A stretch of 64,000 bases of DNA, taken from an uncultured Candidatus Poseidoniales archaeon. GTDB lineage: Archaea; Thermoplasmatota; Poseidoniia; Poseidoniales; Thalassarchaeaceae. A program made the position numbers and the translations under genes. This document shows, piece by piece, positions 1 to 64,000 of this stretch. Under the pieces are notes generated by a model that did not search any database, had not been told where the DNA came from, and was given only the letters and a program-made list of their open reading frames with translations. The stretch covers positions 18,586 through 82,585 of the forward strand of contig CACELO010000003.1 in assembly GCA_902560445.1 (NCBI GenBank), written 5' to 3'. The stretch's first letter is position 1; each line of letters begins with the position of its first letter.

Positions 1-139
1 TTTCGGCCCGAGAGTCTGTAACTAGGTGAGGAGGTTCTGTCACTAATGTCGCTATTTGAGGGGTAATCATCAGAATTGCGAGAAACACCGCAAGTTGGCT
101 TAACTTGCCATCCCGAATCAGCGTACTGCTCGCATTCAT
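1..139 (-). CDS. N-terminal part of an unidentified secreted/membrane protein, truncated by window edge
   Basis: Minus-strand ATG at 137-139 opens a frame (MNASSTLIRDGKLSQLAVFLAILMITPQIATLVTEPPHLVTDSRAE...) that stays open to base 1; hydrophobic signal/TM-like stretch. Confidence 0.45.
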   Translation of the reverse strand, partial: MNASSTLIRDGKLSQLAVFLAILMITPQIATLVTEPPHLVTDSRAE

Positions 140-271
140 CACCTACCGGCACTCCCAGGGGTGTTAAAGCGTTCGTGAGGTCCGAGTGCTCTTTGCATCG
201 ATTTTGACACGCCCCCCAAAGGGGGCGTAAACTCCGCTCGGTTCAAGTCTGATAAGGTGCTCAGAGGCCTC

Positions 272-357
272 GCAGGGGTACCCGAGCTGGTCAAAGGGGC
301 CGGACTTAAGCTCCGGTGCGTAGAGCTTCGTGGGTTCAAATCCCACCCCCTGCACCA
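272..357 (+). tRNA. tRNA-Leu (anticodon TAA), CCA encoded
   Basis: Acceptor stem GCAGGGG/CCCCTGC, anticodon arm CCGGA-CTTAAGC-TCCGG, T-loop GTTCAAATC, terminal ACCA, long variable arm. Confidence 0.95.
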
Positions 358-759
358 CTAATTTATTCGAGTTATAGAACAGCCCAATTGGCCGTCTCCA
401 CCTAAGACATCCAGTTTGGTGATGACAACCGTAGCGGCTTCAACCGAACGAGGTTTTAGTATTCGATCCAATAAGCGGTTCGCAAGCGTTTCCAAAAGTG
501 AAGCACGTTGTAAATTCAATGTCTCGTCTAAAGCAGAGATTAGGTATTCATAATCCAGAACTTCTGATATTTCATCTTCCAGAGGTGTACTATCACCAGA
601 TAACACAACATAAATGTCGAATGAAAGGCGCTGAGGAGATCCTAATTCATAGTCGTGAACACCTATGTCGACCTGTCTAATTACTTTCTCTAAGAATAGA
701 CTGGTAGCCGCTTGATTTTGATATAAAATTTGCATCATTACATCTGAATGTGAAGTCAT
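358..759 (-). CDS. folB: Dihydroneopterin aldolase family protein
   Basis: ORF 133 aa; FolB-like pattern (VIRQVDIGVHDYELGSPQRLSFDIYVVL...LLETLANRLLDRIL). Confidence 0.8.
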   Translation of the reverse strand: MTSHSDVMMQILYQNQAATSLFLEKVIRQVDIGVHDYELGSPQRLSFDIYVVLSGDSTPLEDEISEVLDYEYLISALDETLNLQRASLLETLANRLLDRILKPRSVEAATVVITKLDVLGGDGQLGCSITRIN

Positions 760-1523
760 TTACCACCCTCCGTTTCAAATGCAACATCTCGACTTCTAGA
801 AAGGAATCTTTCTCCGGCATCGACAAAAATTATCTGTCCGGTAATCGATTTCGCTTCAATGAGAAAAACAACTGCCTGAGCAATATCGTCTGGAGATGGT
901 CCATACCCAAGTGGGCTTTCAGACTGGGCTCGACTGAATCCTGCTTCTGTTTGGTCTGGGCTGGGTAAGGTGTGACCTGGCGCGACTGCGTTAATTCTGA
1001 GTCTAGGGGCAAGACCTCTTGCAAGTGCCTCAGTAATACCGAGCAAGGCATACCGCGAGGCTGTGTAAGAAATATGGTCTGGGTTAGGGGCTGCAATTTT
1101 TTGATCGAGGATATTAACAACCGAACCCGCCATGTCATTGGGTAGATTTTGCAACATCTCGCGGGTCAACATTAGAGGGGCTTTTGCATTTACATCCATG
1201 TGTTCATTCCAAGAGCTATTATCGAAAGTTTCTAAGTCGTCATGCTTGAATTTGGAAGCGTTATTCACAAGGTGTCGAATATGGCCAATTTGTGAGGATG
1301 CTTCAGCGATGATTTTTGCAACTTCTTCCGGATTCGATAAATCACCCTTTACTGTACATGCCTTAACACCCAACCCCCTGATCTTTTCCACTAGTTGCTC
1401 AGCTGCTTTTGCGGATGAATTGTGGTGAACTGCCACTGAGTGGCCTTTTTGTGCTAGGTGAAGACAAATTGCAGCACCAATTCTCTTAGCACCTCCTGTA
1501 ACGAGTGCAGCACTGCGAGCCAT
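756..1523 (-). CDS. Short-chain dehydrogenase/reductase, pteridine (dihydromonapterin) reductase-like
   Basis: SDR motif TGGAKRIGAAI, NNAS, catalytic S-YTASRYAL; adjacent to folB; likely start at internal Met (1523) rather than 1628, which avoids overlap with divergent lipA. Confidence 0.8.
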   Translation of the reverse strand: MARSAALVTGGAKRIGAAICLHLAQKGHSVAVHHNSSAKAAEQLVEKIRGLGVKACTVKGDLSNPEEVAKIIAEASSQIGHIRHLVNNASKFKHDDLETFDNSSWNEHMDVNAKAPLMLTREMLQNLPNDMAGSVVNILDQKIAAPNPDHISYTASRYALLGITEALARGLAPRLRINAVAPGHTLPSPDQTEAGFSRAQSESPLGYGPSPDDIAQAVVFLIEAKSITGQIIFVDAGERFLSRSRDVAFETEGGK

Positions 1524-1627
1524 GTATATAGCCGAGTCAAGACTGGTATATCTCTCCTCGTTTTGAATATCCTCATCTGGGTGATTGAGGCGAACGATTA
1601 ACGCCGTACGTCCACTCCTAGTAATCA

Positions 1628-2716
1628 ATGGGTGTACCGCTGCCCCAAGCTGATGGCACTGAAGTGTCTGCTGATGGTTGCGGAGGATCTACAAGAATTA
1701 GTGCTGAAGAACGCCGGAAAGCGGAAAGAAAGAGACTTCCATCCTGGTTCAGAACGACCCTCCCTACCGGTAATGCACAAACTCGATTTAACGCAACTAA
1801 ATCTAATGTTCACGAGCATGGATTGAATACCGTTTGTGAAGAAGCTCGATGTCCAAACATACACGATTGTTGGGGCAGAGGGACAGCCACTTTCATGATT
1901 GCAGGTGAGGTCTGTACACGTGGTTGTAGATTCTGTGCAGTTGGCACCGAGAAAACGCCCCCTCCTTTGAATCCAAACGAGCCTCTTGAACTTGCTGAAG
2001 CGGTCGATAGAATGGGAGTTAGTCATGCAGTAATTACTGTAGTTAACCGCGATGACTTAGCAGATGGAGGGGCTGAGCATTATCGAAATTGTATCAAAGC
2101 CGTGCACAAAAGATGCCCAGACGTTGGTCTTGAATTACTATGTTCAGACCTAGATGGTAATTTACAAGCCCTCGCAAGTCTGCTTAATGATCTGCCAATC
2201 AGAGTCTTTGCACACAATGTAGAATGTGTGCCTAGGTTAGACTCCAGTGTTCGCGACCCTCGTGCTTCATTCACACAATCACTGAAGATTTTACAAGAAG
2301 CTAAGCGACTACGACCTGAATTAGCACTGAAATCAAGCATAATGGTAGGTGTCGGAGAAACAGATGAAGAAGTTGTTGAGGCAATGCAACTGCTACGAGA
2401 AGTCGGGGTTGAGTTAATCACTTTGGGTCAATATCTACAACCAAGCTGGAAACATCTTGCAGTCGACAGATTTCCTGAACCGACTACTTTCGCCGAGTGG
2501 GATCAAGCCGCCCGAGAAATGGGATTCACAGCAGTTGCTAGCGGGCCGTTAGTGCGCTCGTCCTATCGAGCGGGGTTGTTGTGGGAAGAAGCCATGGGTG
2601 GCGAACCTGTTGTCACAAGAGATTCTACTGGTTCCGCAATTAGTCATCTAAACCCTAGCAAGGATTTACTTGTTATCAATGAGGCTAGGTTGCCTTCAGA
2701 GTATAAAATAATATGA
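1628..2716 (+). CDS. lipA: Lipoyl synthase (radical SAM)
   Basis: CxxxxxC (CEEARCPNIHDCW) and radical SAM CTRGCRFC motifs; start position uncertain. Confidence 0.93.
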   Translation: MGVPLPQADGTEVSADGCGGSTRISAEERRKAERKRLPSWFRTTLPTGNAQTRFNATKSNVHEHGLNTVCEEARCPNIHDCWGRGTATFMIAGEVCTRGCRFCAVGTEKTPPPLNPNEPLELAEAVDRMGVSHAVITVVNRDDLADGGAEHYRNCIKAVHKRCPDVGLELLCSDLDGNLQALASLLNDLPIRVFAHNVECVPRLDSSVRDPRASFTQSLKILQEAKRLRPELALKSSIMVGVGETDEEVVEAMQLLREVGVELITLGQYLQPSWKHLAVDRFPEPTTFAEWDQAAREMGFTAVASGPLVRSSYRAGLLWEEAMGGEPVVTRDSTGSAISHLNPSKDLLVINEARLPSEYKII

Positions 2717-2738
2717 ACTAATATTTGGAGGTTGAATT

Positions 2739-3986
2739 GTGGCGGCGAAAAAAAAGAAGCAAGTGACTCTGCATGTACCCTCAGCACCTTTCCGACCAGG
2801 GGACAAGGCTAGTTTCGCTCTATTCGAAAACGAACCAGGGGACCTCCCTAGGCCAAATCCAATCAAATGTACAGCATCTGAAACCACAGACCACGCCTAC
2901 GGGCTTGTAAGAGTGCTAGATTTCGACGGGAATGCTAGTGGACCTTGGGATCCAAAATTGACTCCTGATGAACTTCGCGAAGGTTTGGAACACATGGTAC
3001 GCATGCGTATATTCGATGACCGAATGATGAAAATGCAACGTACTGGAAAATTGTCATTCTATATGCGATCATTCGGAGAAGAGGCTGTTGCAATCGCGCA
3101 GACGATGGCTCTAGAAAATCAGGATTGGATATTCCCCACCTACAGACAGCCAGGAGCGCAATTCGTCAGAGGTAGAGATATGGTCAGCATGATTAACCAC
3201 TGTATAGGTAACGTAGAAGATAATGTCAAAGGTAGACAAATGCCGGTTCATTACACCTATCGCGATGGACGTTTCATCTCTGTATCAAGTCCTGTTGGAA
3301 CCCAATTTAGTCAAGCGGTAGGAGTTGCAATGGCATCCCAATACAAGGCTTTGGATGAGTGCTGTATAACTTGGATTGGCGATGGTTCAAGTGCTGAGGG
3401 TGATTACCATTACGCACTTAATTTTGCTTCGGTCTTCAAGCCACCGGTGATTCTTAACATCGTGAACAATCAATGGGCAATTTCCACCCATGCTAACTTA
3501 GCAAGTGGGAACCCCACGTTCGCAGCAAGAGGATTGGCGTATAATGTACCTTCAATGAGGGTTGATGGTAATGACTTCCTAGCGCTCTATGCCGTTACTA
3601 AATGGGCAAGACAGCGCGCCGCAGCTGGAGAGGGTGCAACACACATCGAGGTCCTAACCTATCGTGCTGGAGCTCACTCTTCGAGTGACGACCCTAGTAG
3701 ATATCGACCAGGGGACGAGCACGAGGCTTGGCCTGGTGGCGACCCAGTCGACCGATTAGTGCAACATCTCGTTGCGATTGGAGAGTGGTCCGAAAAGCAG
3801 CAGAAGGAATTAGAGGAACGAGTTGATGGCGAGGTTATGGCTGCTTACAAGGAAGCTGTGACTTACGGAGACCTAGCCAATGGCCCTTATCCTTCGGCAG
3901 ACACTATTTTCACCGAGGTATACGAAGAAGTTCCCTGGCATCTTCAAGAACAGTGGGATGAAATGAAGAAATGGAGTGTTGACTGA
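2739..3986 (+). CDS. bkdA1: Branched-chain 2-oxoacid dehydrogenase E1 alpha subunit
   Basis: GTG start with upstream GGAGGT; TPP-binding GDGSSAEGDYHYALNFA...NNQWAIST; N-terminal region resembles bacterial BkdA1. Confidence 0.87.
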   Translation: MAAKKKKQVTLHVPSAPFRPGDKASFALFENEPGDLPRPNPIKCTASETTDHAYGLVRVLDFDGNASGPWDPKLTPDELREGLEHMVRMRIFDDRMMKMQRTGKLSFYMRSFGEEAVAIAQTMALENQDWIFPTYRQPGAQFVRGRDMVSMINHCIGNVEDNVKGRQMPVHYTYRDGRFISVSSPVGTQFSQAVGVAMASQYKALDECCITWIGDGSSAEGDYHYALNFASVFKPPVILNIVNNQWAISTHANLASGNPTFAARGLAYNVPSMRVDGNDFLALYAVTKWARQRAAAGEGATHIEVLTYRAGAHSSSDDPSRYRPGDEHEAWPGGDPVDRLVQHLVAIGEWSEKQQKELEERVDGEVMAAYKEAVTYGDLANGPYPSADTIFTEVYEEVPWHLQEQWDEMKKWSVD

Positions 3987-4998
3987 AATGCCTGAAATGA
4001 ATATTGTTCAAGCAGTCAATTCGGCTCTAGACATTATGCTAGAAAGGGACCCAGATGTAATCTTCTTTGGGGAAGATGCAGGATACTTTGGCGGAGTTTT
4101 CCGGACCTCAGATGGTTTGCAAGAAAAGCATGGCAAACACCGAGTTTTCGACACACCACTCTCCGAAGGAGGCATTGCAGCAATCGCATTTGGTATGGGA
4201 ATTAATGGCTTGAGGCCTGTTGCGGAAATACAATTTGCTGATTACATCTTCCCGGCCTATGACCAAATAGTCAACGAAATCGCAAAAGTTAGACATCGGT
4301 CAGGTGGCGAGTTTTGGTGCCCACTAACGATTAGAACACCAGCGGGTGGTGGAATTCGTGGAGGGCATCATCATTCCCAAAGTCCAGAGTCTCAATTTAC
4401 TCACACTTCCGGAATAAATGTAGTGTACACCTCAACGCCTTATAATTCCAAAGGCTTACTAATTTCCGCGATTGAATCCAACGACCCAGTTGTTGTATTC
4501 GAGCCAAAGCGTTGTTATCGTGGGCCTTTCTATGGAGATCCGCACAACGTTCCAACTTGGAAAGACCATCCAGAAGCCGAAGTCCCAGAGGCGCATTATA
4601 CAGTACCTCTTGGCAAGGCAAGACTAGCAATGGAGGGTACTGAATGTACAGTTATTTCTTGGGGTGCAATGGTCCATGTTAGTGAACAAGCAATCAAGAA
4701 TTGTGGCATAAGTTGCGATTTGATTGACTTACAAACTCTAGTGCCTTGGGATAAGGATGCTATCATCAAATCCATCGAGAAGACCGGACGCTGTGTAATC
4801 GTTCACGAAGCCCCCAAAACCAGTGGATTTGGAGCTGAAATGGCAGCTAGTGTTCAGGAGCGATGCTTCTACCACCTAGAAGCACCAATTGAGAGAGTCA
4901 CGGGGTGGGATACACCATTCCCCCACACAACAGAATGGGATTACATGCCCAGTCCGGCGAGAATCGCCGATGCAATAATGAAAACAATGGAGGAATGA
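3976..4998 (+). CDS. bkdA2: Branched-chain 2-oxoacid dehydrogenase E1 beta subunit
   Basis: Transketolase pyrimidine-binding domain; FGEDAGYFGGVFR, EIQFADYIFPAYDQIVNE motifs; overlaps the E1a stop. Confidence 0.9.
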   Translation: MLTEMPEMNIVQAVNSALDIMLERDPDVIFFGEDAGYFGGVFRTSDGLQEKHGKHRVFDTPLSEGGIAAIAFGMGINGLRPVAEIQFADYIFPAYDQIVNEIAKVRHRSGGEFWCPLTIRTPAGGGIRGGHHHSQSPESQFTHTSGINVVYTSTPYNSKGLLISAIESNDPVVVFEPKRCYRGPFYGDPHNVPTWKDHPEAEVPEAHYTVPLGKARLAMEGTECTVISWGAMVHVSEQAIKNCGISCDLIDLQTLVPWDKDAIIKSIEKTGRCVIVHEAPKTSGFGAEMAASVQERCFYHLEAPIERVTGWDTPFPHTTEWDYMPSPARIADAIMKTMEE

Positions 4999-5000
4999 AA

Positions 5001-6320
5001 ATGACAAATCGTGTATTCAAACTACCAGATATTGGAGAAGGAGTTGTAGAAGGAGAAGTCGTGGAATGGTACGTAGCCGTTGGAGATTCTGTCTCCGAAG
5101 ATGATGCTCTTGTGGATGTGATGACAGATAAGGCGACTGTGACAATCCCGTCACCTCATGATGGAACAATAGCCGTTCTACATGGTGGCGTTGGTGACAT
5201 GGTTGCGGTTGGTGCTGCATTGGTCGAATTCGACGAGGGCGGCGATAGCCCAGCCGATTCTGCCGAGGAAAAACAGCCTGAACCGGAAAAAACGGATGAG
5301 CCAGAAGTCGATTCAGAGCCAAAAGCTCCGACAACTCCTCCACCAGCGATTACTGAACCAGTTGCACTTCCGCCGGTACCGGCAATTTCTTCGCCCGCGC
5401 CACTACCTACAGTTTCGACACCAAATGAAAGTACTGGTGATTCTGGAGGAAAGGCGCTGGCTAGCCCTGCGGTTCGCAGGCGCGCACGCGAAGCAGGAGT
5501 CGACTTAGCAGCGGTTCGCGGTAGTGGACCAGCAGGCCGAATACGCCACGCAGACCTTGACGCATTCATAGCAGCGGAAGGCATGGTTCAAGGTGCACCA
5601 CCAGTCGCCTACACAACTCGAAGAAGCGATATTGAGGAAATTAAGGTCGTAGGATTAAGGAGAAAGATTGCTGAAGCCATGACCGTCTCAAAGCGCCATA
5701 TCCCTCATTTCTCCTACTTCGAGGAAATCGATGTGACCGAATTGGAAGAATTGCGCCAATTACTAAACGCGACAAAGTCAGCTGAACAACCGAAGTTAAC
5801 CTATCTTCCTTTCATTATGTTGGCATTAGCGAAAATTATGCCAAATCACCCTGAGTGTAACGGTCATTACGATGAGGCAAATGGAATAGTTCGAAGATAC
5901 GGAGCAGTCAATCTAGGAATTGCGACCCAGACCGATAGAGGCCTATTCGTACCGGTGGTAAAGCACACTGAAGCAATGGATATATGGCAGGCGGCAGCTG
6001 AGATGCAGAGGGTTTCCGGCGCTGCTAGAGAAGGTACAGCATCCCTTGATGACCTGACTGGATCTACATTCACTATCACCAGCCTTGGACGTGATGGAGG
6101 GCTTGGAGCGACCCCTATAATCAACCACCCAGAGGTAGCGATTCTAGGCGTTCACAAAGCCCGAGAGATGCCAGTTGTACGTAATGGTGAAGTCGTCGTT
6201 CGTAGAATGATGAATGTTTCAAGTTCCTTTGACCATAGAATTGTAGATGGAGCGAATGGAGCGGCTTTGGTTCAGGCACTCAAAAGACTGCTTGAACATC
6301 CTGCTCTAATCTTTATGTGA
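5001..6320 (+). CDS. bkdB: Dihydrolipoamide acyltransferase (E2)
   Basis: Single lipoyl domain with DKA lysine (VDVMTDKATVTIPSP), P/E/A-rich linker, E3-binding domain (ASPAVRRRAREAGVDLAAVRGSGPAGRI), catalytic DHRIVDGA; start chosen at the ATG after the E1b stop. Confidence 0.92.
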   Translation: MTNRVFKLPDIGEGVVEGEVVEWYVAVGDSVSEDDALVDVMTDKATVTIPSPHDGTIAVLHGGVGDMVAVGAALVEFDEGGDSPADSAEEKQPEPEKTDEPEVDSEPKAPTTPPPAITEPVALPPVPAISSPAPLPTVSTPNESTGDSGGKALASPAVRRRAREAGVDLAAVRGSGPAGRIRHADLDAFIAAEGMVQGAPPVAYTTRRSDIEEIKVVGLRRKIAEAMTVSKRHIPHFSYFEEIDVTELEELRQLLNATKSAEQPKLTYLPFIMLALAKIMPNHPECNGHYDEANGIVRRYGAVNLGIATQTDRGLFVPVVKHTEAMDIWQAAAEMQRVSGAAREGTASLDDLTGSTFTITSLGRDGGLGATPIINHPEVAILGVHKAREMPVVRNGEVVVRRMMNVSSSFDHRIVDGANGAALVQALKRLLEHPALIFM

Positions 6321-6329
6321 GGTGAAAAA

Positions 6330-7766
6330 ATGACGGATACTCGCAAATGTAAGGTGCTCGTAGTAGGAGCAGGACCCGGAGGATATGTTGCCGCAATAAG
6401 GAGTGCACAGCTCGGATTGGACACGGTAATCGTAGAAGGCGATAAGGCAGGTGGAACCTGCTTGATTAGAGGCTGTATTCCAAGTAAGGCAATTATTCAC
6501 GCTGCTGAAAGATTCGAATCTTTGCGTCAACACGCAAATGAAGGTGGTCATATGGGACTATCTTTGGCCGCAGAACCTCAAATCGATATGGCTGCGTTGG
6601 TTGATTGGAAAGATGCTATAGTAGAACGATTGAACAAAGGTGTAGAGGCACTGTTGAAAGGTGCCGGGGCCGAATTAGTGAAGGGATGGGCGACATTTAC
6701 AGGGCCAAAGAAATGTACTGTCGAAACAACAGAAGGCCATCTTCATATTGAGGCTGAAAATATCATTGTCGCAACCGGCTCAAGTCATATCGACTTACCA
6801 TTTATGCCCTGCGACGAGGAGTTTGTGCTGTCTTCGACAGGCGCTTTAGACTTACAAAAATTACCAAAATCCGTCGCTATCGTAGGCGGAGGTTACATCG
6901 GGCTAGAATTGGGTTGTGCACTAGCGAAATTGGGAACTGATGTTACCGTAGTAGAAGGTATGGATTCAATTCTTGGGATTATGGATAAAGAGATTCGACG
7001 ACCTCTAGAAATTTGGTTGAAGAAACATAAGGTCGCAGTACACACTAATGCTCTCGCACGCGGAACTGAAATCAAAGGTAAAGGAGCTAGCCGCAAGGCT
7101 CACTTGACATTTGAAAAGGATGGAGAAGAACAGACAATCAAGGTCGATAAGGTGTTAGTCACTGTTGGTCGTAGCCCGAATACCAAAGGATGGGGGTTGG
7201 AGAATATGGGCGTTAGAATGGACACAGGAGGGCGCTTCATTCGTATCGATCGACAATCTAGAACCAACGTGCCTGGGGTTTACGCCATAGGTGACGTAGT
7301 TGGTGAGCCGATGTTGGCCCACAAGGCTTCTGCTCAAGGTGAAATGGTAGCCGAAATTATAGCGGGTCACAATAGATCATTCGATAAGGTAGCGATTCCG
7401 GCGATTGTCTTTACCGAGCCGGAAATCGTCTCAGTCGGTCTATCTCCAGATGAAGCCAAGGACAGAGGAGAAGAAGTCATCACAGGGAAATTTCCCCTAG
7501 CTGCAAATGGTCGAGCACTAACATTGGAAGCTGAGAAGACTGCCGGATTCATACGAGTTACCGCTCGAGAATCGGATCATGTTATTCTTGGAATTCAGGC
7601 CGTTGGTAGCCACGTAGCTGAGTTACATGGGGAATTCGTTTTGGCGCTAGAAATGGGTGCTTTATTGGAAGACATTGCTGATACAGTTCATGCGCACCCA
7701 ACGATGACTGAGGCCTTCCATGAAGGAGTATTGAAGACCCTAGGGCACGCTATACACTCAGTGTAA
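6330..7766 (+). CDS. lpdA: Dihydrolipoamide dehydrogenase (E3)
   Basis: GAGPGGYVAAIR, redox-active GGTCLIRGCIPSKA, C-terminal HAHPTMTEAFHE. Confidence 0.95.
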   Translation: MTDTRKCKVLVVGAGPGGYVAAIRSAQLGLDTVIVEGDKAGGTCLIRGCIPSKAIIHAAERFESLRQHANEGGHMGLSLAAEPQIDMAALVDWKDAIVERLNKGVEALLKGAGAELVKGWATFTGPKKCTVETTEGHLHIEAENIIVATGSSHIDLPFMPCDEEFVLSSTGALDLQKLPKSVAIVGGGYIGLELGCALAKLGTDVTVVEGMDSILGIMDKEIRRPLEIWLKKHKVAVHTNALARGTEIKGKGASRKAHLTFEKDGEEQTIKVDKVLVTVGRSPNTKGWGLENMGVRMDTGGRFIRIDRQSRTNVPGVYAIGDVVGEPMLAHKASAQGEMVAEIIAGHNRSFDKVAIPAIVFTEPEIVSVGLSPDEAKDRGEEVITGKFPLAANGRALTLEAEKTAGFIRVTARESDHVILGIQAVGSHVAELHGEFVLALEMGALLEDIADTVHAHPTMTEAFHEGVLKTLGHAIHSV

Positions 7767-7789
7767 TTACAATAAATGGAGGTACGTTT

Positions 7790-8476
7790 TTGCGACAATT
7801 GCGAATCCTCAGAGCCGATATTGAATCGCATGAATCAGTTGACAGCGCTATGTCTAAGCTACAAGAACTGCGAATTTTAGATGAGATACCTGACACTTTG
7901 ATTCTAGTCCAGCACCCTGAGGTAGTTACACTTGGCCCCAAAGCGGAGAGGGATGGGGCTTTGGAAGATCCAGCACTCTCTGACTACCCAACTAGAGTCG
8001 TAGATAGGGGAGGGGGGATGACCTATCATGGACCTGGCCAATTGGTTGTATATCCAATAATTAAATGGCAGGTAGGGGAACAATCCATTCGTAGTATAAT
8101 AAATCGTCTTGAGGATTGGGTTATGGCCGCTCTTGCAGATTGTGGAATTGAAGGATATCGAGATGAAAGAATGATGGGAGTTTGGTTGGAAGGAAACAAA
8201 GTTTGCTCCATAGGACTAGCATTCAAGCACTGGGTAAGTCGGCATGGTCTAGCTCTAAATTACAATACAGTACCTAACCGAGTGGAGGCCCTTTCTTGTT
8301 GTGGACTTCCTGCCGGAATGACCACTTCCCTGCAAGCCCTGGGTCACACGCATGACCTTGAGGGAAGAATTCTAGACCGTGCGCGATTGGAAGAAGCATT
8401 GCTAGTTCTTGCACAACAATATCTGAATCGGGTACCAATGCAGCCTGTTGATTGGTCTGTGGAGTTGGTTGTCTGA
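7790..8476 (+). CDS. lipB: Octanoyltransferase / lipoyl(octanoyl) transferase
   Basis: RGGGMTYHGPGQLVVYPI, GVW...KVCSIGLAFKHWVSRHGLALN motifs; TTG start likely. Confidence 0.92.
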   Translation: MRQLRILRADIESHESVDSAMSKLQELRILDEIPDTLILVQHPEVVTLGPKAERDGALEDPALSDYPTRVVDRGGGMTYHGPGQLVVYPIIKWQVGEQSIRSIINRLEDWVMAALADCGIEGYRDERMMGVWLEGNKVCSIGLAFKHWVSRHGLALNYNTVPNRVEALSCCGLPAGMTTSLQALGHTHDLEGRILDRARLEEALLVLAQQYLNRVPMQPVDWSVELVV

Positions 8477-9657
8477 AACCAAATAGAAGCCAACTGGAAA
8501 AATATTGGTCTTTTGACCCTGGTGTGATTTTCCTGAACCATGGTTCATTTGGAGCCACCCCAAATCAGGTCATGGAGGAACAAGCTCGAATTAGGGCACA
8601 TCTGGAATCAGACCCTGTGAGATTCTTTGAACGAGAGGCTTTCGGTCTTATGAACGAAGCAAGCGAGAAACTCTCAGATTTTCTCAATGCAGATCCAGAC
8701 GGTATGACCTTTTGTCAAAATGCCACTAGTGGCGTAAATACTGTACTTCGAAGTTTGACTCTCAATCAAGGAGATGAAATAATCATTCCAAATCATTCGT
8801 ATCAAGCATGTTGGAATGCTATCGATTTTGTTGCATCAAGATGGGGTGCTAAGATTGTTGTAGTCGACCTGCCATTTAGATGTGATTCAGAAGAAGAAAT
8901 CATTGAACCCTTGTTAGGGGCAATTACCTCTAAAACTGTTCTGGCTATGATTGACACAGTAACAAGCCCCACAGGACTTAGAATGCCATTTGAGAAACTT
9001 GTCGATGAATTTCAATTGAGGGGAGTCGACGTTCTACTTGATGCAGCACACGGCCCAGGGATAGTGCCGATGGATTTGGCTAAATTAGATGTAGCTTGGG
9101 TGACTGGAAACTGTCACAAATGGCTCTGTAGCCCTAAAGGCTCAGCATTTTTACACATTAGAGAAGACAAGAAAAAGGAAACTAAACCACTTACAATTAG
9201 TCATGGATATAGTGCAGATTTATCGCCTCAAGAAAAATTCAGATTCGAATTTGACTGGCAAGGAACTAGAGACCCTACCGCAATTCTTTGTATTCCTAAA
9301 TCCATTGAGACTCTAAAATCAATGGTTTCAGGGGGATTCGAGGAAATCATGGAGCATAATAATTCTCTCGCTTTGGAAGCAAGAAATCTGCTTTGTGAGA
9401 GTTTAGGCACAGACCCTCCGACTCCAGATTCGATGATATCTGCAATGGCTACAATTGACCTACCAGGTACATATTCAGGGGGTGCAGACATTATGGGCGA
9501 CCCTCTTCACAACAAACTGCTTGATGAATTCAGCATCCAGGTTCCAGTTTTCCCTTGGCCACATCATAAAATGAGATATTTTCGAATTTCTGCTTATCTT
9601 TACAATGCTATTGAAGAGTATGAATACCTAGCAGAAATATTGCAAGATAATCTCTAA
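8452..9657 (+). CDS. Class V aminotransferase / isopenicillin-N epimerase-like PLP enzyme
   Basis: FLNHGSFGATP, DAAHGPG, TGNCHKWLCSPKG (PLP lysine). Confidence 0.82.
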   Translation: MVCGVGCLKPNRSQLEKYWSFDPGVIFLNHGSFGATPNQVMEEQARIRAHLESDPVRFFEREAFGLMNEASEKLSDFLNADPDGMTFCQNATSGVNTVLRSLTLNQGDEIIIPNHSYQACWNAIDFVASRWGAKIVVVDLPFRCDSEEEIIEPLLGAITSKTVLAMIDTVTSPTGLRMPFEKLVDEFQLRGVDVLLDAAHGPGIVPMDLAKLDVAWVTGNCHKWLCSPKGSAFLHIREDKKKETKPLTISHGYSADLSPQEKFRFEFDWQGTRDPTAILCIPKSIETLKSMVSGGFEEIMEHNNSLALEARNLLCESLGTDPPTPDSMISAMATIDLPGTYSGGADIMGDPLHNKLLDEFSIQVPVFPWPHHKMRYFRISAYLYNAIEEYEYLAEILQDNL

Positions 9658-9698
9658 TTTTCTATTTTAATGAATACATGAATAGAAGTAGTTGATGA

Positions 9699-10316
9699 TT
9701 GACCGACCACATGTCTGAGGCGACAAATGAGGGTGAAATGATGGGGGAAGCAGTTGTTGCGATTACCGGTGCTTCGGGAGCACGATATGGTGTCAGACTG
9801 TTGGAAGCTCTTACTGAAGCAGGTTGGAAAACTCACCTGATTGTCACTCGCGAAGGGGCATTAAATCTAGAATTAGAATGTAATAAATCTCCAGAAGACC
9901 TAGCCAATGATTCTGTGATTTTAGAAAGTAATAACAATCTTGCGGCCAGATCGGCATCCGGGTCTGCCCGTTTTGACGCATACATCGTTTGCCCCGCAAG
10001 TGGAACGACGATTGGAAAAATAGCAAATGGGATTTCAGATAATCTAGCGACTAGAAGCGCATTGGTTGCGATGAAAGAGAGGCGGAAACTCATCTTAGTG
10101 CCTAGGGAATCGCCCTACGCAACCCCCCATCTCAGAGCCATGGCAAATCTTTCCGAGTGGGGGGTAGTAATCCTTCCAGCCAGTCCTGGATTTTACAATA
10201 AGCCTCAATCTCTTGAGGATATGGTTGACTTCATTGTAGCGAGAATTCTCGACCAATTAAATATTGACCATCAACTTGGAAAACGCTGGACTGGGGACGA
10301 AATCGACTCTCAGTGA
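9699..10316 (+). CDS. ubiX: UbiX/Pad1-type flavin prenyltransferase
   Basis: ITGASGARYGVRLLEAL, CPASGTTIGKIANGISDNL, LVPRESPYATPHLRAM. Confidence 0.9.
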   Translation: MTDHMSEATNEGEMMGEAVVAITGASGARYGVRLLEALTEAGWKTHLIVTREGALNLELECNKSPEDLANDSVILESNNNLAARSASGSARFDAYIVCPASGTTIGKIANGISDNLATRSALVAMKERRKLILVPRESPYATPHLRAMANLSEWGVVILPASPGFYNKPQSLEDMVDFIVARILDQLNIDHQLGKRWTGDEIDSQ

Positions 10317-10387
10317 ATCGACAACAATTACGCTCTGCTACAAGTTGGGTTCAAGAGGGGGGTGTCAGCCCGAATTTTACGAATCTT

Positions 10388-12103
10388 ATGACGAACTGGG
10401 AGTCACTCACCGTTGCAGAACTGAAAGAAGAGTGCAAGATTCGTGATCTTAAGATAGGTGGAAAAAAGGCAGATTTAGTAGCTAGGCTTGGGAATTATTC
10501 CACCCAAAATGATGTTCTTGATGCGGAAATAGTTAATGATTTCGAACCATCCGGTGGAGAAGGGATTGTAGAGCGAATAAAACAGCTACCTGTGTCGGTT
10601 TTAGCTGTGATCGGAATCATACTAATTGGTACCATGGGGGGGGCCGTACTCTATGGTGATGATCTAATTGAATGGGTTCAAGGTGAACCAGATTACAAAT
10701 TAATCGAGTTTGATTCCACAAGTGCTAGAGGCTATGCTCAGAGTTTAGTCGAACTGGGACATCCAGAATGGGAGGGTAGAATGTCAGGAACTATCGAGGA
10801 GCACAATACTGCAGAATTCATCAAAGCAAACTTCACTTCCATGGGTATTCCATCAACGATAGAGGATTTTGACGTCCCCATGTTTGTTATTGATGAAGAG
10901 CCTGAATTAGGCATTTGCCAAGCGGGAGATGTAGGAGAAACGTTTCCGGCTTTCGCCTGTGGGGCAACTGACATCAATGCTGATTTCATTAATTTTGAAC
11001 ACAGAAGTGATTTTGTTCTGCAAGGATATTCTGGATCTTCATTCATTCGCTATGTCGATAATATCGATGTGGTTGATTTAGGCACTGGAAACGAAACAGC
11101 GGACTGGATTAGCGGAGCGGGAGCAGTGGTATTGATTCACATGACTGAGGAGACTGAATCGAATACCGCTCTATTCAAGAGAGCTTCAGAAAACGATGTC
11201 GAAGGTTTAATTCTAATTAATGAAAGACAGAATTGTGATGACTTGGTTTCAGGGGATTGTGTTCCTTACTTCAAAACCGTAGATATTTCAGCAATTGACA
11301 ATATACCCATAGATATGGGTTTCATTATGGTAAGCCAAAGTGTCGGCCAGACGTTAATTGATAACGTGATAAATCAAGATGGAAGATTACAATTTTTGAC
11401 CTATGTTGAGAATGCAGGTGAAGCTACAGTAAAGGTTCCTTGCGGAATTATTCAAGGTGAATCTGATTCCTTGATTATCATAGGTGCACACCATGATACT
11501 GTATACATGGCCCAAGGTGCTGTCGACGATAGTTCCGGGACCGCTACTGTTCTTGAGATGGCTCGGCAATTCGGATTGATTGAAAGCCAAATGGGTAAAC
11601 CAAAACATACCATTTATTTCTGTACTTGGGGGGGAGAAGAAGAAGGATTGTTTGGATCTACAGCATGGGTAGATAAACATCGAAATAATCTTTATGAAAA
11701 TCTTCGATTATACATCAATTTAGATATGAATCATGTCGATGTTGAAAGAAATTCAGGTGTTACATTGGTGGGAAATGATAACTCGGATGTAAACCATATC
11801 AGAGGGATAACGAAGAAGTTTCAACAACAATATCCTGAACTTGCAGACCGTTATAATATCGAAGTTCGTAAACTTGCAAACACAGAAATGCCAAACAATT
11901 CTGACCATGCTCCATTCGTATACAATATCGATGAAGATGATTCTGATGGGAAAAAATATGGCAGAGCAGTAGTTTGCTATGGCTCCGGATCTGAAGAATA
12001 CCACACATATCTTGATAATATGGAACGGTTCAATGAAGAAAGCCTCGCTGTCTCTGGAATAATCTACGGGTCACTGGTTTACTACCTCGCCTATGGTGAT
12101 TGA
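10388..12103 (+). CDS. Membrane-anchored M28-family peptidase with N-terminal SAP domain
   Basis: SAP motif LTVAELKEECKIRDLKIGGKKADLVARL, one TM helix (VSVLAVIGIILIGTMGGAVLY), M28 metal-site motifs GAHHDT, DDSSGTA, WGGEEEGLFGS; ATG at 10388 chosen inside the ORF starting at 10313. Confidence 0.85.
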   Translation: MTNWESLTVAELKEECKIRDLKIGGKKADLVARLGNYSTQNDVLDAEIVNDFEPSGGEGIVERIKQLPVSVLAVIGIILIGTMGGAVLYGDDLIEWVQGEPDYKLIEFDSTSARGYAQSLVELGHPEWEGRMSGTIEEHNTAEFIKANFTSMGIPSTIEDFDVPMFVIDEEPELGICQAGDVGETFPAFACGATDINADFINFEHRSDFVLQGYSGSSFIRYVDNIDVVDLGTGNETADWISGAGAVVLIHMTEETESNTALFKRASENDVEGLILINERQNCDDLVSGDCVPYFKTVDISAIDNIPIDMGFIMVSQSVGQTLIDNVINQDGRLQFLTYVENAGEATVKVPCGIIQGESDSLIIIGAHHDTVYMAQGAVDDSSGTATVLEMARQFGLIESQMGKPKHTIYFCTWGGEEEGLFGSTAWVDKHRNNLYENLRLYINLDMNHVDVERNSGVTLVGNDNSDVNHIRGITKKFQQQYPELADRYNIEVRKLANTEMPNNSDHAPFVYNIDEDDSDGKKYGRAVVCYGSGSEEYHTYLDNMERFNEESLAVSGIIYGSLVYYLAYGD

Positions 12104-12106
12104 ACT

Positions 12107-12565
12107 TCAGGATTCTAAATGCTTTAGAACCGCTTCATAATCAGGCTCTATACCAGGATTTTCGGCAACCCAGGCATAGGAAATCTTTCCAACTTCATCA
12201 ATTACAAAAACCGACCTTTGGGATGCTGTATAGTCTGGCATTACAAATGGAATCTCTACCCCATAGGCCCGTGCTGCCTGACGATTTGTGTCAGATAGTA
12301 ATGGGAAGTTGATATCATTCGCATCAGCAAAAGCCCCATTGGCAAATATACCATCTACAGAAATTCCGAAAACTTCCGCCTCTGCCGCTTCCATCCTATT
12401 CATAAAACCTGAAAATGTACAAATTTCTTTTGTGCAAACGCCAGTAAAAGCCGCGGGATAAAACAGTAAAACTACCCGATTACCAATAGAGTCAGAAAGT
12501 CTGACCATGTTTTTGTCAAAAGCCATCAATTCGAAGTCCGGTGCCATGTCGCCTACTGAGACCAT
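12107..12565 (-). CDS. Peroxiredoxin (AhpC/TSA, Bcp-like)
   Basis: GDMAPDFELMAFDKN, FYPAAFTGVCTKE resolving-type Cys context. Confidence 0.9.
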   Translation of the reverse strand: MVSVGDMAPDFELMAFDKNMVRLSDSIGNRVVLLFYPAAFTGVCTKEICTFSGFMNRMEAAEAEVFGISVDGIFANGAFADANDINFPLLSDTNRQAARAYGVEIPFVMPDYTASQRSVFVIDEVGKISYAWVAENPGIEPDYEAVLKHLES

Positions 12566-12605
12566 GTACTTGGGATGGAATATTGATTTTCAAGGTCGCG
12601 GGACT

Positions 12606-14333
12606 CTACATTCTCTGTGGAGAGTCTATTCCAAGTAATTCGAGACCTGTTTGTAGTGTTCTTGCAGTCAAGTCACAGAGAGCCAATCTGCTAATTTTTG
12701 TTTTGTCTTCAGCGTTAAGAACCGGGCACACCTCATAGAATGACCCGAAAGCCTGAGCGATGACGTGTAGTTGTGTGGCTAATTTATGAGGGGAGTGGCT
12801 TGAACAAGCAGAATCTAGAGCCTCGGGGTATCTTATCAATGCACGAGCGAGTGCAATCTCTCGTTCATGAACCAAGATAATTTCTGCATCTAGAGTCGAA
12901 ACTCTATCGATTTCATCTTTGGAGAATATACTACAAATTCTTGCATGTGCATATTGGAGATATGGGGCTGTGTTTCCGTCAAATGAAAGCATTTTTTCCC
13001 ATTCAAATGTATAATTATTACTACGGTCGGTCGAAAGATCAGCATATTTTATTGCTCCAATACCTAGCATTTTTGCCACCTCTGCTCTTTCTTGATCTGA
13101 GAGATGGGGATTTTTTTCAGCAACGATTGCATCGGCTCTCTCTACAGCCTCAATCAATAAGTCATTCAGATGGACTGCTCCGCCGGTTCTACTTGCTAAC
13201 TTCTTGCCGTCGGTACCCATTACCAAACCAAAGGGGACATGAATCGCATTCACACTTTCATCCATGAATCCGGCATTTCTAGCAACCTCAAAGACCATCG
13301 CAAAATGTTGTGCCTGTTCCGCACCGACAATGTACAGCAAATCGCGGCTACCCACATTTTCGATTCTATCCAAAATACAGGCTAAATCGCTGGTGGCATA
13401 ATTGTAACCACCATCTGCCTTTTGGATGATTAACGGTAATGGCTCTCCCTCGCGATTTTTCCATCCATCAAGATAAACGACTTTTGCTCCCTCGCTTTCC
13501 TTGAGTAAACCTCGCTCTGCGAGTTTATCTACAATTCCTGGTAATTCAGATTCGTACTTCGATTCACCTGCAAGATCATCATTGGTAAGTAATACACCCA
13601 TTCTTTGGTATACTTCGTTGAAGTGAATTAGTGATGTATCTACAAGCATCTGCCATAATTCGATGGTTTCCGGTTCGCTAGACTGCATTCTTACTACTCT
13701 AGCCCTTGAGCGATAGGAGAATTCAGAATCAGAGTCGAATTTAGCCCTCGCATCAGAATAAAATGTGCTCAAATCGATATTCTGTGAATCTGAATCAAGC
13801 CCCATATCGATTAGGTGTTCGATTAGCATTCCGAAAGGAGTGCCCCAATCTCCTATGTGATTCTCTGGTACAACCCTGTGTCCCTTGTGAGTTAGCATTC
13901 GATTTAGCGCATCTCCAATAACAGTTGAGCGAAGGTGCCCCACATGCATATGCTTGGCAACATTTGGTGAAGAATAATCAATAACAATAACTCTAGATTT
14001 CTCAGTAAAAACTCTCAGTCTATCGTCGATTAGGGCTTCTTGCAATAATTCAGACAACCAATCGGAGTCTGCTGAAAAATTGAGGAAACCGTTGATTGAA
14101 CTGACTTGGCATAGCCCTTCCATTGTAGACCCTAATGATTCTAAAATTTCATCAGCAATTATGTTTGGTGCCTTTCTTAACACTTTAGAAAGTGAGTGGC
14201 AAGGCATTGCGACATCGGCAAATGCTGAATCTGTAGAGCCTGCAAGAAGATTGTCCCAATCCGATTCTTGTACTCCAATGCCAGACATCACAGAGTTGAG
14301 AAGTGGACGAATTGCATCAACTAAATCTCGCAT
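12606..14333 (-). CDS. argS: Arginyl-tRNA synthetase
   Basis: SSPNVAKHMHVGHLRSTVIGDAL, LVMGTDGKKLASRTGG, DALR-like C-terminus. Confidence 0.95.
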   Translation of the reverse strand: MRDLVDAIRPLLNSVMSGIGVQESDWDNLLAGSTDSAFADVAMPCHSLSKVLRKAPNIIADEILESLGSTMEGLCQVSSINGFLNFSADSDWLSELLQEALIDDRLRVFTEKSRVIVIDYSSPNVAKHMHVGHLRSTVIGDALNRMLTHKGHRVVPENHIGDWGTPFGMLIEHLIDMGLDSDSQNIDLSTFYSDARAKFDSDSEFSYRSRARVVRMQSSEPETIELWQMLVDTSLIHFNEVYQRMGVLLTNDDLAGESKYESELPGIVDKLAERGLLKESEGAKVVYLDGWKNREGEPLPLIIQKADGGYNYATSDLACILDRIENVGSRDLLYIVGAEQAQHFAMVFEVARNAGFMDESVNAIHVPFGLVMGTDGKKLASRTGGAVHLNDLLIEAVERADAIVAEKNPHLSDQERAEVAKMLGIGAIKYADLSTDRSNNYTFEWEKMLSFDGNTAPYLQYAHARICSIFSKDEIDRVSTLDAEIILVHEREIALARALIRYPEALDSACSSHSPHKLATQLHVIAQAFGSFYEVCPVLNAEDKTKISRLALCDLTARTLQTGLELLGIDSPQRM

Positions 14334-14342
14334 ATTCTAACC

Positions 14343-15590
14343 TCAAGTAATTGGGTACCTCAACAATGCAGCGATTCCTCCAAATGAGGTTTGAAGGGTG
14401 GCGCCTTCCTCTGATTCCATTGAAATCAGACTAACCTTTGCAGAGGTATGACCTGCTAATTCTGTCAATTCGTCGATTATATCTCTAGTTCTATCTGAAT
14501 CTTCGCGCACATCTTCCGAGCCACATTTTGGACAATTAGGAATTTCTGAGCGACTATTTTGTGTTGACTCCCATTGATGTGAACATTGCTTACAATTCCA
14601 ACCAACGCGTCTCTTCCGTAGGCCTTCAGACAATAGTAGAGTATCCACAGCCCCTTGGTCTAATGCTGACCTAATCATCATCTCACCGTATGTTGCTTTG
14701 GGGTATGCCTGCATTACTTCGCGAAGAAAATTATCTACTAACTCACGTTCGGCGTCCAATTCTATCTGGTCCATAAGATTGCCAGCACGCTGAACTAATT
14801 CTCTCAAACCACTCTCATTGGAATATCCTACGTCAAAGAAAGGTTCTCGAATCAATTTTTTCACTTCATGATGGAAGTAGTCGTTCTTGATAACGAAATC
14901 CTTAGTGTGTCCAGGACCTCCGACAATGATTCCTTTGATATCAGCCAAATTCGGTAGCCAGTAATTGCAAGCATGCTCGGTTGCACGTTTGAAGAAGTTA
15001 TGAGCTGCTTCCTCAATTAAGCGCTCGAAACGTTGGGCGGATTGCCCTCCTTGTCGATGTTTTCCCATAATATTGGATTGTAATTCCTCTTGACAATGAA
15101 TTCTTTTTCCACTTGCAATTCCGTAGGCTGCCTCTCCTCTATCGATAACAAACAAACCATACGAGGTTCGATCGATGAGCATGTCTTCTAGTTGGGTTAA
15201 CTCAAAAGTCGAGTCACAACGGTAGCGAAAAGAACCGAAAACCTCTGGTGGATCATCAATTACTACTGTAACCAATCGACTTTTGTTATTTCCGACAATC
15301 ACATGACCTACGAAGATAGCAATTCCATATTCTCCGGCATTCTTGTATCGATTCAATACTGAAATCGCCGATTCAATAGCATCGCCTACGTGTTTTCTGG
15401 TTAATTTAGACTTGATATTCGCGGCTTGGGCTGCTTCTTGGCCAAGTTGTCCACGAACGTCGCTAATGAGACGGTCTGGTGGGATGATTACCGTAACTAA
15501 CTCCGTACCCATACCTCTCATATTCTGAAGCTCTTCTAGCGCCTTCTTGGTTCGCAGTCTTCGCTGCTGCATCTCCAAGTCATCAGCCAT
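14343..15590 (-). CDS. prf1: Archaeal peptide chain release factor aRF1
   Basis: GGQ motif in MGKHRQGGQSAQRFERLIEEAAHNFFK; C-terminal zinc-type CxxC pairs. Confidence 0.95.
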   Translation of the reverse strand: MADDLEMQQRRLRTKKALEELQNMRGMGTELVTVIIPPDRLISDVRGQLGQEAAQAANIKSKLTRKHVGDAIESAISVLNRYKNAGEYGIAIFVGHVIVGNNKSRLVTVVIDDPPEVFGSFRYRCDSTFELTQLEDMLIDRTSYGLFVIDRGEAAYGIASGKRIHCQEELQSNIMGKHRQGGQSAQRFERLIEEAAHNFFKRATEHACNYWLPNLADIKGIIVGGPGHTKDFVIKNDYFHHEVKKLIREPFFDVGYSNESGLRELVQRAGNLMDQIELDAERELVDNFLREVMQAYPKATYGEMMIRSALDQGAVDTLLLSEGLRKRRVGWNCKQCSHQWESTQNSRSEIPNCPKCGSEDVREDSDRTRDIIDELTELAGHTSAKVSLISMESEEGATLQTSFGGIAALLRYPIT

Positions 15591-15690
15591 GGCTAAGCCT
15601 CTTGGCGGAAGGCCACAGTGAGAGGCATTTCAACCCTCTCGCGCGTATCCAGCGAAGGCATTGAAAGGGGTACTCATCCCCGAATGCCCG

Positions 15691-16404
15691 ATGGCGACCA
15701 TAGTACTCGCACTCGGAGGGAGTCTTCTGAGGCCAGAGGTGGAAGAACGGCATGCCTGGCTAGAAGAGTTAGTTTCCATCATTCGAGACAGGGTATTGGT
15801 CGATGATAGAATTGGAATTGTTGTAGGTGGAGGAGTCGCCGCAAGAGAGGGTATTAACCTCGCTAGACCTATAATCGATAACGAAGATAGGCTAGATCGC
15901 ATTGGTATTGCAGCTACTCGACTCAACGCCACCATGATTAGAGAATCTCTAGCTGATGCTGGAGTAATGGTTTCCGGGACTATTCCACATTCAATCAACG
16001 AGGCTACGATGCTATTCGATGAAAGACCTGTAGTGGTGATGGGAGGTACGAAACCGGGACATACTACTGACGCGGTTGCAATCCGTCTGGCAATTGCTAG
16101 TGGGGCTGAGCGCTGTATTATCTGTACCAATGTTGACAAAGTCTACGACTCTGACCCTAGTGAAAATCCCAACGCAAATGCTCACGATTCACTAACACAC
16201 AAAGAATTGCAAGAAATTGTTGGACCTCCAGAACATACCAAAGCCGGACCCTCTGGAGTTGTTGATCCGGTGGGAGTCGATGACGCTACAAATGCCAATT
16301 TGACTCTCTGTATACTAGACGGAACAGACCATTCTAGAATAAAATCCGCAATAGAAGGAGAATCATTCCATGGGACGATTGTTGAAACCGAAGAGGAAGA
16401 GTGA
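15691..16404 (+). CDS. pyrH: Uridylate (UMP) kinase, archaeal type
   Basis: LALGGSLLRPE, VVGGGVAAR, GGTKPGHTTDAVA, internal Met at 15691 preferred as start. Confidence 0.88.
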   Translation: MATIVLALGGSLLRPEVEERHAWLEELVSIIRDRVLVDDRIGIVVGGGVAAREGINLARPIIDNEDRLDRIGIAATRLNATMIRESLADAGVMVSGTIPHSINEATMLFDERPVVVMGGTKPGHTTDAVAIRLAIASGAERCIICTNVDKVYDSDPSENPNANAHDSLTHKELQEIVGPPEHTKAGPSGVVDPVGVDDATNANLTLCILDGTDHSRIKSAIEGESFHGTIVETEEEE

Positions 16405-16709
16405 TACCTTTGGGCAGAAAAGAAAGAATCGCTAAGGCTGCTACACGGACCGCTTCACAAGCGAGAGAAACCGCTGCCCGTGAGCGAGGTAGAAGTAAGC
16501 GATCTACTAGTTCTTCTGGAGTTGCTTCTCATCGGCACTGCTCGGTCTGTTGGGCGCCAATTCCGCTTAGTGCAGAACCTCCAATATGTAGTAGCGAAGA
16601 ATGTGAATCTACATACGAGAAAAGAGAAGCTTCTCGTAAACGTCTGACTATCATGTTGTACCTATTCCCTGCAATTGCCATTCTACTAGCACTTTTGACC
16701 TCAATTTAA
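16401..16709 (+). CDS. Small zinc-ribbon protein with C-terminal TM helix
   Basis: HCSVCWAPIPLSAEPPICSSEECE plus terminal hydrophobic segment; overlaps pyrH stop by 4 nt. Confidence 0.7.
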   Translation: MIPLGRKERIAKAATRTASQARETAARERGRSKRSTSSSGVASHRHCSVCWAPIPLSAEPPICSSEECESTYEKREASRKRLTIMLYLFPAIAILLALLTSI

Positions 16710-16756
16710 TCCTTGGCATCGTTAGGTTCAACACTAATCAACAAAGAGGAATCATC

Positions 16757-17341
16757 ATGCGTGTGGTGCGAGTTCTCGGTGTTCTACCAGGATTCGTAGG
16801 ATTTCTATGTTTGATTTTACTAACTATGAGTTTAGTAGGGATGGAAATAGATTCTACTCGTGTTCAGGCCACTACCGTTCCATGTTTGGATGATGATGCA
16901 GGTGGTTGTCCTGTTGGCATGACAGGCTCTAATTTCCATGTTCCTTGGGGATTCAATTTAATCGATGTAGAAGTAAATATTGCATGGGATGAACCTGAAA
17001 AGGCTTGGATAGGAGTAGTCGATGCAAAATATGCTGAAAATTGTCCTCCTGATTCCAATGGATTGACAACATGCGAGGCGGAGGAATTCGAATTTGTCGC
17101 AGGTGGCCCAGAGGATTTAGATGAGTTCACATTCTCGCTAAATCCAGGAGACTATCGCTTTACAAGTGGAGGTCGGGAAGGTGCTAGTCTTGACAACCAA
17201 TTAGTAACAATTACATCAACATTCCATATTTCCACAGCTGGAGAAATACTACTCGGAGTAATCGGGATTCTGCTAATGATTGGAGCGGTTGAAATGATTT
17301 ATCCAATCGAACTATTTTGGAAGAAATATATCAAATCATAA
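16757..17341 (+). CDS. Hypothetical membrane protein (two TM segments flanking an extracytoplasmic domain)
   Basis: 194 aa ORF with N- and C-terminal hydrophobic helices. Confidence 0.7.
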   Translation: MRVVRVLGVLPGFVGFLCLILLTMSLVGMEIDSTRVQATTVPCLDDDAGGCPVGMTGSNFHVPWGFNLIDVEVNIAWDEPEKAWIGVVDAKYAENCPPDSNGLTTCEAEEFEFVAGGPEDLDEFTFSLNPGDYRFTSGGREGASLDNQLVTITSTFHISTAGEILLGVIGILLMIGAVEMIYPIELFWKKYIKS

Positions 17342-17399
17342 CTCATTTGACTACCCGCCTAGTCGGCTAATTGAAGAACCAGTATTCTCTCGACCGCTC

Positions 17400-17519
17400 A
17401 TGGCAGTAACCAAGTGTCGTTCCTGTGGCGCAGAGATTCGGGCAGAAGGACTGCCTCCATCATTCGGAGGATACAATGTATACTGTGTGACTTGTGGGGC
17501 TCAATTTCGAGTAGATTGA
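17400..17519 (+). CDS. 39-aa zinc-ribbon miniprotein (not in the supplied ORF track)
   Basis: Manual translation MAVTKCRSCGAEIRAEGLPPSFGGYNVYCVTCGAQFRVD*, two CxxC pairs. Confidence 0.55.
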   Translation: MAVTKCRSCGAEIRAEGLPPSFGGYNVYCVTCGAQFRVD

Positions 17520-17525
17520 AGCAAT

Positions 17526-18656
17526 TCAATTAGTAGACTTCTTTCTTCCACGTCTTGGTTTAGGCGCATTTCTCATCGCTGCTTCCCTTCTAGCCTCAAT
17601 TTCTTCTGGTGAGCCCACAGGCTCAATCTCTTCGACTTCTCTATGCCAAGTATCCGGTAAGGCAAGTGGGTCGGTTACTTCATCAGCCGCAATGAATTTG
17701 ATAAGTCTACTACGCAATTCCTCAATTCCATCGCCTGTTTTTGAACTAATTCGTAAAACTTCATTTTCATTTTCTTCATGTAAATCTGACTTTGAATAGA
17801 CCCTAAGGAGAGGTCTATCCGCAAGTAGTTCTGTAACTTCGCCAAGTAAATGACGTTGGTCTTGCAAACTCATTTCACTAGATTTAGATGGATCGATTAA
17901 GAACAATACAAGGTCTCCTACATTTTCCAAAGCAGCAATCGCTTGCATCTCAATTTGATTACGCTCTGTCATTGGTCGGTCTAGAAGCCCTGGTGTATCG
18001 ACCATCTGGTAAATTCTTCTTCGATGCTCAAAGTGACCTACATGTAGACGCTTCGTAGTAAATGGGTAAGCGGCAACTTCTGGCTCTCCACTGGATAATT
18101 CTGTTATTAGGGCTGATTTTCCGACATTTGGCGCACCAGCGACCACAATACAAGGTTCGGCGGCATCAATTGAAGGTAATTCACGTAGAATGTTCCTAGC
18201 CTCACCTAACCAAAGAATATTATCTCCGATTTGGTCGATAATCGATGACATTCTACCGTAAGCGTGACGTCTTTCTACGTGAAATGCCTCGATATTACGG
18301 AATTTTAGCATCTTTGATTGAGATTCACCAGCTATTTTTCTGACCCTCTCTGCAGCCCACTGAATTGCGCCCAGGTTTTGCCTAAATTCATCAGCCCCAA
18401 CGGCTGCATCAACCAAGGCTTGATCGAATTCAGACTGGGCGTTGAGGCTGGGCCACTGGTCAACCCATTTTAGCAGGGTTTCAGCGATTGTATCACTTGC
18501 TGCTTGTACCATTCTAGCCATCTGTTTTCGTACACGATGATACTTGTCTGGGTCCTCTACTAAGTCGGATTGCTTTCCAGCACGACGAAACGCCTTGTCT
18601 AGTACTTCCTGAGGATATAGAACCGTGGGAATCTTACGCCATTCAACGGAAGCCAT
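17526..18656 (-). CDS. NOG1-like GTP-binding protein
   Basis: G1 GAPNVGKSAL, G3 DTPG, NOG1-type N-terminal helical domain; LFLIDPS; SKSD. Confidence 0.87.
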   Translation of the reverse strand: MASVEWRKIPTVLYPQEVLDKAFRRAGKQSDLVEDPDKYHRVRKQMARMVQAASDTIAETLLKWVDQWPSLNAQSEFDQALVDAAVGADEFRQNLGAIQWAAERVRKIAGESQSKMLKFRNIEAFHVERRHAYGRMSSIIDQIGDNILWLGEARNILRELPSIDAAEPCIVVAGAPNVGKSALITELSSGEPEVAAYPFTTKRLHVGHFEHRRRIYQMVDTPGLLDRPMTERNQIEMQAIAALENVGDLVLFLIDPSKSSEMSLQDQRHLLGEVTELLADRPLLRVYSKSDLHEENENEVLRISSKTGDGIEELRSRLIKFIAADEVTDPLALPDTWHREVEEIEPVGSPEEIEARREAAMRNAPKPRRGRKKSTN

Positions 18657-18735
18657 GACCTCTCCTCCGTTCTAGCGGCCGCACCCATACTTCTTCAAAC
18701 AACGTGCTTTTCTATGGCAAACCGCACGCGACACT

Positions 18736-19191
18736 ATGACCAGTGAACGGCGCAGTAAGAGAATAGACGATTTACCCACGTGGGCGAAGCAATTTACCGA
18801 AGAATATGGTGCAAAGGAATTGGATGGTCGCGGAGATGTCTTCTTTGGCCCTCTAATCGACAGAAGAAGCGGCCTAAGGAAAGACGATTTAATCGAATTA
18901 CTAATTGATGCACGGGCGCTAAGAGTAGATGATGACCCTTGGGTTCGAGGCATGTTACTAGCAACTTCTCGAAATGCTGTAGAAATGCTAGACGAATTTG
19001 GTCAATACCGTTCGATTGCCAGAGATGTGATAGTCGAAGTAAGACTTGTAACCCACTTGAGGAAACCGTACATTGAGGACGATGAATTACTTACCTTCGA
19101 AAAAGAAGATTTGCGAAGACGATCAAATGTTCATGAACAAGCCGAGCGACAAGCCGATGGCGGCTCAGATGATAGTCACTTGTGGGGTTGA
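18736..19191 (+). CDS. Hypothetical protein
   Basis: 151 aa ORF in a gap between annotated genes, ends close to next gene. Confidence 0.6.
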   Translation: MTSERRSKRIDDLPTWAKQFTEEYGAKELDGRGDVFFGPLIDRRSGLRKDDLIELLIDARALRVDDDPWVRGMLLATSRNAVEMLDEFGQYRSIARDVIVEVRLVTHLRKPYIEDDELLTFEKEDLRRRSNVHEQAERQADGGSDDSHLWG

Positions 19192-19194
19192 TGA

Positions 19195-19521
19195 ATGTCA
19201 GACCTAGCGAAGAAAGAATGTATACCCTGTAAGGGTGGCGTACCTCCTATGGAAATTGAAGAAGCACAACGAATGATTCGGCAAATTAATTCCGATTGGG
19301 AATTAATAGAAATACACCACATTGAACGAATTTGGACATTCCCGGATTTTGATTCTGCTCTTCAATTTGTCAACGCCGCCGGCGCTATTTGCGAGGAACA
19401 AGATCATCATGCAGATTTTGAATTAGGCTGGGGTAGGGTGAAGGCTATGATTTGGACTCATAAAATAAACGGACTTACTGAATCGGATTTCGTCCTCGCA
19501 GCAAAATTTGATGAGATTTAA
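19195..19521 (+). CDS. Pterin-4a-carbinolamine dehydratase family protein
   Basis: EEQDHHADFELGWGRVKAMIWTHKINGLTESDFVLAAKFDEI motif. Confidence 0.88.
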   Translation: MSDLAKKECIPCKGGVPPMEIEEAQRMIRQINSDWELIEIHHIERIWTFPDFDSALQFVNAAGAICEEQDHHADFELGWGRVKAMIWTHKINGLTESDFVLAAKFDEI

Positions 19522-19530
19522 GGTGAGAAC

Positions 19531-19845
19531 ATGACGGAGAATTTCCGCCTTCATGCCTTTGTATGTACCAACCAACGGGATGCGAAAAAATCACGAGAAT
19601 GCTGTGCATCTAAGAACGCCCTCGATGTTATGACTCGTCTTAAGCGAGTAGCTAAAGCCGCTGGAATAAATGATATTCGAGTCAATAAGGCAGGTTGTTT
19701 AGACAGATGTGAGCAAGGAATTTCTTGTGTCGTTTACCCCAATGGGATTTGGTATACGATTCCAGATGATGACAAAGCAATAGCCCGAATCGTAGAACAT
19801 CTAGCTGGAGGGAAAGCCGCAGATGAATTTCTTATGCTAGAATGA
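19531..19845 (+). CDS. Thioredoxin-like (2Fe-2S) ferredoxin
   Basis: FVCTNQR...ECC...VNKAGCLDRCEQGISCVVYPNGIWY pattern. Confidence 0.85.
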   Translation: MTENFRLHAFVCTNQRDAKKSRECCASKNALDVMTRLKRVAKAAGINDIRVNKAGCLDRCEQGISCVVYPNGIWYTIPDDDKAIARIVEHLAGGKAADEFLMLE

Positions 19846-19872
19846 CTCTAGAGAAAATACACACGATTAGAC

Positions 19873-20283
19873 TCAAAGACGAACCGGTCGGGTAGCACCG
19901 CATGCCTGGCACTTAAGCAGGGTGGTACGACCTTCCTTGATGAAACTAGTATCAGGTGACATACATTGGTCGCAGAGAATATATGTTTTGACGTAACCAA
20001 CAATCTTTTCTTTGATTCTCTTTGGTGGGATTCGACCTTTGAGCATTACACGAATTTGTTCTCTGGTCCCAGATGTTCCTAATTCGTTGATTAGATATTG
20101 ATAGACATGATTTGCATCCCTATCCATTGAATCAACAATTGCCGAGAAATTTCGTATAATCGTTTGATTTCCTTCTACCAAAATTTCTGGATTCGGCATA
20201 GTCCAACGATTCCTCTCACTAATGTCTGTTGGGATTCTATCTCGTGCTCGATTAAGCAGAGTATCATATTCGTAGTCACCCAT
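19873..20283 (-). CDS. Translation initiation factor aIF2 beta
   Basis: Core IF2B/IF5 fold pattern and C4 zinc (CDQCMSPDT...LLKCQACGA). Confidence 0.93.
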   Translation of the reverse strand: MGDYEYDTLLNRARDRIPTDISERNRWTMPNPEILVEGNQTIIRNFSAIVDSMDRDANHVYQYLINELGTSGTREQIRVMLKGRIPPKRIKEKIVGYVKTYILCDQCMSPDTSFIKEGRTTLLKCQACGATRPVRL

Positions 20284-20327
20284 AAACTACCCGAGAGTAG
20301 ACTCCCTTTTCACCCCACCGGATAGTC

Positions 20328-20825
20328 TTGATGTCACGTACCAACGGTCAAAGACCCGTTTACAAACCGGCAAATATGGACGAGGCCATTGAAGTTAAGG
20401 TAGCGAGAGTCCATGAAGACGCACAACTTCCTACTCGTGGAAGTATTCATGCTGCAGGTTGGGACTTGTATGCTTTGGAAGATACAGAAGTTCTCTATCG
20501 AACGGCTACGCTAGTTAGAACTGGATTGCATGTTGCGATACCAGTTGGCTATGAAGGTCAGGTTAGGGCTCGATCATCTCTTGGCAAGAGGGGATTGATT
20601 CCACCACATGGAATTGGCACCATAGATGCAGATTATCGTGGGGAGTTATTCGTCATGATGACTTGGATTGGAGAAGGAGATTCCTACACCATATCGAAGG
20701 GCGAAAGGATTGCGCAACTACTGATTACCCCAATCCCCCAATCCATATTCAAAGAAGTGGGATTTGAAGAACTTGGTGAGACCGACCGTGGAGAAGGTGG
20801 ATTCGGTTCCACGGGCAGATTCTGA
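20328..20825 (+). CDS. dut: dUTP diphosphatase
   Basis: AAGWDLYA, RSSLGKRG, GTIDADYRGE, GERIAQL, RGEGGFGSTGRF. Confidence 0.92.
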   Translation: MMSRTNGQRPVYKPANMDEAIEVKVARVHEDAQLPTRGSIHAAGWDLYALEDTEVLYRTATLVRTGLHVAIPVGYEGQVRARSSLGKRGLIPPHGIGTIDADYRGELFVMMTWIGEGDSYTISKGERIAQLLITPIPQSIFKEVGFEELGETDRGEGGFGSTGRF

Positions 20826-20907
20826 CTATTTTTGCACGGTTCAAAGAACCGTGTTTGTACATATTCACCATACGAATGCTTGATACGGGCCGGATGAAGC
20901 GGTCCAT

Positions 20908-21495
20908 TTGATGCCACTGAGCATAGACGAGCTTCGCAGAAAGGTCGAGGAATATCACAACAAGGGTCTGAACGGTCAGCAAATCGCCGATGAGTTATCC
21001 CTATCACAGACCACAATCCAATGGCTTTCCTCGTCAAATGTACCAATGGACGAAGAAAACCCCTCCGATATCATGGTTGGATGGCGCTCTGTAGCTGTCA
21101 AAGCCGCTAGAGTTGAAGCCGTATCCTACGTATTCTGTGACATAATAGACGAAGAAATAGGTGAAGATATTGATACAATGGTTGGAATTTCGATAAATGG
21201 TATCCCTTTTGCACAGGCTATCGCCGGGCAGATGGATCTTGAGTTAGCAGTAAGTCGAAGCATTAGTGAATCTGAAGCCGGGCATCTTTCTGAGGTATTC
21301 GCTAATGTTAGTGGAAAGAGGGTTGTTGTTATCGACGATGTAGTATCTTCTGGAACTACGATGAGAAAGACCGTGCAGCATCTTCGTGAGTCGGGTGCTG
21401 AAGTCAAACTCTGTTTGGTTTTAGCCAATAAGACCGAAATGAATGAGATTGACGGAGTTCCGTTGCGAGGCCTAGTTCGAGTGGTCACTGTCTGA
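20908..21495 (+). CDS. gfcR: GfcR-like HTH/orotate phosphoribosyltransferase-like regulator
   Basis: N-terminal HTH (LNGQQIADELSLSQTTIQWL) followed by PRTase motif VVVIDDVVSSGTTM. Confidence 0.83.
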   Translation: MMPLSIDELRRKVEEYHNKGLNGQQIADELSLSQTTIQWLSSSNVPMDEENPSDIMVGWRSVAVKAARVEAVSYVFCDIIDEEIGEDIDTMVGISINGIPFAQAIAGQMDLELAVSRSISESEAGHLSEVFANVSGKRVVVIDDVVSSGTTMRKTVQHLRESGAEVKLCLVLANKTEMNEIDGVPLRGLVRVVTV

Positions 21496-21505
21496 GGTAG
21501 AATCG

Positions 21506-23083
21506 ATGCACTGGGCGGACTTTACCGCTGAAAAACTCAGCAAGAAACGTGGCAATAAACAAGTTGCCTGCTCGGGAATTACACCATCTGGAGAATTCCA
21601 CATCGGCCACATTAGAGAAATTCTCTCCGCCGAAATGATACATAGAGCCTGTCTTGATGCTGGATTGGATTCCCGATACATTTTCATCGTCGACTCAATG
21701 GACCCACTTCGTCGAGTATACCCCTTCCTTTCAGAAGAGTATGAACATTACATCGGTTGCCCTCTAGCCTTCATTCCTGCTCCAAATTCTGATGGAAATC
21801 CGGACCCAAATGGAGTGTCGTACGCTGAACACTTCCTGGGACCATTCCTAGATGCACTTGCTGAAATTGGAGTATTTCCAGAGGTGATTATGAATCATGA
21901 GACATATGCGAGAGGACAATTCGCTGAAAAAATAGATTCTGCTATAGAACAAGCTGATGAGATTCGGGAAATTATCGAATCAATATCCGGGCGAGAATTA
22001 GATGAGGATTGGTTTCCGTACAAACCCCTCGGCTCAGATGGTAGCATGGATGATGTGACTGTTACCGGCTACGAAAAGCCATTCGTACATTGGACGGATG
22101 GACATGGAAATTCGGGTTCTGCAGATATAAGAAAGGCAGAAGGAAAGTTGCCTTGGAGAATAGATTGGGCGGCTCGCTGGGGAATCCATGGAATAACCTG
22201 TGAACCAGCAGGAAAAGATCACGGAGCTGCTGGTGGGTCTTTTGACACAGGATTGCCAATTTGCAAATTATTGGGTTCTGAACCACCCTCAAAGATGGTT
22301 TACGAGTGGATTCAAGTTAAGGGGGCGGGGCCGATGTCCTCGTCATCTGGTAATACCGTTGGCCCAATTGAAGCCCTAAGCTTAGTGCCACCTGAAATTC
22401 TGCGATATCTAATCGCAGGCTCCAAGATGAATCGCCATATCGATTTCAACACTGGTTCAGCCCTATTCCAGATGGCAGATGAATACGAGAGATTAGTTGC
22501 AGAACCACCAAATCTAGACGTTGAAGATCTGACTAAAAGACAGCGGGTTGCTGCAATAACCCAAAGCGGAGCAATGCGACTAAGCCAAATTAATAGGGGA
22601 AGCGATCCTGTTGATTCTCTTGCAGGAGTTACATTCCGTCACTTAGCAATGCTAGCACAAATCAAAACTTCTGATAATGATGTTTGGAATTCACTAAGAA
22701 ATAGTGGCCACCTAAGTGGTGAGCCAAATTCAGCCTTACAAAACAGATTGGAACGTATGCGAAACTGGATTGACAGCATACACTTCCCAGAAGATGCAAG
22801 AATCAATATTCAAGAGAGAATTGATGAAAATGTACGTGCACAATTAAGCCCAAAGCAAATTAAATTCCTACAAAGATTGGCTGTTGAACTTAGAGATTCT
22901 GAATGGTCAGATGAAGCCATAGGCAATACAATTAGATCAATATCTCCCGATTGCGGAGTCAGTGGAAGAGAAGCTTACGTTGCCCTGTATTGGGCTATGT
23001 TAGGACGGGAACATGGACCAAAGGCTTCATCACTAATTTTGGAAATTGGGAAATCTGCTGCTATTGAATTGTTCAATTCATAG
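21506..23083 (+). CDS. lysS: Lysyl-tRNA synthetase, class I
   Basis: GITPSGEFHIGHIREIL (HIGH), GPMSSSSGNTV (KMSKS-like), class I LysRS architecture. Confidence 0.93.
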   Translation: MHWADFTAEKLSKKRGNKQVACSGITPSGEFHIGHIREILSAEMIHRACLDAGLDSRYIFIVDSMDPLRRVYPFLSEEYEHYIGCPLAFIPAPNSDGNPDPNGVSYAEHFLGPFLDALAEIGVFPEVIMNHETYARGQFAEKIDSAIEQADEIREIIESISGRELDEDWFPYKPLGSDGSMDDVTVTGYEKPFVHWTDGHGNSGSADIRKAEGKLPWRIDWAARWGIHGITCEPAGKDHGAAGGSFDTGLPICKLLGSEPPSKMVYEWIQVKGAGPMSSSSGNTVGPIEALSLVPPEILRYLIAGSKMNRHIDFNTGSALFQMADEYERLVAEPPNLDVEDLTKRQRVAAITQSGAMRLSQINRGSDPVDSLAGVTFRHLAMLAQIKTSDNDVWNSLRNSGHLSGEPNSALQNRLERMRNWIDSIHFPEDARINIQERIDENVRAQLSPKQIKFLQRLAVELRDSEWSDEAIGNTIRSISPDCGVSGREAYVALYWAMLGREHGPKASSLILEIGKSAAIELFNS

Positions 23084-23084
23084 G

Positions 23085-23414
23085 TCAAGAATCCTCATTC
23101 AATGTTTCAAGAAGTAATGTGGTACCAATAAAGCCTCCAGCGAAACCGGCACCGAAGGAACCTAGTTCTAAAATTGAAGAAAATACCGATTCTAGTGAAT
23201 CCGCTATCCAGCTTAAGATATCATTAGCAATTTCCAAAATACGTCCGAGGTTGATTGTAATTATACCAGAAGCCGCCAGGAACCCAAAAAATGAGAATTG
23301 TGCTAAAGCGATTATTTTCATTGCTTTCAGTGATATTCTAATTAAGAATGCTACTGTGGCTCCAAAAAGGAATCCAATTATCCCCTTTAGTCCGTAATTC
23401 GAAATAGCCTCCAT
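23085..23414 (-). CDS. FUN14-like small membrane protein
   Basis: 109 aa with two/three TM segments, glycine-rich FGAGFAGGFIGT. Confidence 0.6.
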   Translation of the reverse strand: MEAISNYGLKGIIGFLFGATVAFLIRISLKAMKIIALAQFSFFGFLAASGIITINLGRILEIANDILSWIADSLESVFSSILELGSFGAGFAGGFIGTTLLLETLNEDS

Positions 23415-23426
23415 TTCTCCACATCC

Positions 23427-26400
23427 TTAATTTAGAATCGCGATGTCAAGTAGCCTCGGTTCGGGCATTCCCTCTTTGGCCTCAGCGATTGCCTGTACTT
23501 CCATGCTTGCTCCAGCCATCGTTGTTACAAATGGAATATTTAGCTCGACTGCTAGCCTACGCATCATATTTCCATCCAATACCGCACCTCCTGTGCTCCT
23601 AGGTGTATTGATAATTAATTGAATGTTACCTTGTCTCATCAGGTCCAAAGCATCTGGTGTAAGGCCCTCAGTAATTCTATAGCAGGTCTGGACATTTATT
23701 CCACCTGAATCCCTGAGAACATGTGCTGTCCCTCTTGTTGCGTAAATAGTGAATCCCATCTCCTCCAATTCTTGTGCCAAGGGGATAACGTCATGTTTGT
23801 CGGCGTTCTTCACGGTGATGTAGACTCCACCTTCGGTTGGGACCGGAATTTCTGTTGCCAAGCGCGCTTTCAGGTAAGCTGCAGCTGCGCGCTTATGACT
23901 TCCCATTACTTCCCCAGTACTCTTCATCTCTGGCCCCGGGGCGGGGTCAAGACCTCGTAATTTGATGAAGGGGAATACCGGTGCTTTGACACAAACAGCC
24001 TCACTCTGAGGTTCTGGGAAATCAAGGTCGGCTAATTTCTCTCCCATTGTTAAACGGGCTGCAATACGAGCCAGTGGAACACCGGTTGCTTTGGCTACGA
24101 ACGGGAATGTTCGTGATCCACGTGGATTTACCTCCAGAACGTACAATATTTCTCCACGAATGGCGTATTGAATATTGAAACAACCCTTCACTCCAAGTTG
24201 AATACCAATTTTTCTTGTCCAATCTTCAACTTGAGCTAATACTTTCTTTGAGACATTTTGTGGAGGAATAAAACAAGTTGAATCCCCTGAGTGTATTCCA
24301 GCCTCCTCAAGGTGCTCCATTATCGCTCCAATTAGTACCTCACTACCATCACAAACCGCATCAACGTCTAATTCTATAGCATTACCAAGATATTCGTCAA
24401 CCAATAGAGGACGGTCTGGCGAAAGAAATGCTTCCTCCATATATGCATCTAATTGCCGGTTATTAGATAATATCTCCATACCTCGGCCACCAAGTACGTA
24501 GGAAGGGCGAATTAAAACGGGATAACCAATCTCTTGAACCGCTTCCCTAACTCCTTCAGGAGTACTCGCAGTAGTTCCATTAGGCATCCTCAGACCGACC
24601 CTTTTCGCAAACGCTTCGAAGCGTTCTCTGTCACTTGCTTCATCAACTGCATCTGGGGTTGTCCCTTGCATAGCTAAGTTGAGGCCCATTTCTTCTAGAT
24701 GAGGGAGCCTATCTGCCAATGGTAGAGCGAGATTGATTGCTGTTTGGCCACCAAATTGAAGTAAGATTCCATGGGCCTTCTCGCGTAGCAAAATCTCCGC
24801 CGAATGTTCCAATGTCAGTGGATCAAAGTATAATCGGTCACTGGTATCAAAATCTGTGGACACTGTCTCGGGATTATTGTTGATGATAATTGCTTCATGT
24901 CCTAATTCTCTTATGGCCCCTACCGCATGGACACAACCGTAATCGAATTCTATTCCTTGTCCAATCCGAATAGGTCCGCTACCAACTACGACAATGCGCT
25001 GCTTGGTGAAATCATCGATTCCTGGAACGTGATCGATTCCAGTTGGAGCCGAGCCTCCTTCATAGGTAGCGTAGTAATATGGAGTTACAGCGGCAAATTC
25101 TGCCGCACAAGAATCTACCATTCGAAATCTGGGGTGTATCTCTAATTGGTGCCTCCTCCCCATAACTGCATCCTCATCAAAACCTTCAGGTAATGATTTG
25201 AAGCCACTTGCTGGGAAGCCAGCGAGCGCATCAGCGATGTGTAAATCTGTAAATCCTACACCCTTCCATCTGCGCATTTCTAATGTGGGGATTTCTGATG
25301 CGCTCATCCCTAATTCTCCGGCTGCACGTATCTCGGTTTCGAGTGCAGCCATTTTCTCAAATCTATGTAGGAACCATCTAGTTACTCCTCCCGAAACATC
25401 TCGCACATCTTCTACTGAATATCCTCGTCTGAATGCCTCAAATAGAGCCCCCATTCTTCTATCAGTGGGAATTCTCAACCAATCAATTAGCATAGCTTCG
25501 GGTAATGGTTCGCTTGCCCTTTCATCCATGGTTTCCCCTCCTGAAGCATCTGCCATAGTGAGTGGCCTTGGATGAGGTTGGCCATACTCAAGGCTGGCCC
25601 AAGCCTTCAGGAAAGCCTCCTCAAAACAACGACCTATTGCCATTACCTCGCCAGTAGATTTCATCGAAGTCCCAATAGTTCGGTCGGCTGTTCTGAATTT
25701 ATCGAAAGGCCATCGAGGAATTTTAACTACACAATAATCCAGTGTTGGTTCGAATGCAGCAGTAGTACCTTTACCGGTTATTGGGTTAGGTAATTCGTCT
25801 AGCGTGTAACCTACAGCAATTAGCGCTGCCATTCTAGCGATTGGGTATCCTGTTGCCTTACTTGCTAGTGCTGAAGATCTTGAAACTCTTGGATTGACCT
25901 CGATTACCCGATATTCTCCGGTCGATTGTTCGACAGCGAATTGAACATTACAACCTCCTTTGATATTCAATCTTCTAATCAGACGAAGAGCGGCATCGCG
26001 TAGCATCTGATGGTCTCTATCTGATAGTGTCTGTTGCGGCGCGACGACCACTGACTCTCCAGTATGTACTCCCATTGGGTCAATATTTTCCATTGTACAG
26101 ACAATGATTGCGTTATCGGCTCCATCTCTCATTACCTCATATTCATGTTCTTGCCAACCGAGGATACTTTCTTCGATTAGTACCTGTCCTATTGCAGAAT
26201 GCAGTATCCCTTGACTGGCTATCTCTACCAACTCTCCCATGTTGTTAGCAGTACCTCCTCCAAGGCCACCGAGTGTGAAAGCCGGTCTAATTAGGAGGGG
26301 GAAGCCGCCGAGAGTATCGGCGGCCTGCATAACCGCTTCTATCGAATCACAAGCAATAGCTTTGCAAACGGGAAGATCAATCTCCTCACAAACCTGTTTG

Positions 26401-26798
26401 AAAAGATCTCTATCTTCTGCCTCGTCAATGGATATCAAGTCACAACCGATTAATTCTACTTCTAATTCATCTAAACTACCATCATGAGCAAGGGCGGATG
26501 CAATATTGAGGGCTGTTTGCCCTCCCATTCCGGCAAGTAAAGCATCTGGTTTTTCGATTTCTAAAATTCTCTTGACGACCTCTGGTAACAAAGGTTCGAT
26601 GTAAATCCTATCTGCCATTTCTGGGTCATTTTGAATTGTTGCCGGATTGGAATTAATCAGAATAACTTCGTAACCATCTGCTCGCAAAGCTCGACACGCT
26701 TGACTTCCGGAAAAATCGAATTCAGCAGCTTGACCAATGCGTATTGGACCACTACCTAAAATTACAATTCGTTTCAAATCGTCTCTACGGGGCATCAA
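23427..26798 (-). CDS. carB: Carbamoyl-phosphate synthase large subunit
   Basis: Duplicated ATP-grasp architecture (VILGSGPIRIGQAAEFDFSG ... VVVGSGPIRIGQGIEFDYGCVHA). Confidence 0.97.
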   Translation of the reverse strand: MMPRRDDLKRIVILGSGPIRIGQAAEFDFSGSQACRALRADGYEVILINSNPATIQNDPEMADRIYIEPLLPEVVKRILEIEKPDALLAGMGGQTALNIASALAHDGSLDELEVELIGCDLISIDEAEDRDLFKQVCEEIDLPVCKAIACDSIEAVMQAADTLGGFPLLIRPAFTLGGLGGGTANNMGELVEIASQGILHSAIGQVLIEESILGWQEHEYEVMRDGADNAIIVCTMENIDPMGVHTGESVVVAPQQTLSDRDHQMLRDAALRLIRRLNIKGGCNVQFAVEQSTGEYRVIEVNPRVSRSSALASKATGYPIARMAALIAVGYTLDELPNPITGKGTTAAFEPTLDYCVVKIPRWPFDKFRTADRTIGTSMKSTGEVMAIGRCFEEAFLKAWASLEYGQPHPRPLTMADASGGETMDERASEPLPEAMLIDWLRIPTDRRMGALFEAFRRGYSVEDVRDVSGGVTRWFLHRFEKMAALETEIRAAGELGMSASEIPTLEMRRWKGVGFTDLHIADALAGFPASGFKSLPEGFDEDAVMGRRHQLEIHPRFRMVDSCAAEFAAVTPYYYATYEGGSAPTGIDHVPGIDDFTKQRIVVVGSGPIRIGQGIEFDYGCVHAVGAIRELGHEAIIINNNPETVSTDFDTSDRLYFDPLTLEHSAEILLREKAHGILLQFGGQTAINLALPLADRLPHLEEMGLNLAMQGTTPDAVDEASDRERFEAFAKRVGLRMPNGTTASTPEGVREAVQEIGYPVLIRPSYVLGGRGMEILSNNRQLDAYMEEAFLSPDRPLLVDEYLGNAIELDVDAVCDGSEVLIGAIMEHLEEAGIHSGDSTCFIPPQNVSKKVLAQVEDWTRKIGIQLGVKGCFNIQYAIRGEILYVLEVNPRGSRTFPFVAKATGVPLARIAARLTMGEKLADLDFPEPQSEAVCVKAPVFPFIKLRGLDPAPGPEMKSTGEVMGSHKRAAAAYLKARLATEIPVPTEGGVYITVKNADKHDVIPLAQELEEMGFTIYATRGTAHVLRDSGGINVQTCYRITEGLTPDALDLMRQGNIQLIINTPRSTGGAVLDGNMMRRLAVELNIPFVTTMAGASMEVQAIAEAKEGMPEPRLLDIAILN

Positions 26799-28168
26799 TT
26801 ATCCCCCCTAGAGTTAGGGATTGGAATTCCTGCCAAATGGTCATCCACCATTCTGGCGAATCTATCGAATAGTGGAGATGCATCATGTGGACCAGGGCAT
26901 GCTTCTGGATGATATTGGATTGTGAAGGCTCTCTTGCCAATCAAATCTAGCCCCTCCACGGTTCTATCGTTAGCATTGACATATCTTACCTTGAAGGGGG
27001 CCTCAAGTTCGTTGCTCCCACGCGCTGAACAAGCACCGGATGGATGAGGTGCAAGCATCCCTTTATCGGGATCTTCCACAGCAAATCCATGATTTTGGCT
27101 AGTGATATAAACTCGGCCTGTTTCGAGGTCAACAACCGGTTGGTTAGCCCCTCTGTGACCATATCGCAGTTTGTATGTGCGTAGACCGGCTGCAAGCCCC
27201 ATTAACTGATGACCCAAGCAGATGCCCATCACAGGTAAACCAGCTCTAACAGCGGCGGCTAAACTATCTCTAGCGGTTGTAGCTGCTCCTGAATGAGCCG
27301 GGTCACCCGGGCCATTAGAAGCAAAGAAGGAGTCAGGTTCCCATTTCAGAATCTCATCGAAGGTTGTGGTGGCTGGACACCAAACAACTTCAAAGCGTTG
27401 GGCTAATTCTCGCAAAATATTGTGCTTGACTCCACAATCTATAGCCGCTAACCTAGGAAGCGGTTTGCCTTCATTATCTACTGCACCCGGATTAATTATT
27501 ACCGCTTCATCACATGTGACCTCAGCCACTAAATCTGCTGCATCTGGAGGAGTCATCTCGTCAAGCCGGACTAGCATTTCTCTCTCAGCCTCAGCCGGAC
27601 CAAAAATACACAGAACGGTTCCGTGCTCTCTAACTCGACGAGTCAGTTCTCTAGTGTCTATCTCCTGGATACCAGGCACTCCATGAGCAAAAAGAAGATC
27701 ATGTACACTACCTACTGAATCTCTGTGGTCAGGTACTTCCATCAATTGTCTGCAAACTACCCCTCTAGGCCAGACGCCAGCTGATTCTGAGGTTCCTGAG
27801 TGTACTCCATAATTTCCAAGCAGAGGCCATGTAAATGTTAGAACCTGTCCTGCGAAAGATGGATCGGTTAAACTCTCTTGATAACCGGTCATCCCTGTAG
27901 TAAAGACGAGTTCTCCTTCGGCGATTACTGGGGCTCCGAATAGTCGTCCTCGATATCGTGTTCCATCAGCGAGTAGCAGTAATCCATCCGCTCCAGAAGG
28001 CGGATCAGGGGTACTAGAATCTAGTAAAGCATCGGCTGCATCGGGAAAACTTGGAGGGTTGTTGACTCCGGAAACATCAGCACCGGGAACGAATCCTCTG
28101 CCGGGAGGGTTCTCCGACATCAGCGATGCTGCCTGAAAGAGCCTATTAATCATTGAGAGAGATTTCAC
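26795..28168 (-). CDS. carA: Carbamoyl-phosphate synthase small subunit
   Basis: Glutaminase triad context MGICLGHQLMGLA; TGMTGYQESLTDPSF; overlaps carB by 4 nt. Confidence 0.96.
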   Translation of the reverse strand: MKSLSMINRLFQAASLMSENPPGRGFVPGADVSGVNNPPSFPDAADALLDSSTPDPPSGADGLLLLADGTRYRGRLFGAPVIAEGELVFTTGMTGYQESLTDPSFAGQVLTFTWPLLGNYGVHSGTSESAGVWPRGVVCRQLMEVPDHRDSVGSVHDLLFAHGVPGIQEIDTRELTRRVREHGTVLCIFGPAEAEREMLVRLDEMTPPDAADLVAEVTCDEAVIINPGAVDNEGKPLPRLAAIDCGVKHNILRELAQRFEVVWCPATTTFDEILKWEPDSFFASNGPGDPAHSGAATTARDSLAAAVRAGLPVMGICLGHQLMGLAAGLRTYKLRYGHRGANQPVVDLETGRVYITSQNHGFAVEDPDKGMLAPHPSGACSARGSNELEAPFKVRYVNANDRTVEGLDLIGKRAFTIQYHPEACPGPHDASPLFDRFARMVDDHLAGIPIPNSRGDN

Positions 28169-28728
28169 TCTTCTTCTAGACTCATTACCTTCTTTCTGTC
28201 AAGACTAGGTATTACCTGTATTTCCCCGCCTTGGAAGTGTTTAGATTCATCTATTTGACCAATTAATGACTCAAGAAATACACCCAATGCAGCAACTTCT
28301 GAGTGAGGTTGATTGCCTATGGAAATGTTATATTTTGCTAATTTGAAAACTTCACCTGGAACTTTGGTACCGCCGACTACAATAACCATTGGACGATTTC
28401 TTTCAATTACGCCTAGCGATTCCCTCCAAGATTCCCCATACATAGTGAGATGGACTATTTCACCCGGTTTACCGTCTCCAGCATCCTTGGCGAATCGACG
28501 GAGGAATGACAACGGATTAGTTTCGTATCGATATTCAAATTCCCCTCCAAACCTCTCACTTACTGACCTCCAAGTTTCTAAAGCAGATTCGTCTTCTTCC
28601 CCGGCTAGAATAACCTCATCTGCGCCAAAGGCTCTAGCAGTCAAACCAAGATGGCTAGTAATGCGCTTGTCACGCTCTCTGCGATGCCCTAATCTTAGTA
28701 CTGAGACCCTTCGGTTTGAGGCAGCCAT
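28165..28728 (-). CDS. trm56: tRNA (cytidine-56-2'-O)-methyltransferase, SPOUT family
   Basis: VLRLGHRRERDKRITSHLGLTARAFGA, IVVGGTKVPGEVF, YNISIGNQPHSEVAALGVFL. Confidence 0.85.
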   Translation of the reverse strand: MAASNRRVSVLRLGHRRERDKRITSHLGLTARAFGADEVILAGEEDESALETWRSVSERFGGEFEYRYETNPLSFLRRFAKDAGDGKPGEIVHLTMYGESWRESLGVIERNRPMVIVVGGTKVPGEVFKLAKYNISIGNQPHSEVAALGVFLESLIGQIDESKHFQGGEIQVIPSLDRKKVMSLEEE

Positions 28729-28732
28729 GTTA

Positions 28733-29401
28733 TTACGCGGAAGGACCGACTTCATCAGCCTGACTCATATCGGATGACTCATTGAAATCAGGGATTAAGT
28801 CGACTGGCATATTGATCATTTGTAGTCTAACCCATTGAAGTAACCATGCATCAATGAATAACTTTGAGGAGTAATGAATCATTACTGCCAAGGCAAGAAG
28901 GCGTAGACTGCCAAACATAGCAGTCTGAATATCCACTTGATCTGTAAGTAAAGCAAATCCAAATGGCTCCAAAATATAGTATACGGCTAATACGACTAGT
29001 AATCCGCCCATATTCGACATTGATGCGTGCCCTCTTTCTCTTCCAACACTCCAAACCACTGTAGCAAAGAAGACTATGACAGGTACAATTTTTGCTAACA
29101 TGGAAAAGTCAAACTCACCCAATTGTGAATTTGGGATGTCTGTGTTATTTAGGGCGTCTGAGCCATTTTGTACTGCAATCCACCAGAATAATCCTGACAT
29201 CATCAATAATACTCCAGATAGCCATCCACGATTAGTAATCATATCTCGGATTTCATGTCTGTCTTTTGGTTGTAAACGCTGTAAGATTGATTCCATTAAT
29301 TCTAGTGTATCATTAGTAGGAAGTTCTTCCTTGGCAGCGGCAGTAATACCTTGTTGTGAGGTATTTCCTACCCTATCCGAAGACTCCTCCCCCAAAACCA
29401 T
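28733..29401 (-). CDS. Hypothetical multi-pass membrane protein
   Basis: 222 aa ORF, about four hydrophobic segments. Confidence 0.65.
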   Translation of the reverse strand: MVLGEESSDRVGNTSQQGITAAAKEELPTNDTLELMESILQRLQPKDRHEIRDMITNRGWLSGVLLMMSGLFWWIAVQNGSDALNNTDIPNSQLGEFDFSMLAKIVPVIVFFATVVWSVGRERGHASMSNMGGLLVVLAVYYILEPFGFALLTDQVDIQTAMFGSLRLLALAVMIHYSSKLFIDAWLLQWVRLQMINMPVDLIPDFNESSDMSQADEVGPSA

Positions 29402-29456
29402 CGACGGATTGCCGCTCCGTCACATCATAAAGGGTACGTCTGATGGAAGGTCTGAA

Positions 29457-30290
29457 ATGGCCGACTGGAGACCTATTCTAAATCGCCGAAGCGACGGTTT
29501 TCCAAGAATTATGGGGATTCTAAACATTACTCCCGACTCATTTCATGTCGATTCTCGAGTTAATTCTATTGAAGACGCTTTAGTTCGTGCCAAGCAAATG
29601 ATAGAGGACGGTGCAGATTGGTTAGATATTGGCGGGGAGTCTACAAGACCTGGGGCAGAAGAAGTAGATATTGATGAAGAAATGAACCGTGTTTTACCCA
29701 TAATCGAGGCCGTTAGAAATGCTCACCCTGATGTCGGAATATCGATAGATACTCGACGCGCTTCGGTAGCAAAGGCCGCTCTTGATTTGGGAGCAGATAT
29801 GGTGAATGATGTAAGTTCCTTATCAGACCCAGATATGGCTGATATAATTATAGAAAATAAATGCCCTGTTTGTATAATGCACATGCAAGGATTACCCGAA
29901 AATATGCAGAATAATCCAACTTACTCTGATGTAGTAATAGAAGTTAGGCAAAGACTCGACATGACTGCAAGAAAGCTACTTGATTTAGGATTAGATCCTG
30001 AGATGATTATCACAGATCCAGGAATAGGTTTTGGAAAATTACTTGGGCACAACTTATCATTATTAGCTGCTGGAAGAGAAATAGCCCCAAATAAGGAAAT
30101 GCCTCTGATGTGGGGAGTAAGTCGAAAACGTATGTTTGCAGATTTACTCGGTCGAATGGATTCCAAAGATAGATTGTCTGGAAGTCTAGGAATCGCCTCT
30201 ATGGCCCCATCAAAGGGAGTCGATATCATCAGGGTTCACGATGTGCGTGAGCATGCAGATTTGTATAAGACAATGCGAGCGATTAACTGA
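29457..30290 (+). CDS. folP: Dihydropteroate synthase
   Basis: IMGILNITPDSFHVDSR, DIGGESTRPGAE, ISIDTRRASVAKAAL, DPGIGFGKLLGHNL; ATG at 29457 chosen inside a longer ORF. Confidence 0.92.
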   Translation: MADWRPILNRRSDGFPRIMGILNITPDSFHVDSRVNSIEDALVRAKQMIEDGADWLDIGGESTRPGAEEVDIDEEMNRVLPIIEAVRNAHPDVGISIDTRRASVAKAALDLGADMVNDVSSLSDPDMADIIIENKCPVCIMHMQGLPENMQNNPTYSDVVIEVRQRLDMTARKLLDLGLDPEMIITDPGIGFGKLLGHNLSLLAAGREIAPNKEMPLMWGVSRKRMFADLLGRMDSKDRLSGSLGIASMAPSKGVDIIRVHDVREHADLYKTMRAIN

Positions 30291-30299
30291 GGTGTTGTG

Positions 30300-31457
30300 A
30301 TGGGGCAGAATATAGTTGACATCGATGAGAAGTTACGAATAATCGGAACCGCTCATGTTAGCACTGCATCAGTGGCTCTAGTTCGAGAAGAAATAGAGGA
30401 ATGGAAACCTGATTTGGTTGCTGTTGAACTATGTGAGTCTAGATTGAGATCTTTGCAACAGCCAGATGATTTGGATAATGATGACCTTTTGAAAATAATT
30501 AATGAAGGAAAGTCTGCAATGATCTTACTACAATCCGCACTAGCGGCTCAACAGAGGCGTATGGGAATGGAAACCGGAGAAAAACCCGGTGCAGAATTAC
30601 TCGCGGCTATCGAGGTAGCTGATGAAAAAGGAGTAGAGCACGCACTTATCGACAGAGATGTCGTGATCACCTTACGAAGGGCTTGGAGAAAAATGGGCCT
30701 TAGAGAGAAATGGCGCGTATTGAATGCCTTGCTGTGGGAAGATGATGATGAAGAAATTGACCTCGATGAATTGCTTGAAGATTCTGATTTATTGACTACT
30801 CTAATGGAAGATGCCAGGGAGGCAGCGCCTCGTGCAGGAGAGGTTCTTATCGACGAGAGAGATGCCTACTTGGCCGGCCGAATACAACAGATAAGAGGTA
30901 AAGGAAAGGTCCTCGCTGTCGTAGGGGCCGGGCACATAAACGGAATAATCGAGCACCTTGAGAAACCGGCTCTTGAAACCACATCAAGGATAAGTGAATT
31001 GTCTTCTGAACCACCCAAACCGATTTGGCCAAAGGTGGTGACGTGGGCAATTCCAATATTCCTAATATCGGTTGTTGGTTACCTGTTTTGGAATGGAGAT
31101 ACTGAAGCATTGAAAGATACAATTTGGTATTGGACCGCTGCAAATGCAATACTTGCCGGGTTAGGAGTTGCATTAGCCAGAGGCCATCCTCTGTCGATAT
31201 TAGTTGGAGCATTGGCAAGCCCAATTACGAGTTTGAATCCTACTTTGGCTGCGGGCTGGTTTGCAGGATACACACAATTGAAAATAGCCGCTCCAACTGG
31301 TGGAGATGCGACCGATTTTCTAGCACTACAAGATTACAGCGTTTTCTATCGAAATCGTGTGGGAAAGGTGTTACTTGTTACCGCACTTGGAAACTTAGGC
31401 TCGGCCCTCGGTGCGTGGCTTGCCGGTGGTGCAATCGTGGGCATTATTATTGGGTGA
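30300..31457 (+). CDS. TraB/PrgY family membrane protein
   Basis: GTAHVS, VAVELCESRL, VGAGHINGI motifs and C-terminal TM helices. Confidence 0.85.
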   Translation: MGQNIVDIDEKLRIIGTAHVSTASVALVREEIEEWKPDLVAVELCESRLRSLQQPDDLDNDDLLKIINEGKSAMILLQSALAAQQRRMGMETGEKPGAELLAAIEVADEKGVEHALIDRDVVITLRRAWRKMGLREKWRVLNALLWEDDDEEIDLDELLEDSDLLTTLMEDAREAAPRAGEVLIDERDAYLAGRIQQIRGKGKVLAVVGAGHINGIIEHLEKPALETTSRISELSSEPPKPIWPKVVTWAIPIFLISVVGYLFWNGDTEALKDTIWYWTAANAILAGLGVALARGHPLSILVGALASPITSLNPTLAAGWFAGYTQLKIAAPTGGDATDFLALQDYSVFYRNRVGKVLLVTALGNLGSALGAWLAGGAIVGIIIG

Positions 31458-31503
31458 ACGGTAAACCAACGAAGTATTGGGCGTAGCCCAAAGAAGTGAT
31501 TAC

Positions 31504-32916
31504 GTGGTTAATTTCGGCTTCGTTATTGACAATCGTAAGTGCATTGGATGCCATGCTTGCACCGTCGCTTGTAAGTCTGAACACGATGTGCCAATAGGAG
31601 TTAACCGTACTCATGTGAAGTATATTGAGAAAGGGGTCTATCCGGATGTAACCCGAGAATTTAGCGTTCATCGGTGTAATCATTGTGAGGACTCACCGTG
31701 CACAACAATTTGCCCTACTACTGCCCTATTCACTCGTGAAGATGGGATTGTGGATTTTGATGATGATCGCTGTATAGGTTGTAAATCCTGTATGCAGGCT
31801 TGCCCCTATGATGCGTTATACATCGATCCAAACAAGGGCACAGCTGCTAAGTGCAATTATTGCGCGCATAAAATAGAAAATTCCTATGAACCATCCTGTG
31901 TGGTGGTTTGTCCAGTTGAAGCAATAATCTCGGGAGATTTAGATGATCCTAATTCATCAATTTCCAATTATGTTAGCGAACACGAGGTAACTGTTCGGAA
32001 ACCAGAATCTGGAGCTAAACCCAACGTATTCTATGTCGAAACCAGTGAGGATATTCTTGACCCTCATGCCACTGAACGCTCCGGCGAATATCTTTGGACA
32101 GATCAAGCAGCAGGAGTTGGTCATTTCGCAAAGTATGCCGACTCTAGATTGGGTGCCTCAGATACCAATTCAATGATTGTTCAACTGGCACTTGAGAAGA
32201 AGGCTCGAGCCGCAAATCCACGAGACCGAGCGATTATTCGAGATGTGATGGAACGCCTTGATGAACAGGCTCAGCAACCGAAAAGAAGCTACGACCAACC
32301 TTCTAAAGGTGTACTTTGGGGATGGGAGGTTTCTGCCTATATCGTTACTAAGGCAATTGCTTCAGGGGCATATTTGGTTGCTATGTTAGCAATGTTTGCC
32401 GGTGTTATCGAAATGACTGACGAACTGTGGTGGCAATTGACAATTGGGTGTACGATTTTCTTAGGAATAACCGGTTTCCTATTGGTTAAGGACCTTGATA
32501 GACCAGAGAGATTCCTATACGTATTACTTAGGCCGAATTGGGATTCTTGGCTAGTAAAAGGGGCCTATATCTTGAGCGCTTTTGGAGTAGTATTGGCTTG
32601 TAGCGGAGCGGTCCTTTTCTTTGATCTAGACAGAACTTATCTCAATTATCTAGCAATTGCTGGTACGCCTCTAGCGACATTAACAGGAATCTATACAGCT
32701 TGGCTATTTGGTCAAGCAAGCGGTAGGAATTGGTCCAAAGACCGGTACCTTACACTGAAGATGCTTGTAGAGATGATCTTACTTGGCATCGCATCGATGG
32801 TATTTTTGACCTCTTCAGAGCTAATTTACTGGGCTACTGCCGGTGTGATGATTTTACTAGTTTGTAGGCACGCTCATAATACTGTAATTCAACCCCAACT
32901 GGAGACCTTACACTGA
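31504..32916 (+). CDS. Fused 4Fe-4S ferredoxin (PsrB/SoeB-like) and NrfD-type membrane subunit (PsrC/SoeC-like)
   Basis: Cys clusters CIGCHACTVAC, CNHCEDSPCTTICP, CIGCKSCMQACP, CNYCAHKIENSYEPSCVVVCP followed by NrfD TM domain with DRPERFLYVLLRPNWDSWLVKGAY; GTG at 31504 or TTG at 31477. Confidence 0.85.
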   Translation: MVNFGFVIDNRKCIGCHACTVACKSEHDVPIGVNRTHVKYIEKGVYPDVTREFSVHRCNHCEDSPCTTICPTTALFTREDGIVDFDDDRCIGCKSCMQACPYDALYIDPNKGTAAKCNYCAHKIENSYEPSCVVVCPVEAIISGDLDDPNSSISNYVSEHEVTVRKPESGAKPNVFYVETSEDILDPHATERSGEYLWTDQAAGVGHFAKYADSRLGASDTNSMIVQLALEKKARAANPRDRAIIRDVMERLDEQAQQPKRSYDQPSKGVLWGWEVSAYIVTKAIASGAYLVAMLAMFAGVIEMTDELWWQLTIGCTIFLGITGFLLVKDLDRPERFLYVLLRPNWDSWLVKGAYILSAFGVVLACSGAVLFFDLDRTYLNYLAIAGTPLATLTGIYTAWLFGQASGRNWSKDRYLTLKMLVEMILLGIASMVFLTSSELIYWATAGVMILLVCRHAHNTVIQPQLETLH

Positions 32917-32917
32917 G

Positions 32918-35659
32918 GTGAATGAAATGGCAGAGTCATTTATCGAGAAGTTCGCTCAGAAATTACGAATGATTCCAAATCTAGATAGAGATTACGCTGA
33001 TGGAAATACCCAAGAATTACGAAAATTTCCCTCGCCGGATGAATGGCTTGATTTCAAGGAACTGGATGCAAATGCATGGCCGGTCAGAATAGAGAAGAAT
33101 TATTCTCTAGTTCCAACAACCTGTTTCAACTGTGAATCAGCCTGTGGAATGTTGGCTTATGTCGACAAGGATACAGGTCAAGTAACTAAGTTTGAAGGTA
33201 ATCCACACCATCCTGGAAGTCGAGGTAGGAATTGTGCCAAAGGGCCTGCAACAATTAATCAAATTCAAGATACTGAGCGGATACTTCACCCTCTTCGTAG
33301 AGTTGGCGCTAGAGGTGAAGGGGGGTGGGAACAAATCACCTGGGAAGAGGCCCTAGAAGAAATTGCAGAAAAAATCCGCACCTCTCTAAAAGCAGGGGGC
33401 GTTGACAAGGTCGTCTATCACGTGGGAAGACCGGGGCACGAAGGTTATGCTAATCGAGTTCTGAAAGCTTGGGGTGTTGATGGGCATAATTCACACACTA
33501 ACATTTGTTCAGCAGGAGCGCGAACGGGCTATGCTCTCTGGCATCAACACGACAGGCCGAGTCCTGATCATACAAACGCCAAAGTGATTTTACTGACTTC
33601 TTCTCATCTTGAAACTGGACATTACTTCAACCCTCACGCACAAAGAATTCTCGAGGGGATGATGGATGGAGCGAAACTGATTGTAATCGACCCTCGACTA
33701 TCGAATACAGCGGCTATGGCTGACCATTGGTTACCGACATGGCCGGGTAGCGAACCAGCTCTTTTCCTTGCCTGGGCTAAAATGATACTCGAGCGAGAAT
33801 TGTATGACCGGGAGTTTATGGAAACCCAGGTCAATTGGGAAATGTGGATGTCTGCGGTACACCCTAATGAGCCAAATGAGTTTGATCGATTTGTTGAATT
33901 ATTGCTGAAAGAGTATCAAGAATATACCCCCGAATTTGCAGCAGCTGAATGTAAGATCCCAGTTGAGCAAGTAATCGAAGCAGGAGATGTTGTAGCCAAT
34001 GCTGGAAGTCAACTATGCACACATGTCTGGCGAAGTGCAGCGATTGGAAACCTTGGCGGCTGGCAGGTCAGCCGAACCTTGCATTTCCTCAATGTACTCA
34101 CTGGTTCAGTTGGAACTGTAGGTGGAACAAGCCCAAACTCTTGGTCGAAATTCAAGCCATCGCTATTCGATATCCCTCCAGACCCCGATGGTTGGAACGA
34201 ACTACATTTCCCGTCAGAATACACCCTAGCTCACTACGAAATGAGTCACATACTGCCTCATCTCGTAAAGGATGGTCGAGGAACGATGGATGTTTATTTC
34301 ACGCGTGTATTCAATCCAGTTTGGACATATCCTGATGGCTTTTCATGGATTGAAATGCTAGAAGATAAAAATGCCATTGGTTGCCACATTGCCTTAACTC
34401 CAACTTGGAATGAAACCGCCTTCTTTGCCGACTATGTTCTACCAATGGGGCATGCCTCGGAACGACATGATGTCAACTCATACGCAACCTCTGCAGGAAA
34501 ATGGGTAGCATTTAGGCAACCGGTACTCAGGGAATACGCTAGACGCGAAGGGAAAGAGGTAGAATTTACCCACGAAATTAACCCCGGAGAAGTTTGGGAA
34601 GAAGATGAGTTTTGGATTGAATTATCTTGGCGCATTGATGATGGAACAATGGGCATTCGTGAGCATTTTATGAGCCCATATCGAGAGGGTGAAAAAATCA
34701 CTGTTGACGAATACTATCAGTACCTATTCGAACGCGTGCCAGGGCTTCCAGAAGCAGCTGAGTCTGAAGGTACCGACTCACTCGGTTACATGCGCAAGCA
34801 TGGTGCTTTCTTAATCGAAGAGGCCACCTATGAAAAACACAAGTCGGAGGGCTGGCCAACTCCAAGTGGAAAACAGGAATTTTACTCAGAGACGATGATT
34901 GAATTTGGTTATCCTGAACATTCTATACCTCATTATCGTCAGAAGTCTCACGTTCATCCTGATAATTTATCTGCTGAAGATGAATATTGTCTTCTTCCGA
35001 ATTTCAGATTACCACAGCATATACACTCACGCTCAGCCAACGCAAAGTGGTTAGTTGAAATCGCTCATAGAAACCCAATCTGGATTCACCCCAAGGATGC
35101 GAGGAAACTCGGCGTAGCTGAAGGTGACTTACTAAAGATAGAAACCGAAATTGGTTGGTTTGTAGATAAGGTCTGGGTTACAGAGGGTATCAAACCTGGA
35201 GTTGTAGGGTGCTCCCATCACATTGGTAGGTGGAGAAGAGAACAAGACCGAGGTAATCGATTCCTAACAAATACCGTTGCAATCGAAGAGCGAGGTGATG
35301 GGAAAATGCGTATGAAGACAATTAGCGGAGTCGAGCCATGGAAGTCTGATGACCCCGATACCAATCGTATTTGGTGGCGAGACGGAGGGGTTCACCAAAA
35401 TATCACACATGCAGTTCAACCAGATCCAATTTCCGGAGCGCATTGCTGGCTTCAGAAGGTACGTCTATCCATTCCCAGTGAGGGTGAGGAATATGGAGAT
35501 ATAGAAGTCGACCGGAACAAGTCGTTTGAGTACTATAAACGCTGGAATGAATGGGCGAAAGAGCGTGAAACTCATCCGAGAGGAGAGCGCCGGCCACTAT
35601 GGATGAAGCGGCCTCTTTCTCCAAAGAAACAGCATTGGTATATGCCGGAGAGTGATTAA
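32918..35659 (+). CDS. Molybdopterin-dependent oxidoreductase catalytic subunit (DMSO-reductase superfamily; SoeA/PsrA-like)
   Basis: N-terminal CFNCESACGM...GRNCAKG FeS-site motif, MopB domains, C-terminal molydopterin-binding domain; no RR-type Tat signal. Confidence 0.88.
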   Translation: MNEMAESFIEKFAQKLRMIPNLDRDYADGNTQELRKFPSPDEWLDFKELDANAWPVRIEKNYSLVPTTCFNCESACGMLAYVDKDTGQVTKFEGNPHHPGSRGRNCAKGPATINQIQDTERILHPLRRVGARGEGGWEQITWEEALEEIAEKIRTSLKAGGVDKVVYHVGRPGHEGYANRVLKAWGVDGHNSHTNICSAGARTGYALWHQHDRPSPDHTNAKVILLTSSHLETGHYFNPHAQRILEGMMDGAKLIVIDPRLSNTAAMADHWLPTWPGSEPALFLAWAKMILERELYDREFMETQVNWEMWMSAVHPNEPNEFDRFVELLLKEYQEYTPEFAAAECKIPVEQVIEAGDVVANAGSQLCTHVWRSAAIGNLGGWQVSRTLHFLNVLTGSVGTVGGTSPNSWSKFKPSLFDIPPDPDGWNELHFPSEYTLAHYEMSHILPHLVKDGRGTMDVYFTRVFNPVWTYPDGFSWIEMLEDKNAIGCHIALTPTWNETAFFADYVLPMGHASERHDVNSYATSAGKWVAFRQPVLREYARREGKEVEFTHEINPGEVWEEDEFWIELSWRIDDGTMGIREHFMSPYREGEKITVDEYYQYLFERVPGLPEAAESEGTDSLGYMRKHGAFLIEEATYEKHKSEGWPTPSGKQEFYSETMIEFGYPEHSIPHYRQKSHVHPDNLSAEDEYCLLPNFRLPQHIHSRSANAKWLVEIAHRNPIWIHPKDARKLGVAEGDLLKIETEIGWFVDKVWVTEGIKPGVVGCSHHIGRWRREQDRGNRFLTNTVAIEERGDGKMRMKTISGVEPWKSDDPDTNRIWWRDGGVHQNITHAVQPDPISGAHCWLQKVRLSIPSEGEEYGDIEVDRNKSFEYYKRWNEWAKERETHPRGERRPLWMKRPLSPKKQHWYMPESD

Positions 35660-36460
35660 TTGGAGGAAATTATCGCTCTAGTAATAATTCTAGTTACCGC
35701 GTTTATGTTCGCCCCACTTGGTCTAGGAGGGGGATTTCTATTTGTTCCAACTCTTTACTTCATTTTAGGTTGGGACCTACAACTATCTATCGTTTGTTCA
35801 TTGATTCTGGTTTGGTTTGTCAGTATAGGCTCCCGAAGAGCCCACGATGAAGGGGGTTACACGGTTGCAGGAGTTGGACGGAAAGGTAGGATTGTAGCGA
35901 TATTTGGCGCAATTTTCGGTGCTTTAGCCGCTGATCAAATAATTGCCGAAGCGGGTGAAAGTATTATCAAAATTCTAGCAATTATTCTACTGATTTTAGT
36001 GATATATCGTGGTATAAAGAAATTAATCGAAGAGCAACATAATGACATTCATGATGAGGATATCTCTATTCAAGGTGCATTGCTCTACAAATACAAGTTA
36101 GGGTGCCTAGCAGGAGGTTTATCCGCAGGATTAATCGGTATTGGGGGAGGAGTTATTTTTACCATGTTAAACAGAATAGTTCTAGGATTGGGACCTCATA
36201 AAGCCGCAGGAACTTCTTACTTGATTGTAATGAGAGTAGTCCCTGTCGCTATAGTATCTCATTTACTTTTTAACCCGTCATTAATTGATGAAATCACCAA
36301 ATTTGATACACTTACTCTTGCTTTACCTCTGATTGTTCTTGTAACCGCATGGGCGGGCGCCAAAACCGCTATTCGCATGCTACCTCAAGATGTTTTGACA
36401 TATCCTTACTTAATTGCCGTGGGTATATCTCTACTGAGATATTTGATGGATCTAATATAG
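35660..36460 (+). CDS. TauE/SafE family membrane transporter (sulfite exporter family)
   Basis: Duplicated TM repeats LGLGGGFLFVP and LIGIGGGVIFTM. Confidence 0.85.
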   Translation: MEEIIALVIILVTAFMFAPLGLGGGFLFVPTLYFILGWDLQLSIVCSLILVWFVSIGSRRAHDEGGYTVAGVGRKGRIVAIFGAIFGALAADQIIAEAGESIIKILAIILLILVIYRGIKKLIEEQHNDIHDEDISIQGALLYKYKLGCLAGGLSAGLIGIGGGVIFTMLNRIVLGLGPHKAAGTSYLIVMRVVPVAIVSHLLFNPSLIDEITKFDTLTLALPLIVLVTAWAGAKTAIRMLPQDVLTYPYLIAVGISLLRYLMDLI

Positions 36461-36470
36461 TGAGGAGAAT

Positions 36471-36728
36471 TTAATCCGTATCTGAGGTCTCTTCAGCAAT
36501 ATCTTCCAAACCCCAGTCTGACCAACTCCATGCTCTTTCATGGAAATAATACAGTATCATCTTTGTGAATAATTCAGTTCCACCAATAGCGGCTCCTGCC
36601 TTGATATCTCCTGTCACAATGTAAGCTATCAGAATTGTATCAAGAGTACCTATTGTTCTCCAAGTGACAGTCTTAACCAAACTACGAGCTTTATTCGCGT
36701 GTCCTGTACCCGGGATATGTTCTGCCAT
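36471..36728 (-). CDS. DUF2061 small membrane protein
   Basis: ARSLVKTVTWRTIGTLDTILIAYIVTGDIKAGAAIGGTELFTKMILYYFHERAW is characteristic of DUF2061. Confidence 0.85.
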   Translation of the reverse strand: MAEHIPGTGHANKARSLVKTVTWRTIGTLDTILIAYIVTGDIKAGAAIGGTELFTKMILYYFHERAWSWSDWGLEDIAEETSDTD

Positions 36729-36785
36729 AACATTACCAACAGCAGCACTTAGTTAACCTGTCCCCGTACATGATCAAGAAAAATA

Positions 36786-38042
36786 TCACACAGATTCGAG
36801 AATTATTGCTATTCCCTGTCCGCCACCAATACATGCTGTCGCGATTCCAAACTTCTTGCCCTCTCGCTTGAGTGTATGTGCTAGAGTTAGTGTGAGACGA
36901 CTTCCTGTTGCTGCAAGAGGGTGCCCTAAACCGACTGCACCACCGTTAATATTGACTATCTCATGTGAAATTCCCAATTCCTTCATACAAGCCACTGCTT
37001 GACCGGCGAAGGCTTCGTTGATTTCCCATAGGTCAATCTCATCCACACTCATACCTGCCCTTTCAAGGGCTAGTTTGCTGGCTGGTACCGGGCCATATGC
37101 CATAATTGCAGGTTCAAGGCCAACAACCCCCCAGTTGACTATTCTTGCTATGGGTTTGTCTCCGTCAGAGGCGGCCTGAGATGCGGATTTCAGCACTACA
37201 GCTGCTGCACCATCAACTACACCAGAGGCATTTCCAGCGGTTACCAAGGAAGTAGGGCCGAAATGCGTCCTAAGTGCACCAAGGGACTCATCACTAGTAC
37301 CTCTAACAAAGTGGTCTTCTTCGGTTGCAGTGACTAAACCATCGGCCGTCTCAACATCAACAATTTCTTCAGCCCAAATCCCATTATCAACACTATTTTC
37401 AGTTCTTGAATGACTAATTACTGCAAAAGAATCTGCTTCTTTTCTCGTGACGCCCACTCTACGACAGATTTCATCACTAGTTTGGGCCATGAAGGAATCA
37501 CAAGTGGTATCTAGCAAATTGGTGAAGAGATAATCTTCCATATCCTTGGGAAGTTCATCACCTTCTCTTGGTGGTCTTCCTAGTTTGTAGGTGGAGCGCA
37601 TTCCTCTAAGTACGTGTGGTGCCTGGCTGAGATTTTCCATTCCCCCTGCAACCACAGTATTGGCTTCACCAAGCATAATCATTTGAGATGCTGAAATTAT
37701 TGATTGAATTCCTGAACCACATAATCGGTTTAGTGTAAGCATTGGAACCTCTTGGGGGATACCTGCATTAAGTCCTGCATGACGAGCGCCAAAAATCGCC
37801 TGATCGCTTGTCTGTAATGCGTGACCGATTACTAGGTGGTCAACTGACTCTGGGCTTGTACCAGTCTTCTCAAGAGCCCCTCGAATAGCGATAGAGCCTA
37901 ATTGCTCGGCACTTACTTCGGCTAATCTTCCACCGACTTCACCGTCTCCACGCTTTCCACCAAGCCATTCACAGAACGGGGTTCTAGCTCCTCCGATTAG
38001 TACAACGTCTTCGCTCATTGACATTACCGAGATAATTACCAT
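36786..38042 (-). CDS. Acetyl-CoA acetyltransferase / thiolase (bacterial-like)
   Basis: LNRLCGSGIQSI, NEAFAGQAVA, NINGGAVGLGHPLAATGSR, ATACIGGGQGIA; start likely an internal Met near 38018-38024. Confidence 0.93.
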   Translation of the reverse strand: MVIISVMSMSEDVVLIGGARTPFCEWLGGKRGDGEVGGRLAEVSAEQLGSIAIRGALEKTGTSPESVDHLVIGHALQTSDQAIFGARHAGLNAGIPQEVPMLTLNRLCGSGIQSIISASQMIMLGEANTVVAGGMENLSQAPHVLRGMRSTYKLGRPPREGDELPKDMEDYLFTNLLDTTCDSFMAQTSDEICRRVGVTRKEADSFAVISHSRTENSVDNGIWAEEIVDVETADGLVTATEEDHFVRGTSDESLGALRTHFGPTSLVTAGNASGVVDGAAAVVLKSASQAASDGDKPIARIVNWGVVGLEPAIMAYGPVPASKLALERAGMSVDEIDLWEINEAFAGQAVACMKELGISHEIVNINGGAVGLGHPLAATGSRLTLTLAHTLKREGKKFGIATACIGGGQGIAIILESV

Positions 38043-38087
38043 TCATGAGGCTGACTATCCCAAAGGGAAAGACTGTATGTCAAAAAT

Positions 38088-39503
38088 TCAATCATCATCA
38101 GTCATTGAGCCTAGGTAATCAGGTAGGTCCACTCCAGCATTTGACGCTATGTCGTGTAGAGGGGGGAGTGACTTTACAAGATTGGAGATAAAGTTCGAAG
38201 TCGAACTTCCATCACCATCTCCGCCAGAATCCCATACAGTAATGCTGTCAATCTTCAAGTTACGAATTGCTTCGACCTGGGCTGATACCATCTGGTCGAT
38301 CTTCTCAACCATAAGTAGTGTAGCTGCGGCCTTTGCATCTCCATTAGCACTGCTAACTAGGCCTTGGTAACCTGCGGCCTTTGCTTCTAGGACCTGTTGA
38401 ACACCAGACGCCTCTGCTTCATAGCGAGCAAGTATCGCGTCTGCTTCACCACGTGCGATACGTCGTTGTCTTTCTGCTTCAGCTTCTGCAGCGATTTCGA
38501 TTTGCTGTTTCTGAATTTGCTCACGTACAATTTCGCTAGCCTTCAGACGTTCTTCCTCTTCAGTGAATTTAGCCCTCTGAATTTCCGCTTCGGCCTTAGC
38601 AGTTGCAACTTCAGCACGTTGATTTGCTGAAGCTTCTGCCTCAGCAAGATCAGCGTCGGAGTTAGCAATCTCACCTTTTGCATCGTTCTCTCCGGCAACT
38701 GCTAATGCTTCTTGTTGTCCAACGTAAACACGCTGATCTGCTTCGGCAGTCTTTCGACCCTTCTCTGCCTCTGCTAGGTTCTTTGCAACCTCAATCTCCT
38801 TGGTTCGGTTTGCTTCTGCCGCACCAACGGCACCGTCTCGCTCTGCATTAGCTACATCAACACGTGCGTTCTCAACGGCAGTTGAAGCGGCCTTCTTACC
38901 GATGCTTTCGATATAGTCCGATTCGTCAGTAATATCCACCAAGTTTACGTTGATTAGGTAAAGACCAACTTTCTGTAATTCTGTATCTACGTTCTTTCTA
39001 GTCAATTCTAAGAATGCATCGCGGTCTTGGTTAATCTGCTCGATTGTCAAGGAGGCTACAGTTAGACGAAGTTGACCGAAAATAATCTCTTTAGCCATTT
39101 CTTCAATATCATTTTGTTTTAATCCAAGCAGACGCTCGGCTGCATTAGCCATAATTTGCTTCTCAGTTGAGACACCAATTGTGAATGTTGATGGAACGTT
39201 TATTCGGATATTCTGGAGCGATAGAGCGTTCCTTAGATCGATATTGATTGTGATTGGTGTTAATGTTAGGAAGGCGTAGTCCTGAATGAGCGGCCAAACA
39301 AGCGCTGCACCACCATGTATAGTCCTACTCGCCTTACCCTTATCGGTACGACCATAAACTACCATTACCTTATCCGGAGGACATCTTTTGTACCTCTGTG
39401 CAAAGAATATTACAATTGCAACCAAGAACAGTATGGTTGCGAACATCATTATTGTTAGTAGTGCACCAGCTTCAGCCATAGCAATCGCTCCGTACTGCGA
39501 CAA
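38088..39503 (-). CDS. Flotillin-like SPFH-domain protein
   Basis: N-terminal TM, SPFH domain, long E/A-rich coiled coil (AEADQRVYVGQQEALAVAGENDAKGEIANSDADLAEAEAS). Confidence 0.87.
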   Translation of the reverse strand: MSQYGAIAMAEAGALLTIMMFATILFLVAIVIFFAQRYKRCPPDKVMVVYGRTDKGKASRTIHGGAALVWPLIQDYAFLTLTPITINIDLRNALSLQNIRINVPSTFTIGVSTEKQIMANAAERLLGLKQNDIEEMAKEIIFGQLRLTVASLTIEQINQDRDAFLELTRKNVDTELQKVGLYLINVNLVDITDESDYIESIGKKAASTAVENARVDVANAERDGAVGAAEANRTKEIEVAKNLAEAEKGRKTAEADQRVYVGQQEALAVAGENDAKGEIANSDADLAEAEASANQRAEVATAKAEAEIQRAKFTEEEERLKASEIVREQIQKQQIEIAAEAEAERQRRIARGEADAILARYEAEASGVQQVLEAKAAGYQGLVSSANGDAKAAATLLMVEKIDQMVSAQVEAIRNLKIDSITVWDSGGDGDGSSTSNFISNLVKSLPPLHDIASNAGVDLPDYLGSMTDDD

Positions 39504-39563
39504 ACGCTATTGACTCATTAAGGCTATGCCGGCACAATCAAGAATCTGCATTGAAAATGGATT

Positions 39564-40163
39564 CTAAACTCTCTTTACCACAAGGGTAGAACTAATGACG
39601 TCAACGACTTCAATAAAGTCTCCAGTAGCTATACCCTGACCATCTTCTGATTTTGCATTGTAGGTCTTCTGGGCACCACCAACTTCGATTGTAACTTGGC
39701 CAACGCTATCTTCAGGAATTCTGAGGTAAACGGTTCCTTTCTCACCAATGGCCTGTTCCATTTCGATATTTCCACTGGCTTCCAAAGAAAAGAAGAGTTG
39801 GAAGATTTTTCCAGTCCCATACATCGAGGCTAATCCAGCAACCCCGCCTACCCCTATAGCCAGAGTATCTCCCCCATCAGACTTTAGCGTGTATAATCCA
39901 GATAGACCAAAGAACATCATGAATGCCATTACTCCTTGGAAGGTCATAGCATCGAATGCACCATCAGAACTCATGACATCGAATTCGATACCAAATAACC
40001 CCTCAAAAAGACCCTCGCCGACTCCTCCAATCAGCATCAAAAGGAACCAAAACAGGAATAGAACGCCTCCGATTAGCGCAGATGCGGCAAAAATCAATTC
40101 TAATGTTGAACCAGATTCGCCGAAAACAAGTTCTACCAAATTGAAGTCGTCTAGGGATACCAT
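39564..40163 (-). CDS. NfeD/YqiJ-like membrane protein with C-terminal OB fold
   Basis: TM segments followed by GEKGTVYLRIPEDSVGQVTIEVGG...FIEVVDVISSTLVVKRV. Confidence 0.72.
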   Translation of the reverse strand: MVSLDDFNLVELVFGESGSTLELIFAASALIGGVLFLFWFLLMLIGGVGEGLFEGLFGIEFDVMSSDGAFDAMTFQGVMAFMMFFGLSGLYTLKSDGGDTLAIGVGGVAGLASMYGTGKIFQLFFSLEASGNIEMEQAIGEKGTVYLRIPEDSVGQVTIEVGGAQKTYNAKSEDGQGIATGDFIEVVDVISSTLVVKRV

Positions 40164-40219
40164 TGATTATGTCTGGAGGGCATTTTGCTTTGATTGCTTC
40201 GCCGGATTTAGGTGGATGT

Positions 40220-40480
40220 TCAGACTTTATTCCTACGTCTGAGCCATTCCGCGACCCCACGATCAAAATTCGTCACAGGACCTAAACTTAGTCCAGTGAT
40301 TATCGCAGTGACGACTTTACGCGTAAGGGATGAGGAAATATACGGTTCAGTAATTGTCCACACCAATAAAGCAATTAGAATAATGATGATTGGTATCAAC
40401 ATCCTTCGAAGGAAAATATGGTACCCCCCAAGCATATCATATGCTGGGTTATTGATTACATCATCAATTCTGTCCGACAT
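40220..40480 (-). CDS. Small hypothetical membrane protein
   Basis: 86 aa ORF, two hydrophobic segments. Confidence 0.5.
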   Translation of the reverse strand: MSDRIDDVINNPAYDMLGGYHIFLRRMLIPIIIILIALLVWTITEPYISSSLTRKVVTAIITGLSLGPVTNFDRGVAEWLRRRNKV

Positions 40481-40504
40481 ACCCTTACTCGACAGGAGGT
40501 CACC

Positions 40505-40837
40505 TCAGTATGCTAACCAGAATAGAGCGGCCAAGAAAGTTAGGGCGGTTGGGCCTCCATACATCAAGGCCTTACTTACGACGGGAGTATCATCTACTCT
40601 ACTTAATTCACCAGTTTGCTGGTCACGAACTAATACGGTCTTTTCGGACTTGGAATATCTGTCTGAAAATTCTTTGTGATTTCTGGCGACAAAGATAAGG
40701 AAATACACCCCTAAAGCAAGCATACCACTACCTGTGCCTTGGAGAATAGCTGCCACTAGTGCAGTTTCTATTTCTGATGCAATGATTAATTGTGCAAATC
40801 CGGTAAGGAAGAAAATTAGAGAGTCAGCCCTTGCCAT
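40505..40837 (-). CDS. Small hypothetical membrane protein
   Basis: 110 aa ORF with TM helices at both ends. Confidence 0.55.
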   Translation of the reverse strand: MARADSLIFFLTGFAQLIIASEIETALVAAILQGTGSGMLALGVYFLIFVARNHKEFSDRYSKSEKTVLVRDQQTGELSRVDDTPVVSKALMYGGPTALTFLAALFWLAY

Positions 40838-40888
40838 GATTAGGGCGAACTAGCCGACTATCATCAATCCTTTGCCGTGATATACTAA

Positions 40889-41305
40889 TCAAACAAGACT
40901 ACTTGGTTTCTTTTCCCAGACCGCCCATGTGCCTCTTGCATGAGCGATTTTCTTTCCATTTTGATCTGTAATTTCACCTTGCAAATGGGCTAAATTTCGA
41001 CCCCTGCGAACTACTTCGCCAACCGCAGTAAGATGAGAACCGCGATAAGCAGGTTCGAGATATGACAAATCCAATTGTGCTGTTGCACACCATTCTTCTT
41101 TCGATAAAGTAGTCACTAATGTCCCTCCCATTGCTGTGTCCAACAATGTAGCATGTAGCCCTCCATGTGCAACACCTCCGGCGTTTAGATGGTCTTCTCT
41201 AATCATCAATTCGACAACACATCTACCTCGGGTAAATTCCGTAATTTCAAAGCCTATTGTTTCCGCCAATTTAGTTAATTTAGGCGAACTTAATTCATCA
41301 GTCAT
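40889..41305 (-). CDS. PaaI-type hotdog thioesterase
   Basis: HLNAGGVAHGGLHATLLDTAMGGTL motif. Confidence 0.85.
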   Translation of the reverse strand: MTDELSSPKLTKLAETIGFEITEFTRGRCVVELMIREDHLNAGGVAHGGLHATLLDTAMGGTLVTTLSKEEWCATAQLDLSYLEPAYRGSHLTAVGEVVRRGRNLAHLQGEITDQNGKKIAHARGTWAVWEKKPSSLV

Positions 41306-41314
41306 GTTTGAGCC

Positions 41315-43090
41315 TCAATCATTACTTGCAGCTAATCCAGTTTGTACCGACCATAGCCTAGAGTATAGTCCGTCAGACTCAACCAATTTCTCATGCGTAC
41401 CTAATTCAGTAATCATACCGGAATCTAAGACTGCAATCTTATCTGCATTTCTAACGGTGGAAAGGCGATGAGCGATAATGATGGTAGTTCTATCTGTCGA
41501 AATTCTTTCAATTGAACGCTGTAATGCAGCCTCGGTCTCATTATCGACATTACTCGTTGCTTCGTCAAATACGAGTATTGGTGCATCTTTTAGCACCGCA
41601 CGTGCAATTGCTAGACGTTGTCGCTGGCCGCCAGAAAGTCTGTGTCCGTCTTCACCGATATCGGTCTCCCAGCCCTCTGGTAGTTCATTGATGAAATTAG
41701 TAGCCTCTGCTATACGAGCAGCTTCCAAGACCTCTTTCTCACTAGCACTAGGTCTACCATAGAGGATATTTTCTCGTACTGTTCCAGGGAATAGAGTGGT
41801 ATTTTGAGAAACTAAAGAAATTGAACCCCTTAGTGATGCTAACTTTAGTTCCTTAACATCATTGCCATCAAGACTAACCGAACCTTGTAGTGGATCGTGG
41901 AAGCGAAGAAGAAGTCCAACTAGGGTGGTCTTACCTGATCCTGTACTTCCAACAAGTCCGATGGTTTCTCCCGACTCTATACTAAGAGATACTCCAGAGA
42001 GAACCGATTCTCTTTCTGGATAGGAAAACTCAATGCTATCAAAGGTAATCTCTCCATTCGCTTCATCTAATTCAATATCACCTTCAACTAAACCGATTGG
42101 AGTATCTAATAAATTAAGAACTCTGTCAGTTGATGCCATGGCTCTCTGATACAAATCGAAAGTTTGGCCGAGGCGAGTAAGTGGCCAAAGAAGTCTTTGG
42201 GTGATGAATACGATTATCGAATAAGCCCCAATTGACAGTGAACCCTCGAGAGCTAACCAACCTCCGACCAACATATTCGCTGTAAAAGCAAATAAAATGG
42301 CCATTCGAATAAGAGGGACAAATGAGGCAGAAAGACGTATTGCATCTCTATTTGCATCTCTATATGAGCGAGAGGCAACACCTACCCGCTCTACCTCTCG
42401 CTCCTCTGCAGTGAATGATTTGATTGTGGTAATTCCACTCAAATTGTTATTCAGTAGAGCGTTGAGATCGCCGACTTCTTTGCGGACTTTGGCGTAACGA
42501 ACGCCAATTCTACGCTGGAACATAAACGAGCCACCGACAATTATTGGGATTGGCAATATTGCGTAAATTGCCACAGAAGGCGCTAGAATGAACATCACTC
42601 CTCCGACAACGATAACCGTTGTCGCAACCTGAAGTAGGTCATTGGCTCCTTGGTCAAGAAATCGCTCAAGTTGATTAACATCATCATTCATTATTGCCAT
42701 CAACCCGCCAGTTGTTTGGCCAGAGAACCATTGCATCTCGAGATTTTGAATATGCTCATATGCGTCCATTCTCAGTTCATGTTGAGCATTTTGAGCGAGA
42801 TTCCTCCATAATACTCCAAACCAATATTCGAATAGTGATTCTAGAACCCAAATAACCACTGTAAGAGCTACAAGAATCAAAAATTGGTCATAAGGATCTG
42901 GATATCCAAAATCAGCTAGCATCGAGTCTTCTTTGTATGTTACAACGTCGATAGCCATACCGATTAGAATAGGTGGTGCTAGATCCCAAAACTTGTTCAT
43001 GATTGAACAAAATGAGGCGAGCCACACTTGCCATCTATACTCCCTCAAGTGCCCTAACAAGCGCAACAGAGGGTGGCTCCGCTCTGTCAT
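41315..43090 (-). CDS. ABC transporter, fused TM-ATPase (exporter type)
   Basis: Walker A GSTGSGKTTL, signature LSGGQRQRLAIARA, Walker B ILVFDEATS. Confidence 0.93.
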   Translation of the reverse strand: MTERSHPLLRLLGHLREYRWQVWLASFCSIMNKFWDLAPPILIGMAIDVVTYKEDSMLADFGYPDPYDQFLILVALTVVIWVLESLFEYWFGVLWRNLAQNAQHELRMDAYEHIQNLEMQWFSGQTTGGLMAIMNDDVNQLERFLDQGANDLLQVATTVIVVGGVMFILAPSVAIYAILPIPIIVGGSFMFQRRIGVRYAKVRKEVGDLNALLNNNLSGITTIKSFTAEEREVERVGVASRSYRDANRDAIRLSASFVPLIRMAILFAFTANMLVGGWLALEGSLSIGAYSIIVFITQRLLWPLTRLGQTFDLYQRAMASTDRVLNLLDTPIGLVEGDIELDEANGEITFDSIEFSYPERESVLSGVSLSIESGETIGLVGSTGSGKTTLVGLLLRFHDPLQGSVSLDGNDVKELKLASLRGSISLVSQNTTLFPGTVRENILYGRPSASEKEVLEAARIAEATNFINELPEGWETDIGEDGHRLSGGQRQRLAIARAVLKDAPILVFDEATSNVDNETEAALQRSIERISTDRTTIIIAHRLSTVRNADKIAVLDSGMITELGTHEKLVESDGLYSRLWSVQTGLAASND

Positions 43091-43300
43091 GTGTGGCTCT
43101 AACTATGGACAGTGCTTGAATCTGCCCTAAGGCATAGGGTTAGTTTACAGTAAGAAAATTACTATTTACTCAGATATGATAGGTTTAGAAACCGTTTCAA
43201 GATTAGGATTCTCATCATTTATGTCTTACTTCCTTATGTCTTCTATCGAAGGATTGGATATAATCAACTGGCTTCAACCCTCAGGTGGAAAATTACAGAA

Positions 43301-44356
43301 TTAACCATTGGAAGGGGTTATCTCTCCCGCCCAAGTATCTGCCCAAGTATCATAGATTTTGACACTAACAGAGCTCGTTGAATTAGTACGAATCTCGTAG
43401 TAATCAGAGGCTGAAAAATATCCATCTCCTGAATAATCCCAATAAACAAAATTCCACCAATCACCACGGACGTCGCTTTGGTTAGATGTCAAATCAGCTA
43501 GATTAAACTCCACAATTGTAGATTCCGACTCTATAACTTGGAAAATCAACTCCGTAGTATCAACCTCGGAGGTGAATTCTAGAGGGACATATCCCGCCCA
43601 TATTGTCGTTCCATCGGATAATTGGACGGGGTCATCGATATTGAATTCAATCGCAGCTCTAGGTAAATCAGGTTGTAGGCTCAATTCTACATCATCTCCT
43701 TTCTCAATACTCAAAACGAAAGCAGAGTCATCGTTACCGTACAATTCGACACCAATTAGTTCGGGAGGAACGCCTTTCAAGACTAGAATTATACTATGTG
43801 TATCATTTTGAGCGCTGGCCACCTGTTCAAGAGATTCAATATCGTGAGTTATTGTCCATTCGAGTCCTGAAATCGATGTCGTATCAAATCCGAAGGATGG
43901 CCAGAAACCATCTGGATCTTCCATAGCTTGTTCGACGATCTCATAGAATGGGTCCTTGTAATCAGGAACTGCATCCCTACCCTCATACCAAACATTACCT
44001 AATCTAATATTAGTGGTTTCTGTACCTTCGATGACTTCAGTATCAATAGAATTGGTTCCAAGACTGAATCTCATTGCGATTGAACGTAGATTTTGCTCGT
44101 CATCTTTAGCAACGTTCCAATGTATTTCTCCCAGTTGAGTTTCTGTTTGGTAGGTTGTTGAAGATTTAACTCGCAACCTAGAATTTTCAGAGGCCAGTAA
44201 CAATACATCTAGAGATTCTGGATTGGAAAGTAATTCGTTCAGAATATCATTGTTGAAGGGGAAGCAACCGGTATCTTCGCAAGATTCGATCGGGACTTCC
44301 AAACAACCTGAAGAGCAGGGAATTATGAGCAATATCCCCAGCAACACTGCTCTCAT
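43301..44356 (-). CDS. Hypothetical secreted lipoprotein
   Basis: Signal peptide with lipobox-like CSSGC, 351 aa. Confidence 0.65.
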   Translation of the reverse strand: MRAVLLGILLIIPCSSGCLEVPIESCEDTGCFPFNNDILNELLSNPESLDVLLLASENSRLRVKSSTTYQTETQLGEIHWNVAKDDEQNLRSIAMRFSLGTNSIDTEVIEGTETTNIRLGNVWYEGRDAVPDYKDPFYEIVEQAMEDPDGFWPSFGFDTTSISGLEWTITHDIESLEQVASAQNDTHSIILVLKGVPPELIGVELYGNDDSAFVLSIEKGDDVELSLQPDLPRAAIEFNIDDPVQLSDGTTIWAGYVPLEFTSEVDTTELIFQVIESESTIVEFNLADLTSNQSDVRGDWWNFVYWDYSGDGYFSASDYYEIRTNSTSSVSVKIYDTWADTWAGEITPSNG

Positions 44357-44504
44357 TGAAATAAATCCCGTGACTTATCGCTGATGAGGCTATGGTTTAT
44401 TAGTTAATCAAAATATACTATATCGAGACCATAAGAGAGTCTCAGACTCCTTGCGTCGCCCCTATATGGAGTGATTATTGCGCCTATATTGAGAAGGGGG
44501 TATA

Positions 44505-45383
44505 TTGGTGATAGACAACATACTCGTAGTCTACAAGAAAAACTTCGAGGAGATTCATGACCAAGCGTTGGAATCAATCCGAAATGAATTGGATATTATT
44601 GTCGCCGAATGTGGAATTAGTGTAGATTATTCCGCTAGAGAAAACGTTAGACGCACCGATTTCATTGAATGCGATTTGGTAGTTGTTTTAGGCGGTGATG
44701 GAACCCTAACTTCAATTGCACATTCTGTAGATTCCGACACTCCTGTGATGGGGGTAAATTCCCATCCAAGGTCTGAGGATGAAGAGGGTTCCTATGGATT
44801 CTACATGGGCAGTGACCCGACAAATTTCGCAGCTGATATTCGCTCAGTAATAGAAGGGACTGCAATAGTAAATCGGCTACCGAGATTGCAAGCAGAGATT
44901 GAAACCACAAGCGGAAATAAAATCCGTTGTGACCCTGCATTGAATGATTTGTTGGTCGCTAATACGCACCAATATCAACCTTCGAAATACAGAATTCAAC
45001 GTGGGCAGAATGTCGATTGCAAACAATATTCTTCAGGTTGTCTCTTCTCAACATTCCTTGGTCAAGGCGCTTGGTATCGTCATGTGGTCAATATAGAAGG
45101 GACTAATTTCCCCGTTTCAGAAATAAACAATCATTACCTATTCGTGGCTAGAGATTTACCTCGAGCAGAAAGAAGGGAAGATGGATCATACTGGGAGTGG
45201 ACACAACAGCCAACAGTTATGACAAGCGATATGCATCGTGGATACGTTGTCAGCGATGGTTGGGATGAAACCCATTTTACCCGTGGCTCTACAATCACTA
45301 TCGATATCCAAGGTCCTGATTTGCAACTACTGACTTTCAGAAGCACAATGCTAGACCGAGTCGCAAATTGGCTTGACAACTGA
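44505..45383 (+). CDS. nadK: NAD kinase
   Basis: LVVVLGGDGTLTSIAH (GGDGT) and downstream GVNSHP. Confidence 0.87.
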   Translation: MVIDNILVVYKKNFEEIHDQALESIRNELDIIVAECGISVDYSARENVRRTDFIECDLVVVLGGDGTLTSIAHSVDSDTPVMGVNSHPRSEDEEGSYGFYMGSDPTNFAADIRSVIEGTAIVNRLPRLQAEIETTSGNKIRCDPALNDLLVANTHQYQPSKYRIQRGQNVDCKQYSSGCLFSTFLGQGAWYRHVVNIEGTNFPVSEINNHYLFVARDLPRAERREDGSYWEWTQQPTVMTSDMHRGYVVSDGWDETHFTRGSTITIDIQGPDLQLLTFRSTMLDRVANWLDN

Positions 45384-45384
45384 T

Positions 45385-46137
45385 TCACAAGATTTGCTTG
45401 AGGAATAACTTGGTTCGATCGTGTGTAGGGTTGTCGAAGAAATCGTGAGGATTATTCTCCTCGATAAGATGACCTTCATCGAATAGTATGCATCGGTCAG
45501 CAACTTCCTTGGCGAATCCCATTTCGTGTGTAACTACAATCATCGTTATATCTCTTTGAGCTAAGTCCTTCATAACATCCAGCACTTCCTTAATCATTTC
45601 AGGGTCAAGAGCGCTTGTTGGCTCGTCGAATAGCATAATCTTGGGATCCATTGCCAAGGCTCTAGCGATTGCAACACGCTGTTGTTGACCACCAGATAGA
45701 CCGCTTGGATACTTGTAGGCCTGTTCTGGAATTCCGACTCTTTCTAGTAATTCCATGGCTTTGTGTTCCGCCTCCCTCTTTGTCATACCCTTGACCTTCA
45801 TAGGGGCTAGTGTTATATTTTCCATAATAGTAAGGTGAGGGAAGAGGTTGAATTGTTGGAATACAAATCCAACTTCCGACCTTACGTACTTCAAATCGGC
45901 AACACTAGTATTCTCATCAATCGTTATTCCATCAACTTCAATCGTACCCCCACTGTGTGGTTGGAGCCTGTTCAGCGTCCTGATGAAGGTTGACTTACCC
46001 GATCCAGAAGGGCCTAGTATGACAATTATTTCTCCTTTTCTAACTGATATGTCTATTCCCTTTAGGGCCCAGAAATCTCCGAAATTAACCTTTACACCAT
46101 ATGTCTTAATTATTTCTTTTTCATTGTTATCAGTCAT
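45385..46137 (-). CDS. aapP: Polar amino-acid ABC transporter ATPase
   Basis: Walker [40 protein letters not shown] (PAAT-type). Confidence 0.93.
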
Positions 46138-47672
46138 GTTCTTTCCCCACCTGTTTCTGAGCCAAGGCCCAACTTTCTCTCGACTCCCATAGAGATTCGA
46201 GATAGATAGAATGCGATTATCCAGAAGACGAATGCGGCCATATAAAGTGGCTCTAGGATATCCAAGGCAAATTGAAGGTCCGAGGTATTCAGGTCCTTGG
46301 CGATCTTGAAGAAGTCAAATATACCAATTATGAAAATCAGAGTCGTGTCCTTCCATAGCCCAATTAGTAGGCTGACAAGTGAGGGGAGGGTAGTACGAAC
46401 TGAGTTCGGTAGAATCACGGTTAGTTTGATCTGATTAGGATTCAATCCCAGCGCAGTGGCTGCCTCTATTTGGCCCCCGCTTATTGATTGGATTCCGCCC
46501 CTAAGTATCTCTGCAGTGTAAACCCCTCCGAAGAAGGCGAACATCAGTAGAGTTCTCATTATCGAGTCCGCGTCGGAGAAAGGCACTATCACGTCCTCCA
46601 AAAGATATTTTGCAAAATATAGCCATGCAATCATGGGTCCGGCGCGAACGGTCTCAATCAAAGCGGTGGATGGCCACTTGAAAATCGGTAGTTCACTTTG
46701 CCTACCGAATGCGAGTATGACACCAATTCCGAGACCGAGGACTCCCCCTGCTGTTGCAAGGATGAGATTGACGAAAAGACCACCCCATAGTGCGGGCTCA
46801 AGTCCACTCTCCATCCAACCTCTCTCGACGACGAAATCGGGAGGATTCATCACAAATATAGAGAAGAAGAATGTGAATACCCCAAGCAATGCTAGGTATC
46901 GTTTGAATCTATTAATCCGGTACTCCTCTCTGGAAGAGCAGTATCTTCTGGTCATTAAGAAGGATGCAAAGCCTAGTGCACTTACAAGAACAAATCTAGT
47001 GATTGGACCTTCTGGGTCGTAACTCCTGTATGAGGGGTATGCCGTAAACAATACAGCGATAATAGACAGTAAGAAAAATCCGCCGACGAAGTTGCGGGTC
47101 TTGATTTCTGATGTCCCGTAGGCTGAGCTGATCACGGCCGTTAGCAGGGCCAGGGTAGACCATAGCCTCCACATCTGGTTCTCTTTGCTGTCGCTGATCA
47201 TTCTGTAGTTCATCTCATGCCCGGCGAACAGCTGGACCCTGGCGGACCAGACTATGCCCCAGTTGGCCTCTACGAGTACGAATCCTAGGAGCCAGTCGCA
47301 CAGGAAGAAGATCGAGCTCGCTGCTATCAGCCCCAGAATGGCCGATGACCTCGATTTGATGATGGTCCCCTTGATTGTGGAGAGTAGGAATGTCCAGACT
47401 AGCAGGAACGAGGTAGTACCGAAAGCAAGTAGGAACAGCATATGCTTGAGCTCTAGTTCGTCGGTAATCGATTCGTGCTTGTTCATGACCATCCAGAAAG
47501 ACGAGATAATCGATATTGCTAATGCTGCGCCTGAGGTGGCTAGGTTGTTCACCCCCCTGGCCCACTTCGCGGGCTTCCCTGAGACAGACTCTTCAAGGCT
47601 GTTCAATATCGACATTGCCCTCCCCCCATCGAACCGGCCATTGCTTCGCCCCTCTGGATTACCGACAGTCAT
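46134..47672 (-). CDS. aapM: Amino-acid ABC transporter permease (AapM-like)
   Basis: EAA loop [34 protein letters not shown]; extra N-terminal TM region. Confidence 0.88.
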
Positions 47673-49531
47673 ATTCTCACCCTCGTTACCCTTGCGTTGT
47701 ACGCGTTCATCACTACCGAAATGAGCAGGCTACCAGCCTGGTAGGTAATCAGCAGGAGCATGAATAGAGGGACTAGCTTTCCCACGTTGTTCATCATGAT
47801 CAGGATGACCAGGAAGATGTCGCTAAACCCTACTATGATAGCCAGGCTTGAGTTCTTCCAGATGTTCATGTACTGGCTGTTAAGAAGTGGCACCATGCTC
47901 CTCAGTGCTTGGGGCAGGATAACCAACCTCAGCCTCTGGAAAGGGTTCAGTCCGAGAGATATTGCGGCCTCGACCTGACCCCGGGGCAATGACTGGATGC
48001 TCCCCCTTACTATCTCGGCGACTATCGATGCCGTGAATAGCGTGAGTGCGGTTACGATATAGATGAACGGGCTCGTTATCTTGAACCCAGTGCCCGGCAC
48101 GATGTACCAGGAGGCAGTGGATTCCATGTCCGGTTGAACGAGCTCTGGAATGCTGAAGTCGCCGGAAAGGAAGACTGCCAGCGATATGATGGACGCGAGT
48201 GCCCATATTGCCATCCTCCTGATTAGTCCCTCATCCGAGTCATCTACCCCATCCCTGTCTAGGTAGCCTGTGAGGATTCGTGTCCCGATCAAGATGGATA
48301 TCGCGATTACTAGGTTGGCAGTGGCTGGTTGAGGTATCCAGTGGCCTTGCTTGCTGAGGTAGAACATGTCGAAGAGGAAGACCTCAGCCCCAAAGTCGGG
48401 TGCCCATTCCCTGATCTGGATGGAGACAAAGAAGAGTAGAATCGCTAGTGGGATGTTCCGGAAGAACTCCACGTATGCGGTGGCGAGACCGGCTGCGAGC
48501 CTGTTATTGGAGAGCCTGGAGACGCCGATGAAGATGCCAAGGATAGTGCAGAGGACTATGCTGAGCAGAGTTGCTCTCGCTGAGTTTATCACGCCCGCTC
48601 TGAAGAAGGTCCACCGGGAGTCGTTGGATGCGTCAATCTGCCATGGCCAGTTTGTCACAGGGAACCCGCCGACATCATCCATGAATTCATAGGATAACCT
48701 CCAGTCCTCATTAGTCTTGATTAGGAACATAACTCTAAGAATTAAGAAAAGAATGAAAGGGATTGCGAAAAGAAAGACTGTCGATGAGAACTTTTGGTCC
48801 TGTATAGAAGGATTATGTCTCTCTAGAGAAATATCCCATGCGGAGTATATGAACACCGCTAGGAGAAGGAATGATAGGAATGTCACGACGTTCTCAAAAA
48901 TGCTGGTAAAGTATATTGAAAAGGCAGGAAGGAGGACAGGGACAAGAAGGACGATAAAATAGAACGAAATTGCAAGGAGAGTTAGTGAAGACTCTATTGG
49001 TGCTTCAAACCAGATTTTCTTCGTATTCTTTGGATTCCTAAGGGTCCCTATCAAGGAGTCTAACATCCCATTGACTGCGTCAAAGAGGATTATTATCCCT
49101 GCAATCAGAAGCCCACCCATAATCATCCATACCTGGGATTTAGCCCTGAATTCGAAAGTGTTGGAAAGTCCGAAAATGAGTAAAAATCCGAGAACTATAA
49201 TGAGGGTCTTCGAGTAGCCCCTAAAGTTCCTTGGATTTGAGAAAAGGGTCTTGTACTCGTTGCATACCAAAGTGAACAATAGTAGGAAAATTGGCCCGAT
49301 GACCCTCAAAGAATTCGATAGCGGGTAATAGGATTCATTCAGCTGCAAATCGTTTACAACGACGCTGACTGCCATCTCATCGATAATTTCCTTGGAGAGC
49401 GAGAAGAACTTAGTTAGATACTGCCAAAGAAGAAGGGAAACAACTAGGTAGGCAGCGATAATAGGTGCGTCTTTCCTACTGAGTCTGAGTTTCGATACCA
49501 ATCCTTGCGATTCTGAATTTTGGGTTACCAC
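47669..49531 (-). CDS. aapQ: Amino-acid ABC transporter permease (AapQ-like)
   Basis: EAA loop RGQVEAAISLGLNPFQRLRLVILPQALRSMVPLL; extended N-terminal TM region. Confidence 0.88.
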   Translation of the reverse strand: MVTQNSESQGLVSKLRLSRKDAPIIAAYLVVSLLLWQYLTKFFSLSKEIIDEMAVSVVVNDLQLNESYYPLSNSLRVIGPIFLLLFTLVCNEYKTLFSNPRNFRGYSKTLIIVLGFLLIFGLSNTFEFRAKSQVWMIMGGLLIAGIIILFDAVNGMLDSLIGTLRNPKNTKKIWFEAPIESSLTLLAISFYFIVLLVPVLLPAFSIYFTSIFENVVTFLSFLLLAVFIYSAWDISLERHNPSIQDQKFSSTVFLFAIPFILFLILRVMFLIKTNEDWRLSYEFMDDVGGFPVTNWPWQIDASNDSRWTFFRAGVINSARATLLSIVLCTILGIFIGVSRLSNNRLAAGLATAYVEFFRNIPLAILLFFVSIQIREWAPDFGAEVFLFDMFYLSKQGHWIPQPATANLVIAISILIGTRILTGYLDRDGVDDSDEGLIRRMAIWALASIISLAVFLSGDFSIPELVQPDMESTASWYIVPGTGFKITSPFIYIVTALTLFTASIVAEIVRGSIQSLPRGQVEAAISLGLNPFQRLRLVILPQALRSMVPLLNSQYMNIWKNSSLAIIVGFSDIFLVILIMMNNVGKLVPLFMLLLITYQAGSLLISVVMNAYNARVTRVRI

Positions 49532-49563
49532 TGGAACTCCTCCTCATATGATGTAAATATGTG

Positions 49564-49590
49564 GCCCGGGGGGTGCATGCCCCCCCGGGC
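49564..49590 (-). terminator. GC-only hairpin between the binding-protein gene and the aapQ-like permease
   Basis: GCCCGGGGGG-TGCATGC-CCCCCCGGGC, 10-bp stem of G:C pairs only; lies downstream of the 49621..50829 gene on the minus strand. Confidence 0.6.
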
Positions 49591-49620
49591 TTTACGTACG
49601 CGATTAGACTAAGAGTTCAA

Positions 49621-50829
49621 TCAGCGCCAGGCTGGTGCGTACATGAGGCCGCCTTCTGAGACGAGGGCGTTCTCGGTGTTTGCTCTTGGCAGGACGCATC
49701 CAGTCATTGCATCGGATCCACTGACACCGTCATAGGTTCCGTCACAGAAGGAACGGTCGTATGCCTCACCGTAGTTACCCACGGCGGTCAGGACATCGGT
49801 CATGAAGTCGGCATCCAGAGGGTTCGCCTCTGTTCCTAGCCAGCTGCTACCGGTTAGGAAGCGAGTGGTTGCCGAGTCAGTAGGTGCACTATCGAGGTTA
49901 GTGGAGGTTAGCCCCATCTCCTCAGCAGTGACCATTCCAAACCAGACCCATTGTACGACTTCCTTCCACTCAGTGTCGTAGTCTCTTACAGCTGCGGTCA
50001 GAGGCTCCTTCGAGAGATACTCTGCACCGATCCATAGGTCTGCGCACTGAGTTGAGTCATCTGCGTGCGCGATTGCGCAAGCGGTTGGGTCACCAGATCC
50101 GTCTAGCTGCCACTTGTAGGCTGCCATGGCAGAGTTATCGCCGGTGTAAGCGTCACACTCTTCGCCAACGAAGGCGGCCCTTGCGGCTGTGGCGTCATCA
50201 GCGACGAACGTTGATGGGGCTGCTCCCCAGCTTGCGTCCCAGTCCGAGATGAAGTCCTGGATATTACCCTCTGTGGTTGTACCGGTAGCGACGCAGATTA
50301 CAGTCCCTGCTAGGTCGTAAACGGATGGGGTTCCATCGTTGGCAAGCTTGTTACCGTTGACAAGTATTGCCTGTCCGTCGAAGAAGTTTATTCCTGCGAA
50401 ATCGGCATTCAGGTCTGCATCCCTGCTGGTGGTCCACGTTGTGGTCCTAATCAGCACGTCTATCTCGCTGTCTCGTAGGAGGTTGAACCTCTCCGAGCCG
50501 CTTGAGTAAACGTATGTGATGTCAGTTTCGGGGTTCAGGCCGATAGCGGCTGCAATTGCCTTGCAGTACTCGACATCTAGACCGGTGTACTCCGAGTCTG
50601 TGTTCAAGTATCCCATTCCCCACTGCTCTGACTTCACTCCGCAGTTCATTGAACCGCGCTCGTGAATCACGTCTAGGGTGCTTACGGTTGTAGCTTCGGC
50701 GATTCCCTCTGCCTTTCCATCAGCTCTCGCTTGATCGACATCATCTTGGGTGATGTCAGATCCAGCACAGCCTGCTAGGGCTGCAGTCATCATTAACAGC
50801 ATCATTGTTGTTGCGAGCATTGCGCGCAT
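49621..50829 (-). CDS. aapJ: Amino-acid ABC transporter substrate-binding lipoprotein (AapJ-like)
   Basis: Lipobox LAGC, SBP family 3 pattern (GVKSEQWGMGYLNTDSEYTGLDVEYCKAIAAAI). Confidence 0.88.
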   Translation of the reverse strand: MRAMLATTMMLLMMTAALAGCAGSDITQDDVDQARADGKAEGIAEATTVSTLDVIHERGSMNCGVKSEQWGMGYLNTDSEYTGLDVEYCKAIAAAIGLNPETDITYVYSSGSERFNLLRDSEIDVLIRTTTWTTSRDADLNADFAGINFFDGQAILVNGNKLANDGTPSVYDLAGTVICVATGTTTEGNIQDFISDWDASWGAAPSTFVADDATAARAAFVGEECDAYTGDNSAMAAYKWQLDGSGDPTACAIAHADDSTQCADLWIGAEYLSKEPLTAAVRDYDTEWKEVVQWVWFGMVTAEEMGLTSTNLDSAPTDSATTRFLTGSSWLGTEANPLDADFMTDVLTAVGNYGEAYDRSFCDGTYDGVSGSDAMTGCVLPRANTENALVSEGGLMYAPAWR

Positions 50830-50855
50830 ATCTCACGTTAGAGGATGAATTCGCT

Positions 50856-50872
50856 ATATACCTTCGGTATAT
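50856..50872 (-). promoter_or_regulatory. Palindromic TATA-like element upstream of aapJ
   Basis: ATATACC-TTC-GGTATAT inverted repeat about 30 nt upstream of the aapJ start codon. Confidence 0.4.
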
Positions 50873-51000
50873 GAAGTCAAAAATATACGATTGCTGTATA
50901 GTATATAGAAAAAAAATACTTCATCAATTGTAACAAACTGATTAATATGTTTGTTAATTTTGTTAATATTTTGAAAAAATAGAAAAAAAAGTTGGAAGAA

Positions 51001-51020
51001 CGGGGCGCCGAAGCGCCCCG
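51001..51020 (-). terminator. Terminator-like UUCG hairpin just downstream of 16S rRNA
   Basis: Minus strand CGGGGCGC-TTCG-GCGCCCCG, followed shortly by ACTTTTTTTC. Confidence 0.7.
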
Positions 51021-51041
51021 TCCCCCCGGGTTTTCCGAGTT

Positions 51042-52515
<1,474 letters not shown>

Positions 52516-52830
52516 TCGCGTGAGCGGAATCACAATCCTAACGGAAGTATCGAGCGGATCACAAGTTTTGCTGATTCTTATTGAAAATTGACGCAGGATC
52601 ACCGATTCTATTTTTTGAATTTGAATCGAAATAATCTGCTTCTTGCACCCCCTATAACGGGGGTCAAGTTGAACGTGGTTCACCTCTCAACCACGAACTA
52701 AGTTCGCGGCAGCATTTCCTCGGCGTACGTCTGACTTGATGGAGAACATCACCGGACTCTAGAGTCCTCAGTCTCCAACGCCAGTCTGACGCAGCAGGTC
52801 GCCGACCGACCTTATGTATATGAATATGAC
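52516..52830 (-). promoter_or_regulatory. Structured 16S rRNA leader with probable upstream promoter
   Basis: Several hairpins/palindromes (52642-52668, 52674-52695, 52754-52767) and a near-direct repeat (52522/52552); AT-rich TATA-like CATATACATAAG at about 52811-52825 on the minus strand. Confidence 0.5.
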
Positions 52831-52946
52831 GAGAAGCCTGAGATTGATTATCGATGTGCTGCGAGGCTGTTCCTTGGTATTGAGATATAAACGCCGCGCT
52901 TCAATTTTCTAGACATTTGAAGTGATTGATTCAGAGTGGAAAGAAA

Positions 52947-54869
52947 TTATTCGGCGCCAAAGAATTCTCTTAACACAGGGTGCATTTCCATGGCTTGTTC
53001 CTTCTGAATTTGTTCATAAGTTCTGAGGATAATTCCGACCGCTAGGAGCAAACCAGTACCAGTAGCATTACCCACAGTTCCAAGTAAATCTGCACCCGCT
53101 GCTAGAAGACCTACGAAGGCACCGGAGAAGATAGTCACAGGTGGAATATATCTCTCTAGGATTCTCTCTAGAACAACTGGATTCTTTCGGAATCCTGGAA
53201 TTTGCATGCCTGTACGCTCTATTTGTTTTGCAACGTCCTTTGCACCCATGTTTGTTGTCTCAATCCAGAACTTTGCGAATATCGTAGATCCTACTGTCAT
53301 GAAAGTCACATAGACGATAACATGCACCATAATCTGCCAAAGTTCGTGGCCATAAGCATCCCCTGATTGATTCAATAACGGAATCAACCAATCACCTACA
53401 CCGTTAACCATAGAGGAGTACCAAGCAAATCCACCCGATGGCGTTGTAGCCCCTGGTTCATATGAACCAAACCAATGAGCCATACTCCAGGAGCCTTCCT
53501 TACCCAATATTGGTACCGTTGAAAGGACTGGATGTGACCAGAATAGCAAAGTGAACATATTGACGTTTGCTAAGAGAGCAGCCATCAAAATCACAGGAAT
53601 ATTGCTCGCATAGACAAGTCGAATTGGATACTGTCCTCTGTGACCTCTAACTTTACCATGTGTCAATGGTAATTCCAGTTTACTTGATTCTGCATAGGCA
53701 ACTACGAGGAACACGATAATTGAAGAAATCAATGCTGCAACAGGATTAGCATGGTTCAGTAATATGAGTTCAAAACCATTTTGTGAAACCAATTCGGCAT
53801 TCGTTGCTGTCCTAAGAGTGTAGAAAATCATAGGAAGCGTCCCTGATGGAGGATTTTGTAATGAGTAAGGGCTACCCTGTACCGTTGCTATAGGAGATAA
53901 TGTTCCAACGAAGGTTGACTGAGCAACTCCTGCAGCAATGAATAGAGAAATACCACTTCCTATACCCCACTTGCTGACTAATTCATCGAGCAAGAAAACA
54001 AGGTATGAGCCTATGAATAGTTGAGCCACAATTATTGCATTCGCCCAACCTAGGCCAAACTGAATGATGATATCCTCATGTGGGTCGAGGAACCCGTATA
54101 CTTGAGGTATCGATTCAATAGGGATCATTAATAGAACCAATATCTTCTGTACACCTTGGTAGAGTTGCTTGTCTGCAGAATCCTGAAGATCCAATTGAAT
54201 GATCTTTGCACCAGCGAAAAGCTGCATGATAATTGATGCGGTAACGATAGGACCTATTCCAAGGTGCATAATCGAACCCGATGCGCCAGCCATAATCGCA
54301 CGGAATGATGAGAAAACATCAAGTGTGGACTCAGAAAGACCCCAAATCATTACGTTTGTCATCATGAAGTAGATGATTAGGACAAGTGTTGTAGTCCACA
54401 ATTTTTGGTTGAATCTAACGTGGCCATCGGGTTTTGTTATAGATGGATATACATCGACTAGTCGTTGCAGTGCATACAGTCTACTAGATTCGGAACCAGA
54501 ATACATTAGACAAGCCAATGCAAGACCGGCTCCAAGACCAAGTATACCTACACCGACTAGTAAGAATCCAACAGTTGATGAATCTTCTAACCCCCATGCA
54601 AAAAAGAATGTAATGAATGCTAGCCAAATTACTGGCTTGAGCATCCGTCCGAGATAGGGAATCTCAGCTATATTTTCTGGAAGATCATTCGAAGTGCCCC
54701 AGATTACGAAACCAATGTATGGGAAGGATGTAGCAAACATCGTCATTGCCTTCATTTGGGCATCTGAGTCAGTGCCAAACAATGCGTCTTGTTGCCACCA
54801 TGCCAAGGCACCCCAGTAAACGACTGAAAGAGCCACAATCCCAAGTACTGAAGGACGGCGCTCAACCAT
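52947..54869 (-). CDS. secY: Preprotein translocase subunit SecY
   Basis: SecY family: GIGSGISLFIAAGVAQ, multi-pass; follows rpl15. Confidence 0.92.
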   Translation of the reverse strand: MVERRPSVLGIVALSVVYWGALAWWQQDALFGTDSDAQMKAMTMFATSFPYIGFVIWGTSNDLPENIAEIPYLGRMLKPVIWLAFITFFFAWGLEDSSTVGFLLVGVGILGLGAGLALACLMYSGSESSRLYALQRLVDVYPSITKPDGHVRFNQKLWTTTLVLIIYFMMTNVMIWGLSESTLDVFSSFRAIMAGASGSIMHLGIGPIVTASIIMQLFAGAKIIQLDLQDSADKQLYQGVQKILVLLMIPIESIPQVYGFLDPHEDIIIQFGLGWANAIIVAQLFIGSYLVFLLDELVSKWGIGSGISLFIAAGVAQSTFVGTLSPIATVQGSPYSLQNPPSGTLPMIFYTLRTATNAELVSQNGFELILLNHANPVAALISSIIVFLVVAYAESSKLELPLTHGKVRGHRGQYPIRLVYASNIPVILMAALLANVNMFTLLFWSHPVLSTVPILGKEGSWSMAHWFGSYEPGATTPSGGFAWYSSMVNGVGDWLIPLLNQSGDAYGHELWQIMVHVIVYVTFMTVGSTIFAKFWIETTNMGAKDVAKQIERTGMQIPGFRKNPVVLERILERYIPPVTIFSGAFVGLLAAGADLLGTVGNATGTGLLLAVGIILRTYEQIQKEQAMEMHPVLREFFGAE

Positions 54870-54904
54870 TTTTTCACCTCTAATTCAATTGTGAGTAGTG
54901 TAAA

Positions 54905-55330
54905 TCACTCTTCTTCCCATTCTTCCCATTCATCATCTTCGTCGGTTAGATTCACTGAACCACCAGCTGCTTCTACCTTCTTGATAGCGCGAGCACTTGC
55001 AGATGCTACTGAGATGTTTAGGGCGCGATCTATACGACCACTGCCTAGGAGTTTGTCATAGCCGATTTCTGTTAGGTCAATTGAATCTCCTTCGGCCATC
55101 TGAGACACTTGCATTAGATTGATGCTAACATTGACATTTCTCAACTTAGGATGGCGGTTAAAACCGTGCATTCCCCAATGTCCAGGCATATACTTCAGAC
55201 GGGTCATTAAACGATGCTTATTGATTCCAGCATTACCACGTCCACCTCGTAGACCAGCACCTCGACCAGCCTTCTTACCGCGACCGTGGTAACGGGAGCG
55301 ACCTCGGAATTTGTTTGTTCTTGATACCAT
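54905..55330 (-). CDS. rpl15: Ribosomal protein uL15
   Basis: N-terminal RGRSRYHGRGKKAGRGAGLRGGRGNAG. Confidence 0.92.
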   Translation of the reverse strand: MVSRTNKFRGRSRYHGRGKKAGRGAGLRGGRGNAGINKHRLMTRLKYMPGHWGMHGFNRHPKLRNVNVSINLMQVSQMAEGDSIDLTEIGYDKLLGSGRIDRALNISVASASARAIKKVEAAGGSVNLTDEDDEWEEWEEE

Positions 55331-55340
55331 TTAATTCACC

Positions 55341-55811
55341 TCAAATCATCCTCTCGGCTAGAGAAGATATCTCTTCGCCTCGGAATCCTAGAGCACCGCC
55401 AACAGAGTAAGCTCTCTTGATTCCACCCCAGCCCTTTGAGCCTCTTGGTGGGTGTAATCGAAGAACTGGTTTTAGTCCTTCAACAGACTTCATTGTAGCC
55501 TCTCCAGTTGCTAGTGCCTTTGCGAAATCCTTGACCGATTTGAAGTCTGATCCCGCTTTTATTGCAGCGTTGTCCACTGGCTTGTCGCCGACCATTCGGC
55601 CACGTTCTTTGAGAAGGTTCTCTATTGTGTCTGCATCTACTACACCCCATGTAACGAAATCCTTGGACTTCTGAAGCATTCCAGCGTAAGTAGAGCTTTC
55701 AGGTACAATTGTTGCGTGGTTAACTCGAGTTAGATTCATCATCGCCATTGTGTCACGTATGCTTCGCTCAACACCGCGATCGCTACGAACTCTTACGATT
55801 AGGAAAGTCAT
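55341..55811 (-). CDS. rpl30: Ribosomal protein uL30
   Basis: FLIVRVRSDRGVERSIRDTMAMMNLTRVNHATIVP. Confidence 0.92.
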   Translation of the reverse strand: MTFLIVRVRSDRGVERSIRDTMAMMNLTRVNHATIVPESSTYAGMLQKSKDFVTWGVVDADTIENLLKERGRMVGDKPVDNAAIKAGSDFKSVKDFAKALATGEATMKSVEGLKPVLRLHPPRGSKGWGGIKRAYSVGGALGFRGEEISSLAERMI

Positions 55812-56575
55812 TGATTACCCCTCCCGCTTATGATATTAAGGCGTCTTTTATCACCCTCGCTGAATCTTGTTTTATTTAGCTCGACAAGGGCATTGAAGGT
55901 AGCCTTAGCGTAGTTGATTGTAGTTCGTGTTTGTCCCGCAGAACGACTCCAAACATCGGTCACTCCAGCCAATTGTAGAACTCTACGACCGTAGTCTCCG
56001 ATAACCAGACCCTTACCTGATGGAGCAGGCATCAGAGTAACTCTAGTTGATCCTGAGCGCCCTGTAATTTTCAGTGGAACCGAAGTTCCAGGGCCTCCAC
56101 CAGATTCCCAAGAGCCATTTCCTCTCATTACTGGGATTAGACTTAATTTGGCCTTATCGATAGCCTTCTTGATAGTTGAAGCTACTTCCTTACCTTTGCA
56201 AATTGCCAAACCGACATATCCATCATTGTTTCCAACGACACATAGTACGTTGAACCTTACACGTCGGCCTGAATCTGTCATTCGCTGGATCATATTGACT
56301 GCAAGAACGTCATCCTCAAGTCCAGGTAGTAGTGCGTCGACAATCTCAACCTCACGGATTGGTAGTCCAGTAGCTAGTGCTTGCTCATAGGTTAGAATCT
56401 CACCGTTTGCGACCATTCGTCCTAAACGAGTACGAGGTTGCCAAGTTCGAAGGGCGGCTAGTGGGTCTGGACCACGGCGGCGGACCGGGGCGTCCTCTTC
56501 CTCAGCCAAAGCTAGGGCTAGACCTGGGGCGATTGCTGGTGCAGTTTCAATAATTTCGGATTCTTCATCGCTCAT
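55808..56575 (-). CDS. rps5: Ribosomal protein uS5
   Basis: RRVRFNVLCVVGNNDGYVGLAICKGKEV. Confidence 0.93.
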   Translation of the reverse strand: MSDEESEIIETAPAIAPGLALALAEEEDAPVRRRGPDPLAALRTWQPRTRLGRMVANGEILTYEQALATGLPIREVEIVDALLPGLEDDVLAVNMIQRMTDSGRRVRFNVLCVVGNNDGYVGLAICKGKEVASTIKKAIDKAKLSLIPVMRGNGSWESGGGPGTSVPLKITGRSGSTRVTLMPAPSGKGLVIGDYGRRVLQLAGVTDVWSRSAGQTRTTINYAKATFNALVELNKTRFSEGDKRRLNIISGRGNQ

Positions 56576-56577
56576 GA

Positions 56578-57090
56578 TTAGGCCTCCTCAATTGATTTCT
56601 TTGCTGCCTCAACTGCTTTAACAATCGAGTCATCGATATGTGAACCATTGATTCTATCGTCATCCGGTAATACATCTTCACCGTGTGGTATCTCCATACC
56701 ACCATCTATCATTCCCTTGAGAGCTGCAAACACCCTGTTTCCAGAGGTAGAAGCCGCAAGGCCAATATCGAGAATTGCTTCATTGTGCCCTGCAGAAATA
56801 GCTGCCTTTGCCATCGCATATCCAGCAACATAACTTGCCGGAATTGATTTTCGGGAGGCATCGATTGGCCATCCATGCTTCTCAACTAGAGTGCTTCCAT
56901 CGATTGATACTTGTGTGGTATCACCTGTTGTTTCGTAATTCACCAATTGGCAAATTGTCTGAGTATTTGTGACTCGAACGACAGCACGAGCAACGCCTCC
57001 ACGGAGCATCTTCATTCTGCGTCGGTAGTCTGTCTCACCGTTTCGGCGACGCTTGAAGCGTAGCCTCTGATTCTTTCCGTATGCCATCAT
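56578..57090 (-). CDS. rpl18: Ribosomal protein uL18
   Basis: RFKRRRNGETDYRRRMKMLRGGVARAVVRVTN. Confidence 0.92.
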   Translation of the reverse strand: MMAYGKNQRLRFKRRRNGETDYRRRMKMLRGGVARAVVRVTNTQTICQLVNYETTGDTTQVSIDGSTLVEKHGWPIDASRKSIPASYVAGYAMAKAAISAGHNEAILDIGLAASTSGNRVFAALKGMIDGGMEIPHGEDVLPDDDRINGSHIDDSIVKAVEAAKKSIEEA

Positions 57091-57563
57091 TGCTCACCTC
57101 CGAGCTTGATCCCGTCGATTTCCATATTCGACTTCATGTGGGAGACAGAACGGTATGATCCGCCCTTAGCCTTCCTGTAGTAGTAACGATATTCAGAAGA
57201 AGTAAGTGATTCATCTCCTCTCATTTCCTTCAAAGTTCTACGCTGAGCACGAATCGTCCTCATCCAGCGTTCCTTGCGTGGATTCCGTGAGTTTGATGAA
57301 CCCTTTCTGGAACCTTGACCTGTCCTACGGCCCTTTGACTTCTGAGTTGAGGCTTTTCTAGCACGAGAGCGGCTAGTACCAACTAATGGACGAGCTTTGA
57401 TGATACCCTCATCGATTAGTCTGCGGACATCGTCCTTCTGTACAGCATTTGCCACATCGTCTAGGTAGTCCTTGTCAATCCAAATTCTATGGACACCAAC
57501 AACTCGCCCTTCGCGCTGACTAAAGATAGCAGCCGCGAGCCTCTTTTGATTTGTTATCATCAT
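57087..57563 (-). CDS. rpl19e: Ribosomal protein eL19
   Basis: QKRLAAAIFSQREGRVVGVHRIWID...RRTGQGSRKGSSNSRNPRKERWM. Confidence 0.92.
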   Translation of the reverse strand: MMITNQKRLAAAIFSQREGRVVGVHRIWIDKDYLDDVANAVQKDDVRRLIDEGIIKARPLVGTSRSRARKASTQKSKGRRTGQGSRKGSSNSRNPRKERWMRTIRAQRRTLKEMRGDESLTSSEYRYYYRKAKGGSYRSVSHMKSNMEIDGIKLGGEQ

Positions 57564-58213
57564 CGCAAATCACCCCTCCGTGAGATACGGCGTCGATTGA
57601 GAACTCTCAGGCCCAAATCGTCAGCTCTATCATGAATTGCAGATCGCTTTCGGTTACCTACTGTCTTGGCGATTCGAACCGCTTGCGTCTCAGGGTCTAA
57701 ACCTTCGAGATCACTGCTCTTGTTGACTAGAACTTCTTCAAATCCAGAAGGGTGTAGTCCTCGTGCTGCAGCTATCTTCCCATGCCCGACTCGAACCAGG
57801 GCTGAACGGTACTTGCGGTTCTTTCTCTGGCTGGAATCGTCACCCCGAGGTTTCTTCCAACCAGTGCGGGAAAGACGCTTGTAGCGGAACCATTCCTGCC
57901 TTCGGAAGGATGGTGTCTTCTTCTTCTGAGCAGCACGGGTTGCTAATGCAGCCTTTGTATCTTCATCGAGTACTGGTTTTTGGCGGGCAGTGTGGAAGTC
58001 GTCCCATTCGTCTTCGAAGAAATCATCAGATTCGAATTCATCTTCTTCGGTATCGATCTCTTCTTCGACCATTTCCTCTAATTCTTCTTCTGCAGGCGTA
58101 TCCGGAGCCTCTTCTAATCGGGCGATTAATTCCGCCTTCTTTCCAGAAACCGGTAAGCCCGCATCACGAAGTAAATCCTTGAGTTCAGCGACTGTCATGC
58201 TATTGTATTCCAT
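57560..58213 (-). CDS. rpl32e: Ribosomal protein eL32 with N-terminal SAP domain and acidic linker
   Basis: SAP motif MTVAELKDLLRDAGLPVSGKKAELIARL, acidic linker, then L32e core FRRQEWFRYKRLSRTGWKKPRG. Confidence 0.92.
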   Translation of the reverse strand: MEYNSMTVAELKDLLRDAGLPVSGKKAELIARLEEAPDTPAEEELEEMVEEEIDTEEDEFESDDFFEDEWDDFHTARQKPVLDEDTKAALATRAAQKKKTPSFRRQEWFRYKRLSRTGWKKPRGDDSSQRKNRKYRSALVRVGHGKIAAARGLHPSGFEEVLVNKSSDLEGLDPETQAVRIAKTVGNRKRSAIHDRADDLGLRVLNRRRISRRGDLR

Positions 58214-58225
58214 TCTAATCCCTCC

Positions 58226-58780
58226 TCACTCATTCCCCTTTGAAACAATGTAAATTCCATCTTGGAAAACACGTCGATCTCTTTTCTTGATTCGGCACGC
58301 ACGCTCAATATTGGCAGCGGTTTGTCCAACCTTCTCACGATCGGCTCCGATGACTGTAACATCTGTCTTATTTGTCACTTTTACTTCTACCTCAGCAGGT
58401 GACCATGGAAGCGCTGCGACTCTGGGTACCTTTTCACCGAATAGATTGGTGATAGTCATTTCATTTCCTTGAACCTTGATTGTCATAGGGAAGTGAGAGT
58501 AGACTGCCTTTAATTTGTATTCAAAGCCCGAATCAACACCTCTTACCATGTTGTTGAGATGTGCAGCCCAGGTACCTGCAAGTGCTTTTTCCTTGCGTCG
58601 TGGTAGGTTAACGAACACTTCCACTCCATCGGCTGATTCACGAACCTCAACGCGGGGGTGACGGAACTCACGGGTCAGTGACTTACCATCCTTTGCTACA
58701 GTAACGTTGTGACCGTCGATTGTAGCGGAAACTCCATCTGGGAGTTTGATACTATGTGAAATCATATCCAACTTTGGCAT
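58226..58780 (-). CDS. rpl6: Ribosomal protein uL6
   Basis: ISHSIKLPDGVSATIDGHNVTVAKDGKSLTREF; start at internal Met preferred over 58843. Confidence 0.92.
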   Translation of the reverse strand: MPKLDMISHSIKLPDGVSATIDGHNVTVAKDGKSLTREFRHPRVEVRESADGVEVFVNLPRRKEKALAGTWAAHLNNMVRGVDSGFEYKLKAVYSHFPMTIKVQGNEMTITNLFGEKVPRVAALPWSPAEVEVKVTNKTDVTVIGADREKVGQTAANIERACRIKKRDRRVFQDGIYIVSKGNE

Positions 58781-58793
58781 CTTTAATTCCTCC

Positions 58794-59183
58794 TCAGAAA
58801 ATATACGCGAGCAAACGCCCGCCAACACGCCCCTTCTTTGCATCGTGGTGATTCATAACACCTTGATTGGTAGTTAGAATTAGAAGACCGAAATCCTGTG
58901 CAGGAAGGTATCGTGATTCCCACTTATCATAATCGGTCCTCTTTACAGAGTGTCGTGGCTTGATAACACCGCAGCGATTGATTGCTCCAATCAACTCTAC
59001 ACGAAATCCTCCTCCACGGCCGTCTTCGATCTTCTGATATTCGCCTACGTATCCTGACTGTTGCATGATTGAGAGCATACTTCCTAGAAGCTTGCTCGCT
59101 GGGTTAACAGTCACTTCATAATGTCCTGCTTGCTCCGCATTAAAGATACGGACAAATGCGTCACTCAATGGGTCAAACTGCAT
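58794..59183 (-). CDS. rps8: Ribosomal protein uS8
   Basis: DPLSDAFVRIFNAEQAG...LILTTNQGVMNHHDAKKGRVGGRLLAYIF. Confidence 0.93.
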   Translation of the reverse strand: MQFDPLSDAFVRIFNAEQAGHYEVTVNPASKLLGSMLSIMQQSGYVGEYQKIEDGRGGGFRVELIGAINRCGVIKPRHSVKRTDYDKWESRYLPAQDFGLLILTTNQGVMNHHDAKKGRVGGRLLAYIF

Positions 59184-59194
59184 CCTTCATCACC

Positions 59195-59347
59195 TCATGT
59201 ATATTTCTTGAACCCGATTTGTGGTGCCACATCTCGGAAGCACTGGCGACATAATCTCAGACCATATCGGCGAATCAAGCCTCGCTTGCGTCCGCAGCTG
59301 CGGCATCCAATGCTTCTGCCGATTCTTTCTCCATGATCTCTTGCCAT
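59195..59347 (-). CDS. rps14: Ribosomal protein uS14, zinc-binding (not in supplied ORF track)
   Basis: Manual translation [50 protein letters not shown] between rps8 and rpl5. Confidence 0.95.
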
Positions 59348-59350
59348 ACT

Positions 59351-59878
59351 TCACTCCTCCACAAGGGTAAGTCCGAAGTGTTCTTTGAACCACTCCATGG
59401 ACTCGGTCTTGCCCACTCGGTGGGGTACCCCTACCTTTGCCGCACGGCGGCGGCGGCGAGATACCCTGTGACCTGGGCGTTCGAGTACGATGTTGATGTC
59501 CATGCCGAAGATACCTATGTCTGGGTCATACTTCTGCTCTGGGAAATCGGTATAATCAGCAATTCCGAATGATAGGTTCCCAGATTGGTCGAAATTCCAT
59601 GCAGGGAGGGTGTTTTCTCTCACCCAAAAGGCATCCTTGAGAAATGACTCGGCATTAGTTTGATTACGAATTGTTACTTTACAACCAATTGGAGCGCCTT
59701 CTCGAGTTCCAAGCTCACGATTTGTGCTTTTGGCTAGAGTTCGAACCGGCTTCATACCAGTTAGTAGTTCCAGTACCTTCTCAGCGAGTTGCAAGCGCGC
59801 TCCGCCCTCGCCAACACCAATATTCACGGTGACTTTAGTAATTCTAGGAATCAACATTGGATTGGCAGTATCGCTCAT
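59351..59878 (-). CDS. rpl5: Ribosomal protein uL5
   Basis: RITKVTVNIGVGEGGARLQLAEKVLELLTGMKPVRTLAK. Confidence 0.94.
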   Translation of the reverse strand: MSDTANPMLIPRITKVTVNIGVGEGGARLQLAEKVLELLTGMKPVRTLAKSTNRELGTREGAPIGCKVTIRNQTNAESFLKDAFWVRENTLPAWNFDQSGNLSFGIADYTDFPEQKYDPDIGIFGMDINIVLERPGHRVSRRRRRAAKVGVPHRVGKTESMEWFKEHFGLTLVEE

Positions 59879-60573
59879 GCTTCCACCTCCAGTGGTAGAT
59901 CTTTCTCTGAACCAATTAAGAAGACGTAATCTGCAACCGTTCCGAATTCTTCGAATTTGACTTCATTGGCCTTTGATGATCTCTTTACGTCCTTTGAGAC
60001 AACTTTTGCAGTGTTACCAATGTGGCTACCACCAGTTAAGTACGCTAACATTCCTTCTGAGAATTTGTGATGTCCTGAAATTTCTTGATTGGGCAGTGAA
60101 ATCACTAGCGTATCTCCGGAATTGTATTTATTTGCATCATCAATAGTAATATTTCTTCCATCGTGTAGGTGGACCTGAGTCTTTCCGCCACGAATTGTTG
60201 TCTTGCCCATAACTCGGCAAAGTTTGCTTGAGGAATCCTTGGAAGAAATTGAACGGTATCGAAGTTTTCCATTTTCATCCAGAATACAGCGGTAGTTATC
60301 ATCGCCTACTGTTAGAACGTCCATTAGTCCCACACCTCTGCCAACATCAGTTTCGATTCTTCCATCAACGAGGATCTTTCGAGTTGCAATCATGCGCTTG
60401 GCCTCTCTCTTAGAGTGAGCGAGTTCTAGCACATCACGCAATATGACTCCGAGAGGCATGCACATCTCATCGCTGTGTCCACCAGGGTTAGGCTTCTGGA
60501 CCCAAATATCGGTTTTGCGAGTAAGTGGCCAACTTCTTGGCATTGTTAATCTCTTCATATGACTGCTACTCAT
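59875..60573 (-). CDS. rps4e: Ribosomal protein eS4
   Basis: HMKRLTMPRSWPLTRKTDIWVQKPNPGGH; S4-type RNA-binding. Confidence 0.94.
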   Translation of the reverse strand: MSSSHMKRLTMPRSWPLTRKTDIWVQKPNPGGHSDEMCMPLGVILRDVLELAHSKREAKRMIATRKILVDGRIETDVGRGVGLMDVLTVGDDNYRCILDENGKLRYRSISSKDSSSKLCRVMGKTTIRGGKTQVHLHDGRNITIDDANKYNSGDTLVISLPNQEISGHHKFSEGMLAYLTGGSHIGNTAKVVSKDVKRSSKANEVKFEEFGTVADYVFLIGSEKDLPLEVEA

Positions 60574-61007
60574 TGTTCAGCACCCCCATTAGCTCTCTCC
60601 ATGATTCGCTTTATGCGAAGTGGATCTCCATCATACAACTTTGTAACAATAAGATTAGATGGATGAATTGGTAGTGCCTGTTCCTTACCATCAGCGGTGT
60701 TGGCGGTAACTCCTTCGACTAATACATAGCCAGTCTTGGTATCAACACCAACAATACTCGACTTAACTCCTGCACGACCACGGGATTGCCCTAGCCTCTT
60801 TCCACGTGAATCTGCTTTTACACTGTTTGGGAATCCAAAATCTCCACGCAAAACTTCCACTTCATCCCCAACTCTTACAGTTACAGTACGAATCATTGCT
60901 AAATCTGGATCTTCAGTGACCAAGCGCGCGCGAATACGCTTCCTGCGGACGTGAATCGGGGCGTCAGTTTGTGCCTGACGCTGTTTTCCTGCTTTCTTAC
61001 TTACCAT
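60570..61007 (-). CDS. rpl24: Ribosomal protein uL24
   Basis: KOW motif VRVGDEVEVLRGDFG...VLVEGVT. Confidence 0.93.
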   Translation of the reverse strand: MVSKKAGKQRQAQTDAPIHVRRKRIRARLVTEDPDLAMIRTVTVRVGDEVEVLRGDFGFPNSVKADSRGKRLGQSRGRAGVKSSIVGVDTKTGYVLVEGVTANTADGKEQALPIHPSNLIVTKLYDGDPLRIKRIMERANGGAEQ

Positions 61008-61017
61008 ACTTCACACC

Positions 61018-61416
61018 TCACACAATCTGCTTTGCCGTAGCGGCAATCCTCGGCCATCGCTCAGCCGCTTCTCGGCTGACTGGCCCCTTGATATCGGAGC
61101 CTTTGACATCGCCTCGCTCATTCGTGATGACGCAGGCGTTGTCTTCGAATTGTACCCAAGTTCCATCAACTCGACGGAACGGTCTCTTCTGACGTACGAT
61201 AACCGCATTGAATATTTGACGGCGAGTCTCTGGTGTACCACGGCGGACGGTGACACGAATCATGTCTCCAACTCCTGCAGAAGGATATCGGCGAGCAACG
61301 CCACCCTTCTTCAAGACTGTAATCAGTTGAACTACCTTAGCTCCGGTGTTGTCAACGCAATCCATCTTAGCCATACTAGGCAATCCGGCCGTTGCCCTAC
61401 CTGCTACTCCTCTCAT
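61018..61416 (-). CDS. rpl14: Ribosomal protein uL14
   Basis: MDCVDNTGAKVVQLITV...VGDMIRVTVRRGTPETR. Confidence 0.94.
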   Translation of the reverse strand: MRGVAGRATAGLPSMAKMDCVDNTGAKVVQLITVLKKGGVARRYPSAGVGDMIRVTVRRGTPETRRQIFNAVIVRQKRPFRRVDGTWVQFEDNACVITNERGDVKGSDIKGPVSREAAERWPRIAATAKQIV

Positions 61417-61745
61417 TCAGAACCCCCCTTCTCAATTACACAAAATTTGACTGTCTTGGAAAGTGGTCTACACTCCATTATTCGGACCGTTTCGCCACTT
61501 TCAACTTCGCCAATACAAGAGGGTAAATGTGCAGCATATCTGCGAGTTCTCTTCTCATAGCGCTCGTATTTCTTCATGTATCGACTGACCTCGCGCTGAA
61601 CGATAATCGAATTACTCATTCCAATAGATGACACGATTCCTTCAATGATTTGTCCACGTAGTCTGAGGCTTCCATAGAATGGGCAATTTTGGTCACCATC
61701 CCATTCGCCAACAGGGGCACGGACGTCTACTCCAATATCTTTCAT
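61413..61745 (-). CDS. rps17: Ribosomal protein uS17
   Basis: SSIGMSNSIIVQREVSRYMKKYERYEKRTRRYAAHLP. Confidence 0.92.
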   Translation of the reverse strand: MKDIGVDVRAPVGEWDGDQNCPFYGSLRLRGQIIEGIVSSIGMSNSIIVQREVSRYMKKYERYEKRTRRYAAHLPSCIGEVESGETVRIMECRPLSKTVKFCVIEKGGSE

Positions 61746-61747
61746 TT

Positions 61748-62005
61748 TCAGTTCCTCCTATATCTTCGATTAATGCGATTCTCAGGCCTCTGTGTGACGG
61801 TAGCGCCATCGATTTCGATCTCCTCTGAATCGATTGTGAATGTGATTACATCCTTGGGCAGAGTAACTTCTCCGCTAAGTGTCCTAACTCTTAGAGTTCT
61901 ACGGGTTTCTTCAACTATCATCCCACTTACTCCAATCAGACTCGGATCTCGGCTCCGAACAACTTCGATTTCTCGAGCCAACCAAGCTGCATGCATGATA
62001 CTCAT
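61748..62005 (-). CDS. rnp1: Ribonuclease P protein component 1 (Rpp29)
   Basis: GVSGMIVEETRRTLRVRT within the S17-L29 interval, as in other archaea. Confidence 0.88.
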   Translation of the reverse strand: MSIMHAAWLAREIEVVRSRDPSLIGVSGMIVEETRRTLRVRTLSGEVTLPKDVITFTIDSEEIEIDGATVTQRPENRINRRYRRN

Positions 62006-62305
62006 TCAGCGCACCTCCACTTGGTAGCCGTTTTGTTCGAGGACCTTTGCGACACGTTTCTTGTGCTCGCCTTGGAGTTCGATGGTACGGCCCTTTACGG
62101 TACCACCACTAGCACAAGCGCTCTTCAGCAACTTTGCAAGTTTTCCAATATCGATAGCAGAATCATCGATTCCTTCTACCATTGTTACCATCTTTCCATA
62201 CCTCCTTCTTACTGTTGAAATGATTGCTTTCTGTTGTTCTTTTGCTATTTCTTGGCAGATGCATAGTTCATTCGGTAGACCACATAGATTGCAAATGCCT
62301 GCCAT
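62006..62305 (-). CDS. Translation initiation factor aIF1 (SUI1)
   Basis: N-terminal CNLCGLPNELCIC, SUI1 core LAKLLKSACASGGTVKGRTIELQGEHKKRV. Confidence 0.93.
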   Translation of the reverse strand: MAGICNLCGLPNELCICQEIAKEQQKAIISTVRRRYGKMVTMVEGIDDSAIDIGKLAKLLKSACASGGTVKGRTIELQGEHKKRVAKVLEQNGYQVEVR

Positions 62306-62311
62306 TTGAGT

Positions 62312-62521
62312 CTACTCCTTACTCTCCTCAGACATCTTCGTCAAAAGACGTGCAATGCTCCTTCGTGTTTGCTTGTAGGCGCCCGCATCAGATGATGAAC
62401 CTCCAAGAGCTTGCTGAGCACGTAGTTGGAGAAGTTCTTCCCTTAGTTCGACGAGACGACGCTCGCGTTGTTCAGGGTTCATCTGGTCAATATCCCTAGA
62501 CTTGATATGTGCCATTTTCAC
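62312..62521 (-). CDS. rpl29: Ribosomal protein uL29
   Basis: RLVELREELLQLRAQQALGG...TRRSIARLLT. Confidence 0.9.
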   Translation of the reverse strand: MKMAHIKSRDIDQMNPEQRERRLVELREELLQLRAQQALGGSSSDAGAYKQTRRSIARLLTKMSEESKE

Positions 62522-63318
62522 TCCTCCTCTCCTGCATCTATTGATTCTTCAGTGGTTTCGGTTTCCATCTCTGCCATCTTTTCGACTACACTGTCGACGA
62601 CTTCTTCGGTGTCGGCAACTTCAGTCTCTTCTACCTGAGCAGATAATTCGGGATTCTCATCTGGTATCTCCAGCATGGATACCTCTTCTATTGGGCCTAA
62701 GCCCGATTCTTGTCTGTCTTGAATAGATATTTCATGTGGTAATTTTGCCCCAGGTCTCATGATTCTTACAGTACAACCAATTGTCCCTAGTTTCTTGACT
62801 GCTGTAGAAAATCCTTCATCCATTAACTGAATAGCAGTCTCACCACAGAATTTAATGTAACCTTTCTGAAATTTCTCAACCCTGTGTCGTGCTCCAGAAA
62901 TCTTTCCTGAGAGTATAATCAAACAACCACGAGCACCAGCGTCCATAATATTCTGGGAAGTACTATGACCTGCTCGGCGGAAGAACCAACCTCTCTCAAG
63001 AGATGATGCTAGTCTGCTCGCCATTACCTGTGCATTTAGACGGGGTTCTTCGATTTCGTTAACTTCAAGACGAGGTTTCTCTAGATTGAAATCATTTTGC
63101 AATCTGCGCTGTAATTCGTGAATAACCTTGCCTCTTCGACCGATTACCCGACCGACTTGTTCGGCTTGTAAGGTGACTTTAGTCCCATCAGGAGTTCGGT
63201 TGAATTCAAGGCCACCAAATCCAGCCCGCTCGGTCTCCTTTAGAAGATACTCTCGAACTAACTGGCGCTCTATGTTGCGATGAACGATGTTTCGAATTGT
63301 GTTTACTTTACTCATCAT
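62518..63318 (-). CDS. rps3: Ribosomal protein uS3
   Basis: KH domain VIGRRGKVIHELQRRLQ; start at internal Met preferred over 63360; acidic C-terminal tail. Confidence 0.92.
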   Translation of the reverse strand: MMSKVNTIRNIVHRNIERQLVREYLLKETERAGFGGLEFNRTPDGTKVTLQAEQVGRVIGRRGKVIHELQRRLQNDFNLEKPRLEVNEIEEPRLNAQVMASRLASSLERGWFFRRAGHSTSQNIMDAGARGCLIILSGKISGARHRVEKFQKGYIKFCGETAIQLMDEGFSTAVKKLGTIGCTVRIMRPGAKLPHEISIQDRQESGLGPIEEVSMLEIPDENPELSAQVEETEVADTEEVVDSVVEKMAEMETETTEESIDAGEEE

Positions 63319-63325
63319 ATTCACC

Positions 63326-63853
63326 TCAGAATTCGTCTTCCTCTCCCTCTTCATCACCAAAGTGCTCTAGGAAAACCTCGAGATTGACTTGGTAATGGTT
63401 CTTGGGTGTAGCACGCCCCTGCGCACGAGGTTTCCAACCAGTGTGGACTTGACCTCGGTGTGCCGCACAGTGAGTGATTACCATGTCTTCGGCATCGATT
63501 GTATCGTAACGCTGACGAGCGTTTTCCATAGCACTATTAATCAGTTTGACGAATTCTCTCGATGCCTTGTACGGATAGCGCCCTGGACCCATCTTTCCTT
63601 TTCGATGACCAGCCATGGTGTTTCCACCCTTTCCTTTCCTAGATCTGCGAGTGTAAGGAATCGCTTCCTTCTTGTCCATCACCTTCTCCAGGTACTCGAT
63701 AGCATCCACGACATTCATTCCGCGAATGAACTTGGCAATTTGGTAGCAGTGCTTGTGGTGGATGTCTAGATTCACTGCACGTGCAGTAGCTAGATTAGAA
63801 CCCTCAAGCAGTTGAGTATATCCGGATTGTGGCTTACCTGAAATTCGACTCAT
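63326..63853 (-). CDS. rpl22: Ribosomal protein uL22
   Basis: ARAVNLDIHHKHCYQIAKFIRGMNVVDAIEYLEKV...GWKPRAQGRATPKNHYQVNL. Confidence 0.93.
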   Translation of the reverse strand: MSRISGKPQSGYTQLLEGSNLATARAVNLDIHHKHCYQIAKFIRGMNVVDAIEYLEKVMDKKEAIPYTRRSRKGKGGNTMAGHRKGKMGPGRYPYKASREFVKLINSAMENARQRYDTIDAEDMVITHCAAHRGQVHTGWKPRAQGRATPKNHYQVNLEVFLEHFGDEEGEEDEF

Positions 63854-63864
63854 TCTTCTTCACC

Positions 63865-64000
63865 TCACTTCAATGCCACGTGCTTACTTGACCGAGTAGC
63901 ACCTACACCAGGACCGGTATGCGTAACCGATCTACGGGTTGGAGCAAATTCGCCCAAGGCGTGCCCTATCATTTCTGGAATAACTTCGACCTTGACGAAG
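63865..64000 (-). CDS. rps19: Ribosomal protein uS19, C-terminal part (truncated by window edge)
   Basis: Manual translation ...[44 protein letters not shown]. Confidence 0.93.

Follow-up and report, generated by a model that had tools for sequence, protein, structure and literature searches.

A fused ferredoxin–NrfD protein and its molybdopterin partner in Poseidoniales as a candidate sulfite:quinone oxidoreductase

The window, which is the whole 64-kb stretch of DNA analysed here, belonged to a metagenome-assembled genome (MAG) of the Thalassarchaeaceae (MGIIb) of 1.10 Mb and 74% completeness, with Ca. Thalassarchaeum among the nearest named relatives. An ORF check of the window located three consecutive genes on the same strand and a convergent fourth gene. 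The first gene (31504–32916, + strand; ORF from 31477) encoded a fusion protein, BC, with the Pfam domains Fer4_11 and NrfD. The second gene (32918–35659, + strand) encoded a catalytic Mo-bis-PGD-type subunit of 913 residues, A, with the domains Molybdop_Fe4S4, Molybdopterin, and Molydop_binding. The third gene (35660–36460, + strand) encoded a TauE/SafE family transporter (Pfam TauE), a probable exporter of sulfite (or sulfate), and the convergent gene (36471–36728, − strand) encoded a small DUF2061 membrane protein. All of these Pfam calls were above the gathering cut-off. The gap between BC and A was 1 nt and that between A and TauE was 0 nt. The four ORFs, the fusion, the spacing, and the convergent DUF2061 gene were thus all found where the sequence-only reading had placed them, with the expected domains. 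The genes were flanked on the left by TraB/PrgY (30297–31457, + strand) and on the right by a thiolase gene (36786–38042, − strand), and a neighbourhood comparison identified these as the two sides of an insertion site.

The ORF of BC (31477–32916) encoded 479 residues, while a GTG codon at 31504 gave a better conserved protein of 470 residues. The GTG start (MVNFGFVIDNRKC...), which is common to the relatives, is more likely to be the true one. The fusion and the gene order were seen again in dozens of loci, and therefore the BC-A arrangement is not a product of chance.

The N-terminal part of BC (approximately residues 1–190) was a ferredoxin domain with four [4Fe-4S] motifs, as in the ferredoxin subunit of SoeABC, and its 16 ferredoxin cysteines lay within residues 13–136. 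The C-terminal part (approximately residues 272–465) was an NrfD-type quinone-reactive anchor with six predicted transmembrane (TM) helices, in agreement with the earlier description of a four-cluster ferredoxin fused to NrfD. The sequence DLDRPxRFLYVLLRPNWxSWLVKGAY was a conserved motif of BC. Columns 515–596 of the BC alignment held 3–6 residues in all ten Poseidoniales sequences aligned, whereas each of the fifteen homologs from bacteria and haloarchaea had 67–81 residues there; the anchor was short by about 70 residues in each of the ten. The structure prediction of the fusion that had been called for at the outset, an AF2 model, placed six helices in the anchor, most of them with confidence (residues 274–299, 306–331, 349–372, 378–404, 416–436, and 440–465). 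The AF2 models were of moderate quality, with a mean pLDDT of 64 for A and values mostly below 50 for the poorly modelled ferredoxin half of BC. With six predicted helices, Poseidoniales BC fell below the at least eight TM helices expected of the NrfD-like subunit of SoeABC. A simple and crude hydropathy scan of the fifteen longer homologs gave 6–8 peaks, with eight in six of them. In these six homologs the positive charge was mostly on the N-terminal-side loops, a positive-inside pattern that places the B domain, as a prediction, in the cytoplasm. In the haloarchaeal BC proteins, a long linker with Cys/Gly-rich repeats joined the ferredoxin domain to the NrfD domain (L115:6203-7975, L117:6179-7999, and L119:6221-7990).

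Subunit A was a catalytic subunit of the CISM type. Residues Cys69, Cys72, Cys76, and Cys106 formed its N-terminal FeS motif, and Cys197 was invariant across 27 homologs. In the alignment, Cys197 matched the cysteine that occupies the Mo-ligand site in T. thermophilus PsrA, a residue that serves as the Mo ligand in that enzyme. Twin-arginine inspection of A and BC, in the window and its relatives, revealed no Tat signal; a single RRYFL at residue 42 of the Thermomicrobium protein was not followed by a hydrophobic stretch. The earlier claim of a catalytic subunit with an N-terminal FeS motif and no Tat signal therefore stands, and the combination of N-terminal [4Fe-4S] and molybdopterin domains in a Tat-less protein is that of SoeA. 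The absence of Tat and the positive-inside pattern agree in predicting an N-side orientation. The matches of A to the NCBIfam profiles (PhsA, DmsA, ArrA, TtrA, and Fdh) were all far below the cut-offs, with 194 bits for the best of them, PhsA (cut-off 694), and 184.5 bits for the DmsA model TIGR02166 (cut-off 777.7). The best PDB chain for A was T. thermophilus PsrA. Foldseek matched A to ArrA, PsrA, and acetylene hydratase, and BC to 2vpw_B, 6cz7_B, and 2vpw_C; the substrate therefore cannot be told from the fold by itself.

Homologs were 73–99% identical within Poseidoniales, 62–70% in Neomarinimicrobiota, 65% in a Holophagae MAG, and 60–63% in Saprospiraceae/Bacteroidia. On replicons, identities were 46–55% in haloarchaea, 53% in Thermomicrobium roseum, 52% in Rhodococcus jostii RHA1, and 37% in Sulfurovum mangrovi. 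The BC fusion went with subunit A in almost every locus of sufficient length, with the exception of Sulfurovum. In a maximum-likelihood tree, the Poseidoniales A proteins formed one clade nested with high support among Neomarinimicrobiota, Holophagae, and Saprospiraceae branches, and a long branch separated the A clade from DmsA, PsrA, PhsA, ArrA, TtrA, and others. Several reference placements in this tree were unsure long branches. A tblastn search of plasmid sequences found no clear SoeA. Because archaeal A is nested inside bacterial A, a transfer into archaea is indicated, and the simplest reading of the tree is that the operon may have come to Poseidoniales from marine bacteria related to Neomarinimicrobiota.

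Outside Poseidoniales, BC and A were embedded among sulfur genes in several lineages. The gene order was ArsR, TusA, DsrE2, a rhodanese/MBL protein, BC, A, and a sulfate symporter in Neomarinimicrobiota, and MBL/rhodanese protein, BC, A, and SulP (above its cut-off) in Saprospiraceae, where locus L098 also contained DUF1641 and a type III SQR-like protein. In haloarchaea the order was rhodanese/MBL, TauE, BC, and A, with Mrp or MobA genes as well. In Rhodococcus it was DsrE, TusA, BC, A, and Mrp, with two MBL/rhodanese proteins nearby. Such partners were absent at the Thermomicrobium locus and at several Neomarinimicrobiota loci. The rhodanese/MBL protein resembled a persulfide dioxygenase (PDO), with 3tp9, 4ysb, BpPRF 5ve3, and ETHE1 4chl as its nearest structures. 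Inspection of the sequence by eye indicated that the three Fe ligands of ETHE1 were kept and that two histidines of the HxHxDH motif were missing, and the match to the NCBIfam Blh sulfur-dioxygenase model was weak (30 of 625 bits). An Mrp/NBP35 FeS-carrier ATPase gene lay directly after A in two haloarchaea and in Rhodococcus (L115:11155-12309, L117:11038-12198, and L118:10805-11974), and its product is perhaps a maturation factor.

The phyletic survey covered 146 Poseidoniales genomes, which are incomplete MAGs, and its tests were uncorrected for relatedness, with genera such as g16 moving as blocks. BC was found in 44 of the 146 genomes and PDO in 15, and 14 of the 15 PDO genomes had BC (Fisher 1.1e-7, relatedness uncorrected). 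In all 14, PDO adjoined BC, within about 75 bp upstream and on the same strand. Locus L083, whose A was 94% identical to that of the window, had the gene order of the window plus a second TauE and the genes ArsR-TusA-DsrE2-PDO between TraB and BC, and TusA-DsrE2-PDO occupied the same position in L063, L047, L089, and L163. The PDO search gave no match in the window genome (G000), and TusA, DsrE2, and PDO were missing at 24 of the 29 Poseidoniales BC-A loci.

The insertion site itself was recognized from relatives. In the module-free loci L155, L154, and L158 the order was TM222-DHPS-TraB-DUF2061-thiolase, with TraB directly before DUF2061. The DUF2061 gene lies beside the thiolase gene in these genomes without BC-A, so it belongs to the site as a resident flanking gene; its membership in the module, as proposed in the sequence-only reading, was not upheld. 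Within family f1, DUF2061 and BC showed a weak association (p = 0.08, relatedness uncorrected). Two copies of DUF2061 were present at 12 of the 14 Poseidoniales loci without TauE (e.g. L159 and L163). The adjacency of TauE, which was also part of the earlier proposal, was conserved in part: TauE was present at 15 of the 29 module loci and missing from the others. With the family found somewhere in 142 of the 146 genomes, TauE carries little weight alone and was ruled out as a specific marker of the module.

In locus L157, which matched the window in TraB (97% identity) and TauE (95%), a PF03601/YeiH protein beside TauE replaced BC-A, and YeiH filled the same slot in L159, L160, and L153, so that the slot was occupied by YeiH with or without TauE. 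The YeiH matches were above the Pfam cut-off and below that of TIGR00698. YeiH occurred in none of the 44 genomes with BC and in 23 of the 102 without it (p = 1.3e-4 overall and 4e-8 within family f1, relatedness uncorrected). YeiH is reported to be a sulfite exporter in Hyphomicrobium (PMC12423496), and the same function has been described for TauE (Weinitschke 2007, as cited in PMC12423496). Because they share the chromosomal slot and never co-occur, YeiH probably handles the same metabolite as BC-A, although YeiH is a transporter without redox chemistry. In the slot of genome G015, a 337-residue protein encoded directly after YeiH (L153:4386-5396) had no Pfam, NCBIfam, or PHROGs match.

Cysteine dioxygenase (CDO, PF05995) was present in 53 of the 146 genomes, and 48 of these 53 had BC or YeiH. 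A source of sulfite (CDO or PDO) was detected in 60 of the 67 genomes with a sink (BC or YeiH) versus 6 of the 79 others (relatedness uncorrected); among these incomplete MAGs, the exceptions were seven in which a sink but no source was detected and six in which a source but no sink was detected. The 44 BC genomes comprised 25 with CDO only, 12 with PDO only, 2 with both, and 5 with neither, and the two sources behaved as alternatives (p = 2e-5, relatedness uncorrected). In genus g4, G348 had CDO and BC, G020 and G220 had PDO and BC, and G289 lacked both a source and a sink. In family f2, G322 was both the sole CDO genome and the sole YeiH genome. By eye, the CDO of the window genome contained the Arg-type YxRN, HDH, His, and Tyr motifs, and its gene was convergent with that of a class I/II aminotransferase (L161:600-2593, contig C6), which we guess to act on cysteine sulfinate. 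The two enzymes could form a possible cysteine-to-sulfite route in the window MAG. Organosulfonates, the source suggested in the sequence-only reading, gave way to persulfide and cysteine, which fit better; CDO and PDO, the source enzymes searched, accounted for the distribution. Sulfite-oxidase-fold proteins of the SUOX/SorA type (PF00174) were found in 7 of the 146 genomes, mostly in genus g3 (e.g. G310:C155:12159-12608); they could represent either a further sulfite oxidase or an enzyme of unrelated function.

Taken with this context, BC-A is probably a sulfite:quinone oxidoreductase that faces the cytoplasm and operates in the manner of SoeABC. This core of the earlier proposal gained strong contextual support from PDO, TusA, DsrE2, and the sulfate and sulfite transporters in relatives, from the mutual exclusion with YeiH, and from the co-occurrence of BC or YeiH with CDO or PDO. 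Specificity for sulfite cannot be read from the sequence of BC-A, and we infer the substrate, direction, quinone coupling, membrane side, and source of sulfite. At the Mo site of A, cytoplasmic sulfite, which is toxic, would be converted to sulfate, and the electrons would pass from the FeS cluster of A through the four B-domain clusters to a quinone at the NrfD (C) domain. The adjacent TauE would probably export excess sulfite or sulfate. The sulfite would most likely arise from cysteine in the window genome, by CDO and transamination of cysteine sulfinate, and from sulfane sulfur in relatives with the fuller operon, by TusA/DsrE2 and then PDO. After the transfer, about two TM helices may have disappeared from the anchor, and the PDO part may have been lost in many lineages.

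A polysulfide, sulfur, or thiosulfate reductase of the Psr/Phs type, in which quinol electrons would reduce sulfane sulfur, is suggested by PhsA as the top NCBIfam match, by PsrA as the top PDB chain, and by a Foldseek match in which the B domain and PsrB are 41% identical, and PMC8359478 cites Wright 2014 and Hawley 2017 for Marinimicrobia psrABC proposed to reduce S0. We consider such a reductase improbable. Subunit A neither scored above the family model nor carried the Tat signal found in the PhsA, DmsA, and NapA references; a long supported branch lay between A and PsrA/PhsA/ArrA/TtrA, the neighbours included the O2-using PDO-like protein and sulfate transporters, and the genes occurred in Rhodococcus, haloarchaea, and Thermomicrobium. 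PMC8359478 itself favours a sulfur-oxidizing lifestyle for one of its Marinimicrobia MAGs. A reductase of DMSO, or of a similar S- or N-oxide, for anaerobic respiration was an earlier guess for the MGII genes: PMC6741140, citing Martin-Cuadrado 2008, takes a molybdopterin oxidoreductase, ferredoxin, and TraB as a possible sign of DMSO respiration, and that locus looks like the BC-A locus described here. The score against TIGR02166, the lack of grouping with DmsA/YnfE in the tree, the absence of Tat, and the persulfide, sulfite, and sulfate genes nearby make this function highly unlikely. Both are earlier readings of apparently the same genes and fit the context less well. The linkage to TusA and DsrE2 in several lineages would also suit an enzyme acting on another sulfur species, such as carrier-bound sulfite or thiosulfonate from TusA/DsrE2, and not on free sulfite. 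That substrate seems quite doubtful, as the 24 loci without TusA/DsrE2/PDO usually had CDO in the genome instead, and the family that replaces the enzyme, YeiH, is one of exporters of free sulfite.

When compared with SoeABC of Allochromatium, Ruegeria, and Aquifex, BC-A shares the Mo/FeS subunit A, the four-cluster B, the NrfD-like C, the absence of Tat, and the proposed oxidation of cytoplasmic sulfite, and it is predicted to face the cytoplasm as well. It differs in that B and C are one protein and that the Poseidoniales anchor has six rather than eight predicted helices; SoeC has been listed from Proteobacteria, Clostridia, and Aquificae only (PMC8076601). PsrABC and PhsABC share the CISM fold and cofactors, and the 2vpw chains were among the nearest solved structures, whereas BC-A is Tat-less, is predicted on the opposite membrane side, has an oxidative sulfur context, and lies on a separate branch. 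The bigR operon consists of an ArsR repressor, the Blh sulfur transferase/dioxygenase, and TauE (PMC5823870). The archaeal L083 operon likewise has ArsR, the rhodanese/MBL protein, and TauE, a set absent beside the window copy, whereas the operons described here add TusA, DsrE2, and BC-A. The addition of BC-A means that sulfite could be oxidized and not just exported. A tentative extension, to which we give somewhat less than even weight, is that the enzymes with fused BC make up a family of sulfite dehydrogenases separate from SoeABC, which transfer has carried to both archaea and bacteria. The six-helix anchor of the Poseidoniales members would have kept the quinone-site half and lost part of the second helix bundle, as a non-pumping quinone reductase that clears the sulfite of cysteine or persulfide breakdown.

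Because homologs occur in cultivable organisms (haloarchaea, Thermomicrobium, and Rhodococcus jostii RHA1), the proposal is testable now. The locus appears to be the one read earlier as a hint of DMSO respiration (PMC6741140), and the related Marinimicrobia genes were read as sulfur reduction (PMC8359478). In the surface ocean, few plankton groups are commoner than the Marine Group II archaea. If the present proposal is true, about 30% of the sampled Poseidoniales genomes could oxidize sulfite to sulfate with a gain of energy, with a further 16% having a sulfite-exporter-family gene instead, and the breakdown of cysteine and sulfane sulfur would be tied to respiration.
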